Part shown: positions 1-64,000 of the stretch, piece by piece | How the letters are laid out: every line of letters starts with the position of its first letter | Position numbering within the stretch: position 1 is the first letter of the stretch | Source: Nitratiruptor sp. YY09-18 | Lineage (GTDB): Bacteria; Campylobacterota; Campylobacteria; Campylobacterales; Nitratiruptoraceae | DNA length: 64,000 nt | NCBI RefSeq assembly: GCF_016593235.1 | Contig: NZ_AP023065.1 | Location: 186,001-250,000, forward strand | Direction of reading: 5' to 3' | The notes under the pieces: generated by a model | The model's input: the letters and a program-made list of their open reading frames with translations, nothing else | Told to the model about the DNA's origin: nothing | Database searches by the model: none | Position numbers and translations under genes: made by a program

Positions 1-1
1 A

Positions 2-910
2 TTGTCAGAAAAATTCACAAATAATGGCTTTATGCAGTTTGTGTTTTTTGGTATTGAATTAATTTTAGTCTATGTTTCTTATAAACTGGCATATTTACGC
101 ATTTATGGGAGCAAACAATCTTATGAGAGCAAGAAAACCGCTAAAAAACACAAAGCAATAAAGATAGACGAAGGAGATATTGAAAAGTATCAGTGTGCAA
201 AAGATGTTGTAAGCCAATTTTCTAAAGAGTGTAAAGAAGATAATGAAAATGAATTTATTGCAAAAATAGATAAATGTCTTGATGGGGCAAAGCAGCCAGA
301 TGGGGTTATAGAAAAAGTTCTCAATGATTATATTCAAGAAGCACTCAATGATGGTTTGCTAGATGAAAAGGAAGAATGTACTATTATGACTCTTTCACAA
401 AACTATAATATTGATTTAGAAAATATTGAAGATCTTCAAAAGGCCAAAATCTTATACAGTATAATTGTAAAAAATGAAATACCTGATGTTGAAGTTAGAG
501 GTAATATTCCTGTATTACTTGAAAATAATGAAACAATCCTTTATGCAGAAAATGGAGTGGCATTGATAAAAGAAGTAACCAAAACCAAATATGTCGGTGG
601 GTCAGATGGGTTTAGTATCAGAATAGCAAAAGGATTATATTATAGAAAAAGTGCTTTTAAAGGTGAGCGCGTAAAGGTATCTTCTCAAGAGGTCGTTGAT
701 GCAGGGACTTTGATAATAAGTTCTAAAAATATCTTTTTTGTAGGGGAAAATCAAAAGATTAAAATTCCAATCAAAAGAATAATCACATCTGAGCCATTTG
801 AAAATGGGCTAACTATCCAAAAAAGTGGGAGAGCTAAACCATTGACTTTCTATGGGCTTGATAGCTGGTTTGCACACAATTTGATTATCAATTTGGCAAA
901 AATTGAATAA
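2..910 (+). CDS. Membrane-anchored protein of unknown function, possibly 5'-truncated
   Basis: The frame is open to the window edge. A TTG at position 2 could be the start, but the gene may begin upstream. About residues 10-32 form one hydrophobic membrane segment. A charged region follows to about residue 165, then a compact beta-rich domain (about 165-302) containing the string KYVGGSDGFSIRIAKGLYYR. From memory, that C-terminal pattern occurs in uncharacterised bacterial membrane-anchored proteins with a PH-like fold; this is a weak recollection. No catalytic motif is visible. It sits in AT-rich accessory DNA on the far side of an integrase remnant. Function unknown. Confidence 0.6.
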   Translation: MSEKFTNNGFMQFVFFGIELILVYVSYKLAYLRIYGSKQSYESKKTAKKHKAIKIDEGDIEKYQCAKDVVSQFSKECKEDNENEFIAKIDKCLDGAKQPDGVIEKVLNDYIQEALNDGLLDEKEECTIMTLSQNYNIDLENIEDLQKAKILYSIIVKNEIPDVEVRGNIPVLLENNETILYAENGVALIKEVTKTKYVGGSDGFSIRIAKGLYYRKSAFKGERVKVSSQEVVDAGTLIISSKNIFFVGENQKIKIPIKRIITSEPFENGLTIQKSGRAKPLTFYGLDSWFAHNLIINLAKIE

Positions 911-1124
911 AAATTTATATAAACTATGAGATAGGTGTTTTGCAATAAATAGGGAATATGAAGGGGGATAGAATTAGTTACAAATAATTTTTGAATTTAA
1001 GCATAGGTTTTTTATTTAGTTTTTAAAAGCCTCATCAATGAAAAAGAAAAAAACTATAAAATAATAAATAATTGGTAGAAATTTCATAAAACTTTTAGCT
1101 GCAAAAAGCAAGGGTATATCTCTT

Positions 1125-1358
1125 TTGGTGAAATTGATTGACACGCTCAATCCTGATACATCGAATTTAACACAATTAGAAGCGTCAGCTTGGGATAAGA
1201 TGAAGCAATTGGTACAAGCTAGGTATAGTGACAGTGAGCTTCTCGATCAATTTTTTGATAGTGTATTGGGAAATATAGGCACATATAATGACAAAATAGT
1301 TCAAGCACAAAATGCTACTACTATCGAGGAACTGATACAAATACTTGAGAGCATTTAG
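1125..1358 (+). CDS. Small acidic protein of unknown function
   Basis: A 76-77 residue protein with a TTG start at 1125 or a GTG start at 1128. It is predicted mostly helical and has no cysteines or membrane segment. Its TAG stop is followed at once by the ATG of a tiny membrane ORF, and then by a phage-like ORF, so the three probably form one transcript. I do not recognise it. The operon-like packing and the nearby integrase remnant suggest cargo of an integrated element. Confidence 0.45.
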   Translation: MVKLIDTLNPDTSNLTQLEASAWDKMKQLVQARYSDSELLDQFFDSVLGNIGTYNDKIVQAQNATTIEELIQILESI

Positions 1359-1454
1359 ATGATATATTTCCTTCTCTTCACTATTGCCTATATCCTTCTT
1401 TTTGCTCTCACACCTATTGTATTTTTAGCAAATCTAGCGAGAAAACTACTGTAA
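1359..1454 (+). CDS. 31-residue single-pass membrane peptide
   Basis: The ATG at 1359 abuts the TAG of the preceding gene. The product is almost entirely hydrophobic for about 25 residues and ends in a basic tail, NLARKLL. The TAA at 1452-1454 is in the same frame as the next ORF, whose first possible start is TTG 1467. The two could therefore be one ancestral membrane-plus-soluble protein split by a stop, or two coupled genes. Supported by tight packing and hydrophobicity only. Confidence 0.4.
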   Translation: MIYFLLFTIAYILLFALTPIVFLANLARKLL

Positions 1455-1466
1455 AAAGATGGAGTC

Positions 1467-1709
1467 TTGCGCTATATCTTCACAGCTGCAGTAGGTTTTG
1501 ACCAGGCAGGAGGATCAATCCTTTACGGCCAGGAGAATTTCACGATCTCTAGCTATACATACTACCTTTGTACAAAAAAGAGAAATCAAGTAGCTTGTCA
1601 TTTTATGAGGCTGATAGATTTGATTTTTGGCCAAAATCACTGCAAAAGAGCATATCACTGGGAGATCGGAAAAAATAGCTCCGATCTCCTGCAGATCAAG
1701 GAGTTGTGA
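1467..1709 (+). CDS. Phage-like small protein, unknown function
   Basis: An 80-residue protein from TTG 1467; no other usual start precedes the conserved-looking part. The layout (GFDQAGGSILYG, then ENFTIS, then MRLIDLIFGQNHCKRAYHWE) resembles, from memory, a small protein common in tailed-phage and prophage regions with the pattern DQ..N...GG..ETIS..R...ID..F....HC..A...E. Its function is not established. It overlaps the 3' end of the convergent minus-strand gene by 14 bases. It supports a prophage origin for this end of the window. Confidence 0.45.
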   Translation: MRYIFTAAVGFDQAGGSILYGQENFTISSYTYYLCTKKRNQVACHFMRLIDLIFGQNHCKRAYHWEIGKNSSDLLQIKEL

Positions 1710-2754
1710 AAGTTATTTTGTCCCCATTTTTTATGGCTTTTACACTATCGATGAGGAGCCATCGTAAATTATAATTTTCATCTACACCTTTTTCAAGTTT
1801 ATATATTGATTTCAAGCTTGATGGAATATATATCCATTCATAGCCCCCTTCACCATAATGGATGTAATGTCCATTGATGGAGAACTCTTTATTTTTGATT
1901 TGATTTATAACTTTATTTGGATCGCTTTTTGTAGTAATAATTGGAATAGCATTGATACCGCATGATTTTGGATCTTGACGACATTTTGAGAGTTTGTTTT
2001 CTATTATCTGGTCTACTACTTCTTTTGTATATACTATTTTTGGTGTTCCAGGGAGATTTGCTGTTCCATTTTCATAATCCTCTTCCGAGCCGTATTTGAT
2101 TTGTGATTCACAATTTTGAGATATGCTAGATGAAGAGCTTGTACTTGATTCATCACATGGAAGCCCTGGTATACAAACACTACTACTGCTATCTGTATTA
2201 CTTGCATAATTAGATGACGAAGAGTTGCTGCTTGAAAAATTATAATTATTCTTAGGGTAAAATGTTCCATAAAGTGGCTTAAGAGAATATTTTGCATTAA
2301 CCATAACATAAGCTGCCTCATCAGGCGTTCCAAAATAATAATCACCAGATATATTAGTACCATTGAAATTTAAATAATACCAATCAGCATTTTCAGAATA
2401 TTGTGAAAATTGAGCAGCGCAAAACAATTGATATTCATTAGTCATATATTTTGCACATGCCATTGGGTTTAAAATTCCTTCGGTTGTTTTTCGCATTCCT
2501 AAAATTTTTTTACTCTGATTATCATAACGAATAAAATATAGTGTGTCTGTATAGTTTTTATTTCCATACTGATAATATACAATAGCATACCCTCCAATAT
2601 ATTTTGATGCCTCATAGGGAGAAATATCGATATTATTACGAATATATGAATGAGCATGCACACTTTTTGAGTAAATATCAATTGCCTTTGTAGGATTAAT
2701 AGTATCCGAGAACAATAAAGAGTAGAGTAGTCCTATAATTGCAATTAGTCTCAT
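1696..2754 (-). CDS. Exported serine-rich protein, unknown function
   Basis: A 352-residue protein with an N-terminal signal-like segment (MRLIAIIGLLYSLLFS). A body rich in Tyr and Asn comes next, then a serine-rich linker at about residues 170-215 containing CIPGLPC, and a C-terminal part to 352. The linker suggests two extracytoplasmic domains joined by a flexible stretch. It is transcribed alone, toward the phage-like genes, from an AT-rich upstream region (2755-2816). I do not recognise a family. Confidence 0.6.
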   Translation of the reverse strand: MRLIAIIGLLYSLLFSDTINPTKAIDIYSKSVHAHSYIRNNIDISPYEASKYIGGYAIVYYQYGNKNYTDTLYFIRYDNQSKKILGMRKTTEGILNPMACAKYMTNEYQLFCAAQFSQYSENADWYYLNFNGTNISGDYYFGTPDEAAYVMVNAKYSLKPLYGTFYPKNNYNFSSSNSSSSNYASNTDSSSSVCIPGLPCDESSTSSSSSISQNCESQIKYGSEEDYENGTANLPGTPKIVYTKEVVDQIIENKLSKCRQDPKSCGINAIPIITTKSDPNKVINQIKNKEFSINGHYIHYGEGGYEWIYIPSSLKSIYKLEKGVDENYNLRWLLIDSVKAIKNGDKITFTTP

Positions 2755-2816
2755 ATTTATTCCTTAAAATTAAATTATATAAGATATTAATCTATCAAAC
2801 TTTAAATCCATCTTAA

Positions 2817-3082
2817 TTATAATTCATTTAAAAACTCCTCCCACCATTGCAGCAGATGCATTCTCTCTCCAAAAAATCACTGCGCATATAAGCTCTTGTG
2901 ACACTGCTTCCTATTTGATGGTGCAGTTGCGCTTCAATGACTTCTGCACTCATGCCATGCTCTTTTTGATGCTCATAGCAAATGGTACTGAAGCTTGAGC
3001 GCCATCCATGAGCGTTGTAATTGGTGATGCCAAGCCTTTTGTGCGCCACATTGAGAGTGTTTTCTGACATCTTCTTCCCATA
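2817..3082 (-). pseudogene. Tyrosine recombinase (integrase) C-terminal remnant
   Basis: The minus strand encodes the catalytic end of a P4-type phage integrase: GKKMSENTLN, AHGWRSS (HxxR motif), EAQLHH, and AYMRSDFLE with the likely nucleophilic Tyr. The N-terminal core is gone; an in-frame TGA at 3083-3085 ends the reading. A second lesion lies in a GA repeat at about 2861-2870. The long frame runs into ECICCNGGRSF, while a shifted frame restores the normal ending RMHLLQWWEEFLNEL with a stop at 2817-2819. The gene is therefore truncated and frameshifted. Integrases of this type sit beside the tRNA they use as target, which fits tRNA-Ala 180 bases away. Confidence 0.85.
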
Positions 3083-3263
3083 TCACCTGATTGAGTATGG
3101 TTAGCCTCATGAAAGAGGCTCAAATAGATTATACTCATTCCCATACACAAATTGCACAAAGATTAACAGATGGTTTAGTAAATAAATCGAGAAATAAAAT
3201 ATCATAAGAAGCGCTATCTCATGGGGATTTTATAAAAAAGGGTGATGAATATGGAGAAGCTAT

Positions 3264-3339
3264 TGGTGGAGCATACCGGGATCGAACCGGTGACCTCCAC
3301 GCTGCCAGCGTGGCGCTCTCCCAGCTGAGCTAATGCCCC
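3264..3339 (-). tRNA. tRNA-Ala (anticodon GGC)
   Basis: The reverse complement folds as a full cloverleaf: acceptor GGGGCAT/ATGCTCC, anticodon stem CCACG/CGTGG with loop CTGGCAG (GGC), T arm with GGTTCGATCC, and an encoded CCA at 3264-3266. Its 3' end faces the integrase remnant, making it the probable integration target of the element to its left. Confidence 0.95.
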
Positions 3340-3392
3340 TTGGATGTGCTATTATAGCAAAAGGGACAAACTGTAAGCAAATGAACAAGTAT

Positions 3393-3752
3393 TCATATTT
3401 GTTTGAGCGCGACATAGAGCCAGAGACAGAGTGTAGCAAATAGTGAGAGCATGACTGCCGCAGCTCCCATATCTTTAGCCTCTTTAGCAAGAGGATGGAT
3501 ATCAGGCATTGCAAGATCTACCACACGTTCAATTGCGCTATTGAGTAGCTCTACTATAAGAGGCAAAAAGAGTGAAAATTGTAAAATAGCTCTTTGAGAT
3601 AGTGGTAGAGGGAGCATCCAAAAAGCAATACTTAAAATAATAAATAGAAACACTTCTATACGAAAACTCATCTCTTGCTTAAGTGCTGCAATGAGGCCGC
3701 TTAAGGCGTAGCGAGCATTTTTAAAAAGATGATATTTGGGTTGATTTCTCAT
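3393..3752 (-). CDS. dgkA: Diacylglycerol kinase (DagK type)
   Basis: A 119-residue inner-membrane protein with three hydrophobic segments and the family signature ELLNSAIERVVD (residues about 67-78). It phosphorylates diacylglycerol to phosphatidic acid, recycling lipid left by periplasmic glycan synthesis. Length matches the family (about 120). Its ATG overlaps the stop of the upstream PP-loop gene in an ATGA arrangement, implying translational coupling in a dnaG, PP-loop, dgkA transcript. Confidence 0.9.
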   Translation of the reverse strand: MRNQPKYHLFKNARYALSGLIAALKQEMSFRIEVFLFIILSIAFWMLPLPLSQRAILQFSLFLPLIVELLNSAIERVVDLAMPDIHPLAKEAKDMGAAAVMLSLFATLCLWLYVALKQI

Positions 3753-4738
3753 TTGATAAGATACCTTTGTGCTTCAGCTTTGCTTGGGAATGGAGAAGCT
3801 GTGACTCTCTTATCTCCTATCACTACTTCATAGCTCTCTTCAGGCCTTGCTTTAGAGTATGTCAGTGCAATCTTAACAGCCAACTCTTTGTCTTTTTTTG
3901 ATGCATTTTTGTGTAGGAGGCTTACTGGCCCTGGAAGAGGAAGAGTAAAGAGTATATATTTGGTTTGATGTATGTTTTTGATTTTTTCATTCTCCTCTTG
4001 ATTGCGACTCACTACAAGCTTAGCACCATCTGGCAAGCGAAAGTGGCGTCCCCACTTGAGCACATCGATATCCTCTACATCAAAAGTATCATAAGTGATA
4101 TGATCTTTTATCTTTTTGCTAAAGTGTTCATCAGTAAGCAAGCATCCTCCACTTGGACTCTCATAATTTTCTATTCCCCACTTTTTGGCTAGCTCCATCT
4201 GCACTTCGCGACTGCGCCCACTAATACCTAGGAGTTTCTTTCTATTTACCCACCCTTTTTGCTCTGGAATTGTTGGAGGGAGGAGTTTTGCACTGAGGGG
4301 TCTAAGGATAAAACCATCTGCACTAGAGAGATTCTCTACCTTTTTGAGTGCATCAAAGCGCTGACTCATTGGTCGCTGTCCAACCACTTCACCACTTATG
4401 ATAAAATGTGCATCATATTTAGGCAGCAGCGCTTTTGCTATACGAATCATATTGGCATGGCAGTCGATACATGGATTAAAGTTTTTGCCATAGCCATACT
4501 TTGGATCAAACAAAATCTCTTGGATGAATTGGTCGCGTATATTGACTATCTCTAGTTTTGCTCCTATTTTTTTAGCAATATCTTGAAGATACTTTTGCTT
4601 CTCCTCTTCAGCTTTCCCTCCAAAACCTGTATCAAAATGCAGACCTATTACCTCTATACCTTGCTCTATAAGTAGTTTCATAGCCAAAAGACTATCCAGC
4701 CCTCCACTAAAGAGGGCTAATGCACGAATTTTACTCAA
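3749..4738 (-). CDS. PP-loop ATPase, MnmA/ThiI-like tRNA thiolation enzyme
   Basis: 329 residues. SGGLDS (11-16) is an N-type PP-loop for ATP adenylation. NPCIDCH (about residues 88-94) and SGGCLLTD (about 197-204) place cysteines roughly where MnmA-type thiouridylases keep their catalytic pair. The C-terminal third (from about 255) contains GPVSLLH and TYSKARPEESYEVVI and looks like an added RNA-binding module, possibly NFACT-R/DUF814-like; that part is tentative. The likely role is sulfur transfer to a tRNA base, with exact target unknown. It overlaps dnaG by 8 bases and dgkA by 4. Annotators often call such genes MnmA or ThiI; neither name is certain. Confidence 0.65.
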   Translation of the reverse strand: MSKIRALALFSGGLDSLLAMKLLIEQGIEVIGLHFDTGFGGKAEEEKQKYLQDIAKKIGAKLEIVNIRDQFIQEILFDPKYGYGKNFNPCIDCHANMIRIAKALLPKYDAHFIISGEVVGQRPMSQRFDALKKVENLSSADGFILRPLSAKLLPPTIPEQKGWVNRKKLLGISGRSREVQMELAKKWGIENYESPSGGCLLTDEHFSKKIKDHITYDTFDVEDIDVLKWGRHFRLPDGAKLVVSRNQEENEKIKNIHQTKYILFTLPLPGPVSLLHKNASKKDKELAVKIALTYSKARPEESYEVVIGDKRVTASPFPSKAEAQRYLIK

Positions 4739-6365
4739 TGATCATCTCTCCTCTTTTAAGTTTTATAATATTCTCTTTGTATTTGCGAATCAGATAGCTT
4801 TTTTGCTCAAATGGTATGTTTGAATGGGTTAACTGCTTGATCTTATTTTCATAGTATTTTATCAAAAAAACTAATAGTTCTTTATGGAGATTTTCCTCAT
4901 CAAATGTAATAATTCCATCATCAAGCAAGATTTCACGAATTTTTGGATGTTCAAGGTTTTGCTCTAAAGCTAGGCGAAACTCCTCTTTATGGTAGATGAT
5001 ATGTTTGATATCTATAATATCAAGTACTGTATCGATGAGATACGGGTGTACAAGCATCGTTTTGATAATGCTAAGCTCCTTGGCATCACGAGTCTCGAGA
5101 GAAGCTGGTTGGGTAGTTTGCTGCTTTTTAGGCTGTAGCTGTACTTTTGAGGGCAAAATATTTAAAAGTGCAGCGAGATAGTCACGATACTCTTCAGCGA
5201 CCAATGGAGGGAGAGTTTTGAGATACTCTATACCTTCAAAGAGTGCCTTTTGCTTCTCTTTTGGATTTTGCAAATCGTATGTTTTTGTAATAGTTTCCAA
5301 GACAAATTGTATAAATGGTTGTGGATGAGAAAAAAGCTCATGCAGTTCGCTCTGTTTTCCTTGTACCACCATGTCAGCAGGATCGAGTCCTTGCGGAAAG
5401 ATCACAACTCCCCCGTCAATATCGTGGGAGCTAAGTAGCTTAGAGGCTTTGAGAGCAGCGTTGATCCCAGCTTTGTCCCCGTCATACGCGAGAATTACTC
5501 TAGGCTCACCCCGCGTAAGAAGCGGAAGGTGCCCGGCAGTAAGAGCAGTGCCAAGCGTTGCTACAGCTGTATCAAAGCCTCCTTGATGGAGCATTACCAC
5601 ATCCATATACCCTTCACATACGATTATCAGCTTCTTTTTAAATATCTGCTCTTTTGCTATATGGTAGCCGTAGAGGATTTTTGATTTGTGGAAGAGTTTG
5701 GTCTCAGGTGAGTTGAGGTATTTAGCAGGATGGTTGGTGATGGTGCGTCCACCAAAACCAACAAGAGCACCTTTTGGCGAAAATATAGGAAAAGTGATGC
5801 GCTCTATCATACGGGCATAGACTCTCTCCCCTTCTTGTGCCAATATACCAGCCTGCAAGGCATCTTGAAAAGGGATGAGGTGAGATTTGAGATATGCTAG
5901 CTGACTGGCTGAATCTGGCGCGTAGCCGAGGGAGAATTTTTCGATACTCACACTGCTGACCCCTCTCTCCTTGAGGTAGCCAAGAGCTTGTTGATTGTGC
6001 AAAAGATTTGATTTGTAAAACTTATTTATCTCTTCCAAAGCTTTAAAAAGCGGTGCAAGAGAGCTTTGGCCCTGGGTATGTACCAAAGAGAAGTTGTACA
6101 TAGAGGCAAGTTTTTCAATGGCTTCAGGGTAGGAGAGCTTCTCATAATCCATCACAAACTTTATTGCATCGCCCCCGGCACCACATCCAAAGCAGTGGTA
6201 TATCTGCTTAGCAGGGGAAACTACGAAACTAGGTGTATCTTCATTGTGAAAGGGGCACAAAGCCTTGTAGTTGGTGCCAGCCTTTTTGAGTTCTATATAA
6301 TTGCCTATTACATCGACAATATCAACGATGTTTTTAAGTTGTTCGATTGAGGCTTTATCTATCAT
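4731..6365 (-). CDS. dnaG: DNA primase
   Basis: 544 residues from the ATG at 6365 (MIDKASIEQLKNIVDIVDVI), the standard primase N-terminus. A start at 6473 would run through the divergent promoter region and add 36 unconserved residues. A zinc-ribbon follows (C37, H40, C58, C61: CPFH and HCFGCG). The TOPRIM catalytic core has EGYMDVV and AYDGDKAG, and a C-terminal helicase-interaction domain is less conserved. It makes RNA primers for lagging-strand replication with DnaB. A minus-strand TATAAT sits only 6-11 bases upstream of the start, so the mRNA may be leaderless. Confidence 0.95.
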   Translation of the reverse strand: MIDKASIEQLKNIVDIVDVIGNYIELKKAGTNYKALCPFHNEDTPSFVVSPAKQIYHCFGCGAGGDAIKFVMDYEKLSYPEAIEKLASMYNFSLVHTQGQSSLAPLFKALEEINKFYKSNLLHNQQALGYLKERGVSSVSIEKFSLGYAPDSASQLAYLKSHLIPFQDALQAGILAQEGERVYARMIERITFPIFSPKGALVGFGGRTITNHPAKYLNSPETKLFHKSKILYGYHIAKEQIFKKKLIIVCEGYMDVVMLHQGGFDTAVATLGTALTAGHLPLLTRGEPRVILAYDGDKAGINAALKASKLLSSHDIDGGVVIFPQGLDPADMVVQGKQSELHELFSHPQPFIQFVLETITKTYDLQNPKEKQKALFEGIEYLKTLPPLVAEEYRDYLAALLNILPSKVQLQPKKQQTTQPASLETRDAKELSIIKTMLVHPYLIDTVLDIIDIKHIIYHKEEFRLALEQNLEHPKIREILLDDGIITFDEENLHKELLVFLIKYYENKIKQLTHSNIPFEQKSYLIRKYKENIIKLKRGEMIIE

Positions 6366-6371
6366 TGCGCT

Positions 6372-6384
6372 ATTATAGTATAAT
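6372..6384. promoter_or_regulatory. Back-to-back -10 boxes for dnaG and the LapB-like gene
   Basis: ATTATA at 6372-6377 is TATAAT on the minus strand, facing dnaG. TATAAT at 6379-6384 is on the plus strand, facing the TPR gene. The boxes are separated by one base. Both would start transcription very close to their start codons. No clear -35 boxes are seen. Confidence 0.55.
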
Positions 6385-6402
6385 TTCGCAAAAGGAGCTT
6401 CG

Positions 6403-7380
6403 TTGGACTTTTTGCTAGCATACAGAGATCCTCTTTTTGGCCTTTTAGTATTTTTTGGTCTCATCTTTATCATCTCCTTTTTTAGCTACTCTTGGTCGAT
6501 TTTGAAATTCAAAAAGCAGTCATCTTCACTAGAAGAGTTTTTCAATCGCTATACCCACAAAGGAGCAATTAATGAGCTCTTTGATGAGTATGACCAAAGA
6601 AAACTTCTTATGCTTTTGGCAAACTCGTTGAAAAAAGAGGGTGATTTTGAAGGAGCAATTGCTATCTATTCCAAACTCAAAGAGCAAAGCAATATGCAAG
6701 AGAGGCTCTTCATCCTCCAAGAACTTGCTGATCTGTATAAAGAGGCTGGATTTTTGCAGCGGAGCAAAGAGATATATGAAGAGATTTTGCGCTATTCACC
6801 CAAAAACAAAGAGGTTCTTGAAAAGCTTATGATTTTGTATGAGAAGCTGGGCCTATATAACGATGCTTTGGAAGTCTCCAACATTTTAGACCTCATTGGA
6901 ATCAAGAGTCCCCATGCTCTCTACCTCCAAGCTGTGATTGCAACACAAAATAGTGACATACCGGCTCTCATGCATCTTTATCACAAGGAGCCTAGACTTG
7001 TTAGAGTCATTTTCGAGTGGTTCTTTCGCTATGCTCCCAAGGATGCTTGGAAAAACTTGCGCCAAGATGATTATCTTGAGGTGATAGATATTTTATGGTT
7101 TTTGCCCAAAGAGCATAGCAAAACCGATTACCCCCTCCTTGAGCAGCTCTATAGCGCCAAAGGGTATATTAACAAAGCAAAGAATAGTGATATTTTTGAG
7201 TTAGATATTCTCCTGCACTATCCAAAAGCGCAGCTTGATTTTGAATATATGTGTCAAAGTTGCAAAAATATCTTTCCCTTTTCTTTTACGCGCTGTCCCA
7301 AATGCGGATCGGTCTATGCTCCAAAGGTTGAGTTAGTAATATCAAAAAGAGGTAGTGATGAAGAGAGTTTTGCTTTTTAG
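6403..7380 (+). CDS. LapB/YciM-like TPR protein with zinc ribbon
   Basis: 325 residues from a TTG start preceded by AAAGGAG. An N-terminal membrane segment (about 8-32) anchors the protein. A cytoplasmic helical TPR array follows (about 60-260). The protein ends with a rubredoxin-like ribbon, CQSC...CPKCGS (about 284-304). This order matches LapB/YciM, which in enterobacteria tunes lipopolysaccharide synthesis by controlling LpxC turnover. Whether the same role holds here is inference. The 3' end overlaps rnhA by 23 bases. Confidence 0.75.
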   Translation: MDFLLAYRDPLFGLLVFFGLIFIISFFSYSWSILKFKKQSSSLEEFFNRYTHKGAINELFDEYDQRKLLMLLANSLKKEGDFEGAIAIYSKLKEQSNMQERLFILQELADLYKEAGFLQRSKEIYEEILRYSPKNKEVLEKLMILYEKLGLYNDALEVSNILDLIGIKSPHALYLQAVIATQNSDIPALMHLYHKEPRLVRVIFEWFFRYAPKDAWKNLRQDDYLEVIDILWFLPKEHSKTDYPLLEQLYSAKGYINKAKNSDIFELDILLHYPKAQLDFEYMCQSCKNIFPFSFTRCPKCGSVYAPKVELVISKRGSDEESFAF

Positions 7381-7780
7381 TGACGGATCGAGCCTGGGCA
7401 ATCCTGGCCCTGGCGGATACTGCGCAATTTTGCGCTATAAAGATACCGAAAAGGTTATAAGTGGAGGTGAGCCCCACACTACCAATAACCGCATGGAACT
7501 TAGAGCCGTCATAGAAGGGCTCAAAGCTCTCAAAGAGCCTTGCGTAGTAGATATCTACAGTGATTCAAACTATGTAGTGCAAGCAATCAATCAGTGGCTA
7601 GCGGGCTGGATCAAGAAAGATTTCAAAAATGTCAAAAATCCTGATCTGTGGAAAGAATTTCTAGAGGTTGCAAAACCGCATAAAATTAGAGCCTTCTGGG
7701 TCAAAGGTCATGCAGGGCATGAAGAGAATGAAAGATGTGATAAAATAGCAAGACAAATGGCACAAAATCAAAAAGCATAA
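7358..7780 (+). CDS. rnhA: Ribonuclease HI
   Basis: 140 residues from ATG 7358; a GTG one codon earlier is also possible. It cleaves RNA in RNA-DNA hybrids. The acidic active-site residues appear in SDGSSLGNPGPGG, NRMELRAV and YSDSNYV, with a final acidic position in ENERCDKIA. Tryptophan- and lysine-rich WVKGHAGHEEN is the usual substrate-contact segment. The start lies inside the preceding TPR gene, so the two are translationally linked. Confidence 0.93.
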   Translation: MKRVLLFSDGSSLGNPGPGGYCAILRYKDTEKVISGGEPHTTNNRMELRAVIEGLKALKEPCVVDIYSDSNYVVQAINQWLAGWIKKDFKNVKNPDLWKEFLEVAKPHKIRAFWVKGHAGHEENERCDKIARQMAQNQKA

Positions 7781-7781
7781 T

Positions 7782-7813
7782 ACTCCCCATCTGCTTCGAA
7801 GCAGCTGAGGAGT
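7782..7813 (+). terminator. Hairpin between rnhA and rnc, terminator-like
   Basis: ACTCC (7782-7786) pairs with GGAGT (7809-7813), enclosing the perfect palindrome CTGCTTCGAAGCAG (7791-7804). It is followed by GTTTTG. It could be a weak terminator, or an RNase III-type processing site upstream of rnc itself. Confidence 0.55.
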
Positions 7814-7837
7814 GTTTTGCAGATCTGGGAGCGATGA

Positions 7838-8518
7838 ATGCAAAAACTGCAAGAGTTTGAGAAAAGCCTTAGATATACCTTCAAAAACAAAGAACTACTC
7901 AAAGAGGCACTTACCCACAAAAGTTACAAAAGTCCTGTCAATAATGAGAGATTGGAATTTTTAGGCGATGCCGTACTTGATCTCATTGTGGGGGAGTATC
8001 TTTATAAAAAACTTCCAAAAGCAAATGAGGGGGAACTTTCAAAGCTCCGTGCATCTCTCGTAAACGAAGAGGGGTTTGCAAAGCTAGCAAACAGGCTCAA
8101 TATTGGTGATTATATCTTCATATCCCAAGCTGAGGAGAACAATCACGGCCGCAGCAAGCCAAGCCTCCTTTCTAATGCTTTTGAGGCGGTAATGGGAGCG
8201 ATATATCTTGAAGTTGGGCTTGAAAAGGTCAGAGAGATAGTGCTGGATCTTTTAGAAAAAGAGTATCCAAAGATAGATCTTGGCACTCTCTTTAAAGATT
8301 TCAAAACTGCTTTGCAAGAGTTTACCCAAGCGCGCTTTGGTGTTACACCACAATATAAACTGCTTGGAGCCACAGGTCCAGATCACAAAAAAGAGTTTGA
8401 GGTAGCTGTGATGCTTCATGATGAGGAGATAGCTACTGCAAAAGGACGCAGTAAAAAATCTGCCCAGCAAGAAGCTGCAAAGATCGCTTTGCAAAAACTA
8501 AAGGCTGAAGATGAATAG
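7838..8518 (+). CDS. rnc: Ribonuclease III
   Basis: 226 residues, ATG preceded by GGGAG. The catalytic domain carries the signature [16 protein letters not shown] (about 38-53) and the second metal-binding glutamate in [14 protein letters not shown] double-stranded RNA-binding domain occupies about 155-226 and ends with [16 protein letters not shown]. It processes rRNA precursors and other duplex RNA. Stop overlaps aroC by 8 bases. A strong hairpin just upstream is a candidate site for self-cleavage, as known for E. coli rnc. Confidence 0.95.
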
Positions 8519-9587
8519 TTTTGGAATAAAATTTCGCTTTACTACTTTTGGTGAGTCTCACGGCAAAGCGATAGGGTGTGTGGTAGATGGTGTTCCTGCA
8601 GGACTTAAAATCGATGAAGAGTTTATCCAAAGTGAGCTAGATCGCAGGCGTCCTGGCAAAAGTAAATTTGCAACTGCAAGAAAAGAGAGTGACAAAGTAG
8701 AGATCCTTAGCGGCGTCTTTGAAGGTAAAGCTACAGGGACTCCAATAAGTATGGTGATATTTAATAAAGATCAAAAAAGCCGCGACTACTCCAATATAAG
8801 AGATATTTTTCGCCCAGGGCATGCAGATTTTACATACTTTCATAAATATGGGATCAGAGACTATAGAGGTGGTGGACGCAGTAGCGCAAGAGAGACTGCT
8901 GCGCGTGTGGCTGCAGGAGCAGTAGCGAAGCTGCTATTAAGAGAATTTGGTATCGAAGTAGAGGCTGGCGTAGTTGAGGTAGCAGGCATTAAAGCCAAGC
9001 AGTTTGATTTTGCGTATGCAAGAGGGAGCGAGATATTTGCCCTTGATCCAGCAGTAGAAGAGCAGCAAAAAGAGGCGATATTGAAAGCAAAAGAGGCTCA
9101 CGATAGTGTAGGTGGAGTTGTCTTAGTCACAGCTCGTGGAGTACCTACAGGACTAGGTGAGCCTATCTATTACAAACTCGATGCAGTACTTGCTGAAGCT
9201 CTCATGAGTATCAACGCAGCAAAAGCCGTTGAGATTGGTAATGGGTGTGAAGCTAGCCGCCTTATGGGCAGTCAAAACAATGATGAGATTATCGCTGAGG
9301 GTTTTGCGAGTAACAATTCTGGCGGTATTTTAGGCGGAATTAGCAACGGAGAAGAGATAGTAGCGCGCATCTACTTCAAACCAACCCCTTCAATTTTCCA
9401 AAAGCAGCGCTCCATTGATACAGCAGGTAATGAGGTAGAAGTAGAGCTCAAAGGACGCCACGATCCTTTTGTGGCTGCTCGTGGAAGTGTGGTAGCTGAA
9501 GCGATGATGGCTTTGGTGCTTGCAGATATGCTTTTGTTGGGTGCTACAAGCAAACTTGAAAATCTTCAAAAAATCTACAATGCATGA
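8511..9587 (+). CDS. aroC: Chorismate synthase
   Basis: 358 residues, near the usual 360. It converts EPSP to chorismate using reduced FMN. Family signatures are GESHG near the N-terminus, [14 protein letters not shown], and [18 protein letters not shown]. It overlaps rnc upstream and the DedA gene downstream by 8 bases each, so the block rnhA-rnc-aroC-dedA is tightly packed. Confidence 0.96.
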
Positions 9588-10176
9588 TATTGTTACTTGG
9601 ATAGTCAATCTTGTAGGAGATCTTGGCTACATTGGCATCTTTGTGATGATGTTTTTGGAGAGTTCCTTTTTTCCTTTTCCTAGTGAAGTTGCGATGGTAC
9701 CGGCTGGTTATCTTGCGAGTAAGGGGGAGATGAGTCTTTTGGTCGCATGGCTTTCAGGCGTTGCTGGAAGTTTAGCAGGAGCACTTTTTAACTACTACCT
9801 TGGTCATAAGCTTGGACGCCCCTTTTTAGAAAAGTATGGAAAATATCTCTTTTTGAAAGAGAAGTCTTTGAAAAAAGTGGAAGATTTTTTTGCAAAATAT
9901 GGGCATCCAAGCACTTTTTGGGGTAGACTCATTCCTGGAATTCGCCAATATATCTCACTGCCTGCTGGTATTGGTCGTATGAAACTTACCGCTTTTGCTT
10001 TTTATACATTTTTAGGTGCTGGATTGTGGTGTGGCATTTTGCTCGTTCTTGGCTATTTTATTGGTGAGAATGAAGAGCGTATTAGATCTGCAACGCATCT
10101 TATTATTGCAATTGTTATGCTTTTGGTGGTAGGAGTATTTTATTACTACTATCGCAAAAACAAAAAGAGCCAATAA
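9580..10176 (+). CDS. DedA-family membrane protein
   Basis: 198 residues from ATG 9580 (MHDIVTWIV). It has several membrane segments and the family hallmarks: [26 protein letters not shown] and the motif [22 protein letters not shown]. DedA proteins are thought to act as lipid carrier flippases, including for undecaprenyl phosphate; which substrate applies here is unknown. Fused reading from 9520 would cut into aroC and adds unconserved residues, so it was rejected. Confidence 0.88.
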
Positions 10177-10195
10177 TAGGTGCAAAGGAGCTAAA

Positions 10196-10402
10196 ATGAA
10201 AATAGCAGATGTGGCACAATATGCTACTGTAAAAGCTACGCACCAGACAAAAGAGCAGATTGCGGTGAGTCTTCTTAAAAAGAGTATGGAGCAGACAAAG
10301 CAGATGATGGAAGAGCTTGTAAAAAGAGTCTCCAGCCTCCAAAAAATGAGAAAGGCACACTTAGTCTCTATGCTTGATCATCCTCCTCGTATGGGAGGCT
10401 AA
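10196..10402 (+). CDS. Small helical protein, possibly YjfB-like
   Basis: 68 residues with an AAGGAG box ahead of the ATG. The segment TKEQIAVSLLKKSMEQTKQMMEELV resembles small putative motility-associated proteins of the YjfB type, but the match is from memory and weak. It follows the DedA gene by 19 bases, and its 3' end overlaps that of the convergent coiled-coil gene by 35 bases. Confidence 0.5.
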   Translation: MKIADVAQYATVKATHQTKEQIAVSLLKKSMEQTKQMMEELVKRVSSLQKMRKAHLVSMLDHPPRMGG

Positions 10403-11618
10403 GCAGCTCGATATGTCCTATGGCATTGCCAGCAATGCCTTTAATGGAGCCGTAGAGAGAGATAGTACTATCGAGCACCTTTTGCAGCTGTTTCTCGCGC
10501 TGCTTCCAAAGTCGCTGCATCGCTCTTTTTTCCTTATCAAGATCCTCTTGCATCTGTGTAAAACCCTCTACAATCGCTTCGATTTGCATCTTAAACTCAT
10601 TTGATGTGAGGTAGCGATAGAGCAAACTCATCTTGTCACTGCGATTTTGCATGGAACGTGTTGTAAGAGCTAGCTGGATGATATGCTGGCGCAAAATGAA
10701 GCTCAAAGCCTTAAACTCCTCAAAGCTACATATCCAAATCCCATCGATAAGCCCCATACGCTCCATATCTTTTGGCATTGCTTCAGTGACGATTACTCCA
10801 ATATCGGCACCAATTTGGCGCATATCGGTTTTGAGTTTTTCGATCCAGCCCTTTTGAAACTCCTTGGTACGTTTGCTCTCATAGTAGATTTTGCCACAGT
10901 TTGCTAACTCTCGTGTATTGACAATTTGCAGGCAATCTGCCCCACGCTGCCCTTTTTTGATCTCTTCAATGGTATCGAATGGGAACTGGTTTTGGAGGTA
11001 CTCTTCTATTGCTAGCTCTTGCACCTCACCTTGATGCTGTTGGGAGGTGAGTTCTGCTTTTCTCTGCGCCTCAGCAAGCTTGGCTTTGAGATCTTTAAGC
11101 TGCTTCTCTTTCTCTTTGAGTTTGAGCTCACTCTCTTGTGCTATCTGCTTTGCAAGACGCTCTTTCTCTTTGGCAAGCTCTTCATTGAGCTCTTTTTGTG
11201 CCTGAAGTCGTGCTTGCTGTATGGCTTCCTCTTTTTGGCGCTTGAGCTTTTCTATCTCTATTTTTGCTTCATTGAGCTCTTTGACCTGGTTGCTCTTTTC
11301 TTGGAGCTCTTTTTTGAGATTTTCTATGATACTTGCTTGCTCGTTTGCAATTTTTTCTTTGAGCTCTTGCTCAAGTTTTATACGTTCTTTTGCCAAAGCC
11401 TCTTGCGCTTTTTGTGCTACTTTTGCTTCTATTGCAGCCTCTTTGGCTTTGATCTCTTCTTGCTGGGCTTTGAGTTTGGCCAGCTCGGCTCTATAGGCTT
11501 GTCTGTGTTCTTCTATCTCTTTTTGTAGTTTTGCCTTGGCAGCTTTTTCTATCTCTTCATAGAGTGTTTGGTTGATATCTATTTCGTAGCCGCAGTTTGG
11601 ACATTTAATAGTGTGCAT
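10368..11618 (-). CDS. DUF2130-type coiled-coil protein
   Basis: 416 residues from ATG 11618 (MHTIKCPNCGYEIDI), preceded by GGAG; the in-frame start 18 bases upstream lies ahead of that box. CPNC near residue 6 starts a short metal-binding-like motif. A very long charged coiled coil follows at about 20-205, rich in Glu, Lys, Gln and Ala. The conserved C-terminal domain is about 205-400, with GQRGADCLQIV, YYESKRTKEFQKGWI and GVIVTEAMPKDM, a layout suggestive of a restriction-endonuclease-like fold. This matches the uncharacterised DUF2130 family. No partner gene is adjacent. Confidence 0.8.
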   Translation of the reverse strand: MHTIKCPNCGYEIDINQTLYEEIEKAAKAKLQKEIEEHRQAYRAELAKLKAQQEEIKAKEAAIEAKVAQKAQEALAKERIKLEQELKEKIANEQASIIENLKKELQEKSNQVKELNEAKIEIEKLKRQKEEAIQQARLQAQKELNEELAKEKERLAKQIAQESELKLKEKEKQLKDLKAKLAEAQRKAELTSQQHQGEVQELAIEEYLQNQFPFDTIEEIKKGQRGADCLQIVNTRELANCGKIYYESKRTKEFQKGWIEKLKTDMRQIGADIGVIVTEAMPKDMERMGLIDGIWICSFEEFKALSFILRQHIIQLALTTRSMQNRSDKMSLLYRYLTSNEFKMQIEAIVEGFTQMQEDLDKEKRAMQRLWKQREKQLQKVLDSTISLYGSIKGIAGNAIGHIELLSLPYEEDDQA

Positions 11619-11679
11619 TGGCTCTCCTCGAGGCATTTTAATACAATTATAGTAGATTTAGTGCAACAAATTGCATAAA

Positions 11680-12228
11680 TTAAAAAAGTGTTGGTTGCAA
11701 GGCTTTGGGACGAAAGCTTTTACGATGAATAGGAGAGAGGCCATACTTTTTCATAGCTTCTATATGCTCTTTTGTACCATACCCTTTGTGTTTACAAAAG
11801 CCATACTCTGGATAGAGCCTATCCATTTCGCACATGATACGATCTCGCGTGACTTTTGCTAAGATTGAAGCTGCCATTACTTCTTTTACTGTTTGATCTG
11901 CTTTGATAACTGGCTCAACCTTTTCAACGCCGAATTTGGAGTTGCCATCAAAAATATATTTTTGTGCTTTAAGTGCATTGAGAATCTCTTTGAGTCCTTG
12001 GGTGATACAAGCTGAAATTCCTTTTTGATCAATTATTTCATTATTAATGATTACAATTTTGTATTGTGTGGCATTGATGATTTTTTCATAGAGCTTCTCT
12101 CTCATTTGTGCTGAGAGTTTTTTTGAATCATCAAGTTTATAAACTCTTTTGATAAAAACCACGCCAGCCATCACCAAAGGTCCTGCCAACGGCCCCCGCC
12201 CCGCTTCATCAATACCGCAGATAGTCAT
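11680..12228 (-). CDS. rnhB: Ribonuclease HII
   Basis: 182 residues. It removes ribonucleotides embedded in DNA. The N-terminus ICGIDEAGRGPLAGPLVMAGVV has the DEAGRG active-site motif, further acidic residues lie in FDGNSKF and ASILAKVTRDRIM, and HKGYGTKEH is typical. Shorter than the E. coli enzyme (198) but within family range. It is transcribed alone, divergently from the exported-protein cluster. Confidence 0.95.
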   Translation of the reverse strand: MTICGIDEAGRGPLAGPLVMAGVVFIKRVYKLDDSKKLSAQMREKLYEKIINATQYKIVIINNEIIDQKGISACITQGLKEILNALKAQKYIFDGNSKFGVEKVEPVIKADQTVKEVMAASILAKVTRDRIMCEMDRLYPEYGFCKHKGYGTKEHIEAMKKYGLSPIHRKSFRPKALQPTLF

Positions 12229-12305
12229 ACATACCCTTATAGATTAAGATAAAATTAATAAATAAAGTTCTATTATTAAGTATATATATTCAAAAAGAAG
12301 TCATA

Positions 12306-13184
12306 ATGTTGCGTTTATCTATTTTTCTTTTCCTTATTATATCTACTCTTTTTGCTTGCATTTTTCCTCCAGATAGAGTGGTTATTTGTTTCAATAAAGC
12401 AAGCATACAAATAGCACCAGGAATAAATCAATACAAAAAGGAACTTGAAAAGGATTTAAAAGGGGGAACAGTAACAATTGTGCGGAATGGTTCTGTTACT
12501 TGTATACATATCAAAAAAAGACCGCAGAGATACATTACTGAGATAGTAACAACTCTTGATCTATCTGCATGGTTTGAAAAGAAAGAGTGTATTCGATCTT
12601 GGGAAGCGTTTTATGAGTGTATGAATAAAAAACGGAATAGCAAAGATGAGAAGCTCTATCAAAAACTCGATCGCAACTTTGTAGCAAAGATTATCTGCCA
12701 AGAGGGACAAGAGTGTGATCTTAGTTTTTTGCGATGGGAGTTGCATTGGAATACACCAGGTTATATGCAACTAAAAACAGTCATAGGTCCAGGCGGGTTT
12801 GCATCTAAAGAAAAAGCCAGGAAAAGTCTTGCAAAGATTAATAATCTCTTAAAAAAAGTTCTCTATGGTGCACGATTTCCTCAAAATGCAGATGAAAATT
12901 ATGATGGTTCTACCTATTATGAAAATCATAAAGTGGCGCAATACGATTTTAAAAAAACAGTAGCAAATCTATTACAAAAGATGCAGCACTATAAGATAAT
13001 CTCAGGTATAGATCAAAACGACATAAAGCAGTTAATCTCTTTATCGATTCCAGGTGCAAATATTCTTTATCTGCCTAGAGGGTGTAAAAATCCTTATGGT
13101 GACATAAGCAAGGGAGAGTGGATAGATGTAAGATCTGCTCATGTAGTTTTTGGGAAGTGTCCTGCTGTAGAGATTCTGCGATGA
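12306..13184 (+). CDS. Exported Cys-rich protein, unknown function (first of three)
   Basis: 292 residues. A hydrophobic leader ends in STLFAC, so it may be a lipoprotein or an ordinary secreted protein. Cysteines are spread through the mature part, for example CFNK, CIHI, ECIRSWEAFYEC, ICQEGQECD, RGCKN and GKCPAV, which suggests disulfide-bonded extracytoplasmic folding. The gene is followed 10 bases later by another exported-protein gene, then a third. I recognise no family. Confidence 0.6.
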   Translation: MLRLSIFLFLIISTLFACIFPPDRVVICFNKASIQIAPGINQYKKELEKDLKGGTVTIVRNGSVTCIHIKKRPQRYITEIVTTLDLSAWFEKKECIRSWEAFYECMNKKRNSKDEKLYQKLDRNFVAKIICQEGQECDLSFLRWELHWNTPGYMQLKTVIGPGGFASKEKARKSLAKINNLLKKVLYGARFPQNADENYDGSTYYENHKVAQYDFKKTVANLLQKMQHYKIISGIDQNDIKQLISLSIPGANILYLPRGCKNPYGDISKGEWIDVRSAHVVFGKCPAVEILR

Positions 13185-13194
13185 AGGAGAAAAT

Positions 13195-13908
13195 ATGAAA
13201 AAGTTCTTTCTTAGTTGCATACTTGTAGTCACATCACTCTTTGCAGATGAGTGTGGGGATATAATAAAAAAATTAGTCTCTATCCAAAATAGTATTGTGC
13301 AATATAGCTACCAAAACCTCCAAGTTGGTGCATGGGCAAAATTTACGTATGGATTAGCTATATATGCAGGCAAAAGAGAAGTTGATGGGAAGAAACTCTA
13401 TGGAGTGGAGCTACAGCCAAAGCCATCGTTGGCATTGCAGACTTGGTATAGCATCATACCTAAAAAATTAGCTCCAGGAGTTACTCTCCTTACTCTTGAT
13501 CCAACAATATTGTATGTTTTAGATAGAGGAGGACATGTTATAAAACTCAATAAAAATATGATAGAGCTTTACTATACATTTGCGATGGGTGGGAGAGAGA
13601 ATCTAAGCACCATTTTAACACCAGCAATACTCAATAATCCACCAAGATGTGATAATCGTATAACTATTAAAAAGATTCAATTTACAGTTCAAAACCGAAA
13701 TATCCCAAGCTTTTTAATTGTTTCTCAAAACAGTGGTGGAAGATTGGTAGTAAGCGATAAAGTTCCGTTTGGTATCGTTGCATCTGGCGATGGAAGTGTA
13801 GAAGCTAGTCTCAAGCTTTTGGATTTTGGGTTTCATGGTAAAAAGCCTTTGATTGATGAGAAAAAACACCGCATGGCTCAAGAGTTTAGCATACATTTTG
13901 GTATGTAA
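13195..13908 (+). CDS. Exported protein, unknown function (second of three)
   Basis: 237 residues starting MKKFFLSCILVVTSLFADECG, a clear signal peptide cleaved near FA-DE. AAGGAG lies upstream. The mature part is beta-rich with few cysteines and no membrane segment, so it is probably periplasmic. It lies 10 bases after the first exported gene and 10 before the third, indicating one operon. No family recognised. Confidence 0.6.
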   Translation: MKKFFLSCILVVTSLFADECGDIIKKLVSIQNSIVQYSYQNLQVGAWAKFTYGLAIYAGKREVDGKKLYGVELQPKPSLALQTWYSIIPKKLAPGVTLLTLDPTILYVLDRGGHVIKLNKNMIELYYTFAMGGRENLSTILTPAILNNPPRCDNRITIKKIQFTVQNRNIPSFLIVSQNSGGRLVVSDKVPFGIVASGDGSVEASLKLLDFGFHGKKPLIDEKKHRMAQEFSIHFGM

Positions 13909-13918
13909 AAGGATTGTG

Positions 13919-15373
13919 ATGAGATTGTTACTACTGATGATTTTATTTTGCCCGCTCTTTGCAAAAGATCAGGTCTTTTATCTGGTAAGTTCAGTACAAG
14001 TGCCTAATGCTTACTACTTTACTCCTTTAGCTATACATAATGGTAAAGCTGCATTTGGTTATATAAGCAAGATTAAACCGACGCGTGATGAAGTAGAAAA
14101 GCAAAGAGAGCGTATACGCCAAATCATACAGGCAAATATAGAAAAAGAGTATGGGAGTATGCAAAGGTGGGAAGAGGAGAACAAAAAAATAGCTAAAGAG
14201 AGTGCTAAACAGCTCCAAAAAAATGCTCCAACATGGTTGCAACATCTCTTTCCGCCAAGTCTTGTAAAAGAGGCAGTACCTTTTTTGCTCAAAGGTGCTC
14301 TCTTTTTTGCAATGCATACAAAAACAGCAAGTGAGCCCTATGGTAATTTAGGAGAGTGCGGCGTAATTATATTTGATGGAAAACTTAAAAAGATTAAGAT
14401 TGGTATAGATGAGCCAGTCATTGCTCTTGATTTTTCCCCAGATGGCAAGTATCTTGGAGTAATGAGTGATCTCAGTTACGAAGATAGCAAAGGCAGATAT
14501 CACGCAGTAGCTCGTATTACACTCATTGATGCACATTCTTATAAGATTATACATCAGTGGATCTTTGCCAATGCGGTCGATCAGCTTGCCTTTGATGCTT
14601 TTGGAAGAGTTCTTTTTATCGTGCACAATCCTGCAAAATGGAATGAAAAGGCTTTACGCTTTATCGATATTGTCACAAAACGGCTGCTACCACAATATAT
14701 TCCATTTTATTGCGGTTCTGGCTCAATGTGGTATGGAAGTGTAAAAAAGATTAAACCATGCTTTTGCCTTAGTCCAAAAAGAGACCTTTTGTTGCTGCGC
14801 AATGGAGATCAAGTGGTCTTTTATAATCTCAAAGATCTTAAAAAATATGGGGAGTTAAATAATGAGGCTTATAGCTCACTCTATGTAAAATTTGCCCATG
14901 TACATCCGTGGTTAGCAAAAAATAATGGGGAGATTATTGATTATCAGCAAGTAAAAGTAATGCAAAAATTTCACGACCCTCTCAAAGCCGGATTTGTAGA
15001 TGCAGCATTTATGCCAGATGATAAAAGAGTAATTTTTACTAACCATTTTGGTAAATTCTATATTTTTGTTCTGCAATCAGGCAAATTAGTTGGACAGACG
15101 AAAAATATTATTCGTGATGGAGGGAAGCTCTTTGTATTAACTCATGATGGACGATGGATAGTAACAGAGCATATCACAAACAAATTTGCCACTTATGCTG
15201 GATATCTTCGCCGCAAAAAGACAGATCTCAAAATCATAGATCCTCAAACTCTTCGTACAGTGCAACGTATCGCATTCCCAAGTGATCAAACACTCATAAC
15301 ATATGCGCTCTTTGGTGATCGGCTCATTGCTAGTGACTTTGATACACTCTATATCTTTGAGAGGGTAAAGTAG
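13919..15373 (+). CDS. Exported beta-propeller-like protein (third of three)
   Basis: 484 residues from ATG 13919 (MRLLLLMILFCPLFAKDQ), a signal peptide; the in-frame start at 13853 would lie inside the previous gene. Residues about 50-110 form a charged helical stretch. Beyond about 150 there are repeated WD40-like or YncE-like blades such as VIALDFSPDGKYLGVMSD and IDPQTLRTVQRIAF. A propeller of this kind usually serves as a protein-binding scaffold. It may form an envelope complex with the two preceding products; that is inference. Confidence 0.65.
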   Translation: MRLLLLMILFCPLFAKDQVFYLVSSVQVPNAYYFTPLAIHNGKAAFGYISKIKPTRDEVEKQRERIRQIIQANIEKEYGSMQRWEEENKKIAKESAKQLQKNAPTWLQHLFPPSLVKEAVPFLLKGALFFAMHTKTASEPYGNLGECGVIIFDGKLKKIKIGIDEPVIALDFSPDGKYLGVMSDLSYEDSKGRYHAVARITLIDAHSYKIIHQWIFANAVDQLAFDAFGRVLFIVHNPAKWNEKALRFIDIVTKRLLPQYIPFYCGSGSMWYGSVKKIKPCFCLSPKRDLLLLRNGDQVVFYNLKDLKKYGELNNEAYSSLYVKFAHVHPWLAKNNGEIIDYQQVKVMQKFHDPLKAGFVDAAFMPDDKRVIFTNHFGKFYIFVLQSGKLVGQTKNIIRDGGKLFVLTHDGRWIVTEHITNKFATYAGYLRRKKTDLKIIDPQTLRTVQRIAFPSDQTLITYALFGDRLIASDFDTLYIFERVK

Positions 15374-16453
15374 CTAGTAGAGTGTTTCACTGCTCTCCTT
15401 GGCAATAGCCCAGGAGTAAAAAGGGGTTATCTCTATGGGAATATCTTTAATCTCATAGAGAAAATCTGTAGCAATTGTAACAACTTCTATTTTTTTTAAT
15501 GGAATACTATTTTTAGCAAGAACTTGCTCGATGCGCTGCTGGATGCGGGTTTCGTTGCCAAATGGAATAGCAAGAATGAGGAGCTCTTGTTTGGGATTGT
15601 AAAAGCCAAGTGGTTCGAGATAGCAGATCTCTTGATCTGCAATTTCTAGATAGACCATATTCTCAAAGCTTTTAGGAAACTCTTTTTGGGTAAAAAGTCT
15701 CGATTTGATTGTAAAATCGTGAAAAAAGAGCTTGGATGCAGCGCGTTTTGCTCCAAATTTTGGCACAAGATAGATATACCTATCCCTTTGCCACTGTTCA
15801 AAAAGAGCATAGAACCTATCTTTAGAGATTTTAAAGCGCTCTTTGAGGCGCGTAAAGAGAAAATATGCTGAGATATTGTAGCCTTGATAAAACGCAATCT
15901 CTTTGAAGATGGCAAAATCCTCCTTGAATGTGAGCATGAGCATCTCTTGGTAGACTTTATCCTTTTTGAACTCTTCTATAAATGGTATAGCTGGATAGTT
16001 GCCGTTTTTGAGAAAGTTGTTGAAAGCTATTTTGATATCACTCCTCTTTTCAAAAAGCAGATACTCTTCAAAGTCAAGATTGGTCAGTCTATAGTGCTTT
16101 GCGTCTACAAGTTCTCGCTTTTGGTGCGAGACGACGACAAAGCTCTCAACTGCAGGGATATCGATAGAAAGGGGTGGGTTGTAGTAGACTACTATTTTGA
16201 TTTTATTTTGAGAGATAAATGTTTGGATATCTTTTTGAATTGCCGTTATATCAGCTCTTGCATCATCAAAATCAATCAGCAGTACCTCTTTTGGTCTGTA
16301 GTATGTATGGAGGAACTCTTGTGTAAGTGAGTACTTCCCACAATATTTTGGACCAGTGATGAGGATCTTTTCTGCAGGCTCGATTGCACATTTTCGCGGC
16401 AAAAACTCATATTTTGCTATACTTTTGTCATAGAAAAACTCTAAAGCTTCCAT
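15374..16453 (-). CDS. AAA-type ATPase-like protein with altered Walker A
   Basis: 359 residues from ATG 16453 (MEALEFFYDKSIAKYE), with AAGGA upstream. GPKYCGKY (34-41) sits where Walker A belongs but has Tyr in place of Ser/Thr, and VLLIDFDD (57-64) fits Walker B. The order (ATPase core, then LDFEEYLLF, then a C-terminal domain of about 130 residues with ENMVYLEIA) resembles the AAA_14/DUF4143 family of standalone ATPases of unknown role. The altered Walker A may reduce nucleotide hydrolysis. It ends one base after the propeller gene on the opposite strand. Confidence 0.65.
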   Translation of the reverse strand: MEALEFFYDKSIAKYEFLPRKCAIEPAEKILITGPKYCGKYSLTQEFLHTYYRPKEVLLIDFDDARADITAIQKDIQTFISQNKIKIVVYYNPPLSIDIPAVESFVVVSHQKRELVDAKHYRLTNLDFEEYLLFEKRSDIKIAFNNFLKNGNYPAIPFIEEFKKDKVYQEMLMLTFKEDFAIFKEIAFYQGYNISAYFLFTRLKERFKISKDRFYALFEQWQRDRYIYLVPKFGAKRAASKLFFHDFTIKSRLFTQKEFPKSFENMVYLEIADQEICYLEPLGFYNPKQELLILAIPFGNETRIQQRIEQVLAKNSIPLKKIEVVTIATDFLYEIKDIPIEITPFYSWAIAKESSETLY

Positions 16454-16494
16454 TTTCCTTCCTAAAAGGAAATAAATTTCATTTATTATAACCA

Positions 16495-16500
16495 AAAAAC
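16495..16500 (-). promoter_or_regulatory. -10 box for the AAA-type ATPase gene
   Basis: ATTATA at this position reads TATAAT on the minus strand, about 42 bases ahead of the start codon at 16453. No convincing -35 box. Confidence 0.45.
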
Positions 16501-16530
16501 TTGCAAATTGACTTCCTCTTCGTTTATAAT
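16501..16530 (+). promoter_or_regulatory. Promoter of the S10 ribosomal operon
   Basis: TATAAT at 16525-16530 with TTGCAA at 16501-16506, spaced 18 bases. The predicted RNA would start near 16537 and has a short leader of about 45 bases. Confidence 0.6.
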
Positions 16531-16544
16531 AACGCTCCCAAATA

Positions 16545-16560
16545 TGTTGCACTTGCAACA
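16545..16560 (+). promoter_or_regulatory. Leader hairpin of the S10 operon
   Basis: TGTTGC (16545-16550), loop ACTT, GCAACA (16555-16560): a perfect 6-bp stem within the short leader ahead of rpsJ. In E. coli the S10 leader is the L4 autoregulation target; here the structure is much simpler, so any such role is speculative. Confidence 0.4.
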
Positions 16561-16581
16561 AGTTCTTTGTGAAAGGTTCAA

Positions 16582-16893
16582 ATGGAGAAGATCAGACTCA
16601 AGCTTCGTGCTTATGATCATAGGGTGTTAGATAGAAGTGTCTCTGCAATCGTAGAGGCTGTGAAGAGAACGGGAGCGGAGATTAAAGGTCCGATTCCATT
16701 ACCAACAAAAATCAGAAAATATACAGTTCTTAGATCACCACACGTTAATAAAGACTCTAGAGAACAGTTTGAAATCAGAATTCATTCTAGGCTAATCGAT
16801 ATCGTATCAGCAACACCTGATACAGTTGATTCACTAATGAAGCTTGACTTGGCACCAGAAGTGGATGTCGAAGTTAGGTCAATGGGCGAGTAA
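16582..16893 (+). CDS. rpsJ: 30S ribosomal protein S10
   Basis: 103 residues, starting [17 protein letters not shown], the conserved S10 N-terminus, with [29 protein letters not shown] as the loop that packs in the 30S head. S10 also acts as NusE in antitermination. First gene of the S10-spc run, 11 bases before rplC. Confidence 0.98.
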
Positions 16894-16903
16894 GGGGAAG
16901 TAG

Positions 16904-17482
16904 ATGGAATTTATCGTAGAAAAAATCGGAATGAGTAGAACAATCGGTATCCCTAGTGTACCAGTAACACTACTCAAAGTGAAAGAAGCAAAAGTTTGTG
17001 AAATTGTCGGTGACAATAAAGCTATCGTGGCTTATGGATCAGGCAAGAAGAGAAATAAAGCGATCGAAGGCCAGCAAAAGAAATATGGCCTAACACCTGA
17101 ATTTAATAGATTTGTAACCCTTAAAGTAGCAAACAGTGAGCCAGGTAACCTTGACCTCTCGCCACTTGGTGAAGCAAAAAGAGTGAAAATTAGCTTCAAC
17201 TCAAAAGGTCGTGGATTTAGTGGTGTTGTAAAAAGATGGAACTTTGCTGGTGGTCCTGATAGCCATGGTTCAAGATTTCACAGAGCACCAGGTTCGGTAG
17301 GTATGTGTGAATGGCCAGGACGCATTATGCCTGGACAAAAAATGCCTGGACAGTATGGAAACAAAAAAGTAACCGTACAAAACGAAGTAGTAAGCTTTGA
17401 TCCAGAAAATGGAATTTTGGTTGTAAAGGGTTCAGTACCTGGACCAAACGGAGCACTTGGTAAAGTAAGGATTGTCAAATGA
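16904..17482 (+). CDS. rplC: 50S ribosomal protein L3
   Basis: 192 residues. [22 protein letters not shown] is the conserved loop that reaches the peptidyl transferase centre, and [15 protein letters not shown] is the family signature. Slightly shorter than E. coli L3 (209). Overlaps rplD by 4 bases (ATGA). Confidence 0.98.
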
Positions 17483-18093
17483 GTAAAGCAATAGTTTTGA
17501 ATAACAATTTCGAAAAAGAGCAAGAGGTAGCGGTTCCTGAGAGTTTCCAAGGGATTAACCCGCATAACCTCTATCTCTATGTAAAAGCATATCTTGCGAA
17601 CTTGCGTGCAAACAACGCACATACTAAAAACAGAAGTGCTGTTAGCGGTGGTGGACGTAAGCCTTGGCAACAAAAGGGACGTGGTGGTGCACGTGCTGGA
17701 TCAATTAGAAGTCCTTTGTTTGTTGGTGGTGGTGTAGCATTCGGTCCTACAAACCAAAAGAACTACACACAAAAAGTAAATAAAAAGCAAAAGAGAAAAG
17801 CTCTTGAATTTGCTTTGAATGAAAAAGCAGAAAATGGAGCGCTCTTTATCGTTGATGAGATCAAAGTTGAATCAGGCAAAACAAAAGATGCAGCAGCTAT
17901 CGTCAAGAAGATAGGTGCAAGAGATGTTCTTTTTGTGAAAGATGCAATTGATGAGAAGACTTTCTTGGCATTTAGAAACTTGCCAAATGCATACTTAATC
18001 GAACCAAACGAACTCAATGCATATCTAGCGTCAGCATTCTACGCTGTTGTCATTGAAAAACCAGTTTGGGAAAAAATAGTAAAAGAGGGCTAA
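17479..18093 (+). CDS. rplD: 50S ribosomal protein L4
   Basis: 204 residues. The exit-tunnel loop is visible as [23 protein letters not shown], followed by [14 protein letters not shown]. In E. coli L4 also represses its own operon; the leader here is too short to judge. Stop is one base before the rplW start. Confidence 0.98.
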
Positions 18094-18094
18094 G

Positions 18095-18376
18095 ATGGCA
18101 GATATTACAGATATCAAATCAATCGTTTATACTGAAAAGAGTTTGGGCCTTCAAGAAGAGGGATATATCGTTATCCAAACAAGTGACAAAGTGACAAAGA
18201 ATCAACTCAAATCAATTCTCAAAGAGTATTTTGGAGTTACTCCAGTCAAAATCAACTCTCTTCGCATGAAGGGCAAAACGAAACGTTTCAGAGGAATAGA
18301 AGGGAAGCGTGATAACTATAAAAAGTTTTACGTGAAGTTGCCTGAAGGGGCAAAAATCGAAAGTCTAGCGGTGTAA
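18095..18376 (+). CDS. rplW: 50S ribosomal protein L23
   Basis: 93 residues, the usual size. It binds near the tunnel exit and docks SRP and trigger factor. The conserved part includes TEKS, the loop region with [18 protein letters not shown], and [10 protein letters not shown]. Confidence 0.97.
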
Positions 18377-18385
18377 GGATAGAAG

Positions 18386-19216
18386 ATGGCAATAAAAAAA
18401 TATAAACCGTATACGCCTAGTCGTAGATTTATGAGTGTTGTTGACAGTAGCGACATCACTGCAAAGCCTAGTGTGAGAAAACTCCTTGTCAAACTTCCTG
18501 CACGTGCTGGGAGAAACAACCAAGGACGTATCACTTCACGCCATAAAGAGGCTGGAGCGAAAAAACTCTATCGTATTATCGATTTCAAACGTAACAAATT
18601 TGGCGTACCTGGCCGTGTAGCAACTATCGAGTATGATCCATACAGAAACTGTAGAATCGCACTTGTTGTTTACAGAGACGGTGACAAAAGATACATTATT
18701 CAGCCAAGCGGCTTGAAAGTAGGTGATACAGTTGAAGCTGCTGAAGGTGGTCTTGATGTATTGCCAGGCAATGCTATGAAACTCAAAAACATCCCTGTGG
18801 GTACACTCGTGCATAATATCGAACTCAAGCCTGGCAAAGGTGGCCAGATGGCAAGAAGCGCTGGTGCATATGCACAGATCATGGGTAGAGAAGATAAGTA
18901 TGTGATCTTGCGCCTGCCAAGCGGTGAGATGAGAAAAGTCCTTGGTGAGTGCATGGCAACTGTGGGTGTTGTTGGTAATGAAGAGTATATCAATATTGTT
19001 ATTGGCAAAGCCGGTCGCAATCGCCATAGAGGTATAAGACCTCAAACAAGAGGTTCAGCAATGAACCCAGTTGATCACCCGCATGGTGGTGGTGAAGGTA
19101 AAACCGGTCCTAGCGGACACCCTGTAACACCTTGGGGTATGCCAACGAAAGGGTACAAAACACGTCGTAAAAAAGCTAGTGATAAACTCATAATCTCTAG
19201 AAGAAAGAAAAAGTAA
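18386..19216 (+). CDS. rplB: 50S ribosomal protein L2
   Basis: 276 residues, full length. [22 protein letters not shown] near the N-terminus and the peptidyl-transferase-proximal signature [14 protein letters not shown] near the C-terminus identify it. It is needed for subunit joining and peptide bond formation. Confidence 0.98.
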
Positions 19217-19227
19217 GAGGGTAAAAA

Positions 19228-19509
19228 ATGGCTAGAAGTATCAAAAAGGGTCCATTCGTAGATGACCATCTTATGAAGAAAGTGCTCAAAGCGAAAGAGA
19301 CCGGAGATAAAAAACCTATCAAAACTTGGTCTAGAAGAAGCACAATTGTGCCAGAGATGATAGGTCTTACAATTAACGTACACAATGGAAGACAATTTGT
19401 TCCTGTATATATTACTGAAAACCATGTTGGCTTTAAACTTGGCGAATTTGCTCCAACAAGAACCTTTAAGGGACACAAAGGTTCTGTGCAGAAGAAAATT
19501 GGTAAATAA
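19228..19509 (+). CDS. rpsS: 30S ribosomal protein S19
   Basis: 93 residues. [19 protein letters not shown] and [23 protein letters not shown] with [11 protein letters not shown]-like ending ([17 protein letters not shown]) are diagnostic. It forms a head complex with S13 on 16S rRNA. Confidence 0.98.
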
Positions 19510-19518
19510 GGATAGGTG

Positions 19519-19845
19519 ATGAGTAAGGCAGTATTGAGATTTATCAGACTCTCACCGACAAAAGCGAGACTCGTCGCGAGAGAGGTACAGGGTATGAATG
19601 CCGAAGAGGCATTGGCAGCTTTGGAGTTCACACCAAATAAAGCAGCAAAAGTAATCTCAAAAGTGATTGCAAGTGCTGTTGCAAATGGTGGATATGAACC
19701 AAATGAGGTAGTTGTTACTTCTTGCAGAGTAGATAGAGGACCATATCTTAAGAGATTTAGACCAAGAGCAAGAGGTCGTGCAAGCAGAATCATGAAGCCA
19801 ACTTCTCATATTTATGTAGAAGTAGCGCAAAAGAAGGATAGCTAA
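19519..19845 (+). CDS. rplV: 50S ribosomal protein L22
   Basis: 108 residues from ATG 19519 ([20 protein letters not shown]); a GTG one codon earlier is possible, but spacing from AAGGA favours the ATG. The beta-hairpin lining the exit tunnel ends in [13 protein letters not shown]. Stop and rpsC start overlap in TAATG. Confidence 0.97.
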
Positions 19846-20534
19846 TGGGTCAAAAAGTCAATCCTATAGGTTTAAGACTTGGAATCAATAGAAACTGGGA
19901 ATCACGCTGGTTTCCGGATCATAACAAGATGCCGGATAGAGTGGAAGAAGATCATAAAATCAGAAAATTTTTGAAAAAAGAGCTCTACTACGCAGGAATC
20001 AGCAATATTATTATTGAAAGAACTGCAAAGAAGCTCAGAGTTACTATTGTAGCTGCACGTCCGGGGGTTATCATCGGTAAAAAAGGTGCAGATATCGAAA
20101 AGCTCAAAGAGAAGTTGCAAAGACTTGTGGGCAAAGAGGTTTTCATCAATATCAAAGAAGAGAAGCGTCCACAAGCATCTGCGCAGCTTGCAGCTGAAAA
20201 CGTTGCAACGCAGCTTGAGAGACGTGTGGCATTTCGCCGTGCGATGAAAAAAGTAATTCAAGCTGCCAAAAAGGCTGGTGTAAAAGGTATCAAAGTTCAG
20301 GTTGCTGGACGTCTTGGTGGTGCTGAAATGGCACGTACTGAGTGGTATCTAGAAGGACGTGTTCCTTTGCATACACTCAGAGCAAAAATCGATTATGGAT
20401 TTGCTGAAGCCCATACTACATATGGAGTAATCGGCGTGAAGGTCTGGATCTTTAAAGGTGAGGTACTCCAAAAGGGTATCCAACCTGAAAGAACTGAAAG
20501 ACCTAAAAGACGTGCTCCAAGAAGGAGAAGTTAA
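19845..20534 (+). CDS. rpsC: 30S ribosomal protein S3
   Basis: 229 residues. [14 protein letters not shown] starts it; the KH domain includes [16 protein letters not shown] (GxxG loop), and the C-terminal domain has [14 protein letters not shown]. It lines the mRNA entry site. Basic tail KRRAPRRRS. Confidence 0.98.
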
Positions 20535-20536
20535 TC

Positions 20537-20962
20537 ATGTTGATGCCTAAGAAGACAAAATATAGAAAACAGCAAAAGGGACGCAACAGAGGTAAAGCTT
20601 ATAGAGGCAATAGTCTTGCGTTCGGAAATATAGGAATCAAAGCACTTGAGCATGGTCGTATCGACTCTCGCCAGATTGAGGCAGCAAGGGTTGCAATGAC
20701 TCGAAAAGTAAAAAGAACTGGAAAGATCTGGATCCGTGTGTTTCCAGATAAACCTCTTACCAAAAAGCCATTGGAGACAAGGATGGGTAAAGGTAAAGGT
20801 GCAGTGGAGAAATGGGTTATGAATATCAAACCTGGCCGCATCATTTATGAGATGGCAGGTGTTGAGGAGAGCTTGGCAAGAGAAGCTCTCGATCTTGCAC
20901 GATACAAACTCCCTTTTAAAACAAAAATCGTGACACAAGAGAGTGAAAATGAACTATACTGA
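20537..20962 (+). CDS. rplP: 50S ribosomal protein L16
   Basis: 141 residues. The start at ATG 20537 is chosen because [19 protein letters not shown] aligns with the classic MLQPKRTKFRK opening and GAAGGAG lies 9 bases upstream. [12 protein letters not shown] is the family signature. Overlaps rpmC by 14 bases. Confidence 0.97.
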
Positions 20963-21143
20963 GTTGAAAGAGAAGAGCCTACAAGAGCTCGAAGGGTTGT
21001 TGAAGGATAAGAAGTTGGAGCTGTTTGAGCTTCGTATGAAGCTAAAAACAATGCAGCTTCAAGATACGAGTCAAATTAGAAAAACAAGAAAAGATATTGC
21101 GAGAATCAAAACCGCTATTGCGGAGAAAAGAAGGGCTGGATAA
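20949..21143 (+). CDS. rpmC: 50S ribosomal protein L29
   Basis: 64 residues from ATG 20949 ([10 protein letters not shown]), the start matching Campylobacter L29; GTG 20943 is an alternative. Two helices with [28 protein letters not shown]. It starts inside rplP, which suggests translational coupling. Confidence 0.94.
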
Positions 21144-21394
21144 TGGCTTACAAAAGAGTTATTCAAGGAACAGTCGTTAAAAAGAGCGGTGACAAAACTA
21201 TTTCACTCCTCGTTGAGCGAAAAGTTATGCACCCAAAATATCATAAGATCGTTAAACGATTCAAAAAATATTTGGTGCATGACGAAAAAAATCAAGCCAA
21301 CGTTGGAGACGTTGTCACTGCCGTAGAATGTAGACCAATTTCTAAAAGAAAATCTTTTAGACTCAAAGAGATTGTACAGGCAGGAGTTAAGTAA
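21143..21394 (+). CDS. rpsQ: 30S ribosomal protein S17
   Basis: 83 residues, OB fold. [23 protein letters not shown] and [19 protein letters not shown] are typical. Start and stop both overlap neighbours by one base (TAATG). Confidence 0.97.
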
Positions 21395-21762
21395 TGATTC
21401 AAAGTTTTACAAGACTCAACGTCGCTGATAATAGCGGCGCAAAAGAGATTATGTGTATTAAGGTCCTTGGTGGATCGAAAAGACGTTACGCTTCCGTTGG
21501 CGATGTGATAGTTGCTTCAGTCAAAAAAGCAGCACCAAACGGAAAGGTGAAAAAAGGTCAAGTTGTCAAGGCAGTTGTAGTAAGAACCAAAAAAGAGGTT
21601 CAAAGAGAAAACGGCTCTTTGATACGATTTGATGACAATGCAGCTGTTATTCTTGATAACAAAAATGAACCTATTGGTACACGTATTTTCGGTCCTGTTA
21701 GCAGAGAAGTTCGCTATAAAAACTTCATGAAAATTGTTTCACTTGCACCGGAGGTGCTCTAA
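21394..21762 (+). CDS. rplN: 50S ribosomal protein L14
   Basis: 122 residues, exactly the usual length. Begins [27 protein letters not shown] and ends [12 protein letters not shown], both near-invariant. It contacts 16S rRNA across an intersubunit bridge. Confidence 0.98.
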
Positions 21763-22004
21763 TGGCTAAGAAATTTAAAATCAAAAAGGGCGATATTGTA
21801 GAGATCATCGCCGGAGATGACAAAGGTAAAACTGGAGAGGTTCTCCAGGTTCTTACAAAAAAAGATGCAGTAATCGTAGCAGGCTGTAAGCTTGCAAAGA
21901 AAGCTGTAAAACCGAGTGAACAAAATCCAGAGGGCGGATTTGTCAATAAAGAGATGCCTATTCACATCTCTAACGTTCGTAAAGTAGAAGGTGGCGCATC
22001 ATGA
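21762..22004 (+). CDS. rplX: 50S ribosomal protein L24
   Basis: 80 residues, shorter than E. coli L24 (104), as usual in this group. [21 protein letters not shown] is the KOW motif. An assembly initiator near the tunnel exit. Overlaps rplE by 4 bases. Confidence 0.96.
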
Positions 22005-22552
22005 CATTAGAGCTAAAAGAGATCTATAACGAGAAAGTCAAACCAGCTCTTGCTGAAGAGCTTGATCTTAAAAACCCTATGCTCATTCCAAATCTTGAGA
22101 AAATTGTAGTGAGTGTAGGTGCTGGTGAAGCAAGCCGTGATAGTAAATTGATGCAAAATATTCAAGATACTATCAGCCTCATCACTGGGCAGCATGCTGT
22201 TGTTACGAAAGCTAAAAAGAGTGAGGCTGGGTTTAAGATCCGTGAAGGTATGCCTGTAGGAGTAAAAGTAACACTACGCCAAGATCGTATGTGGAACTTT
22301 TTGCAAAAGCTCATCTATATAGCACTGCCAAGAGTGAAAGACTTCCGCGGACTTCCAAAAAGTGGTTTTGATGGGAGAGGAAACTACAACTTTGGTCTTG
22401 ATGAGCAGTTGATGTTCCCAGAAGTTGATTATGACAACATCATCAAAACTCACGGTATGAACATAACAATTGTAACAACAACTGATAGTGACAAAGAGGC
22501 GTATAAGCTTCTTGAACTACTCGGATTTCCATTCGCAAAAGGTGGTAGATAA
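22001..22552 (+). CDS. rplE: 50S ribosomal protein L5
   Basis: 183 residues. The 5S-rRNA-binding protein, recognised by [37 protein letters not shown] and [23 protein letters not shown]. One-base overlap with rpsN. Confidence 0.98.
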
Positions 22553-22737
22553 TGGCGAAGAAAAGTATGATCGCGAAAGCGAAGAGAAAGCCAAAATTCA
22601 AGGTTAGAGCATATACTCGTTGTAGAATCTGCGGCCGTCCAAGATCTGTATATAGAGATTTTGGAATCTGCAGAATCTGCTTGCGTAAAATGGCAAGTGA
22701 AGGCTTGCTTCCTGGTGTTAAAAAGTCAAGTTGGTAA
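22552..22737 (+). CDS. rpsN: 30S ribosomal protein S14, zinc-binding type
   Basis: 61 residues with [22 protein letters not shown], the paired CxxC of the short zinc-dependent form (rpsZ type). Being short and zinc-loaded, it may be a target of zinc economy, but no second zinc-free S14 copy is in the window. Confidence 0.97.
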
Positions 22738-22741
22738 TTCA

Positions 22742-22776
22742 CTAATAGGTAGCGTGCACAGCACGAACCCTATTAG
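22742..22776 (+). promoter_or_regulatory. Hairpin in the rpsN-rpsH gap
   Basis: CTAATAGG (22742-22749) pairs perfectly with CCTATTAG (22769-22776). Inside, CGTGC (22753-22757) pairs with GCACG (22761-22765), leaving a 3x3 internal loop (TAG/AAC) and an ACA loop. There is no T-run, so it is not a normal terminator. It lies just ahead of rpsH, the S8 gene; S8 is the autoregulator of this operon in E. coli. Confidence 0.6.
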
Positions 22777-22799
22777 ATATTCATGAAGGAGAAAAGATA

Positions 22800-23204
22800 A
22801 TGGTTAATGATATCATCGCTGATTCAATCACAAGAATTAGAAACGCATCTATGCGCGGACAAGAGGTTACACAACTTCTTTATTCGAAAATTGTAGAAGC
22901 TATTGTAAAGATTCTTCAAGATAAAGGCTATATAGAGAGCTATAAAGTAGTTGAAGATGGTAACAAGAAATTTATCAATGTAGTTTTGAAATATGAAGAA
23001 GCAGGAAAGAAAAAGAGACCTGTAATTAATGAAATTAAACGTATTTCTAAACCTGGTCGTCGTGTCTATAAAGGCAAAGATGAGATCAAGAGATTCAAAA
23101 ACGGTTACGGAACTATTATAGTAAGTACTAGTAAAGGTGTGTTACCTAACGATGAAGCTTACCGTCAGGGAGTTGGCGGCGAAGTTTTGTGTAGTGTTTG
23201 GTAA
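22800..23204 (+). CDS. rpsH: 30S ribosomal protein S8
   Basis: 134 residues, GAAGGAG upstream. [17 protein letters not shown] opens it and [10 protein letters not shown] plus [26 protein letters not shown] ends it. A central-domain 16S binder and, in E. coli, repressor of the spc operon. Confidence 0.97.
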
Positions 23205-23240
23205 TACGATATCCATTCGAGAAATCGTAGAAATATCGTA
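23205..23240 (+). promoter_or_regulatory. Inverted repeat in the rpsH-rplF gap
   Basis: TACGATAT (23205-23212) and ATATCGTA (23233-23240) are perfectly complementary, with a 20-base loop. AAGGA for rplF follows at once. Possible mRNA folding or processing element. Confidence 0.4.
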
Positions 23241-23252
23241 TAAAGGAATAAA

Positions 23253-23789
23253 ATGAGTAGAATTGGAAAGCAACCAGTTGCAATACCAAGTGGTGTTGAA
23301 GTAAAGATGGAAGAGGGTAAACTCATTGTCAAAAAAGGCAACCTCACACAAGAGGTTGATTTTGGCAATAGAGTAAAAGTAAAAATAGATAATAATCAAA
23401 TAATTTTTGAGCCTGCTGGAGAAGATAAGCAAAGCAGAGCATTTTGGGGAACATACAGAGCCCTTACCAATAACGCAATCAAAGGATTGGTAGAGGGGTT
23501 TGAAAAGAAACTTGAGATCAATGGAGTTGGTTATAGAGCACAAGTCAAAGGCAAAGAACTTGAACTGCAGCTCGGTTTTTCACATCCGATCAACTATCCA
23601 ATTCCTGAAGGAATTCAGATAACTGTCGAGAAAAATATTATCACTGTCAAAGGCCATGACAAGCAAAAAGTTGGCCAAGTAGCAGCAGAGATTAGAAGCT
23701 TTAGACCGCCTGAGCCGTACAAGGGTAAAGGTGTGAAATATGTCGATGAAGTTATCATTAGAAAAGCTGGTAAGACAGCGAAGAAGTAA
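23253..23789 (+). CDS. rplF: 50S ribosomal protein L6
   Basis: 178 residues, two similar domains as usual. [17 protein letters not shown] at the start and the signature [22 protein letters not shown] near the end. It sits by the factor-binding region. Confidence 0.98.
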
Positions 23790-23799
23790 AGGGTAGGCT

Positions 23800-24156
23800 A
23801 TGAGAGAGAGCGTTCAAAAAAGAAAGAATAAATTAAGAATAAAAAGAAAAAGAAGAGTTCGCGGTAAAATTACTGGTAGCGCAGAGCGTCCAAGAGTATC
23901 GATTTTCAAATCAAACAGACACTTTTACGCGCAAGCTATCGATGATACCAAAGGACATACTCTTGCATACAGTGATGGCGCGAAGCTTGGCGTAAAAGTC
24001 AATAAAGAGGATGTGAAAAAAGTAGCAGCCGATATGGCACAAAAGCTCAAAGCTGTAGGTGTTGAGACAATCGTTTTCGATAGAAACGGTTATCTTTACC
24101 ATGGAGTAGTTGCATCATTTGCTGATGCACTCAGAGAAAACGGAATCAAGTTCTAG
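23800..24156 (+). CDS. rplR: 50S ribosomal protein L18
   Basis: 118 residues with the basic N-terminal tail [17 protein letters not shown] and [20 protein letters not shown], ending [27 protein letters not shown]. Binds 5S rRNA together with L5. Confidence 0.97.
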
Positions 24157-24165
24157 GGGTAGCAG

Positions 24166-24609
24166 ATGGAAAAATGGAATAGAGAAGAATTCGAAGAAGT
24201 TGTTGTAAATATCAGCCGCGTGACAAAGGTTGTCAAAGGCGGGAGAAGATTTAGATTTAGTGCACTAGTGGTAGTAGGGGACAAAAATGGTCATGTTGGC
24301 TATGGTATTGGAAAAGCCAAAGAGGTTCCAGATGCGATTAGAAAAGCAATTGATAACGCTTTTAAAAACATTACAACTGTGAATCTTAAAGGTACTACAA
24401 TTGCTCACGATATTGAGCACAAATACAATGCAAGCAAAATCTTGCTCAAACCAGCAAGCCCTGGTACTGGTGTGATTGCCGGTGGTGCTGCTCGTCCTGT
24501 GCTTGAACTTGCTGGTGTAAAAGATATTTTGACAAAGTCTCTAGGATCAAATAACCCTGCTACACTCGTTCGTGCTACAATTGAAGCATTAGAAAGAATT
24601 AAAGCATAA
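24166..24609 (+). CDS. rpsE: 30S ribosomal protein S5
   Basis: 147 residues. [27 protein letters not shown] and [17 protein letters not shown] form the decoding-site domain, and ending [22 protein letters not shown] is typical. Only 9 bases separate it from rplO: the L30 gene (rpmD) found here in many bacteria is absent. Confidence 0.98.
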
Positions 24610-24618
24610 GGATAGAAA

Positions 24619-25020
24619 ATGGCATTACACAATCTCCAACCAGCTCCTGGTAGTACTCACAAGACAAAAAGAGTTGGCCGTGGGCAAGGTAGCGGAATGG
24701 GTAAAACTGCTACTCGTGGTCAAAAAGGTCAAAAGAGTAGAACAGGATACTCACAAAAAAGAGGATTTGAAGGTGGTCAACAACCACTGCAAAGAAGACT
24801 GCCAAAAGTTGGATTCAACTCAAATGTAGTCAAGCCTGTAGCAATCAATGTTGATAAAGTCAAAAAGGTTGCTGAACTTGAAGAGATCACTATGGAGACA
24901 ATCCGCAGTGTCTATAAACTTCCAAAGTATGTAACACGTGTAAAACTCATCGGTAGAGGTGTAAAAGAGATAATCGCAAAAATAAAAGACGAAAATATCT
25001 CTCATAGTGGACAACAATAA
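24619..25020 (+). CDS. rplO: 50S ribosomal protein L15
   Basis: 133 residues. [37 protein letters not shown] is the extended glycine- and lysine-rich N-terminus. RRLPKVGF follows. The last base overlaps the secY start. Confidence 0.97.
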
Positions 25021-26282
25021 TGAGTAAATCATTAGTCAACAAAATCCTCATAACGCTTGGATTTCTGTTTCTCTACAGAGTCCTTGCGTATGTCCCCGTG
25101 CCAGGTGTCAATATCGATGTAGTCAAAGACTTTTTTGATTCCCAAGCAGGCAATGCCCTTGGCATGTTCAATATGTTTAGTGGAAATGCCGTTAAAAGAC
25201 TCTCAATCATCTCATTAGGTATTATGCCTTATATCACCGCTTCAATCATTATGGAACTCCTTGCTGCTACTTTCCCGGCTCTTGGGCAGCTCAAAAAAGA
25301 GCGTGATGGTATGACAAAGTATATGCAGATTATCCGCTATGCAACTATTGTCATTACACTCATACAAGCAGTTGGTGTCTCAATTGGCCTGCAGCACCTG
25401 ACAGGAAAAGCTGGTGAGCCTGCTATTATGATAGATATGCCTTCATTCATCACTATAGCAGCTATAAGTATGCTTGCTGGGACTATGATCTTGATGTGGA
25501 TTGGTGAGCAGATTACGCAAAGAGGTGTTGGTAACGGTATATCTCTTATCATTTTTGCTGGTATCGTATCTGGAATCCCATCTGCAATTGCTGGAACTAT
25601 CAATCTTGTCAATACAGGCGAGTTGAACTTCTTGATACTTATTGCTATCGTTACCATTATATTGGTAACTGTAGGATTTATCATCTACGTAGAGCTAGCA
25701 GAAAGACGTATACCAGTCTCATATTCTCGTAAAGTTTTGATGCAAAATCAAAAAAAGAGAATAATGAACTATATCCCTATCAAGCTCAACCTCAGTGGAG
25801 TTATTCCGCCAATTTTTGCATCTGCGATTTTGATGTTTCCATCAACTATCTTGCAATCTAGCACAAACCCAATAGTACAAAAAATAGCAGATTTTCTCAA
25901 TCCAAATGGATTTATCTTTAATGCACTCATGTTTGTGCTAGTAATTTTCTTTGCATATTTTTACGCTTCTATTGTCTTTAATGCAAAAGATATTGCAGAT
26001 AACCTCAAGAGACAGGGAGGATTTATTCCGGGAGTGAGACCTGGTGAGCCAACAGCAGCCTATCTCAATGAAGTAGCAAGCAGACTAACTTTTTGGGGTG
26101 CGCTCTACCTCGCTATCATTGCAACGCTGCCGTGGGTACTTGTTAAGGCAATGGGTGTACCTTTCTATTTTGGTGGAACTGCGGTACTTATCGTTGTGCA
26201 AGTTGCGCTTGATACTATGAGAAAAATTGAAGCGCAAATATATATGAGCAAATATCAAACACTCAGTACGGTTGGACTTTAA
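25020..26282 (+). CDS. secY: Protein translocase subunit SecY
   Basis: 420 residues with about ten membrane segments. The channel signatures are visible: FLFYRVLAYVPVPGV in segment 1, GIMPYITASIIMELL, GQQITQRGVGNGISLIIFAGI-like text (GEQITQRGVGNGISL), and QGGFIPGVRPGEPTAAYL. It forms the translocation pore with SecE (38678-38857 in this window) and SecG. Placement at the end of spc is standard. Confidence 0.97.
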   Translation: MSKSLVNKILITLGFLFLYRVLAYVPVPGVNIDVVKDFFDSQAGNALGMFNMFSGNAVKRLSIISLGIMPYITASIIMELLAATFPALGQLKKERDGMTKYMQIIRYATIVITLIQAVGVSIGLQHLTGKAGEPAIMIDMPSFITIAAISMLAGTMILMWIGEQITQRGVGNGISLIIFAGIVSGIPSAIAGTINLVNTGELNFLILIAIVTIILVTVGFIIYVELAERRIPVSYSRKVLMQNQKKRIMNYIPIKLNLSGVIPPIFASAILMFPSTILQSSTNPIVQKIADFLNPNGFIFNALMFVLVIFFAYFYASIVFNAKDIADNLKRQGGFIPGVRPGEPTAAYLNEVASRLTFWGALYLAIIATLPWVLVKAMGVPFYFGGTAVLIVVQVALDTMRKIEAQIYMSKYQTLSTVGL

Positions 26283-27043
26283 TGGCGATAGCTATTAGAA
26301 AACCAGCCGAGATTGAGAAATTGCGAAAAGCCAATATCATCGTAGCCAAAACCCTCAACTATCTTGCCAAAGAGTGTAAGCCCGGCGTCTCGCTCAAAGA
26401 GCTTGACGCTATGGGTGAAGAGTTTATTAGAAGTCATGGTGCAAAACCTTCGTTTAAAGGGCTCTATGGATTTCCTGCTTCAGTTTGTACCTCTGTCAAT
26501 GAGGTAATCATTCATGGAATTCCAACAGATTATAAACTAAAAGAGGGTGATATCATTGGACTTGATATTGGTACAGAATATGATGGTTGGTATGGTGATG
26601 CCGCAATAACTGTGAGTGTTGGCAATATTAGCGACAAAGATAAAGAGCTTATCGCAGTAGCTAAAGATACGCTCTACTATGCAATAGATATTATCCGCGC
26701 TGGTATGCGATTCAAAGAGTTAAGCTATGAGATCGAAAAATATATCAAATCGCGTGGTTATCAGCCTCTCCATGGATTTTGCGGTCACGGTATTGGTCGC
26801 AAACCACACGAAGAGCCGGAGATTCCAAACTATCTGGAGCATGGGAGTCCAAAAAGCGGACCAAAAATCAAAGAGGGTATGGTATTTTGCCTTGAGCCAA
26901 TGATATGTCAAAAGCTTGGTACACCCAAAATATTGGAAGATAAGTGGTCGGTTGTGAGTGAAGATGGCCTCAGAGGCAGTCACTATGAGCATACAGTTGC
27001 TATAATTGGTGGAAAAGCAGAGATTTTAAGCAAGGAGGATTGA
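26282..27043 (+). CDS. map: Methionine aminopeptidase type I
   Basis: 253 residues. It removes the initiator Met from nascent chains. The five metal ligands sit in [16 protein letters not shown] (two Asp), [12 protein letters not shown] (His), FCLEPM (Glu) and the final EHTVAI (Glu). One-base overlap with secY, and infA follows by one base, an arrangement shared by many bacteria. Confidence 0.97.
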
Positions 27044-27044
27044 G

Positions 27045-27263
27045 ATGGCAAAAGATGATGTGATTGAGGTAGATGGTATAGTCAAAGAGGCATTGCCGAA
27101 TGCAATGTTTCGTGTAGAGCTTGAGAATGGGCATGTGGTGCTTTGCCATATCGCTGGGAAGATGCGCATGCACTATATCAAGATACTTCCAGGTGACAAG
27201 GTCAAAGTTGAGCTTACTCCATACAGCCTTGATAAAGGGCGCATTACATTTAGATATAAATAA
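27045..27263 (+). CDS. infA: Translation initiation factor IF-1
   Basis: 72 residues, the standard length. [30 protein letters not shown] and the OB-fold strand [19 protein letters not shown] are nearly invariant. Binds the 30S A site during initiation. Last gene before a new promoter and leader. Confidence 0.98.
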
Positions 27264-27286
27264 GCTTAAATTAAGAACACCTTAAG

Positions 27287-27292
27287 TATAAT
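27287..27292 (+). promoter_or_regulatory. -10 box for the rpmJ-rpsM-rpsK-rpsD-rpoA-rplQ run
   Basis: TATAAT in an AT-rich stretch after infA; RNA would start near 27299, leaving a structured leader of about 125 bases ahead of rpmJ. Confidence 0.55.
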
Positions 27293-27337
27293 TACATCCC
27301 TTTTTGGGAAACTGTATGAAGAATCTTTGTAAGAGGT

Positions 27338-27389
27338 GGCACTTTTCTTACAAGGATTGGCTTGATTGGCTCATCAAGCCTAGCGTGCC
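27338..27389 (+). promoter_or_regulatory. Structured alpha-operon leader
   Basis: GGCTTGAT (27359-27366), loop TGGCTC, ATCAAGCC (27373-27380) is a perfect 8-bp stem. It is enclosed by GGCAC (27338-27342) pairing with GTGCC (27385-27389). A competing pairing TTGTAAG/CTTACAA (27328-27334, 27347-27353) is possible. In E. coli the alpha operon is controlled by S4 binding ahead of rpsM; this leader lies in the equivalent place. Confidence 0.5.
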
Positions 27390-27425
27390 GTAAAGTAAGT
27401 GCTTAATCTTTTATAGGAGACAATA

Positions 27426-27539
27426 ATGAAAGTTCGACCTTCAGTAAAGAAGATGTGCGATAAGTGCAAAATTATCAAGAGAAAAGGCGTAGTGAGAGTT
27501 ATCTGCGTCAATCCAAAACATAAACAGAGACAAGGATAA
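27426..27539 (+). CDS. rpmJ: 50S ribosomal protein L36
   Basis: 37 residues with TAGGAG upstream. Begins [21 protein letters not shown] and continues [16 protein letters not shown]; the three Cys and one His are the zinc ligands of the C+ form. Four bases before rpsM. Confidence 0.97.
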
Positions 27540-27542
27540 AAG

Positions 27543-27908
27543 ATGGCTAGGATTGCTGGTGTAGATCTTCCAAAAAACAAGCGCATCGAGTATGCATTGC
27601 CGTATGTATATGGTATCGGTCTTACAACTTCTAGAAAAATTCTCGATGCTGTAGGAATCAGCTACGATAAGCGTGTCTATGAACTTACAGAAGAGGAAGT
27701 AGCAACTATCAATAAACATATCCGCGAAAATTATATGGTCGAAGGTGATTTACGTAGAAAAGTTGCTATGGATATCAAAGCATTGATGGATATCGGATGC
27801 TATAGAGGTCTCAGACATAGACGTGGTCTCCCTGTTCGCGGTCAAAAGACAAAAACAAATGCGCGAACACGTAAGGGTAAGAAAAAAACTGTAGGTTCAG
27901 CGAAGTAA
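27543..27908 (+). CDS. rpsM: 30S ribosomal protein S13
   Basis: 121 residues. [26 protein letters not shown] and [25 protein letters not shown] are diagnostic. It contacts the P-site tRNA and L5. Confidence 0.98.
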
Positions 27909-27918
27909 AGGACGGTAG

Positions 27919-28308
27919 ATGGCAAAGAGAAAAACAAGAAAAAAAGTAGTTAAGAAAAATATAGCACGCGGAGTTGTCTATATCAATGCAACTTTTAACA
28001 ATACTGTCGTGACTGTAACTGATGAGATGGGCAATGTGATTGCTTGGAGTAGTGCTGGTAGCCTTGGCTTTAAAGGGAGCAAAAAATCTACTCCATTTGC
28101 AGCGCAGCAAGCTGTAGAAGATGCAATGACAAAAGCAAAAGAGCATGGCATTAAAGAGGTGGGTATTAAAGTACAAGGACCAGGAAGTGGTCGCGACACT
28201 GCAGTCAAGAGTATCGGTGCGATTGAGGGAATTCGTGTACTTTTCTTTAAAGATATTACTCCATTACCACACAATGGATGTAGACCTCCAAAACGCAGAA
28301 GAGTGTAA
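27919..28308 (+). CDS. rpsK: 30S ribosomal protein S11
   Basis: 129 residues. [20 protein letters not shown] and the ending [18 protein letters not shown] are near-invariant. Platform protein near the mRNA exit. Confidence 0.98.
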
Positions 28309-28376
28309 TTTAAGTTTTTATTTTATACGGCACGCCACGCAATAGCCAAAATATATGCAAAAGTAGGAGAAAAGCA

Positions 28377-29003
28377 ATGGCAAGATATAGAGGTCCAGTT
28401 GAAAAGATCGAAAGAAGATTAGGCGTAAGCCTAGCACTCAAAGGCGAAAGACGTCTTGCTGGGAAGAGTGCTCTTGATAAAAGACCATATCCTCCAGGGC
28501 AGCATGGTCAAAGAAGAAGTAAAATCAGTGAATATGGATTGCAGCTTCGTGAGAAGCAAAAAGCAAAGTTTATGTATGGTGTTGCTGAGAAGCAGTTTAG
28601 AAACCTCTTCAAAGAGGCGAACCGCATGGAAGGCAATACCGGGGAAAATCTCATTAGACTTCTTGAGCAAAGACTTGATAATGTTGTATATCGCATGGGA
28701 TTTGCAACAACAAGAAGATTTGCACGCCAGCTAGTCAATCATGGCCATGTACTTGTTGATGGTAAACGTGTAGATATACCATCTTACCGCGTAAAACCTG
28801 GTCAAAAAATCGAAATTCGCGAAAAGAGCAAAAACAATCCACAGATCCAAAGAGCACTTGAGCTAACAAATCAAACTGGTATAGCTCCTTGGGTAGATGT
28901 GGATAAAGACAAAGTCTTTGGAATCTTTACGAGAATTCCAGAGAGAGACGAAATCGAGATTCCAGTAGAAGAGCGTCTCATCGTCGAGCTATACTCTAAA
29001 TAA
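28377..29003 (+). CDS. rpsD: 30S ribosomal protein S4
   Basis: 208 residues, AGGAG upstream. [32 protein letters not shown] at the N-terminus and the S4 domain [34 protein letters not shown] primary 16S binder, and the known autoregulator of the alpha operon in E. coli. Confidence 0.98.
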
Positions 29004-29041
29004 TAGTGTAAGCTAAAATAAATTTATAAAGAGAGTTGGCT

Positions 29042-30037
29042 ATGAGTAAAATCAAAGTAAAACCGTCGGTTCCAACAAATATAGAGATTGAATCCATCAA
29101 AAACAATCATGCACGCCTCAATGTTTTCCCTTACGAAAAAGGGTATGCGATCTCTGTCGCACACCCACTTCGTAGACTCCTCCTTAGTGCTACAGTAGGG
29201 TATGCACCAATTGCTGTGCAGATTGAGGGAGTAAAACATGAGTTTGATAGTGTGCGTGGTATGTTGCAAGATGTTGCTGAGTTTATTATCAATCTCAAAA
29301 ATATCCGCTTCAAAATAAAAGATAGCGAAAAAGATCAAGTAACAGTTTCTTACTCTTTTGAGGGACCAAAAGAACTCACAGGTGCTGACCTTGTGAGTGA
29401 TGAGATCGATGTAGTTACTCCAGAAAACTTCCTTGCAACACTCAATGAAGATGCGAAACTCAACTTCTCTCTTATTGTGCATAAAGGAATCGGTTACGTT
29501 CCGAGTGAAGAGATTCGGCAAGAGGTTCCAGAGGGCTATATTGCACTCGATGCATTTTTTACACCGGTAAAAAAGGCTCTCTACAATATCGAGAATGTTT
29601 TGGTTGATGATAACCCAAACTATGAAAAAATTGTCTTTGATATCGAAACAGATGGTCAGATTGCCCCAGTGGATGCATTGAAAATGGCTCTTGAGGTGTT
29701 ACAAGGGCAGCTCGCAATTTTCAATGCGGAGATGACTGTTGTTGAGAGTGCACCAACTGCCAATGCACTCCTTGGTGACAATAGCCCACTGTTTCAAAAA
29801 ATTGATGTACTCAATCTTGGAGCAAGAAGCTACAATAGCCTCGAAAAAGCAGGTATCGAGTATGTTGGTGAACTAGCCATTTTGGATCAAAATGAGCTTA
29901 AAAATATCAAAAATCTTGGGAAAAAATCTATTGATGAGATTGTTGCGAGAATTGAAGAGTTTGGTATAGATACCTCTTCACTTACTCCTGAAGACAAAGA
30001 GGCTATACGAGCCAAAATTAACAAGCTAAAAGGATAA
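29042..30037 (+). CDS. rpoA: RNA polymerase alpha subunit
   Basis: 331 residues from ATG 29042; a TTG two codons upstream is less likely. The N-terminal assembly domain has HPLRRLLLSATVGYAPIAVQIEGVKHEFDS. The C-terminal domain (about 255-331) includes LNLGARSYNSLEKAGI and the DNA/activator-contacting LKNIKNLGKKSIDEIV. Confidence 0.98.
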   Translation: MSKIKVKPSVPTNIEIESIKNNHARLNVFPYEKGYAISVAHPLRRLLLSATVGYAPIAVQIEGVKHEFDSVRGMLQDVAEFIINLKNIRFKIKDSEKDQVTVSYSFEGPKELTGADLVSDEIDVVTPENFLATLNEDAKLNFSLIVHKGIGYVPSEEIRQEVPEGYIALDAFFTPVKKALYNIENVLVDDNPNYEKIVFDIETDGQIAPVDALKMALEVLQGQLAIFNAEMTVVESAPTANALLGDNSPLFQKIDVLNLGARSYNSLEKAGIEYVGELAILDQNELKNIKNLGKKSIDEIVARIEEFGIDTSSLTPEDKEAIRAKINKLKG

Positions 30038-30040
30038 GGA

Positions 30041-30391
30041 ATGAGACATAGACACGGATATAGAAAGCTTGGTCGTACTAGTTCTCATAGAAAAGCACTG
30101 CACAAAAACCTTGCTATTGCTTTGATTATCAATGAGAAGATCGAGACCACTGAAGCAAAAGCAAAAAGTCTTCGCAGCTTCATAGAAAAACTGATCACAA
30201 AAGCCAGAAAAGGTGACTTTAACGCACACAGAGCAGTATTTGCATATTTGCAGGATAAAGAAGCAACAAAAAAACTTGTAAATGAGATAGCTCCGCGATA
30301 TAAAGAGCGCAACGGTGGATATACAAGAATCACAAAAACTCGTGTAAGAAGAGGTGACGCAGCACCTCTAGCTTTCATCGAATTTGTTTAA
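30041..30391 (+). CDS. rplQ: 50S ribosomal protein L17
   Basis: 116 residues. [20 protein letters not shown] opens it and [23 protein letters not shown] closes it. Three bases after rpoA, last gene of the alpha run. Confidence 0.98.
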
Positions 30392-30394
30392 TTC

Positions 30395-30412
30395 TCAGGG
30401 GGCTCCCCCTGA
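30395..30412 (+). terminator. Terminator after rplQ
   Basis: TCAGGGGG and CCCCCTGA form a near-perfect GC-rich stem with a minimal loop directly after the rplQ stop. No strong T-run follows, so it may act as a pause or a 3'-end stabiliser as well. Confidence 0.6.
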
Positions 30413-30494
30413 AAATCCAATTAATTACTAAAATTTATCTCCTTTTAACCGAAAATAATCTATATTCCCTCACATCTCCCAAAAAAGGATTAGA

Positions 30495-30803
30495 ATGGAT
30501 TTCCCATTTACTGATGAGGATCTTTTGCCAGCTGTGCAAAACATAATCGATACAGAAATTAAACCTATGGTTGCACTTGATGGTGGTGATATAAAATTAT
30601 TAGGCGTTCGCAACGGCAAAGTCTTTGTCCAGTTAGGAGGAGCATGTGTTGGATGTAGTGCATCAGGTAACACGCTCAAATATGGAGTGGAGCGACAGCT
30701 CAAGATGAAAATACATCCAGATATTGAAGTAATCAATATCCCACAAGGATATGAAGATAAGTGGGAAGATATTGCAATGCAGTATGAAGGAGAGAATAGC
30801 TAA
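30495..30803 (+). CDS. NifU-domain Fe-S scaffold protein
   Basis: 102 residues, AAAGGA upstream. PMVALDGGDIKLLGV and GGACVGCSAS (CxxC, about residues 51-54) are the NifU C-terminal domain that carries a labile 4Fe-4S cluster for delivery to targets. Standalone Nfu proteins of this size are common in this phylum. One-base overlap with the next gene. Confidence 0.88.
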   Translation: MDFPFTDEDLLPAVQNIIDTEIKPMVALDGGDIKLLGVRNGKVFVQLGGACVGCSASGNTLKYGVERQLKMKIHPDIEVINIPQGYEDKWEDIAMQYEGENS

Positions 30804-31360
30804 TGCATATTGATGCATTGATGGAAAAAGCAACGAAACAGTTTTTACAAAAAAATTACCAAGAGGCTCTCGATGTTTTCTTAACAATTTTGCGCCAAGA
30901 GCCGCTGCACAAGCCAGCACAACTTGGCGTCATGCTCTGCGATCTTTTAGAGGAGGATGAAGAGGAGGCAGTAGCCCTTTTTGATTTTTATCTTGTGCTC
31001 AAGCAAGAGGCCGAAGAGGATGCAGAAGAGCGTGTTATTGAGATGATTCACTCACTTGATAAGGCACAAGAGGATCTTGCATCAATGCTTGAGCAAGAGA
31101 GCGTTTCAGCAATTGAGGGAATTGCATACAAGGATTTTAAGCGAATCGTACAAGAGCGTGGAAGTTTTAAAAGAGCTTTTGAAGATATCATGTTTAGCAC
31201 GAAGGTGATAATCACGCAAAAGAGCGACTTTTTTGACTTTTTGAATAACTTGTTAGAGTATGGTTTCAAAGATATTGCATATAGCTATTTAGAAGATGCA
31301 TCGAAACTCTATCCTGCTGATAGACGTTTACAAGAGTTTATGCAAAAGCTTAAGCAATGA
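30803..31360 (+). CDS. TPR-like helical protein, unknown function
   Basis: 185 residues, all-helical and acidic. ATKQFLQKNYQEALDVFLTILRQEPLHKPAQLGVML resembles a TPR pair, followed by a Glu-rich stretch and a C-terminal helical part with YLEDASKLYPADRRLQEF. No catalytic motif. It overlaps the Nfu gene upstream and murE downstream (4 bases). Confidence 0.7.
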   Translation: MHIDALMEKATKQFLQKNYQEALDVFLTILRQEPLHKPAQLGVMLCDLLEEDEEEAVALFDFYLVLKQEAEEDAEERVIEMIHSLDKAQEDLASMLEQESVSAIEGIAYKDFKRIVQERGSFKRAFEDIMFSTKVIITQKSDFFDFLNNLLEYGFKDIAYSYLEDASKLYPADRRLQEFMQKLKQ

Positions 31361-32631
31361 TTTATAAATTTGAGAACTTTAGTGTGACAGATAACACACA
31401 AGAGATAGATAGAGCCGACCTCTTTTTAAAAACAGCGCAAAATAACCGCTATATCAAAGAGCAGCCCCAAAATATCCTCATTCCAAAAGAGTTGATAGCA
31501 AAGCTTGATTTAAGCGATATACAAATTATTGGTGTCACTGGCACAAACGGTAAGACAACTACAAGTGCAGCTATCTACTCTTTGCTCAATGATTTAGGAT
31601 TGAAGAGTGCTTTGCAAGGTACGCGCGGCTTTTTCGTCGATGATGAACTCGTTGCTCCCAAAGGCCATACGACTCCATCAATTCTTGAGACTATTGTACA
31701 TATGTATGAAGCAAAAAAGCGAGGTGCTAGCTATTTTGTCATGGAGGTAAGTTCCCATGCAATAGCGCAGCAACGCATCGAAAATTTAGCGTTTGCGCTC
31801 AAAGTTTTTACCAATATTTCGCAAGATCATCTTGACTATCATAAAAGCATGCAAAGTTACATCGCCACAAAAAGCTCTTTTTTTGCAGATGAGACTTTGA
31901 AACTCATAAACAAAGATGATAAAAATATCGAGTTTAATGTAAAAAATGCTCGCACATATGCACTTGAGACTACAGCTACCTATCAAATAGTTGCATACTC
32001 CCTTGAAGGCGGTATCAGTGCAGTATTGCAACATGGCAGCGAAATGGTAGATTTTTACTCTCCATTGCTCGGTCTTTTTAATCTCTACAACATCACTGCC
32101 GCAATTGGGGCGGTCCATATGCTCACAAATCTTCCTCTTGAAGATATTGTGCAGGAGGTGAAGCATTTTGGAGGGGTTCGCGGTCGCATGGAGATTGCAA
32201 GTACCAAGCCCTTAGTAATAGTAGATTTTGCACACACTCCTGATGGGATGCAAAAGGTATTTGAATCATTTCCTGGCAAAAAGATTGTAGCTCTCTTTGG
32301 TGCCGGCGGTGATAGGGATAGATCCAAAAGAGCTCTTATGGGCAATGTTGCAAGCAGGTTTTGCACCAAAATCTATCTCACAGCTGACAATCCTCGCAGT
32401 GAAGATGTAATGCAAATAATAGACGATATCAAAAAAGGTATCACTACAAATATTCCTATTATTATCAATCCCAATAGAGCAGAAGCGATTAAAGAGGCTT
32501 TAGATAACTTAGAAGAGGATGAGATACTTCTTATTCTTGGCAAAGGAGATGAGGAGTATATTGAGATAGATGGAGAGAAAATTCCATACAGTGATCGTGA
32601 AACTGTTGAAGCGTTAATGAGAAGTAATTGA
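31357..32631 (+). CDS. murE: UDP-MurNAc-tripeptide ligase (meso-DAP adding)
   Basis: 424 residues, shorter than E. coli MurE (495) because the N-terminal UDP-binding domain is reduced, as seen in relatives. GVTGTNGKTTTSAAIY (about 59-74) is the ATP loop. DNPRSED is the recognition motif for meso-diaminopimelate, so the peptidoglycan is probably the DAP type. Central-domain signatures are SSHAIAQQRIENLAF and FTNISQDHLDYH. Confidence 0.93.
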   Translation: MIYKFENFSVTDNTQEIDRADLFLKTAQNNRYIKEQPQNILIPKELIAKLDLSDIQIIGVTGTNGKTTTSAAIYSLLNDLGLKSALQGTRGFFVDDELVAPKGHTTPSILETIVHMYEAKKRGASYFVMEVSSHAIAQQRIENLAFALKVFTNISQDHLDYHKSMQSYIATKSSFFADETLKLINKDDKNIEFNVKNARTYALETTATYQIVAYSLEGGISAVLQHGSEMVDFYSPLLGLFNLYNITAAIGAVHMLTNLPLEDIVQEVKHFGGVRGRMEIASTKPLVIVDFAHTPDGMQKVFESFPGKKIVALFGAGGDRDRSKRALMGNVASRFCTKIYLTADNPRSEDVMQIIDDIKKGITTNIPIIINPNRAEAIKEALDNLEEDEILLILGKGDEEYIEIDGEKIPYSDRETVEALMRSN

Positions 32632-32704
32632 AAATTATCAATTTAATCTAAATTTCGCATGATAAAATTCAGACAAATTTTGTATGATTTAAAAGGAGAG
32701 CAAT

Positions 32705-33091
32705 ATGGGTATTCCACAACCAACATTCTATATTTTCAAGTGTGAGCAGTCAGCTCCTCCAGGATTTCCAAAGCCAAGCTGTGTAAGCCAAAACAATCCA
32801 GAAAGTCAGCAGCTCTTTCAATATCTTGCGCAAAAACTTATGGAAAAAGGGATTATTGCTGCAGTACAGCCAGTGCGTACAGGGTGTCTCAATAGATGTC
32901 AGCTAGGTCCTGTTATGCTCGTAGAGCCAGGACACCACATGTATGTTGGACTAGATAAGCAAAAAATTGATAGAATTATAGAGGAGCATATAATTGGTGG
33001 CACACCAGTTGAAGAGTATCTGATTCCACAAGAGTACTGGGATGAGCCTATGAGTATCGCAGATGTTATTAAAATGGCAGGCGGAGCGTAA
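32705..33091 (+). CDS. Thioredoxin-like 2Fe-2S ferredoxin
   Basis: 128 residues, AAAAGGAGAG upstream. Cys residues in [16 protein letters not shown] and [18 protein letters not shown] match the four-Cys pattern of thioredoxin-fold 2Fe-2S proteins. Electron carrier; partner unknown. [17 protein letters not shown] is typical. Two bases before panD. Confidence 0.85.
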
Positions 33092-33093
33092 AG

Positions 33094-33459
33094 ATGATGA
33101 TCGAGATGCTCTATAGCAAGATTCATAGAGCTACTGTGACGGATGCCAACCTTAACTACGTTGGCTCCATCACTATTGATGAAGAGCTAATGGAAGCCGC
33201 AAAGCTTAGAGTTGGCCAAAAGGTAGATGTGCTCAATATTAACAATGGCGAGCGCTTCCAGACATACGTGATCAAAGGTGAGCGAGGAAAAAAAGAGATT
33301 TGCCTCAATGGTGCAGCAGCACGCAAAGCGCATCCAGGAGATAAGGTTATCATAGTAGCATATGCGCAATATAACCACGAAGAGCTTCAAAACTATGAGC
33401 CCACTATCGTTTTGGTTGATGATGAAAATAATATCGAAGAGATTCTCAATGATATGTAG
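33094..33459 (+). CDS. panD: Aspartate 1-decarboxylase
   Basis: 121 residues from ATG 33094, the start that lines up with Helicobacter PanD ([15 protein letters not shown]). It makes beta-alanine for pantothenate. The precursor self-cleaves at Gly-Ser in YVGSITID, generating the pyruvoyl group. [20 protein letters not shown] is conserved. Confidence 0.95.
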
Positions 33460-33467
33460 GATATGCT

Positions 33468-33779
33468 ATGTTTGATAAGTTTGATTTAGGTGAGCTTGGA
33501 AAAGTCTTTGAAGAGATTCAAGAAAAAGCAAAAAAACTCCAAGAAGAGAGCGAAAAGAAGACTTTTACTGCCAAAAGTGGCGGCGGCTTGGTGCAAGTAA
33601 GCGCAAATGGAAAAGGGGAAATTATCGATATAGAGATTGATGATTCGCTGCTTGAAGATAAAGAGTCTCTTCAAATACTTTTGATAAGTGCGATAAACGA
33701 TGTTTTGAAAATGGTAGAAGAGGATAAGCAAAAGAGCGCAATGAATCTTATGAATCCCTCAATATTCGGAAGCAATTGA
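33468..33779 (+). CDS. ybaB: YbaB/EbfC nucleoid-associated protein
   Basis: 103 residues. Two charged helices flank [22 protein letters not shown], the family strand region, giving the tweezer-shaped dimer. Binds DNA with modest specificity. Its TGA overlaps the ATG of ispA. Confidence 0.88.
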
Positions 33780-34645
33780 TGGATCTTCTTGAGAGTTTTG
33801 AAGAGTATCTTCACCAAAACCCGATCCAGATAAAAACTTTTCATCCCTTTTACCAAGAGGCTCTCAACTACATGCTTCAAGGTGGTGGGAAGCGGTTTCG
33901 TCCTTTGCTGCTCTTGCACGTAGTACAAGCGTATGAGCCACTTCTTGTTCCTTCTGCTATGCCTGTAGCTTTAGCGTTAGAGATTTTCCATACCTATTCA
34001 CTTATTCATGATGATCTCCCTGTGATGGATGATGCTGCGCTTCGTAGAGGCAAAGAGACGCTCCATAAAAAATATGATGAGCTCACAGCTGTACTTGTCG
34101 GCGATGCTCTCAATACACATGCTTTTTATCTCATTTCCTCTGCACCTTTGCATCCTCAAACAAAGAGCGAGCTTACAAAAATTCTTGCAATCAATGGCGG
34201 TGCGGATGGTATGGTGCATGGACAGATTCTAGATTGCTACTTTGAGGATAAAAGGCTAACTATCGAAGAGCTCAAGACGCTTCACTGCAACAAAACAGCA
34301 AAACTTATCGCTGCAAGTTTGCAAATGGGAGGAGTTATTGCAGATCTTGATCCAAAGAAAGCTAATGAGCTTTACGATTTTGGAATCGAGCTTGGAATAC
34401 TCTTCCAGATTCAAGACGATATCATCGATGCAATCTGTTCTAGCGAAGAGGCTGGCAAGACCACGCAAAATGATACGCACAAAAACTCATTTATCAATCT
34501 CTTAGGTTTGGAAAAATCTCTCCAGGAGGCAGATAGATATGCAGTTGCGTTAGAGAAAAAACTTGCTTCATTTGATGAAAAATTGCAACAAAATCTTGCT
34601 ACACTTCTCCAAAAATATCTCTATAGACACAAAAAGGAATGTTGA
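33779..34645 (+). CDS. ispA: Polyprenyl synthase (farnesyl/geranyl diphosphate synthase)
   Basis: 288 residues from ATG 33779. First aspartate-rich motif DDLPVMDD followed by AALRRGKETLHKKY, second motif QIQDDIIDA. It elongates isoprenyl diphosphates for quinone and carrier lipids; chain length cannot be set from sequence alone. Stop overlaps the tkt start. Confidence 0.9.
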   Translation: MDLLESFEEYLHQNPIQIKTFHPFYQEALNYMLQGGGKRFRPLLLLHVVQAYEPLLVPSAMPVALALEIFHTYSLIHDDLPVMDDAALRRGKETLHKKYDELTAVLVGDALNTHAFYLISSAPLHPQTKSELTKILAINGGADGMVHGQILDCYFEDKRLTIEELKTLHCNKTAKLIAASLQMGGVIADLDPKKANELYDFGIELGILFQIQDDIIDAICSSEEAGKTTQNDTHKNSFINLLGLEKSLQEADRYAVALEKKLASFDEKLQQNLATLLQKYLYRHKKEC

Positions 34646-36585
34646 TGGATACAAAAATGCTCAAAAAAATGGCTGATACAGTACGCTTTTTGGGACTTGA
34701 TATGATTCAAAAGGCCAATAGCGGCCACCCAGGTGTAGTACTAGGGCTTGCAGATGTTGCAGTTGTGCTCTCACGGCACCTTCGCCACAATCCCAAAAAT
34801 CCCAAATGGCTCAATCGCGATCGCCTAGTTTTTAGTGGAGGGCACGCTACAGGACTCATCTATTCACTGCTTTATCTTTGGGGATACGATCTAACGCTAG
34901 AGGATCTCAAAGAGTTTCGCCAGTTTGGAAGCAAAACGCCAGGTCACCCAGAGTATGGACACACCCCTGGAGTCGAAATTACCACTGGACCGCTGGGACA
35001 AGGTGTTGCCAATGCTGTTGGTATGGCAATGGCAAGCAAATATCTCGCAAGACTTCTCAACACTGAAACTACCAAAATAATAGATCATTATGTCTACTGC
35101 TTGTGTGGTGATGGAGATTTAGAAGAGGGGATCAGCTATGAAGCATGTGCACTAGCTGGAAGATTTGAGCTTGATAACTTAATAATGATCTATGATAGCA
35201 ACCATATCACGATTGAAGGTGATACATCTTTGGCTTGGAATGAGGATGTCAAGAGAAGATTTGAAGCCCAAAACTGGGAAGTGACAGAAGTAGATGGTCA
35301 CGACTATGAAGATATCGATGCGGCTATTCGCTGGGCTAAAAAGCGTAAAAAACCAGTGCTCATCATCGCACATACTACAATTGCCAAGGGAAGCTGCAAA
35401 TATGAGGGTGATCCGCACTCACACGGTGCACCACTTGGTGAAGATGATATACGTTGCGCTAAAGAAAAAGCAGGATTTCCTCCAGATGAGAAGTTCTATG
35501 TACCAGAAGATGTACTTGCGCGATTTCGCTGTGCAGTAGAGAAGGGTGAACTTGCCGAGAGAGAGTGGAAAAAACTCCTCATCGAGTCTCCATATAAAGA
35601 GCAAAATGAGATTTTGGAAAAACTCCAAAATCCAGATTTCAATGCAATCGAGTGGCCAGAGTTTGAATCTGGAAGCATGATAGCTACTCGTGATAGTAAT
35701 GGAAAGATTCTCAACGCAATTGCCAAAGCACTCCCTGGCTTTGTAGGGGGAAGTGCAGACCTTGCCCCATCAAACAAGACATATTTACAGGATATGGGGG
35801 ATTTTCCGAACGGCAAAAACTTCCATTTTGGTGTGCGTGAGCACGCAATGGGAGCGATCACCAATGGTATGGCTGCTTATGGGCTGCTCATACCCTTTAA
35901 TGCAACATTTTTCGTCTTTAGCGATTACCAAAAAGCGGCTGTACGTATAGCAGCTCTCTCAAAACTCAAAAACTACTTCATTTGGACACATGATAGTATC
36001 GGTGTTGGAGAAGATGGTCCAACACATCAGCCAATCGAGCAGCTTACAACCTTTAGAGCGTTACCACACTTTTATACTTTCAGACCAGCAGATGCTACTG
36101 AAAATATTGAGTGTTGGAAAGTGGCATTAAAACTTGATAAACCATGCGGATTTGTGCTCAGTCGCCAAAAGCTCAAAACTCTCAAGCCGAAGAGAGATTA
36201 TGGTGACCCAAGTCGCGGGGGATACATTATCAAAAAAAGAGACAATGCGGTTATTACTCTTGCAGCATCTGGTAGTGAAGTGATGCTTGCACTCCAAGCT
36301 GGCTGTCATCTTGAAGAGCAAGGCATCAATGCAAATATAGTGAGTATGCCATGTATGGAGCTCTTTTTGGAACAAGACAAAGAGTATCAAAAAACTGTTT
36401 TTGATCCATCTACAAAAGTGCTAGCAATCGAAGCAGCGAGCGCAATTGAGTGGTATCGCTTTGCAGATGCAACTATAAGCATGGAAAATCGCTTCGGAGC
36501 AAGTGGACCTGGAGATGTTCTTTTCAAAGAGTTTGGCTTTACAATAAGCAATGTAGTGGAAAAAGCTAAAGAGATTTTGGGATAG
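34645..36585 (+). CDS. tkt: Transketolase
   Basis: 646 residues from ATG 34645, which sits 6 bases after AAGGA; the ATG at 34639 touches that box. Thiamine diphosphate site: GDGDLEEGISYEAC near 155. Catalytic His residues appear in NSGHPG and GHATGLIYSLL, and HDSIGVGEDGPTHQPIEQL is the pyrimidine-domain signature. Non-oxidative pentose phosphate pathway. The TAG stop lies inside a hairpin. Confidence 0.95.
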   Translation: MDTKMLKKMADTVRFLGLDMIQKANSGHPGVVLGLADVAVVLSRHLRHNPKNPKWLNRDRLVFSGGHATGLIYSLLYLWGYDLTLEDLKEFRQFGSKTPGHPEYGHTPGVEITTGPLGQGVANAVGMAMASKYLARLLNTETTKIIDHYVYCLCGDGDLEEGISYEACALAGRFELDNLIMIYDSNHITIEGDTSLAWNEDVKRRFEAQNWEVTEVDGHDYEDIDAAIRWAKKRKKPVLIIAHTTIAKGSCKYEGDPHSHGAPLGEDDIRCAKEKAGFPPDEKFYVPEDVLARFRCAVEKGELAEREWKKLLIESPYKEQNEILEKLQNPDFNAIEWPEFESGSMIATRDSNGKILNAIAKALPGFVGGSADLAPSNKTYLQDMGDFPNGKNFHFGVREHAMGAITNGMAAYGLLIPFNATFFVFSDYQKAAVRIAALSKLKNYFIWTHDSIGVGEDGPTHQPIEQLTTFRALPHFYTFRPADATENIECWKVALKLDKPCGFVLSRQKLKTLKPKRDYGDPSRGGYIIKKRDNAVITLAASGSEVMLALQAGCHLEEQGINANIVSMPCMELFLEQDKEYQKTVFDPSTKVLAIEAASAIEWYRFADATISMENRFGASGPGDVLFKEFGFTISNVVEKAKEILG

Positions 36586-36598
36586 ACTCCTCTATCCC
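36579..36598 (+). terminator. Terminator overlapping the tkt stop codon
   Basis: GGGATAG (36579-36585), loop ACTCCT, CTATCCC (36592-36598): perfect 7-bp stem followed by TT. The stop codon of tkt is the end of the left arm. It separates tkt from the tRNA promoter, whose -35 begins at the next base. Confidence 0.6.
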
Positions 36599-36627
36599 TT
36601 GACATTTAAAAAAAATATTTGTAAAAT
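36599..36627 (+). promoter_or_regulatory. Near-consensus promoter of the tRNA cluster
   Basis: TTGACA (36599-36604), 17-base spacer, TAAAAT (36622-36627), and tRNA-Thr starts 20 bases later. The only promoter seen here with a perfect -35. Confidence 0.8.
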
Positions 36628-36646
36628 TTCACCCACATTCATTGAT

Positions 36647-36723
36647 GCCGGTGTAGCTCAGTTGGCTAGAGCAGCTGATTTGTAATCAGCAGGTCGGGGG
36701 TTCGAGTCCCTTCACCGGCTCCA
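36647..36723 (+). tRNA. tRNA-Thr (anticodon TGT)
   Basis: Acceptor GCCGGTG/CACCGGC, anticodon stem GCTGA/TCAGC with loop TTTGTAA, T arm GGGTTCGAGTCCC-like, encoded CCA. Confidence 0.96.
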
Positions 36724-36751
36724 TGTTTTTTCAGCGTTTGACCAGTAACAA

Positions 36752-36837
36752 GGTGGGATACCCAAGTGGCCAACGGGGGCAGACTGTAAATCTGCTGGCT
36801 TTCGCCTTCGGAGGTTCGAATCCTCCTCCCACCACCA
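36752..36837 (+). tRNA. tRNA-Tyr (anticodon GTA)
   Basis: Acceptor GGTGGGA/TCCCACC, anticodon loop CTGTAAA, and a long variable arm (GGCTTTCGCC region), typical of bacterial tRNA-Tyr. CCA encoded. Confidence 0.96.
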
Positions 36838-36841
36838 TGAC

Positions 36842-36918
36842 GCGGGAGTAGCTCAGTTGGCTAGAGCATCAGCCTTCCAAGCTGAGGGTCGCGGGTTCGA
36901 GTCCCGTCTCCCGCTCCA
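36842..36918 (+). tRNA. tRNA-Gly (anticodon TCC)
   Basis: Acceptor GCGGGAG/CTCCCGC, anticodon loop CTTCCAA, CCA encoded. Four bases after tRNA-Tyr, so co-transcribed. Confidence 0.96.
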
Positions 36919-37004
36919 AACTGGGAGCTGAACTAATGTAGCTTCTTGTTTCCTACATAGTTTATGCTTCCGAAAAATATTGTGCTAGTCAAAGACGTGA
37001 ATAT

Positions 37005-37079
<75 letters not shown>

Positions 37080-37125
37080 TTCACTGATGCTATTTGTAAC
37101 TATTTGGGTGTTTATTATTTTTTGA

Positions 37126-37131
37126 TATAAT
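37126..37131 (+). promoter_or_regulatory. -10 box for tuf
   Basis: TATAAT with GAT just before it, about 36 bases ahead of the tuf ATG. GGAGGA is the ribosome binding site. Confidence 0.6.
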
Positions 37132-37166
37132 ACGCCCGTTATTTTAATACCATATGGAGGAAGATT

Positions 37167-38366
37167 ATGGCAAAAGAAAAGTTCGTCAAAACTAAGCCGC
37201 ACGTCAACATCGGTACTATCGGACACGTTGACCACGGTAAAACTACACTTACTGCTGCGATTACTGCAGTTCTAGCAGAAAAAGGTTACGCAGAAAAAAG
37301 AGATTATGATCAAATCGACAATGCACCAGAAGAGAGAGAAAGAGGTATCACTATCGCTACTTCTCACGTTGAGTATGAAACAGACAAGAGACACTATGCA
37401 CACGTAGACTGTCCAGGTCACGCTGACTACGTTAAAAACATGATTACTGGTGCAGCGCAAATGGATGGTGCTATTCTTGTTGTTTCTGCAGCAGATGGTC
37501 CTATGCCACAAACTCGTGAGCACATCCTTCTTGCACGCCAAGTTGGTGTTCCTTACATCGTAGTATTCTTGAACAAAGAAGATATGGTTGATGATCCAGA
37601 GCTTCTTGAACTTGTTGAAATGGAAGTTCGTGAACTTCTTAACGAATATGATTTTCCAGGAGATGATGTTCCTGTAATTGCAGGTTCTGCTCTTAAAGCT
37701 TTGGAAGAAGCAAAAGCTGGACAACTCGGTGAATGGAGCGAAAAAATCCTCAAGCTTATGGATGCTGTTGATGAGTACATCCCAACTCCTGAGCGCGATA
37801 TCGATAAGCCATTCTTGATGCCAATCGAAGACGTTTTCTCAATCTCTGGACGTGGTACGGTTGTTACTGGTAGAATTGAAAGAGGTGTCGTAAAAGTTGG
37901 TGATGAAATCGAGATCGTAGGCCTTCGCCCAACACAAAAAACAACAGTAACTGGCGTTGAGATGTTTAGAAAAGAGCTTGACCAAGGTGAAGCTGGTGAC
38001 AATGTTGGTGTACTTCTAAGAGGTACTAAAAAAGAAGAGGTAGAAAGAGGTCAAGTTCTTGCGCAACCAGGAACAATTACACCACATACTAAATTTGAAG
38101 CTGAAATTTACGTACTTACAAAAGAGGAAGGTGGACGCCATACTCCATTCTTCAGCGGTTATAGACCACAATTCTACGTACGTACAACTGACGTAACTGG
38201 TACAATTACATTGCCAGAGGGCGTTGAAATGGTTATGCCTGGTGACAACGTAAAAATCAACGCTGAGCTTATCGCACCAATCGCACTTGAAGAGGGTACG
38301 AGATTTGCTATCCGTGAGGGTGGTAGAACTGTTGGTGCAGGTGTTGTAAGTAAAATCATCGAATAA
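37167..38366 (+). CDS. tuf: Elongation factor Tu
   Basis: 399 residues, full length. G1 motif GHVDHGKTT, switch [27 protein letters not shown] and SALKA base-recognition motifs, then the two beta-barrel domains. It delivers aminoacyl-tRNA to the ribosome. Codon choice appears uniform, as expected of a very highly expressed gene. The only tuf in this window. Confidence 0.99.
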
Positions 38367-38369
38367 TTC

Positions 38370-38386
38370 ATGGGGCTTTGCCCCAT
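38370..38386 (+). terminator. Hairpin between tuf and rpmG
   Basis: ATGGGGC, loop TTT, GCCCCAT: perfect 7-bp stem right after the tuf stop, without a T-run. Probably a 3'-end stabiliser or partial terminator that keeps tuf mRNA above its downstream genes. Confidence 0.5.
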
Positions 38387-38405
38387 CACTATGTAAGGGT
38401 AAAAG

Positions 38406-38558
38406 ATGAGAGATATCATTCACTTGGCATGCGAAAAGTGTGGAAGGAGAAACTACCACACGACAAAAAACAAAAAAACGCATCCTGAAAAGTTTGAAAT
38501 AAAAAAATATTGCAAGTTTTGTAAACAACACACAGTGCATAAAGAGGCAAAACTTTAA
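38406..38558 (+). CDS. rpmG: 50S ribosomal protein L33
   Basis: 50 residues: [21 protein letters not shown], then ending [16 protein letters not shown]. Two CxxC pairs mark the zinc-binding form. Located between tuf and tRNA-Trp, as in other Campylobacterota. Confidence 0.97.
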
Positions 38559-38588
38559 GGTAAAAGCATCTGGCTTTTACCTTCATAT

Positions 38589-38664
38589 AGGGCAGTAGCT
38601 CAGTTGGTAGAGCAACGGTCTCCAAAACCGTTGGCCGGGGGTTCGAGTCCCTCCTGCCCTGCCA
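38589..38664 (+). tRNA. tRNA-Trp (anticodon CCA)
   Basis: Acceptor AGGGCAG/CTGCCCT, anticodon loop CTCCAAA, CCA encoded. Lies between rpmG and secE. Confidence 0.96.
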
Positions 38665-38677
38665 TATAAGGATAAAC

Positions 38678-38857
38678 ATGGAAAAACTTATTCAATATAT
38701 TCATGATGCAAGAGTAGAGTTACAAAAAGTTATTTTTCCAACAAAAGAGCAAGTCAAAAATGCATATATTGCAGTTTTTGTTGTGGTAACAATAGTTGCC
38801 CTCTTTTTAGCACTTGTTGATGGAACTATGTCGTTTATTCTCTCACATATAATGTAA
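38678..38857 (+). CDS. secE: Protein translocase subunit SecE
   Basis: 59 residues: an amphipathic helix with RVELQKVIFPTKEQVKNA, then one membrane segment (about 30-48). This short single-span form is common outside enterobacteria. It clamps SecY. Located directly before nusG, as is standard. Confidence 0.96.
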   Translation: MEKLIQYIHDARVELQKVIFPTKEQVKNAYIAVFVVVTIVALFLALVDGTMSFILSHIM

Positions 38858-38869
38858 TTAAGGAATTTT

Positions 38870-39400
38870 ATGGCACATAAATGGTATGCAATTCAAGTCT
38901 ATGCTGGAAGTGAAAAAGCTGTAAAAACTGCAATCGAAAACTTGGTAAAAGAGCAGCATCTCGAAGACAAAATCAAAGAAGTCGTTGTGCCAACTGAAGA
39001 TGTGATTGAAGTGAAAAACGGCAAAAAAAAGATTACTGAAAGAAGTGTCTATCCTGGATATGTCTTTGCAAATATAGATCTCGATACTGATCTATGGCAA
39101 AAGATCCAAAGTCTTCCAAAGGTATCGCGATTTATAGGTGAATCAAAAAAACCGACACCAATTAGTGAAGATGATGTAAAGAAGATTTTGGAAAAAGCAC
39201 AGAAAAAAGGTGCTCCAAAACCAAAAATATCTTATGAGCCTGGAGAGATGGTGCGCATCACTGAAGGCCCATTTGCAAACTTTACGGGTGTTGTAGAAGA
39301 GTATGACATGGAGCATGGAAAACTCAAACTCAATGTCTCTATCTTTGGTCGAAGCACACCAGTAGAGATTCTCTATACACAAGTAGAGAAAATAATCTAA
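38870..39400 (+). CDS. nusG: Transcription termination/antitermination factor NusG
   Basis: 176 residues. NGN domain starting KWYAIQVYAGSEKAVKTAIE, and C-terminal KOW domain with GEMVRITEGPFANFTGVVEEYD. Couples RNA polymerase to Rho or the ribosome. Confidence 0.98.
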   Translation: MAHKWYAIQVYAGSEKAVKTAIENLVKEQHLEDKIKEVVVPTEDVIEVKNGKKKITERSVYPGYVFANIDLDTDLWQKIQSLPKVSRFIGESKKPTPISEDDVKKILEKAQKKGAPKPKISYEPGEMVRITEGPFANFTGVVEEYDMEHGKLKLNVSIFGRSTPVEILYTQVEKII

Positions 39401-39418
39401 GTTAATGAAAGGAAAGAA

Positions 39419-39844
39419 ATGGCTAAAAAGATCGTAGACCAGTTCAAATTACAAATACCTGCAGGAAAAGCTAACCCATCGCCTCCTGTTGGTCCAGCTC
39501 TTGGTCAGCGTGGTGTAAATATTATGGAATTTTGTAAAGCTTTCAATGAAAAAACAAAAGATATGATGGGATTTAACATCCCTGTTGTTATCACTGTCTA
39601 TAGTGACAGAAGCTTTACATTTATTACAAAGCAGCCACCAGCAACTGACCTTATCAAAAAAGCTGCTGGTATCCAAAAAGGTAGTGACAACCCACTTAAA
39701 AACAAAGTAGGGAAGATCACACAAGCACAGCTTGAAGAAATAGCTAAAACAAAAATGCCAGACCTCAACACTGAAGATATAGAAGCAGCAAAACGAATTA
39801 TTGCTGGAAGCTGTAGAAGTATGGGTGTAGAGATTGTAGATTGA
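39419..39844 (+). CDS. rplK: 50S ribosomal protein L11
   Basis: 141 residues. Proline-rich N-terminus [30 protein letters not shown], and RNA-binding C-terminal domain. GTPase-associated centre. AAAGGA upstream. Confidence 0.98.
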
Positions 39845-39898
39845 TCCAACCACAGGATCTAAAAACGTGGTAGCAAAAAACTATATGCGGAGTGAATA

Positions 39899-40606
39899 AT
39901 GGCAAAAAAACATTCAAAAAGATATCAAGAACTTTTAAACAAAATTGAAAAAGGTAAACTCTACTCAGTTCAAGAGGCAGTAGAGAAAGTAAAAGATTTA
40001 AAATCAGCAAAATTTGATGAAACAGTTGAACTTGCTTTGAGACTTGGAGTAGATCCAAGACATGCTGATCAGATGGTAAGAGGATCAGTTGTGTTGCCAC
40101 ACGGGACAGGTAAAACTGTGCGCGTTGCAGTTTTTGCAAAAGGTGCAAAAGCAGATGAAGCAAAAGAGTGTGGCGCAGATATCGTTGGAGCAGAAGATTT
40201 AGTAGAAGAGATTCAAAACGGAAACATCAACTTCGATATTGCTATTGCAACACCAGATATGATGGGTCTTGTTGGTAAAATTGGTAGAATTTTGGGACCA
40301 AAAGGCCTTATGCCAAACCCTAAAACTGGCACAGTAACTATGGATGTTTGTAAAGCTGTAAAAAATGCGAAAGCAGGACAGGTAAACTTCAGAGTTGATA
40401 AAAAAGGGAATATCCACGCAGGAATTGGCAAAGCAAGCTTCTCACCAGAAGCATTGAAAGAGAACCTTGAAGCATTTGTCGCACAGATTAATAAACTCAA
40501 ACCTGCTGCTGCAAAAGGAAGATATATCCGCCATGCAGCATTGTCACTCACTATGAGTCCAGCAGTTGAGCTCAATACACAAGAGCTTATGGATATCAAA
40601 GCGTAA
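39899..40606 (+). CDS. rplA: 50S ribosomal protein L1
   Basis: 235 residues. The signature [33 protein letters not shown] is present. Stalk protein at the E site. The 54-base gap before it has ACCAC (39849-39853) pairing with GTGGT (39867-39871), a small hairpin that might mimic the rRNA site; L1 is a translational repressor in E. coli. Confidence 0.97.
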
Positions 40607-40610
40607 GCTT

Positions 40611-40653
40611 TATCTTAGACTGAAGATAGCGGGCACACAAGTAAGACCTGCTT
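40611..40653 (+). promoter_or_regulatory. Candidate L10 leader before rplJ
   Basis: TATCTT (40611-40616) pairs with AAGATA (40623-40628), and AGCGGG (40628-40633) can pair with CCTGCT (40647-40652, one G-T pair). The two stems sit in the rplA-rplJ gap, where the widely distributed L10-binding leader occurs. The fold was judged by eye. Confidence 0.45.
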
Positions 40654-40685
40654 GAAGTCTTCTGTCGGAAAGGAGGTAAAAAGAT

Positions 40686-41198
40686 TTGACACGCAGCCAA
40701 AAGGAAGAGGTCGTTGCCTACCTCACAGAAGAGTTTAAAAATGCAGCTGCGATTGTAGACTGTGACTACAAAGGTATGACTGTCCCTCAGCTCGAAGCGT
40801 TGCGTAAGCAAGCTAGACATAAGGGACTCAAAGTACGTGTAGTCAAGAATACACTCGCAATGATCGCACTAAAAAATAACGGTATCGAAGATTTCGAACT
40901 CCGCGATACCAATGTACTAGTGTGGGGGAGTGACCTTGTTGATCTTGCAAAGACAGTTACTGACTTTGCAAAAGAGAACAAAGATACTTTCAAGATCAAA
41001 CAGGGTTACTTTGAAGGTGAAGTTGCTGATGCTGCCAAAATTGAAGCATACAGTAAGCTCCCAAGCAAAGAAGAGCTTCTTGGAATGCTTCTATCTGTTT
41101 GGACAGCTCCGTTGCGCAATCTCCTCTATGTGTGGAATGCGCCTAAACAAAACTTTGTTACAGTTTTAGAAAATATCCGACAACAAAAAGAAAGCTAA
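40686..41198 (+). CDS. rplJ: 50S ribosomal protein L10
   Basis: 170 residues from a TTG start with a strong AGGAGG box; MTRSQKEEVVAYL matches the usual N-terminus, which decides the start. It anchors L7/L12 dimers in the stalk. The weak start codon plus strong box may help autoregulation. Confidence 0.96.
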   Translation: MTRSQKEEVVAYLTEEFKNAAAIVDCDYKGMTVPQLEALRKQARHKGLKVRVVKNTLAMIALKNNGIEDFELRDTNVLVWGSDLVDLAKTVTDFAKENKDTFKIKQGYFEGEVADAAKIEAYSKLPSKEELLGMLLSVWTAPLRNLLYVWNAPKQNFVTVLENIRQQKES

Positions 41199-41216
41199 AA
41201 AATAAAAGGAGAAACA

Positions 41217-41600
41217 ATGGCTTGTACAAGAGAAGATGTAATCGAATATATCTCAAATCTTAGCGTATTGGAACTTAGTGAACTTGTAAAAGAATTCGAA
41301 GAGAAATTTGGTGTAAGTGCTCAACCAACTGTAGTTGCTGGTGCAGTTGCTGGTGGTGGCGCTGAAGGTGGTGCTGCAGCAGAAGAAAAAAGTGAATTTG
41401 ATGTAGTACTTACTGATGCTGGTCCTAAGAAAATCAACACAATTAAAGTAATTAGACAAGTAACTGGTCTTGGACTCAAAGAGGCTAAAGAAGCTGCAGA
41501 AAACACACCAACTACAATCAAAGAAGGTGTGAGCAAAGAAGAAGCTGAAGAGCTCAAAAAACAATTCGAAGAAGCTGGCGCTAAAGTAGAAATAAAATAA
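41217..41600 (+). CDS. rplL: 50S ribosomal protein L7/L12
   Basis: 127 residues. N-terminal dimer domain, Ala/Gly-rich hinge [15 protein letters not shown], and C-terminal factor-binding domain with [22 protein letters not shown]. Confidence 0.98.
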
Positions 41601-41617
41601 ACCTTTCCAAACCAATT

Positions 41618-41640
41618 AGAAGAGGATTTTATCCTCTTCT
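41618..41640 (+). terminator. Terminator or attenuator after rplL
   Basis: AGAAGAGGA, loop TTTTA, TCCTCTTCT: perfect 9-bp stem followed by TAAT. Its position between rplL and rpoB matches the attenuator that lowers rpoB transcription relative to ribosomal genes in other bacteria. Confidence 0.65.
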
Positions 41641-41655
41641 TAATCTAACATATAT

Positions 41656-41661
41656 TACAAT
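41656..41661 (+). promoter_or_regulatory. -10 box for rpoB-rpoC
   Basis: TACAAT within TATATTACAAT, 55 bases ahead of the rpoB start. A perfect 12-base palindrome TACCATATGGTA lies downstream at 41678-41689. Confidence 0.45.
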
Positions 41662-41712
41662 ACACCCCCTCCTACAATACCATATGGTAAAAACTACAGA
41701 AAATGAGGTTAG

Positions 41713-50386
<8,674 letters not shown>

Positions 50387-50410
50387 AGAAAAAGTTTAAA
50401 TTAAGCAATA

Positions 50411-50433
50411 TATAATGTTTGTTTGCATATAAT
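50411..50433 (+). promoter_or_regulatory. Paired -10 boxes before rpsL
   Basis: TATAAT at 50411-50416 and TATAAT at 50428-50433, upstream of the str operon. Either or both may start rpsL mRNA; no -35 seen. Confidence 0.45.
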
Positions 50434-50465
50434 TAGCCACTAATTTTGCGAGAAAGGAAGAGAAA

Positions 50466-50840
50466 GTGCCTACAATCAACCAGTTGGTAAGAAAAGAGAG
50501 AAAAAAGGTGATCAAAAAATCAAAATCACCTGCTCTTGTAAAGTGTCCACAAAGACGAGGCGTGTGCACGAGAGTCTATACGACTACGCCTAAAAAACCA
50601 AACTCTGCACTGAGAAAAGTTGCAAAAGTGCGACTTACTTCAGGATTCGAAGTGATCAGTTATATCCCTGGAGAGGGTCACAACCTCCAAGAGCACTCTA
50701 TTGTATTGGTGCGCGGTGGTAGGGTAAAAGATTTACCAGGTGTGAAGTATCACATTGTTCGTGGTGCACTCGATACTGCGGGTGTAGCGAATAGAAAGAA
50801 ATCTCGTTCTAAATACGGAACAAAAAAACCTAAATCTTAA
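50466..50840 (+). CDS. rpsL: 30S ribosomal protein S12
   Basis: 124 residues from a GTG start preceded by [22 protein letters not shown], then [20 protein letters not shown] with the streptomycin-region lysine, and [25 protein letters not shown]. Decoding-centre protein. Confidence 0.98.
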
Positions 50841-50850
50841 TAGATTACTT

Positions 50851-50884
50851 GTGAGAGATTAAATAGTTTTATTTAGTGTCTCAC
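50851..50884 (+). promoter_or_regulatory. Long hairpin in the rpsL-rpsG gap
   Basis: GTGAGA (50851-50856) pairs with TCTCAC (50879-50884), and TAAATA (50860-50865) with TATTTA (50870-50875), closing a GTTT loop; the 3x3 internal loop is GAT/GTG. In E. coli S7 represses the str operon by binding precisely this gap. Confidence 0.6.
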
Positions 50885-50919
50885 CCATAGCCACAGGCAA
50901 GGCTTATTTGTCTGAGTAA

Positions 50920-51411
<492 letters not shown>

Positions 51412-51441
51412 AATCAAACAAATTTTTGGACTCCTCATATT

Positions 51442-51462
51442 GGCAAGAGCGTGGCTCTTGTC
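51442..51462 (+). terminator. Hairpin between rpsG and fusA
   Basis: CAAGAGC (51444-51450), loop GTG, GCTCTTG (51454-51460), extended by two more pairs, then a T-rich tail TCTTCTTCATTTTT. Looks like an intrinsic terminator acting as an attenuator ahead of fusA. Confidence 0.55.
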
Positions 51463-51501
51463 TTCTTCATTTTTCAAATTTCAGATGCAAAAGGATAGAT
51501 A

Positions 51502-53580
51502 ATGGCCAGAAAGACACCTATAGAAAAGGTTCGTAATATTGGTATTGCAGCGCACATCGATGCTGGTAAAACAACTACTACAGAGAGAATTTTGTACTAC
51601 ACAGGTATATCTCATAAAATTGGTGAGGTGCACGAGGGTGCTGCGACAATGGACTGGATGGAGCAAGAGAAAGAGAGAGGTATTACAATTACTTCTGCAG
51701 CAACCACATGCTTTTGGAAAGACCACCAAATCAACATCATCGACACTCCAGGGCACGTTGACTTTACAATCGAAGTTGAGCGTAGTATGCGTGTTCTTGA
51801 TGGTGCTGTAGCAGTATTTTGTGCAGTTGGTGGTGTGCAGCCACAATCTGAGACTGTTTGGCGCCAGGCAAACAAATACCATGTTCCAAGAATTGTTTTT
51901 GTAAACAAAATGGACAGAATTGGTGCAGATTTTTTCAATGTTGAAAATCAGATTCGTGAAAGACTCAAAGCAAACCCAGTTCCTATTCAGATTCCAATCG
52001 GTGCAGAAGATAACTTCAGGGGTGTCGTAGATCTTGTCGAAATGAAAGGAATTGTCTGGGATGATGAGACAATGGGTGCAAAATATGAAGTGATTGATAT
52101 CCCTGAAGAACTTCGCGAAAAAGCTGAGGAGTATAGAGAAAAACTTATCGAAGCTGTAGCAGAGACTGATGAAGAACTTTTAGAAAAGTATCTTGGCGGT
52201 GAAGAACTTACTACTGAAGAGATCAAAAAGGGTATCAAAAAAGGTACACTTGATATGTCAATCACTCCAATGCTTTGTGGTAGTGCATTCAAAAACAAAG
52301 GGGTGCAAACACTTCTTGATGCAGTCGTTGATTATCTTCCTGCTCCAACAGAAGTGAGCTGGATCAAAGGAATCGATCCTAAAACTGGTGAAGAGGTAAG
52401 TGTTGAGTCAACTGATGATGGTCCATTTGCAGCACTTGCATTCAAAATCATGACAGACCCATTTGTTGGACAGCTCTCATTTATCCGTGTATATAGAGGA
52501 CAGATTACGAGTGGAAGCTATGTGCTCAACTCAACAAAAGAGAAGAAAGAGCGTGTAGGTCGACTTCTTAAGATGCATGCGAATAAGCGTGAGGAGATCA
52601 AAGAGCTGCCTGCTGGTGAGATTGGCGCAGTTGTTGGTCTCAAATACACACTTACTGGAGATACACTCTGCGATGAGAACCATCCAGTAATTCTAGAAAA
52701 AATGGAATTCCCAGAGCCAGTTATCTCTGTTGCAGTTGAGCCTAAAACAAAAGCTGACCAAGAGAAGATGGCTACTGCTTTGGCAAAACTTGCTGAAGAG
52801 GATCCAAGCTTTAGAGTCCATACTGATGAAGAGACAGGTCAGACAATTATCTCTGGTATGGGTGAGTTGCACCTTGAAATCATTGTTGATCGTATGAAAC
52901 GCGAATTTAAAGTGGATGCAGAAGTTGGTCAGCCACAAGTTGCATATAGAGAAACTATCAAAACTCCTGTTGAGCAAGAGTACAAATATGCAAAACAGTC
53001 TGGTGGTCGTGGTCAGTACGGACATGTATTCATTAAACTTGAGCCACAAGAGCCTGGTAAAGGGTATGAGTTTGTTAACAATATCACTGGTGGTGTCATT
53101 CCAAAAGAGTATATCCCAGCAGTTGACAAAGGTATCCAAGAGGCTATGCAAAATGGTGTAGTTGCTGGATATCCTGTGGTAGATGTCAAAGCGACACTCT
53201 ATGATGGTAGCTACCACGAAGTTGACTCTAGCGAAATGGCATTCAAAATAGCTGGTTCTATGGCATTCAAAGAGGCAGCGAAGAAGGCAAACCCTGTGCT
53301 TCTTGAGCCAATTATGAAAGTAGAAGTTGAAGTTCCTGAAGAGTATATGGGTGATGTTATCGGTGATATCAATCGTCGTCGTGGACAAGTAGCAAGTATG
53401 GAGGATCGTGCAGGAAACAAAATTGTCACTGCAATGGTACCACTTGCAGAGATGTTTGGATACTCAACAGATCTAAGATCTTTCACACAAGGTCGTGGTA
53501 CTTACTCTATGGAATTTGATCACTACGAAGAGGTGCCGAAAAACGTTGCAGACGAAATCGTCAAAAAACGCAATGGCTAA
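51502..53580 (+). CDS. fusA: Elongation factor G
   Basis: 692 residues, full length. GTPase motifs [46 protein letters not shown]; domain IV with [12 protein letters not shown]. Drives translocation and ribosome recycling. The 3' end overlaps the cupin gene by 8 bases. Confidence 0.99.
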
Positions 53581-53863
53581 GGTCATTAAGACCCACATTA
53601 CTGACGAAAAAACTATCAAAGAGACTCTCCATAAGGAGGGTTTCTTTAACATCTTCACTTGGCATGATGAGCCAAATACGCATTATCCAGTCCATACCCA
53701 TCCCAACTATGAAGTACGTTGGGTGATTGATGGTATATTAGAAATTACCCAAGATGGAAAAACTATAAAACTTGAGCCAGGTGATCGTTTAGAGAGTGAG
53801 CCTCATACTCCACATAGCGCTTACACACCCACAGGGGTTACTTACGTATGTGGGTCCCGGTAG
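53573..53863 (+). CDS. Small cupin protein running into tRNA-Arg
   Basis: 96 residues from ATG 53573. [22 protein letters not shown] and [18 protein letters not shown] supply the two cupin motifs with metal-binding His and Glu, so a single beta-barrel domain. Substrate unknown. The last three sense codons and the TAG stop (53861-53863) lie inside tRNA-Arg, which starts at 53854. Translationally linked to fusA by overlap, which is odd for an accessory enzyme. Confidence 0.8.
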
Positions 53864-53930
53864 CTCAGCAGGATAGAGCACAGGATTCCTAATCCTGAGG
53901 CCGTGGGTTCGAATCCCGCCCGGGACACCA
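53854..53930 (+). tRNA. tRNA-Arg (anticodon CCT)
   Basis: Acceptor GTCCCGG/CCGGGAC, anticodon stem CAGGA/TCCTG with loop TTCCTAA, T arm GTGGGTTCGAATCCCGC, encoded CCA. Its 3' end is the left attachment site of the micro-island. Confidence 0.96.
53897..53927. repeat. attL, 31-bp repeat inside tRNA-Arg
   Basis: Perfectly repeated at 55477-55507. Covers the end of the anticodon region, the T arm and the 3' acceptor strand, the classic crossover site of tRNA-targeting integrases. Confidence 0.9.
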
Positions 53931-53932
53931 TC

Positions 53933-53958
53933 AAAAAGCCCATGAAATCGGGATTTTT
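53933..53958 (+). terminator. Terminator of tRNA-Arg
   Basis: AAAAAGCCC (53933-53941), loop ATGAAATC, GGGATTTTT (53950-53958): one mismatch, ends in five T. Confidence 0.7.
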
Positions 53959-53987
53959 GAGAAACTTGCAAAATTTAAGGAAGCGGT

Positions 53988-54008
53988 GGTGTCATCTTGG
54001 GTGTCGTC
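53988..54008 (+). repeat. Tandem GGTGTC repeats next to attL
   Basis: GGTGTCATC at 53988-53996 and GGTGTCGTC at 54000-54008, starts 12 bases apart. A third copy, GGTGTCCTC, is at 55383-55391 near attR. Could be integrase arm-type sites. Confidence 0.5.
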
Positions 54009-54035
54009 CTTTTAATAGTGGAGTAAGTGTACGAA

Positions 54036-54149
54036 ATGCAAAAGATAATAAGCAAAACGATAATTTTAATTGTGTTGTCTTTGGTTATAGTGGATTTATA
54101 TTTTATAAATTCATATAAGATCCGATGCCATGGTGTTTTAGGTTGTTGA
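54036..54149 (+). CDS. 37-residue single-pass membrane peptide (island)
   Basis: MQKIISKTIILIVLSLVIVD then LYFINSYKIR and a C-terminal CHGVLGC. One hydrophobic segment (about 8-25) after a basic start. GGAG lies about 12 bases upstream, which is weak. Unrecognised. Confidence 0.35.
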   Translation: MQKIISKTIILIVLSLVIVDLYFINSYKIRCHGVLGC

Positions 54150-54221
54150 TACCAAAAGTTGACTATGTTTAACCCCTTCTATAACCATATAGCTAAAAAA
54201 TATCGGAGCTCGCACTACCCG

Positions 54222-54274
54222 CACTCCTAATCCTCCAGAGAGAACCTAAGTGCTTTAGACTACCATTAGGAGTG
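54222..54274. repeat. 10-bp inverted repeat inside the micro-island
   Basis: CACTCCTAAT (54222-54231) and ATTAGGAGTG (54265-54274) are perfectly complementary, 33 bases apart. No ORF overlaps it. Could be a stem of a small RNA or a protein site. Confidence 0.5.
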
Positions 54275-54373
54275 ATTCCACATGTACCCTGAATTTATTT
54301 CCTTTGGCTTTGATATGTTGTAAGAATCTCTTGCATATCATCAAGTGAGATATGTTGATCTTACGGCGCAGTA

Positions 54374-54499
54374 TCAAAGAATAAAAAGAGCCAAGCCTAT
54401 GATTGCGGCTACAATGGCAGGCAATGCGAGGATCACTCCCACTACTACTCCCTCAATAATTCCCTCTATTACTGCTCTTAATGTATTTATGACGCTCAT
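54374..54499 (-). CDS. 41-residue membrane peptide (island, minus strand)
   Basis: MSVINTLRAVIEGIIEGVVV, then GVILALPAIVAAIIGLALFIL. A near-continuous hydrophobic, glycine-spaced helix after a short amphipathic start. It faces away from the plus-strand peptide at 54585; the 85 bases between could hold both promoters. Unrecognised. Confidence 0.4.
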   Translation of the reverse strand: MSVINTLRAVIEGIIEGVVVGVILALPAIVAAIIGLALFIL

Positions 54500-54584
54500 A
54501 CTTTCATTATAGCATGGTATTTTGGACATTCATTTATCACTATATTAATTCTTGAGTATTGTTACATTATAATATAATGATTTT

Positions 54585-54704
54585 ATGAGAGATTTTTTTG
54601 ATGGCTTCAAAATCGGATTATTTGCCCAAATAGCGGGAGTAATAGTTTATGGTATCGGTTTTGTCATTGGTGTTGTCATATCTTTAATTCTTCTTGCACT
54701 ATAA
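54585..54704 (+). CDS. 39-residue membrane peptide (island)
   Basis: MRDFFDGFKIGLFAQIAGVI then VYGIGFVIGVVISLILLAL: a charged, aromatic start followed by one long Gly-rich membrane helix. A TATAAT-like run (54569 region) lies just upstream, with little room for a ribosome site, so it may be leaderless. The composition resembles the minus-strand peptide of the same island. Confidence 0.4.
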   Translation: MRDFFDGFKIGLFAQIAGVIVYGIGFVIGVVISLILLAL

Positions 54705-54841
54705 TGCCTTAGTTTGAAAATGTTAAAAGATCTGTCTAATCTTGTAAAAAGTGGCATTGCTAGATGTTTTTGCTCACCTGTATGGCTAAAGTTTTGGCGT
54801 GGTTCATGCTACTTTCAAGTATCCTATGACATAATTTTAGT

Positions 54842-54970
54842 ATGTGGCAAGTAATTATCTTTCTCATGGTTATTGGCTTCATTATTTTTTTTGTTTGGAA
54901 TAAGAAAGTAAGGATATATTCGCTTATTGCGTTTCTCTTCACTCTTTTTGGATTTGTAAGTGATGATTAA
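54842..54970 (+). CDS. 42-residue two-helix membrane peptide (island)
   Basis: MWQVIIFLMVIGFIIFFVWN, basic turn KKVR, then IYSLIAFLFTLFGFVSDD. Two short hydrophobic helices joined by a positive turn, and an acidic end. Unrecognised; no good ribosome site seen. Confidence 0.4.
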   Translation: MWQVIIFLMVIGFIIFFVWNKKVRIYSLIAFLFTLFGFVSDD

Positions 54971-54977
54971 TCCTTTG

Positions 54978-55188
54978 TCATTTTATGAAGATTTGTGCTG
55001 CAGCTTGTGCAAACCCTGTTTTTTCTCTAGTCATAGGAAAAATATAGTCTTTGACTTTTTCATACTCCTCTAAAGTCAAAACAGCAAACTTTGATTTTCC
55101 TCTGAAGTAACGATAGATTCTTGCCCTTTTTGAGCCCAGCCTCTATTACTTTAATGCCTTTTACCTTGAAATCATTTGTGCTTATCAT
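54978..55188 (-). pseudogene. Frameshifted Phd/YefM-like antitoxin
   Basis: Minus-strand frame 1 from ATG 55188 reads MISTNDFKVKGIKVIEAGLKKG, the N-terminus of prevent-host-death-type antitoxins. A different frame then reads RGKSKFAVLTLEEYEKVKDYI and ends with a stop at 54978-54980. The two halves together match the family layout, so about one base has been lost or gained near 55090-55125. No toxin gene is visible beside it. Confidence 0.65.
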
Positions 55189-55255
55189 CCTATATCCTTC
55201 ACAATCGGACTATTTATACGGTTAATTTGTGTCGATATTAATTGATATCTTTTAA

Positions 55256-55275
55256 GCTTCAATGCTTGATGAAGC
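55256..55275. repeat. Small inverted repeat in the micro-island
   Basis: GCTTCA (55256-55261), 8-base loop, TGAAGC (55270-55275). Significance unknown. Confidence 0.35.
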
Positions 55276-55476
55276 ATGGCTTGCAGCAGAAGAGAAAATG
55301 TGCTTATAGGATTAAGAAAGGTAGATATTATCTCATTTTATAGGGAGTAAATTTAGTGATTTAGTGTTTAAGTTTTGCAACGGGTGTCCTCTTTTGGTCT
55401 AAAAAAGAGGAATCTCCATAAATACGCTGCTATCAACCAAAATCAATCTTAATTATATCTTAATTTTCCTCATCCG

Positions 55477-55507
55477 GAGGCCGTGGGTTCGAATCCCGCC
55501 CGGGACA
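55477..55507. repeat. attR, 31-bp repeat of the tRNA-Arg 3' end
   Basis: Identical to 53897-53927. Flanks differ on both sides (CCG before, TAT after), so it is a true isolated copy rather than a second tRNA gene. It ends 6 bases before the sodB stop. Confidence 0.9.
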
Positions 55508-55513
55508 TATTCT

Positions 55514-56125
55514 CTATCCCTCTAGCGCAATGGTATCGAGATAGTTTGCATTTGCGAATATATTTGAAGCGCTTTCCCAATTGATGTAAGTATAAAAGTT
55601 TTCTAGATACTTTCCGCGTTCATTTTTATAATCAAGATAATATGCATGCTCCCAAACATCAATTGTTAGCAGAGGAGTTTTGTTATAGCGCAAGGGTGTA
55701 TCTGCACCGGTCGTGTTTTCTATGTGCAAATTGCCCTTTTCATCCATAGTAAGCCATGTCCAACCGCAGCCAAAATTGTTCAAAGCTGCCTGGATAAACT
55801 GCTCTTTAAATAATTCCATCCCGCCAAAGGTATATATAATCTTTTCTTCAAACTCTTTGGAAGGAGAGCATGTTTGTGGTGAGAGGCAGTGCCAATAGAG
55901 GTTGTGATTGAATGTTTGTGCTGCATTATTGAAAATTGCACCATCAGCTTTTTGAATTATCTCTTTGAGCGGTAAATCTTCAAATTGTGTGCCTTGAATG
56001 AGAGCATTGAGCTTCTTAACATATCCAGCATGATGTTTATCATGATGGTAGTGGAGTGTCTCTTGTGAGAGAAAGGGCTCAAGTGCTGTGTAGGCAAAAG
56101 GAAGATCTGGTAATAGGTGTTGCAT
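55514..56125 (-). CDS. sodB: Superoxide dismutase, Fe type
   Basis: 203 residues from ATG 56125 (MQHLLPDLPFAY), with AAGGAG five bases upstream; the longer reading adds ten unconserved residues. Metal ligands in HHDKHHAGYVKKLN, NNAAQTFNHNLYW, and DVWEHAYYLDYKN. NNFGCGWTWL favours the iron form. Converts superoxide to peroxide in the cytoplasm. The 3' end borders the island. Confidence 0.94.
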   Translation of the reverse strand: MQHLLPDLPFAYTALEPFLSQETLHYHHDKHHAGYVKKLNALIQGTQFEDLPLKEIIQKADGAIFNNAAQTFNHNLYWHCLSPQTCSPSKEFEEKIIYTFGGMELFKEQFIQAALNNFGCGWTWLTMDEKGNLHIENTTGADTPLRYNKTPLLTIDVWEHAYYLDYKNERGKYLENFYTYINWESASNIFANANYLDTIALEG

Positions 56126-56153
56126 AGCATCTCCTTTTGGGCGAATATATTTC

Positions 56154-56159
56154 ATTATA
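56154..56159 (-). promoter_or_regulatory. -10 box of sodB
   Basis: ATTATA here is TATAAT on the minus strand. It is part of CATTATAGCT (56153-56162), the left arm of a 10-bp inverted repeat. Confidence 0.55.
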
Positions 56160-56194
56160 GCTAAAAAAGACTATCTTTTTTTTATAAAAACAGC

Positions 56195-56223
56195 TATAAT
56201 GATTTTACCCAAAGAGATTTGGG
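56195..56223 (+). promoter_or_regulatory. -10 box and 5' hairpin of the RRM gene
   Basis: TATAAT at 56195-56200 within AGCTATAATG (56192-56201). A perfect hairpin, CCCAAA (56208-56213), GAGA, TTTGGG (56218-56223), would sit at the very 5' end of the transcript. Confidence 0.6.
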
Positions 56224-56248
56224 CGCATTATTTTCAAAGGAACAATCG

Positions 56249-56518
56249 ATGAAGCAAATCTATGTTGGGAATCTCCCATACAGATCAGGCGAAGAAGAAG
56301 TGCGTAACCTATTCGCACAATATGGTGAGGTAAACTCTGTAAAACTTATAACTGACAGAGAGACAGGACGTCCAAGAGGTTTTGGATTTGTTGAGATGGA
56401 TGATAGTGAAGCCCTTGCTGCTATCGAAGCTCTTGATGGACAAGAGTTTGAAGGCAGAGTACTAAAAGTCAATGAAGCGAGACCTAGACAGCCTCGTCAA
56501 CCAAGAGAATTTAACTAA
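56249..56518 (+). CDS. Single-RRM RNA-binding protein
   Basis: 89 residues from ATG 56249 with AAAGGAA upstream; a longer start lacks a box. RNP2 is IYVGNL and RNP1 is RGFGFVEM, the full RRM core, followed by a short RPRQPRQPRE tail. Proteins of this kind in bacteria are cold- or stress-linked RNA binders. The 5' hairpin may be an autoregulatory target (inference). Confidence 0.9.
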   Translation: MKQIYVGNLPYRSGEEEVRNLFAQYGEVNSVKLITDRETGRPRGFGFVEMDDSEALAAIEALDGQEFEGRVLKVNEARPRQPRQPREFN

Positions 56519-56529
56519 TATTCTCCCAC

Positions 56530-56544
56530 GGCGGCTTGGCCGCC
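56530..56544. terminator. Bidirectional terminator between RRM gene and dinB
   Basis: GGCGGC, loop TTG, GCCGCC: perfect GC stem between two convergent genes, 12 bases after one stop and 4 before the other. Confidence 0.7.
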
Positions 56545-56548
56545 ATCT

Positions 56549-57799
56549 TCAATAACATCCCCACAAAATTGCATCTGTCCCAAATCGCAGGCGAATGGCC
56601 TTCGTAGCTTCTAAGAGCGCGTGGAGTTTCATATCTTTTGCATATGTAAAGATATTATATATTTTTTTCTCTTCAAATCTTGCGCAGCTAATACCTATGC
56701 GTATTATTGATGCTGTAGGGTAGTGATCGCACTTGCGAAAGAGGGCTATAGCGATTTTTTTGAGCAGTGCCTCACTAAAAGGACGGTTTGTGGTGTAGTG
56801 GGCTTTGCTCTTGTGGCCAGTATCATACTTGATGCTAATAGCGTAGTAGGAGGGATTGAGGCGAAGTTTTGCAATGCTAAAGGCTAGATGGCGCGCTAAA
56901 ATTGCGATGCGACGCTCTATCTCAGCACGGCTGCTTACCGGATCGATAGTGCGTGAAATGCCTATGGATTTGCGAGGACTCGTAGGAATAATTGGCTCAT
57001 TATCGACGCCCCATATGCGATTATAGAGCATGATACCAGGCTTTTTCCACGAGTAAAAAATATCTTTGATATCTTTTGTCTCACCTAGTGTTTTGATACC
57101 GTAGTTGCGAAGTCTTCGCAAGTACCTTCTGCCAATTCCTGGAAACTCCTCTATGGGGATATTGTGGATGAACTCCTCTACATTTTCAACGATCTTGATC
57201 CCTTGCGGTTTTGCATAGGATGTGGCAAGTTTAGCTGTCCATTTGCTTCTTGCAGCACCGATAGAGATAGGAAGAGAAAATTTTTCTAATATTTTTGCTT
57301 GGAGATCTTGCAAGAAGTTTGGAAGCTCTTCGTATGACACCCACCCGTGCACATCAGCAAAAAATTCATCGATGCTATACTGCTCCACAAGAGGAATCTG
57401 CTCTTGCAAAAAGTGTTTGAGCTCATGGGAGAGCTGATGATAGTAAAGATGATTGGGAGGAACAACTTTGAGGTTTGGATAGAGCAAGAGAGCTTCTTTG
57501 ATAGTCATACCTGTTTTGATGCCGTGTTTTCTTGCTTCATAGCTTGCTGTGATGATAATACCTCGAATTTTGCCATTTTCTACAAAATAGTCAAGAAAAT
57601 TGCTCTGTGCATTATAAAAAATTGAAGGGACAAATGCTCCGCTACTCTCATCAAGGGTATCGAGTTTGTACTGGCTATGGGTATCAAAGATAAAAGGATC
57701 TCCCCTTCCACCAACTGCAGCTGGGATACCTCGTAGCTCTGGATGTTTGATGCGTTCAGCCGAGATAAAGAATGCATCAAGATCGAGATGAATTTTCAT
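56549..57799 (-). CDS. dinB: Y-family (lesion-bypass) DNA polymerase
   Basis: 416 residues from ATG 57799 (MKIHLDLDAFFISAER), with AGGAGG upstream. The two metal sites are DLDAFF and YSIDEFF. SIGAARSKWTAKLATSYAKPQG is the palm/finger signature, and EEFPGIGRRYLRRLRNYGI is the helix-hairpin-helix thumb. IGISRTIDPVS begins the little finger. More Pol IV-like than UmuC; the assignment between DinB and UmuC subgroups is by eye. It is divergent from a self-cleaving-type repressor. Confidence 0.88.
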   Translation of the reverse strand: MKIHLDLDAFFISAERIKHPELRGIPAAVGGRGDPFIFDTHSQYKLDTLDESSGAFVPSIFYNAQSNFLDYFVENGKIRGIIITASYEARKHGIKTGMTIKEALLLYPNLKVVPPNHLYYHQLSHELKHFLQEQIPLVEQYSIDEFFADVHGWVSYEELPNFLQDLQAKILEKFSLPISIGAARSKWTAKLATSYAKPQGIKIVENVEEFIHNIPIEEFPGIGRRYLRRLRNYGIKTLGETKDIKDIFYSWKKPGIMLYNRIWGVDNEPIIPTSPRKSIGISRTIDPVSSRAEIERRIAILARHLAFSIAKLRLNPSYYAISIKYDTGHKSKAHYTTNRPFSEALLKKIAIALFRKCDHYPTASIIRIGISCARFEEKKIYNIFTYAKDMKLHALLEATKAIRLRFGTDAILWGCY

Positions 57800-57826
57800 T
57801 TCATCCTCCTTTTGTGCTAAAATAAT

Positions 57827-57870
57827 AACAATATGTTTTGTAAAATTATAAAAAATTAACAAATAGTTAA
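57827..57870. promoter_or_regulatory. Divergent dinB/repressor control region
   Basis: Minus -10 TATAAT is ATTATA at 57845-57850; plus -10-like TAAAAT at 57841-57846. Two inverted repeats: AACA-ATA-TGTT (57827-57837) and TTAAC-AAATA-GTTAA (57856-57870). The second lies just past the expected repressor transcript start and touches its ribosome site. Confidence 0.5.
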
Positions 57871-57878
57871 GGAATAGC

Positions 57879-58535
57879 ATGCTGAGTTTTCACGAAGTGG
57901 TAGAGCGGATCAAAGATATCCTCTCCCAAGAGATTGGAGAGCGCAAAGTCTATGATAAGGATGTGGCAAAGGCGTTGGGACTTACACCAGAGAACTTCTC
58001 CATGCTCAAGCGCAGAAATAGACTTCCCCTTGAAGAGCTTCTTGATTTTTGTGCTAAGCGAGGTATTAGTATCAACTGGCTTTTGTATGATCAAGATCCC
58101 GCTTCTTTGTGTGATCAGACAGAAAAGTTTGCTTATGTGAAGTATTTCAAAGAGGTTAATGCAAGTGCTGGAGGGGGAGCAATAAACTATGCACTTGTAA
58201 GCCAGAAGCTCTTTTTGGATCCGCATATTGTAGAGCTTTTGGGAGGAAGAGGCAGTATCAAAGATATTGAGGCAATTAATGTACTTGGTGACTCTATGGA
58301 GCCACTCTTGCAAGATGGAAGCATCGCCTTTATCGATACTTCACAAAAAGAGCTTAAAAAAAGTGGAATATTTTTGGTTAGGACAAACGCGGGACTGTTC
58401 ATTAAAAGATTGCGTCTTCGTGCCGATAAAAGAGTCGAGCTCATTTCGCAAAATCCAAGTTATCCTGTAGAGATATTAGAACCACAGGAAGTTGAAGTGG
58501 TTGGGCGTGTTGTAGGTACTATAGAAAAGATTTAG
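57879..58535 (+). CDS. LexA/CI-like repressor with S24 peptidase domain
   Basis: 218 residues. N-terminal helix-turn-helix of CI type (about 25-70: DVAKALGLTPENFSMLKRRN, then ISINWLL). Hinge with Ala-Gly cleavage site in NASAGGGA (A97-G98). S24 domain with catalytic Ser139 in LGDSMEP and Lys176 in FIKRLRL. These are the residues required for RecA-stimulated self-cleavage in LexA, UmuD and CI. Divergent from dinB and followed 10 bases later by a GGDEF gene. Confidence 0.88.
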   Translation: MLSFHEVVERIKDILSQEIGERKVYDKDVAKALGLTPENFSMLKRRNRLPLEELLDFCAKRGISINWLLYDQDPASLCDQTEKFAYVKYFKEVNASAGGGAINYALVSQKLFLDPHIVELLGGRGSIKDIEAINVLGDSMEPLLQDGSIAFIDTSQKELKKSGIFLVRTNAGLFIKRLRLRADKRVELISQNPSYPVEILEPQEVEVVGRVVGTIEKI

Positions 58536-58545
58536 AGAGGATTGT

Positions 58546-59268
58546 ATGCTGCGTTATTATATAAAATATTTTGTGCTCTATGCTTTTATTGTCTGGCTGA
58601 GTCTCTTTATCGAAGTCTATGTATTTATGGATCCCTTTTTTCTCCATCCAAAACTCTATATTATGCCCGTGGTAATGGTAGCTCTCTTAGCGATTTTCCC
58701 AGCATACCTTGAGTATAAACTCTACAATAAAAACCAAGAAAAAATCGATATTCCTTTACCTAAAAAGACAAACTTTCAACCCAAAAAAGATCGCAATGAT
58801 GTACTTACCGGAGCCTTGCGTAAAGATGCTTTCAATGAGATATTTGGTATGAAGATACTAGAAGCTAAGCATCTACAGTCCCCTCTCTCGCTCATTATCT
58901 TTGATATCGATCACTTTAAACAGATCAATGATACCTATGGACACTTAGTAGGTGATACTGTGTTGCAAGAGTTATCACACATTATCAAAGACAATATCCG
59001 CTCTTCGGAGTATTTTGTGCGTTGGGGAGGAGAGGAATTTATACTTCTCATGCCAGGAACCTCACTGCAAAATGCTGCCATGGTGGCTGAGAAACTGCGT
59101 AGAGCAATTGAGGCCCACGATTTTGATAAAGTTGGCAAAGTGACCTGCAGTTTTGGTGTCACTGCCCTCAATGAAAAAGATACAATCAAAAGCTTTTTAG
59201 AGCGTGCCGATGCAGCTTTGTATGAAGCAAAAAATAGTGGACGCAATGTTGTAAGGGTGAGAAGATAG
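58546..59268 (+). CDS. Membrane diguanylate cyclase (GGDEF)
   Basis: 240 residues. Two membrane segments (about 8-28 and 38-54) form a short hairpin, then a linker, then GGDEF at about 82-240. Active site GGEEF (161-165), metal Asp in IIFDIDHFKQINDTYGH. The inhibitory site reads RSSE (152-155) instead of RxxD, so product inhibition may be weak. It makes c-di-GMP at the membrane. Stop overlaps the following gene. No sensor domain other than the membrane hairpin. Confidence 0.88.
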   Translation: MLRYYIKYFVLYAFIVWLSLFIEVYVFMDPFFLHPKLYIMPVVMVALLAIFPAYLEYKLYNKNQEKIDIPLPKKTNFQPKKDRNDVLTGALRKDAFNEIFGMKILEAKHLQSPLSLIIFDIDHFKQINDTYGHLVGDTVLQELSHIIKDNIRSSEYFVRWGGEEFILLMPGTSLQNAAMVAEKLRRAIEAHDFDKVGKVTCSFGVTALNEKDTIKSFLERADAALYEAKNSGRNVVRVRR

Positions 59269-59990
59269 GACGCATAATAGTTTATGGTGATATTCATGGA
59301 TGTTTTGAGGAGTTTTTGCAACTGCGCCAAAAGATTGGCATACAAAAGGGTGATATTGAGATAAGTGTCGGTGATTTTCTCAATAAAGGCCCTTACTCAA
59401 TAAAGGTGCTTCAATTTTTGCGAAAAAACAGTATTTTAGCAGTGCGCGGTAATCATGAGGATAAGTTTATACGCTATCATTTTCACCAAATCCTCCATCC
59501 TAAGAAAAATCCTATGCGTCTTGACACTCTCGAAGAGCAGATATATGCGCAGCTAAGTGATGAAGATATTCGCTACTTACAAACTCTTCCGCTCTTTATA
59601 CAAAAAAAGAAGTTAACAGTCGTTCATGCTGGTGTTTTGCCGCAAACAAAGCTAGAAAATTTGGATAAAAAGATGGCTGCGAAGATCATGCGTGTACGTT
59701 ATGTAGATGATGAGGGGCATTTTGTGCCACTTGATAAAGTAGATATACAGCGCCATTTTTGGTGGAGTGATCTTTATGATGGGAGATATGGGTTTATTGT
59801 TTATGGACATCAGCCATTCTACGCGCCAAGACTCGATCGCTTTAGCATCGGTATCGACACCGGAGGAGTCTATGGCAACAAACTCACTGCAGCTATTTTT
59901 GGTGAGTGTATCGCTCAAATGGAAATAGTACAGGTGGCAAGCAAGGCTTACGCACAAAGAAGAAGGCCATGGATTGTAGCAGATTTGTAG
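59265..59990 (+). CDS. Metallophosphoesterase (PPP-like) with noncanonical start
   Basis: About 241 residues if it starts at ATA 59265. GDIHG (motif I) lies at 59286-59300, but the frame has no ATG, GTG or TTG before it (stop at 59235-59237), and the first usual start, TTG 59316, would delete that motif. Further motifs are GDFLNKGP (normally GDxxDRG), GNHE, HAG and GHQP. The ATA overlaps the TAG of the GGDEF gene, and AAGGGTGAG lies upstream. Related to ApaH/PrpE-type phosphatases; substrate unknown. Confidence 0.7.
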   Translation: MGRIIVYGDIHGCFEEFLQLRQKIGIQKGDIEISVGDFLNKGPYSIKVLQFLRKNSILAVRGNHEDKFIRYHFHQILHPKKNPMRLDTLEEQIYAQLSDEDIRYLQTLPLFIQKKKLTVVHAGVLPQTKLENLDKKMAAKIMRVRYVDDEGHFVPLDKVDIQRHFWWSDLYDGRYGFIVYGHQPFYAPRLDRFSIGIDTGGVYGNKLTAAIFGECIAQMEIVQVASKAYAQRRRPWIVADL

Positions 59991-60448
59991 CAGATGTGCA
60001 TCTAGCAAAGCTGGCAAAATATTTGCGACTTTTGGGATTTGATACGCTCTACTTCCACTCCATCAGTGATAATGCACTCAAAAAAATTGCGCAAGAGCAA
60101 AACCGCATCATCCTTACAAAAGATAAAGAGCTCTCTCTCCATCCAAAAGCCTATCTTGTCAAATCACAAGATGTTGCTAAGCAGATCAAAGAGATTTTGC
60201 ACTATTGCAACACAAGAGAGTGTCACCCATGGAGTAGATGTTTAGTAGATAATACGCCTCTTATAGCAGTGCAAAAGAGTAAAGTCGAGCATCTTCTTCC
60301 ACCCAAGGTAAAGAAGAGTTTTGAGAATTTTTGGCAATGCCCAAAGTGTGGGAGAGTCTACTGGCATGGAAGCCACTATGAGCGGATGCAAAAATTTATC
60401 GATGAGGTGTGTGACAAAATTCAGGTACAATCTGGGCAAGAAGATTGA
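59969..60448 (+). CDS. Mut7-C RNase-domain protein
   Basis: 159 residues from ATG 59969, GAAGG just upstream; it starts inside the phosphoesterase gene. N-terminal part (FVADVHLAKLAKYLRLLGFDTLYF) is the PIN-like Mut7-C fold with acidic residues ADVHLAKLA and LTKDKEL. The C-terminal half has CLVDNTPL and two-Cys ribbon CPKCGRVYWHGSHYERM. Predicted RNA nuclease; target unknown. The 3' end overlaps the convergent pglF-like gene by 53 bases. Confidence 0.82.
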   Translation: MDCSRFVADVHLAKLAKYLRLLGFDTLYFHSISDNALKKIAQEQNRIILTKDKELSLHPKAYLVKSQDVAKQIKEILHYCNTRECHPWSRCLVDNTPLIAVQKSKVEHLLPPKVKKSFENFWQCPKCGRVYWHGSHYERMQKFIDEVCDKIQVQSGQED

Positions 60449-62162
60449 TGATCTCTTTGGGATCTTTTGTTTGTAATAGTTTTTCGATCTGCTGCTGCAG
60501 TGTTGCAAAATTAGCTGGATTTGCCCTTGCTATATAGATCGATTCATAGCGTGTTGGCTCTTCGCTGCCTTTGAGCATAAGCTCTTCGTAGAGCTTCTCA
60601 CCGGGCCTTAGACCAATAAATTTGATAGGAAGATCTTTATTGTAGATCTCAAGCATCTTTTTGGCTAGATCTACAATCTTGACTGGCTCGCCCATATCGA
60701 GGATGAAGATCTCTTTGCCTTTGGCGATTGTAGCTGCTTGTAAGACGAGCTGGCACGCTTCGCTTGTAAGCATGAAGTAGCGAGTGATTTTGGGATGGGT
60801 AACAGTAAGGGGAAGGTTTTTTTCTATCTGCTCTTTAAATTTTGGAATGACACTGCCGCTGCTTCCCAGCACATTACCAAAACGTACCGCACAAATTGTA
60901 GTGTTATGTGATGGGACACTCTGGGCATAGAGTTCGCAGACACGTTTGGTAGCCCCCATCACATTAGTTGGATTGACTGCTTTATCTGTTGAGATGAGGA
61001 CAAAGTGAGGGACTTGGTTTGCTATTGCGGCATCGATGCAGTTTTTGGTGCCTAAGATATTGTTCTTGACAGTAGCGTGAGGATTGAGCTCTGCAAGAGG
61101 CACATGTTTGTAAGCTGCAGTATGGAGAATGATATGAGGTTTATGCTTTTTTATAATTCTATCAATCTCATGAAAATCTGTCACATCACAAAGATGGGGG
61201 ATGAGTGAAGGATACTCTTCACTGATTTTATAGAGATTATATTCACTCATCTCGGCTGCAACCACTTCACTCGCACCATACTCAAAACACTGGCGTACTA
61301 GCTCGCTTCCAATACTTCCGCCAGCACCAGTGATGAGTACGCGCTTATCTTTTATAAATTTACCAATTGCTCTTGTATCAAGGTCTTGGGGATTGCGTGC
61401 AAGGAGATCTTCAATGGTGAGGTTGCGCAGAGGCTCTTTTGTAAGAGTTGCGATCTTTATCTCTTTGATACCGTGCTCTTTGGCCTCTTTCTCTATAACG
61501 CGCAGCTCTTGGGGGTCAAGTTCTTTGGCGATAATCAATGCATCTGCGTCTAATTTAGCCCAGAAATCTTGTAATGACAGAACCGGTACGGTACCAATAT
61601 AGCTCCCCCTTCTATCCTCATCAATGATTGCAACTGGCTTGTACTCAAACTCACCACTACTAAATCCATCTATGAGATTTTTTGTATTTGGCGAAATGCC
61701 ATAAATAGCGCATGTTTTGATACTTTTATGTGTAGTTGACTCTATCCAAAGCCTTTTGGCAATACGCATGGCTGATAGGAAGATAAATGAGAGAAAAAAA
61801 TCGATGAAAATTGCGCTGCGCGGAAAGAGAAAGAGGGTATTGTGGAAAGGAAATAAAAAGAGAATTATAATTGTATAAGCTACCATATGGGCGAGAAAGA
61901 GCCTGCGGGCTTCGGCAAGACCATAGTAGCGCCAGGTGAAGTGGTACTGCTTGAAAAAGTAGAGTGTTGTGATTTTAATAAGAGTAATAATCGCATAAAT
62001 TGCTCCAAAATCTCTCCAAGCAAATGGTGGGATAGAGAAGTTAAAGCGAAGGCTGTATGCGAGGAGGAGCGAAAAGAGTGAGAATAGTGCATCTGCTAGC
62101 ATAAAGAAGATGATTCTTTTGGCCATTGTTGGCTTTAAAAAATTTCGCAAATCTTCTCGCAT
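60396..62162 (-). CDS. pglF: UDP-GlcNAc 4,6-dehydratase, PglF-like
   Basis: 588 residues from ATG 62162; MREDLRNFLKPTMAKRIIFF resembles relatives that start MxFLKPT. ATG 62126 is an alternative. Four or so membrane segments to about residue 140, then a nucleotide-binding CoA-type fold and the SDR domain: ITGAGGSIGSELVRQC, STDKAVNPTNVMGATKRVCE, RFGNVLGSSGSV. Makes the 4-keto-6-deoxy sugar used for bacillosamine-type glycans. Overlaps the aminotransferase gene by 28 bases. The pgl symbol is by similarity; the sugar product is inferred. Confidence 0.85.
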   Translation of the reverse strand: MREDLRNFLKPTMAKRIIFFMLADALFSLFSLLLAYSLRFNFSIPPFAWRDFGAIYAIITLIKITTLYFFKQYHFTWRYYGLAEARRLFLAHMVAYTIIILFLFPFHNTLFLFPRSAIFIDFFLSFIFLSAMRIAKRLWIESTTHKSIKTCAIYGISPNTKNLIDGFSSGEFEYKPVAIIDEDRRGSYIGTVPVLSLQDFWAKLDADALIIAKELDPQELRVIEKEAKEHGIKEIKIATLTKEPLRNLTIEDLLARNPQDLDTRAIGKFIKDKRVLITGAGGSIGSELVRQCFEYGASEVVAAEMSEYNLYKISEEYPSLIPHLCDVTDFHEIDRIIKKHKPHIILHTAAYKHVPLAELNPHATVKNNILGTKNCIDAAIANQVPHFVLISTDKAVNPTNVMGATKRVCELYAQSVPSHNTTICAVRFGNVLGSSGSVIPKFKEQIEKNLPLTVTHPKITRYFMLTSEACQLVLQAATIAKGKEIFILDMGEPVKIVDLAKKMLEIYNKDLPIKFIGLRPGEKLYEELMLKGSEEPTRYESIYIARANPANFATLQQQIEKLLQTKDPKEIINLLAQIVPEFCHTPHR

Positions 62163-63217
62163 ATCTTTGCTACCTGCTTTTTTGTAAGTTGTGTGCCGCT
62201 TGGAAGACAGAGCCCTTTTGAGAATAACTGTTCACTTATTCTATTTCCATAGAATGGGAAATCTTTGCAAAGGGGCTGCATATGCATCGGCTTCCATAGC
62301 GGGCGCGATTCTATCTCTTCATCTAAAAGATGTTCGTGGATACGGAGGGGTTCTGTTTCAAAAAGGGCAGTTGTAAGCCATCTATTGCCATAACTTCCAG
62401 GAATTTCTGGCATGAACGTGGCTCTATTATCTAAAAACTCTCGGTACCAAGAAAAGATTTCTCTCTTTTTAGCAATCCTCTCATCCAATATTTCCATCTG
62501 GGCTACACCGATTGCTGCAAGGATGTTGCTCAGGCGATAGTTGTATCCATAGGTTATATGTTCATACCACGGAAATCCTGGTTCTTTTGCTTGTGTAGCC
62601 AAAAACCTTGCCTTTTGCATGAGCTTCTCATCTGCCCCCACAAGCACTCCTCCGCCACTAGTAGTGAGGATCTTGTTGCCATTAAAGGAGTAGACACCAA
62701 AAATTCCAAAAGTTCCTGTATGTTTATTTTTGTAGGTAGCACCAAGTGATTCGGCTGCATCTTCGATAAGGTGAGCGCTATATTTTTGGCAAAGCTTTGC
62801 AATCTCTTCTATGTTTGCGCTTTGGCCATAGAGATGTGTAACGATCACAGCTTTTGGACGCTCTTGCTTGAGTGCTTTTTCTAGTGCTTCTGGATCCATT
62901 TGCCAGCTTGCATCACAATCTATGAGGATTGGTGTAGCTTTTTGATATAAAATCGGTGAGAGGGATGCTATGAAGGTAAAGTTGCTTACTGCTACTTTGT
63001 CACCTTCATCAATTCCAAGAGTGCGAAGGGCAAGATGTATTCCAGCAGTAGCATTGCAAAGAGCTAATGCATGGTGAGCTTTTGTGTACTTTTTAACCGC
63101 TTCTTCAAAACGATCTATAAATTCACCGACCGGAGCGATATAGTTGCTTGCAATAGCTTCTTGAATGTATGCGAGCTCTTTGCCGCTCATATGTGGTGGT
63201 GAGAGATAGATCTTCAT
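62135..63217 (-). CDS. PLP-dependent sugar aminotransferase, PglE-like
   Basis: 360 residues from ATG 63217, which overlaps the stop of the dehydrogenase gene. DegT/DnrJ/EryC1 family: NATAGIHLALRTLGI near the N-terminus, EDAAESLGATY, and the PLP lysine in SFNGNKILTTSGGG (about residue 183). It would aminate the 4-keto sugar made by the neighbouring dehydratase. No acetyltransferase gene is in the window. Confidence 0.85.
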   Translation of the reverse strand: MKIYLSPPHMSGKELAYIQEAIASNYIAPVGEFIDRFEEAVKKYTKAHHALALCNATAGIHLALRTLGIDEGDKVAVSNFTFIASLSPILYQKATPILIDCDASWQMDPEALEKALKQERPKAVIVTHLYGQSANIEEIAKLCQKYSAHLIEDAAESLGATYKNKHTGTFGIFGVYSFNGNKILTTSGGGVLVGADEKLMQKARFLATQAKEPGFPWYEHITYGYNYRLSNILAAIGVAQMEILDERIAKKREIFSWYREFLDNRATFMPEIPGSYGNRWLTTALFETEPLRIHEHLLDEEIESRPLWKPMHMQPLCKDFPFYGNRISEQLFSKGLCLPSGTQLTKKQVAKICEKICEIF

Positions 63218-64000
63218 CAAAGCCTTTTATCCACTAAATCTTTAGGCAGCATACCCTTAATATCAAACACCACGCTTGATTTCGGTATCTTTTGATAATC
63301 AAGCTTTCTAAACTGCTCATGGGCTACGGCTAAAACAATAGAGTCATACTCTGTAAAATCTGGCTCATTTGCTAAAAGCTCAAGACTGTATTCTCTTTTT
63401 ACTTCCTCTTTGTCTGCCCAAGGATCATATACATCTACTGCTATGCCAAAGTCTTGCAGCTCTTTTATGACATCAATCACTCTACTATTTCTAATATCTG
63501 GGCAGTTCTCTTTAAAAGTTATTCCCAGTACTAATGCTTTGCTCCCTTTTACTGTGTGCCCTTTATGGATGAGAAGTTTTACAACCTTATTGGCTACAAA
63601 GATACCCATCTCATCATTGGTCCTTCTACCAGCCAAGATGATTTGTGGATGGTATCCCACCTCTTTTGCTTTGTAGGCCAAGTAGTAAGGATCTACTCCA
63701 ATGCAGTGTCCTCCAACAAGTCCTGGGCGAAATGGGAGAAAATTCCATTTGGTTCCAGCTGCTTCAAGCACATCAAGTGTATCGATATTTAGTTTGTCAA
63801 AGATGAGAGCCAGTTCATTGACAAATGCTATATTGATATCTCTTTGTGCGTTTTCTATCACTTTTGCAGCTTCAGCTACTTTGATACTTGGTGCCAGATG
63901 TGTGCCAGCGGTGATGATACTTTTATAGAGCTCATCGATCTTTTTTGCAACTTCTGGTGTACTTCCGCTTGTTACTTTTTTAATTGTTGGAAGGCGATGC
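63217..64000 (-). CDS. Nucleotide-sugar dehydrogenase, partial
   Basis: The frame runs off the window edge, so the N-terminal NAD-binding part is missing. The visible 260 residues contain RLPTIKKVTSGSTPE, KVAEAAKVIENAQRDINIAF and WNFLPFRPGLVGGHCIGVDPYYLAYK, with the catalytic Cys in GGHCIG. This is the UDP-GlcNAc/ManNAc or VipA-type dehydrogenase class that oxidises C6 to a uronic acid. ATGA overlap with the aminotransferase. Confidence 0.88.
   Translation of the reverse strand, partial: HRLPTIKKVTSGSTPEVAKKIDELYKSIITAGTHLAPSIKVAEAAKVIENAQRDINIAFVNELALIFDKLNIDTLDVLEAAGTKWNFLPFRPGLVGGHCIGVDPYYLAYKAKEVGYHPQIILAGRRTNDEMGIFVANKVVKLLIHKGHTVKGSKALVLGITFKENCPDIRNSRVIDVIKELQDFGIAVDVYDPWADKEEVKREYSLELLANEPDFTEYDSIVLAVAHEQFRKLDYQKIPKSSVVFDIKGMLPKDLVDKRL

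Follow-up and report, generated by a model that had tools for sequence, protein, structure and literature searches.

Type I toxins such as AapA, TisB, Hok and Fst are small hydrophobic peptides, and their mRNAs typically have a regulated 5' leader. The peptides analyzed here share with them length, hydrophobicity and a mobile or accessory location, but they show no sequence match, their mRNAs are predicted to be leaderless, and one of them (ORF 2) is poor in charged residues and contains a glycine zipper. T4 Imm and P22 SieA exemplify the superinfection-exclusion membrane peptides, which are small inner-membrane proteins of phages or their relatives. The likeness of our peptides to these is a functional analogy only, and no exclusion-family match appeared. 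At the level of the carrier, the parent elements described below share with P4-like and PICI satellites an accessory slot, a size of ~10 kb, integration at a tRNA 3' end, an integrase, an AlpA-like excisionase and a primase/helicase; capsid genes were not seen in them. Here, however, the host belongs to the deep-sea Campylobacterota, helper dependence is putative, and the copy under study has been reduced by deletion and lacks the core. We found no description of satellites in Nitratiruptor in the open-licence literature. Regarding gene starts, ~20 leaderless mRNAs have been predicted in C. jejuni, six of them backed by ribosome profiling (PMC11955535). ORFs 2, 3 and 4 of this study would belong to the same predicted class of Campylobacterota gene starts, with the difference that the predicted leaderless genes here encode membrane peptides of a mobile element.

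The tRNA-Arg element and its relatives

We analyzed a 64-kb stretch of the Nitratiruptor sp. YY09-18 genome, referred to as the window. It contains a tRNA-Arg (CCU) gene (53854-53930, plus strand; ARAGORN, Rfam tRNA 71.6 bits) that served as integration target. The 3' part of this gene (attL, 53886-53927, plus strand) recurs as a 42-bp direct repeat at 55466-55507 (attR, plus strand) with 95% identity, and the att-bounded element proposed by an earlier sequence-only reading is thus confirmed. The tRNA alone reached the Rfam gathering score, and no further RNA gene was accepted within the region. Two tandem GGTGTC(A/G)TC units at 53988-54013 (plus strand) and a GGTGTCCTC unit at the opposite end of the element (55383-55398, plus strand) are candidate arm-type sites of the integrase; equivalent units are also present at both ends of the related element in G003.

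The G003 element, a ~10-kb insert (L021, about 2466-12593), occupies the same tRNA-Arg gene and is closed by the same att repeat. Its genes specify a Phd/YefM antitoxin and a RelE/YafQ-type toxin, a tyrosine integrase, an AlpA-like excisionase, small proteins, and a D5-type primase/helicase with a 282-aa protein encoded upstream of it; an IS is also present. Nearest the tRNA it carries a homologue of ORF 2 and a 78-aa membrane protein. The window element spans only ~1.5-1.6 kb between the repeats and still has its two att ends, along with an antitoxin pseudogene and a portion of the cargo slot. The pseudogene is of the Phd/YefM type, frameshifted and truncated (54978-55188, minus strand), and its G003 counterpart (L021 2844-3104) matches PhdYeFM_antitox; the partnering toxin gene is absent from the window element. 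A DNA match further revealed the 3'-end remnant of a 75-aa HTH gene (54295-54345, minus strand), which is intact in strain SB155-2 (L022 8082-8309). Neither integrase nor replication core is found between 54971 and 55466. Judged by comparison with G003, the window element is an internally deleted remnant of a ~10-kb satellite-like element. Since a G003-type integrase was not found in the YY09-18 genome, it is most likely immobile. The G003 element may be immobile too, because its integrase (L021 3390-4495) is split into two overlapping frames; intact relatives of this integrase occur in G002, G006 and G012. The claim that the cargo consists mostly of tiny peptides therefore needs to be qualified. 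The peptides are present, but their prominence is partly explained by the loss of everything else from the remnant.

The attachment site can be empty, as G001 (strain YY08-10), SB155-2 and G012 have no insert at this tRNA-Arg gene. In G001 and SB155-2 the gene directly after it is response-regulator/CheB-like, and in G012 it is the RNA-binding-protein gene that sits near attR in the window. Directly past attR, the window carries an apparent Fe/Mn superoxide dismutase gene (55514-56155, minus strand). Other genes follow the tRNA or attR in G001, SB155-2, G003 and G012, and the dismutase gene does not adjoin the G003 element; it may have inserted independently at this hot spot.

SB155-2 carries a related element at a tRNA-Leu gene; its integrase differs, but it shares ORF 2 with the window and G003 elements and also has the 78-aa gene. 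The parent elements of G003 and SB155-2 have an integrase, a tRNA att site and their own replication and regulation genes (D5 primase/helicase, AlpA-like excisionase), and no capsid-type genes were seen in their partly scanned ORF lists. An element in G012, whose integrase is related to that of G003 (53%), encodes two membrane proteins, of 177 and 65 aa, between the helicase gene and tRNA-Leu; the gene for the smaller one has TACAAT 6 nt before its ATG. Small membrane proteins, in six distinct sequences, occupy the tRNA-proximal (integrase-distal) slot in 4/4 elements read, which is a small sample for a general pattern. The slot also holds the IS in G003 and a small HTH gene in SB155-2. The mobile context suspected from the sequence alone is hence borne out, and the presence of small membrane proteins at the corresponding place in the three related elements fits a cargo role.

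The G003 and SB155-2 elements also have a ~60-bp non-coding block in common with the temperate phages NrS-4 and NrS-5 (L021 9983-10044; L022 about 9074-9160; NrS-4, LC545445.1, 21493-21554). G003 and NrS-4 are 85.5% identical over this block (E 5e-9). In NrS-4 it is found in non-coding DNA that separates the terminase from the head genes. This short block is a candidate packaging (cos/pac) site shared by satellite and helper, although it may not be one.

Sorting genes from artefacts among four membrane ORFs

Four ORFs of 37-42 codons are indeed present within ~0.95 kb, at 54036-54149, 54374-54499, 54585-54704 and 54842-54970. Each is strongly hydrophobic, with best 17-residue mean hydropathy values of 2.75-3.05. 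We compared their number with 500 dinucleotide-preserving shuffles of the same 935 bp, using ATG ORFs and a plain hydropathy criterion. Four membrane ORFs were observed, compared to 0.19-0.38 expected at two stricter thresholds, and 0/500 shuffles reached four. For the whole window element, shuffling with ATG starts gave P 0.002 or less for membrane-ORF enrichment. Only one of 1260 sliding 1-kb stretches of the 64-kb window contains four such ORFs; the window total is 11, four of which lie in the cluster, and one of the 11 looks like SecE. Because of the shuffle excess and the uniqueness of this 1-kb stretch in the window, the cluster is not a chance effect of A+T-rich DNA; the sequence-only reading, too, had argued against chance. 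The four ORFs are not equal, however: they comprise one antisense artefact, one real conserved gene and two probable lineage-specific genes. The similarity noted between the two Gly-rich peptides is compositional only, and ORFs 2 and 3 were rejected as paralogues (BLASTP E 1.3).

ORF 1 (37 aa, 54036-54149, plus strand) is, by comparison with its relatives, not a gene, and the view that all four ORFs encode peptides had to be abandoned here. It lies on the strand opposite to the gene for the 78-aa membrane protein, over that gene's decayed 5' end. The window retains a remnant of this 5' end (54043-54090, minus strand; 88% match to L021 11922-11969), in which the start codon is now ATT, and the remainder has been deleted. 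The gene is intact in G003, while that of SB155-2 has lost one base close to the start. Between these two copies we counted 7, 1 and 10 differences at codon positions 1, 2 and 3, a pattern that identifies the strand opposite to ORF 1 as the coding strand. ORF 1 itself is not conserved. Its ATG falls outside the block homologous to G003, and when its frame is read in G003, the start differs and all changes are nonsynonymous.

ORF 2 (54374-54499, minus strand) encodes a 41-aa single-helix peptide with a GxxxGxxxG motif. The frame opens at 54529, and the 41 residues are counted from a conserved internal ATG. Copies of 41 codons in the window, G003 and SB155-2 align without gaps, and the window copy shares 68% amino-acid identity with each relative. 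The dN/dS check proposed in the earlier reading gave 0.34-0.39 (NG86, three copies), consistent with purifying selection, and a neutral simulation gave a joint P of 0.0037 for so few replacements with all three frames intact, although the test is weak because it draws on three copies from a single genus. G13, G17 and G21 of the motif are invariant. The structure model shows one helix (residues 3-40, mean pLDDT 94.5) and, being derived from just three sequences, says mainly "helix". ORF 2 was found in 3/399 genomes of the order, all Nitratiruptor, and gave no match in phages, plasmids, IMG/VR or the named-species genome collection. A TATAAT box (54506-54511, minus strand) lies exactly 6 nt upstream of its ATG, with the same spacing in all three copies. 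ORF 2 has stayed intact with this promoter while its neighbours decayed. Conservation across three genomes thus marks ORF 2 as a real gene for a membrane peptide.

The ORF 2 block has an inverted orientation in G003 compared to the window and SB155-2. In SB155-2, inverted copies of a GGGGCTTGCACCACCC-type motif flank the block (L022 7984-8007 and 8925-8948), and G003 carries this motif at L021 11724-11747. Recombination through the motif is possibly behind the inversion. We rejected GGGGCTTGCACCACCC as a cassette site, as just three copies occur in 16 genomes, in G003 and SB155-2.

ORF 3 (54585-54704, plus strand) encodes a 39-aa Gly-rich membrane peptide and ORF 4 (54842-54970, plus strand) a 42-aa membrane peptide with two hydrophobic stretches. 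Both are orphans, with no relative above compositional noise. A match of ORF 3 in G001 (E 0.08) was discarded, since the locus appears to be an unrelated two-component-system region. Matches of ORF 4 (best E 0.003) lie mostly within unrelated longer frames and look compositional, and those in Erwinia phages have E 4. A search for homologues, as suggested by the earlier reading, therefore succeeded for ORF 2 and found no convincing ones for ORFs 3 and 4. We count these two as probable genes because of their promoter geometry: a pattern scan located a TATAAT box before ORF 3 (54573-54578, plus strand) and a CATAAT box before ORF 4 (54830-54835, plus strand), each exactly 6 nt upstream of the respective ATG.

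An exact TATAAT 6 nt before ATG occurs at 3/2201 ATGs of the window, namely those of ORF 2, ORF 3 and dnaG. The CATAAT of ORF 4 has one mismatch, a match quality with ~1% background in the window. Genome-wide, we counted 33 cases of TATAAT-6-ATG versus 20 for the reversed pattern; these statistics cover the window plus this one pattern count over the genome, and we became aware of the 6-nt spacing only post hoc. The dnaG start lies at window position 6365 (minus strand). Several of the 33 sites precede genes that we recognised by eye and take to be dnaG, miaA and response regulator, mobA-like and BamA-like genes. Since dnaG and several other YY09-18 genes share this arrangement, leaderless housekeeping mRNAs are likely. 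Based on the same geometry, ORFs 2, 3 and 4 are predicted to give rise to leaderless mRNAs.

Possible functions of the membrane peptides

On balance we favor a reading in which the locus is the cargo end of a dead element, with one gene (ORF 2) and two probable genes (ORFs 3 and 4) for membrane peptides from predicted leaderless mRNAs, which may face phages. ORFs 2, 3 and 4 would each have a promoter that sets the transcription start at the A of the ATG. Leaderless translation would then lead to a steady, low-level synthesis of small inner-membrane peptides, and the conserved GxxxGxxxG face might allow ORF 2 to self-associate or to pack against another membrane protein. Tentatively, we regard as their most likely use an accessory role by which the satellite would compete with phages, for instance through superinfection exclusion at the membrane. 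The sequence-only reading, which had suggested a defence or toxin role, is supported in part: the enrichment beyond chance, the mobile context and one peptide with homologues under purifying selection are borne out, and by its own terms of refutation it stands. The peptides may have such a role, but searches of Pfam, PHROGs, PADLOC and NCBIfam matched none of them to a toxin, holin or defence/exclusion family.

Among the alternatives, the one that survives best is that the remaining ORFs are mere relics, i.e., functionless fossils of a decaying element, with ORFs 3 and 4 arising by chance. The loss of core, integrase and toxin gene, the frameshifted antitoxin, the artefactual ORF 1 and the lack of homologues for ORFs 3 and 4 would all agree with this. 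However, the shuffle excess combined with a precisely placed -10 box before ORFs 3 and 4 is unlikely to arise by chance, and ORF 2 stands intact with its promoter amid decayed neighbours. We therefore consider the relic explanation unlikely.

A type I toxin-antitoxin system, in which at least one peptide would be a membrane-depolarising toxin silenced by an antisense RNA, is in our view rather doubtful and ranks below the relic explanation. Size and hydrophobicity of the peptides fit, and the class occurs in Helicobacter (AapA). The best promoter-like site of the region (TTAACA-17-TATAGT, minus strand, 54726-54698) would even read antisense into ORF 3. Such sites are not above chance, however, with five found versus 6.3 expected in shuffles, and the family searches returned no type I toxin. 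In particular, a leaderless mRNA, as predicted here, has no 5' leader to regulate, which disfavors a classical system of this type. Holin-like or helper-lysis peptides, with which a satellite would set the timing of its helper phage's lysis or prevent it, are very improbable. The idea would suit small membrane proteins of a satellite-like element that has a block in common with NrS-4/NrS-5, but neither PHROGs nor Pfam gave a holin match, no endolysin or other lysis gene was seen nearby, and a holin would be risky to express from promoters that look constitutive.

Possibly phage-facing cargo peptides of a dead satellite-like element, made from predicted leaderless mRNAs, remain our preferred reading. 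In remnants of elements, antisense artefacts can be told apart from genuine mini-genes by comparison with intact relatives together with the exact placement of the -10 box. As a bolder and speculative extension, which we think unlikely to hold as a whole, the elements would form a Nitratiruptor satellite family, possibly of parasites of NrS-4/NrS-5-like phages, and the leaderless small membrane peptides of its dedicated tRNA-proximal slot would act as a new class of phage-exclusion effectors, retained by the host once the remainder of the satellite has gone. Nitratiruptor is a deep-sea vent genus with temperate phages in culture, and the analysis provides named, testable genes in it, namely the one for a conserved glycine-zipper peptide of 41 aa and those of a cargo slot that is common to satellite-like elements.
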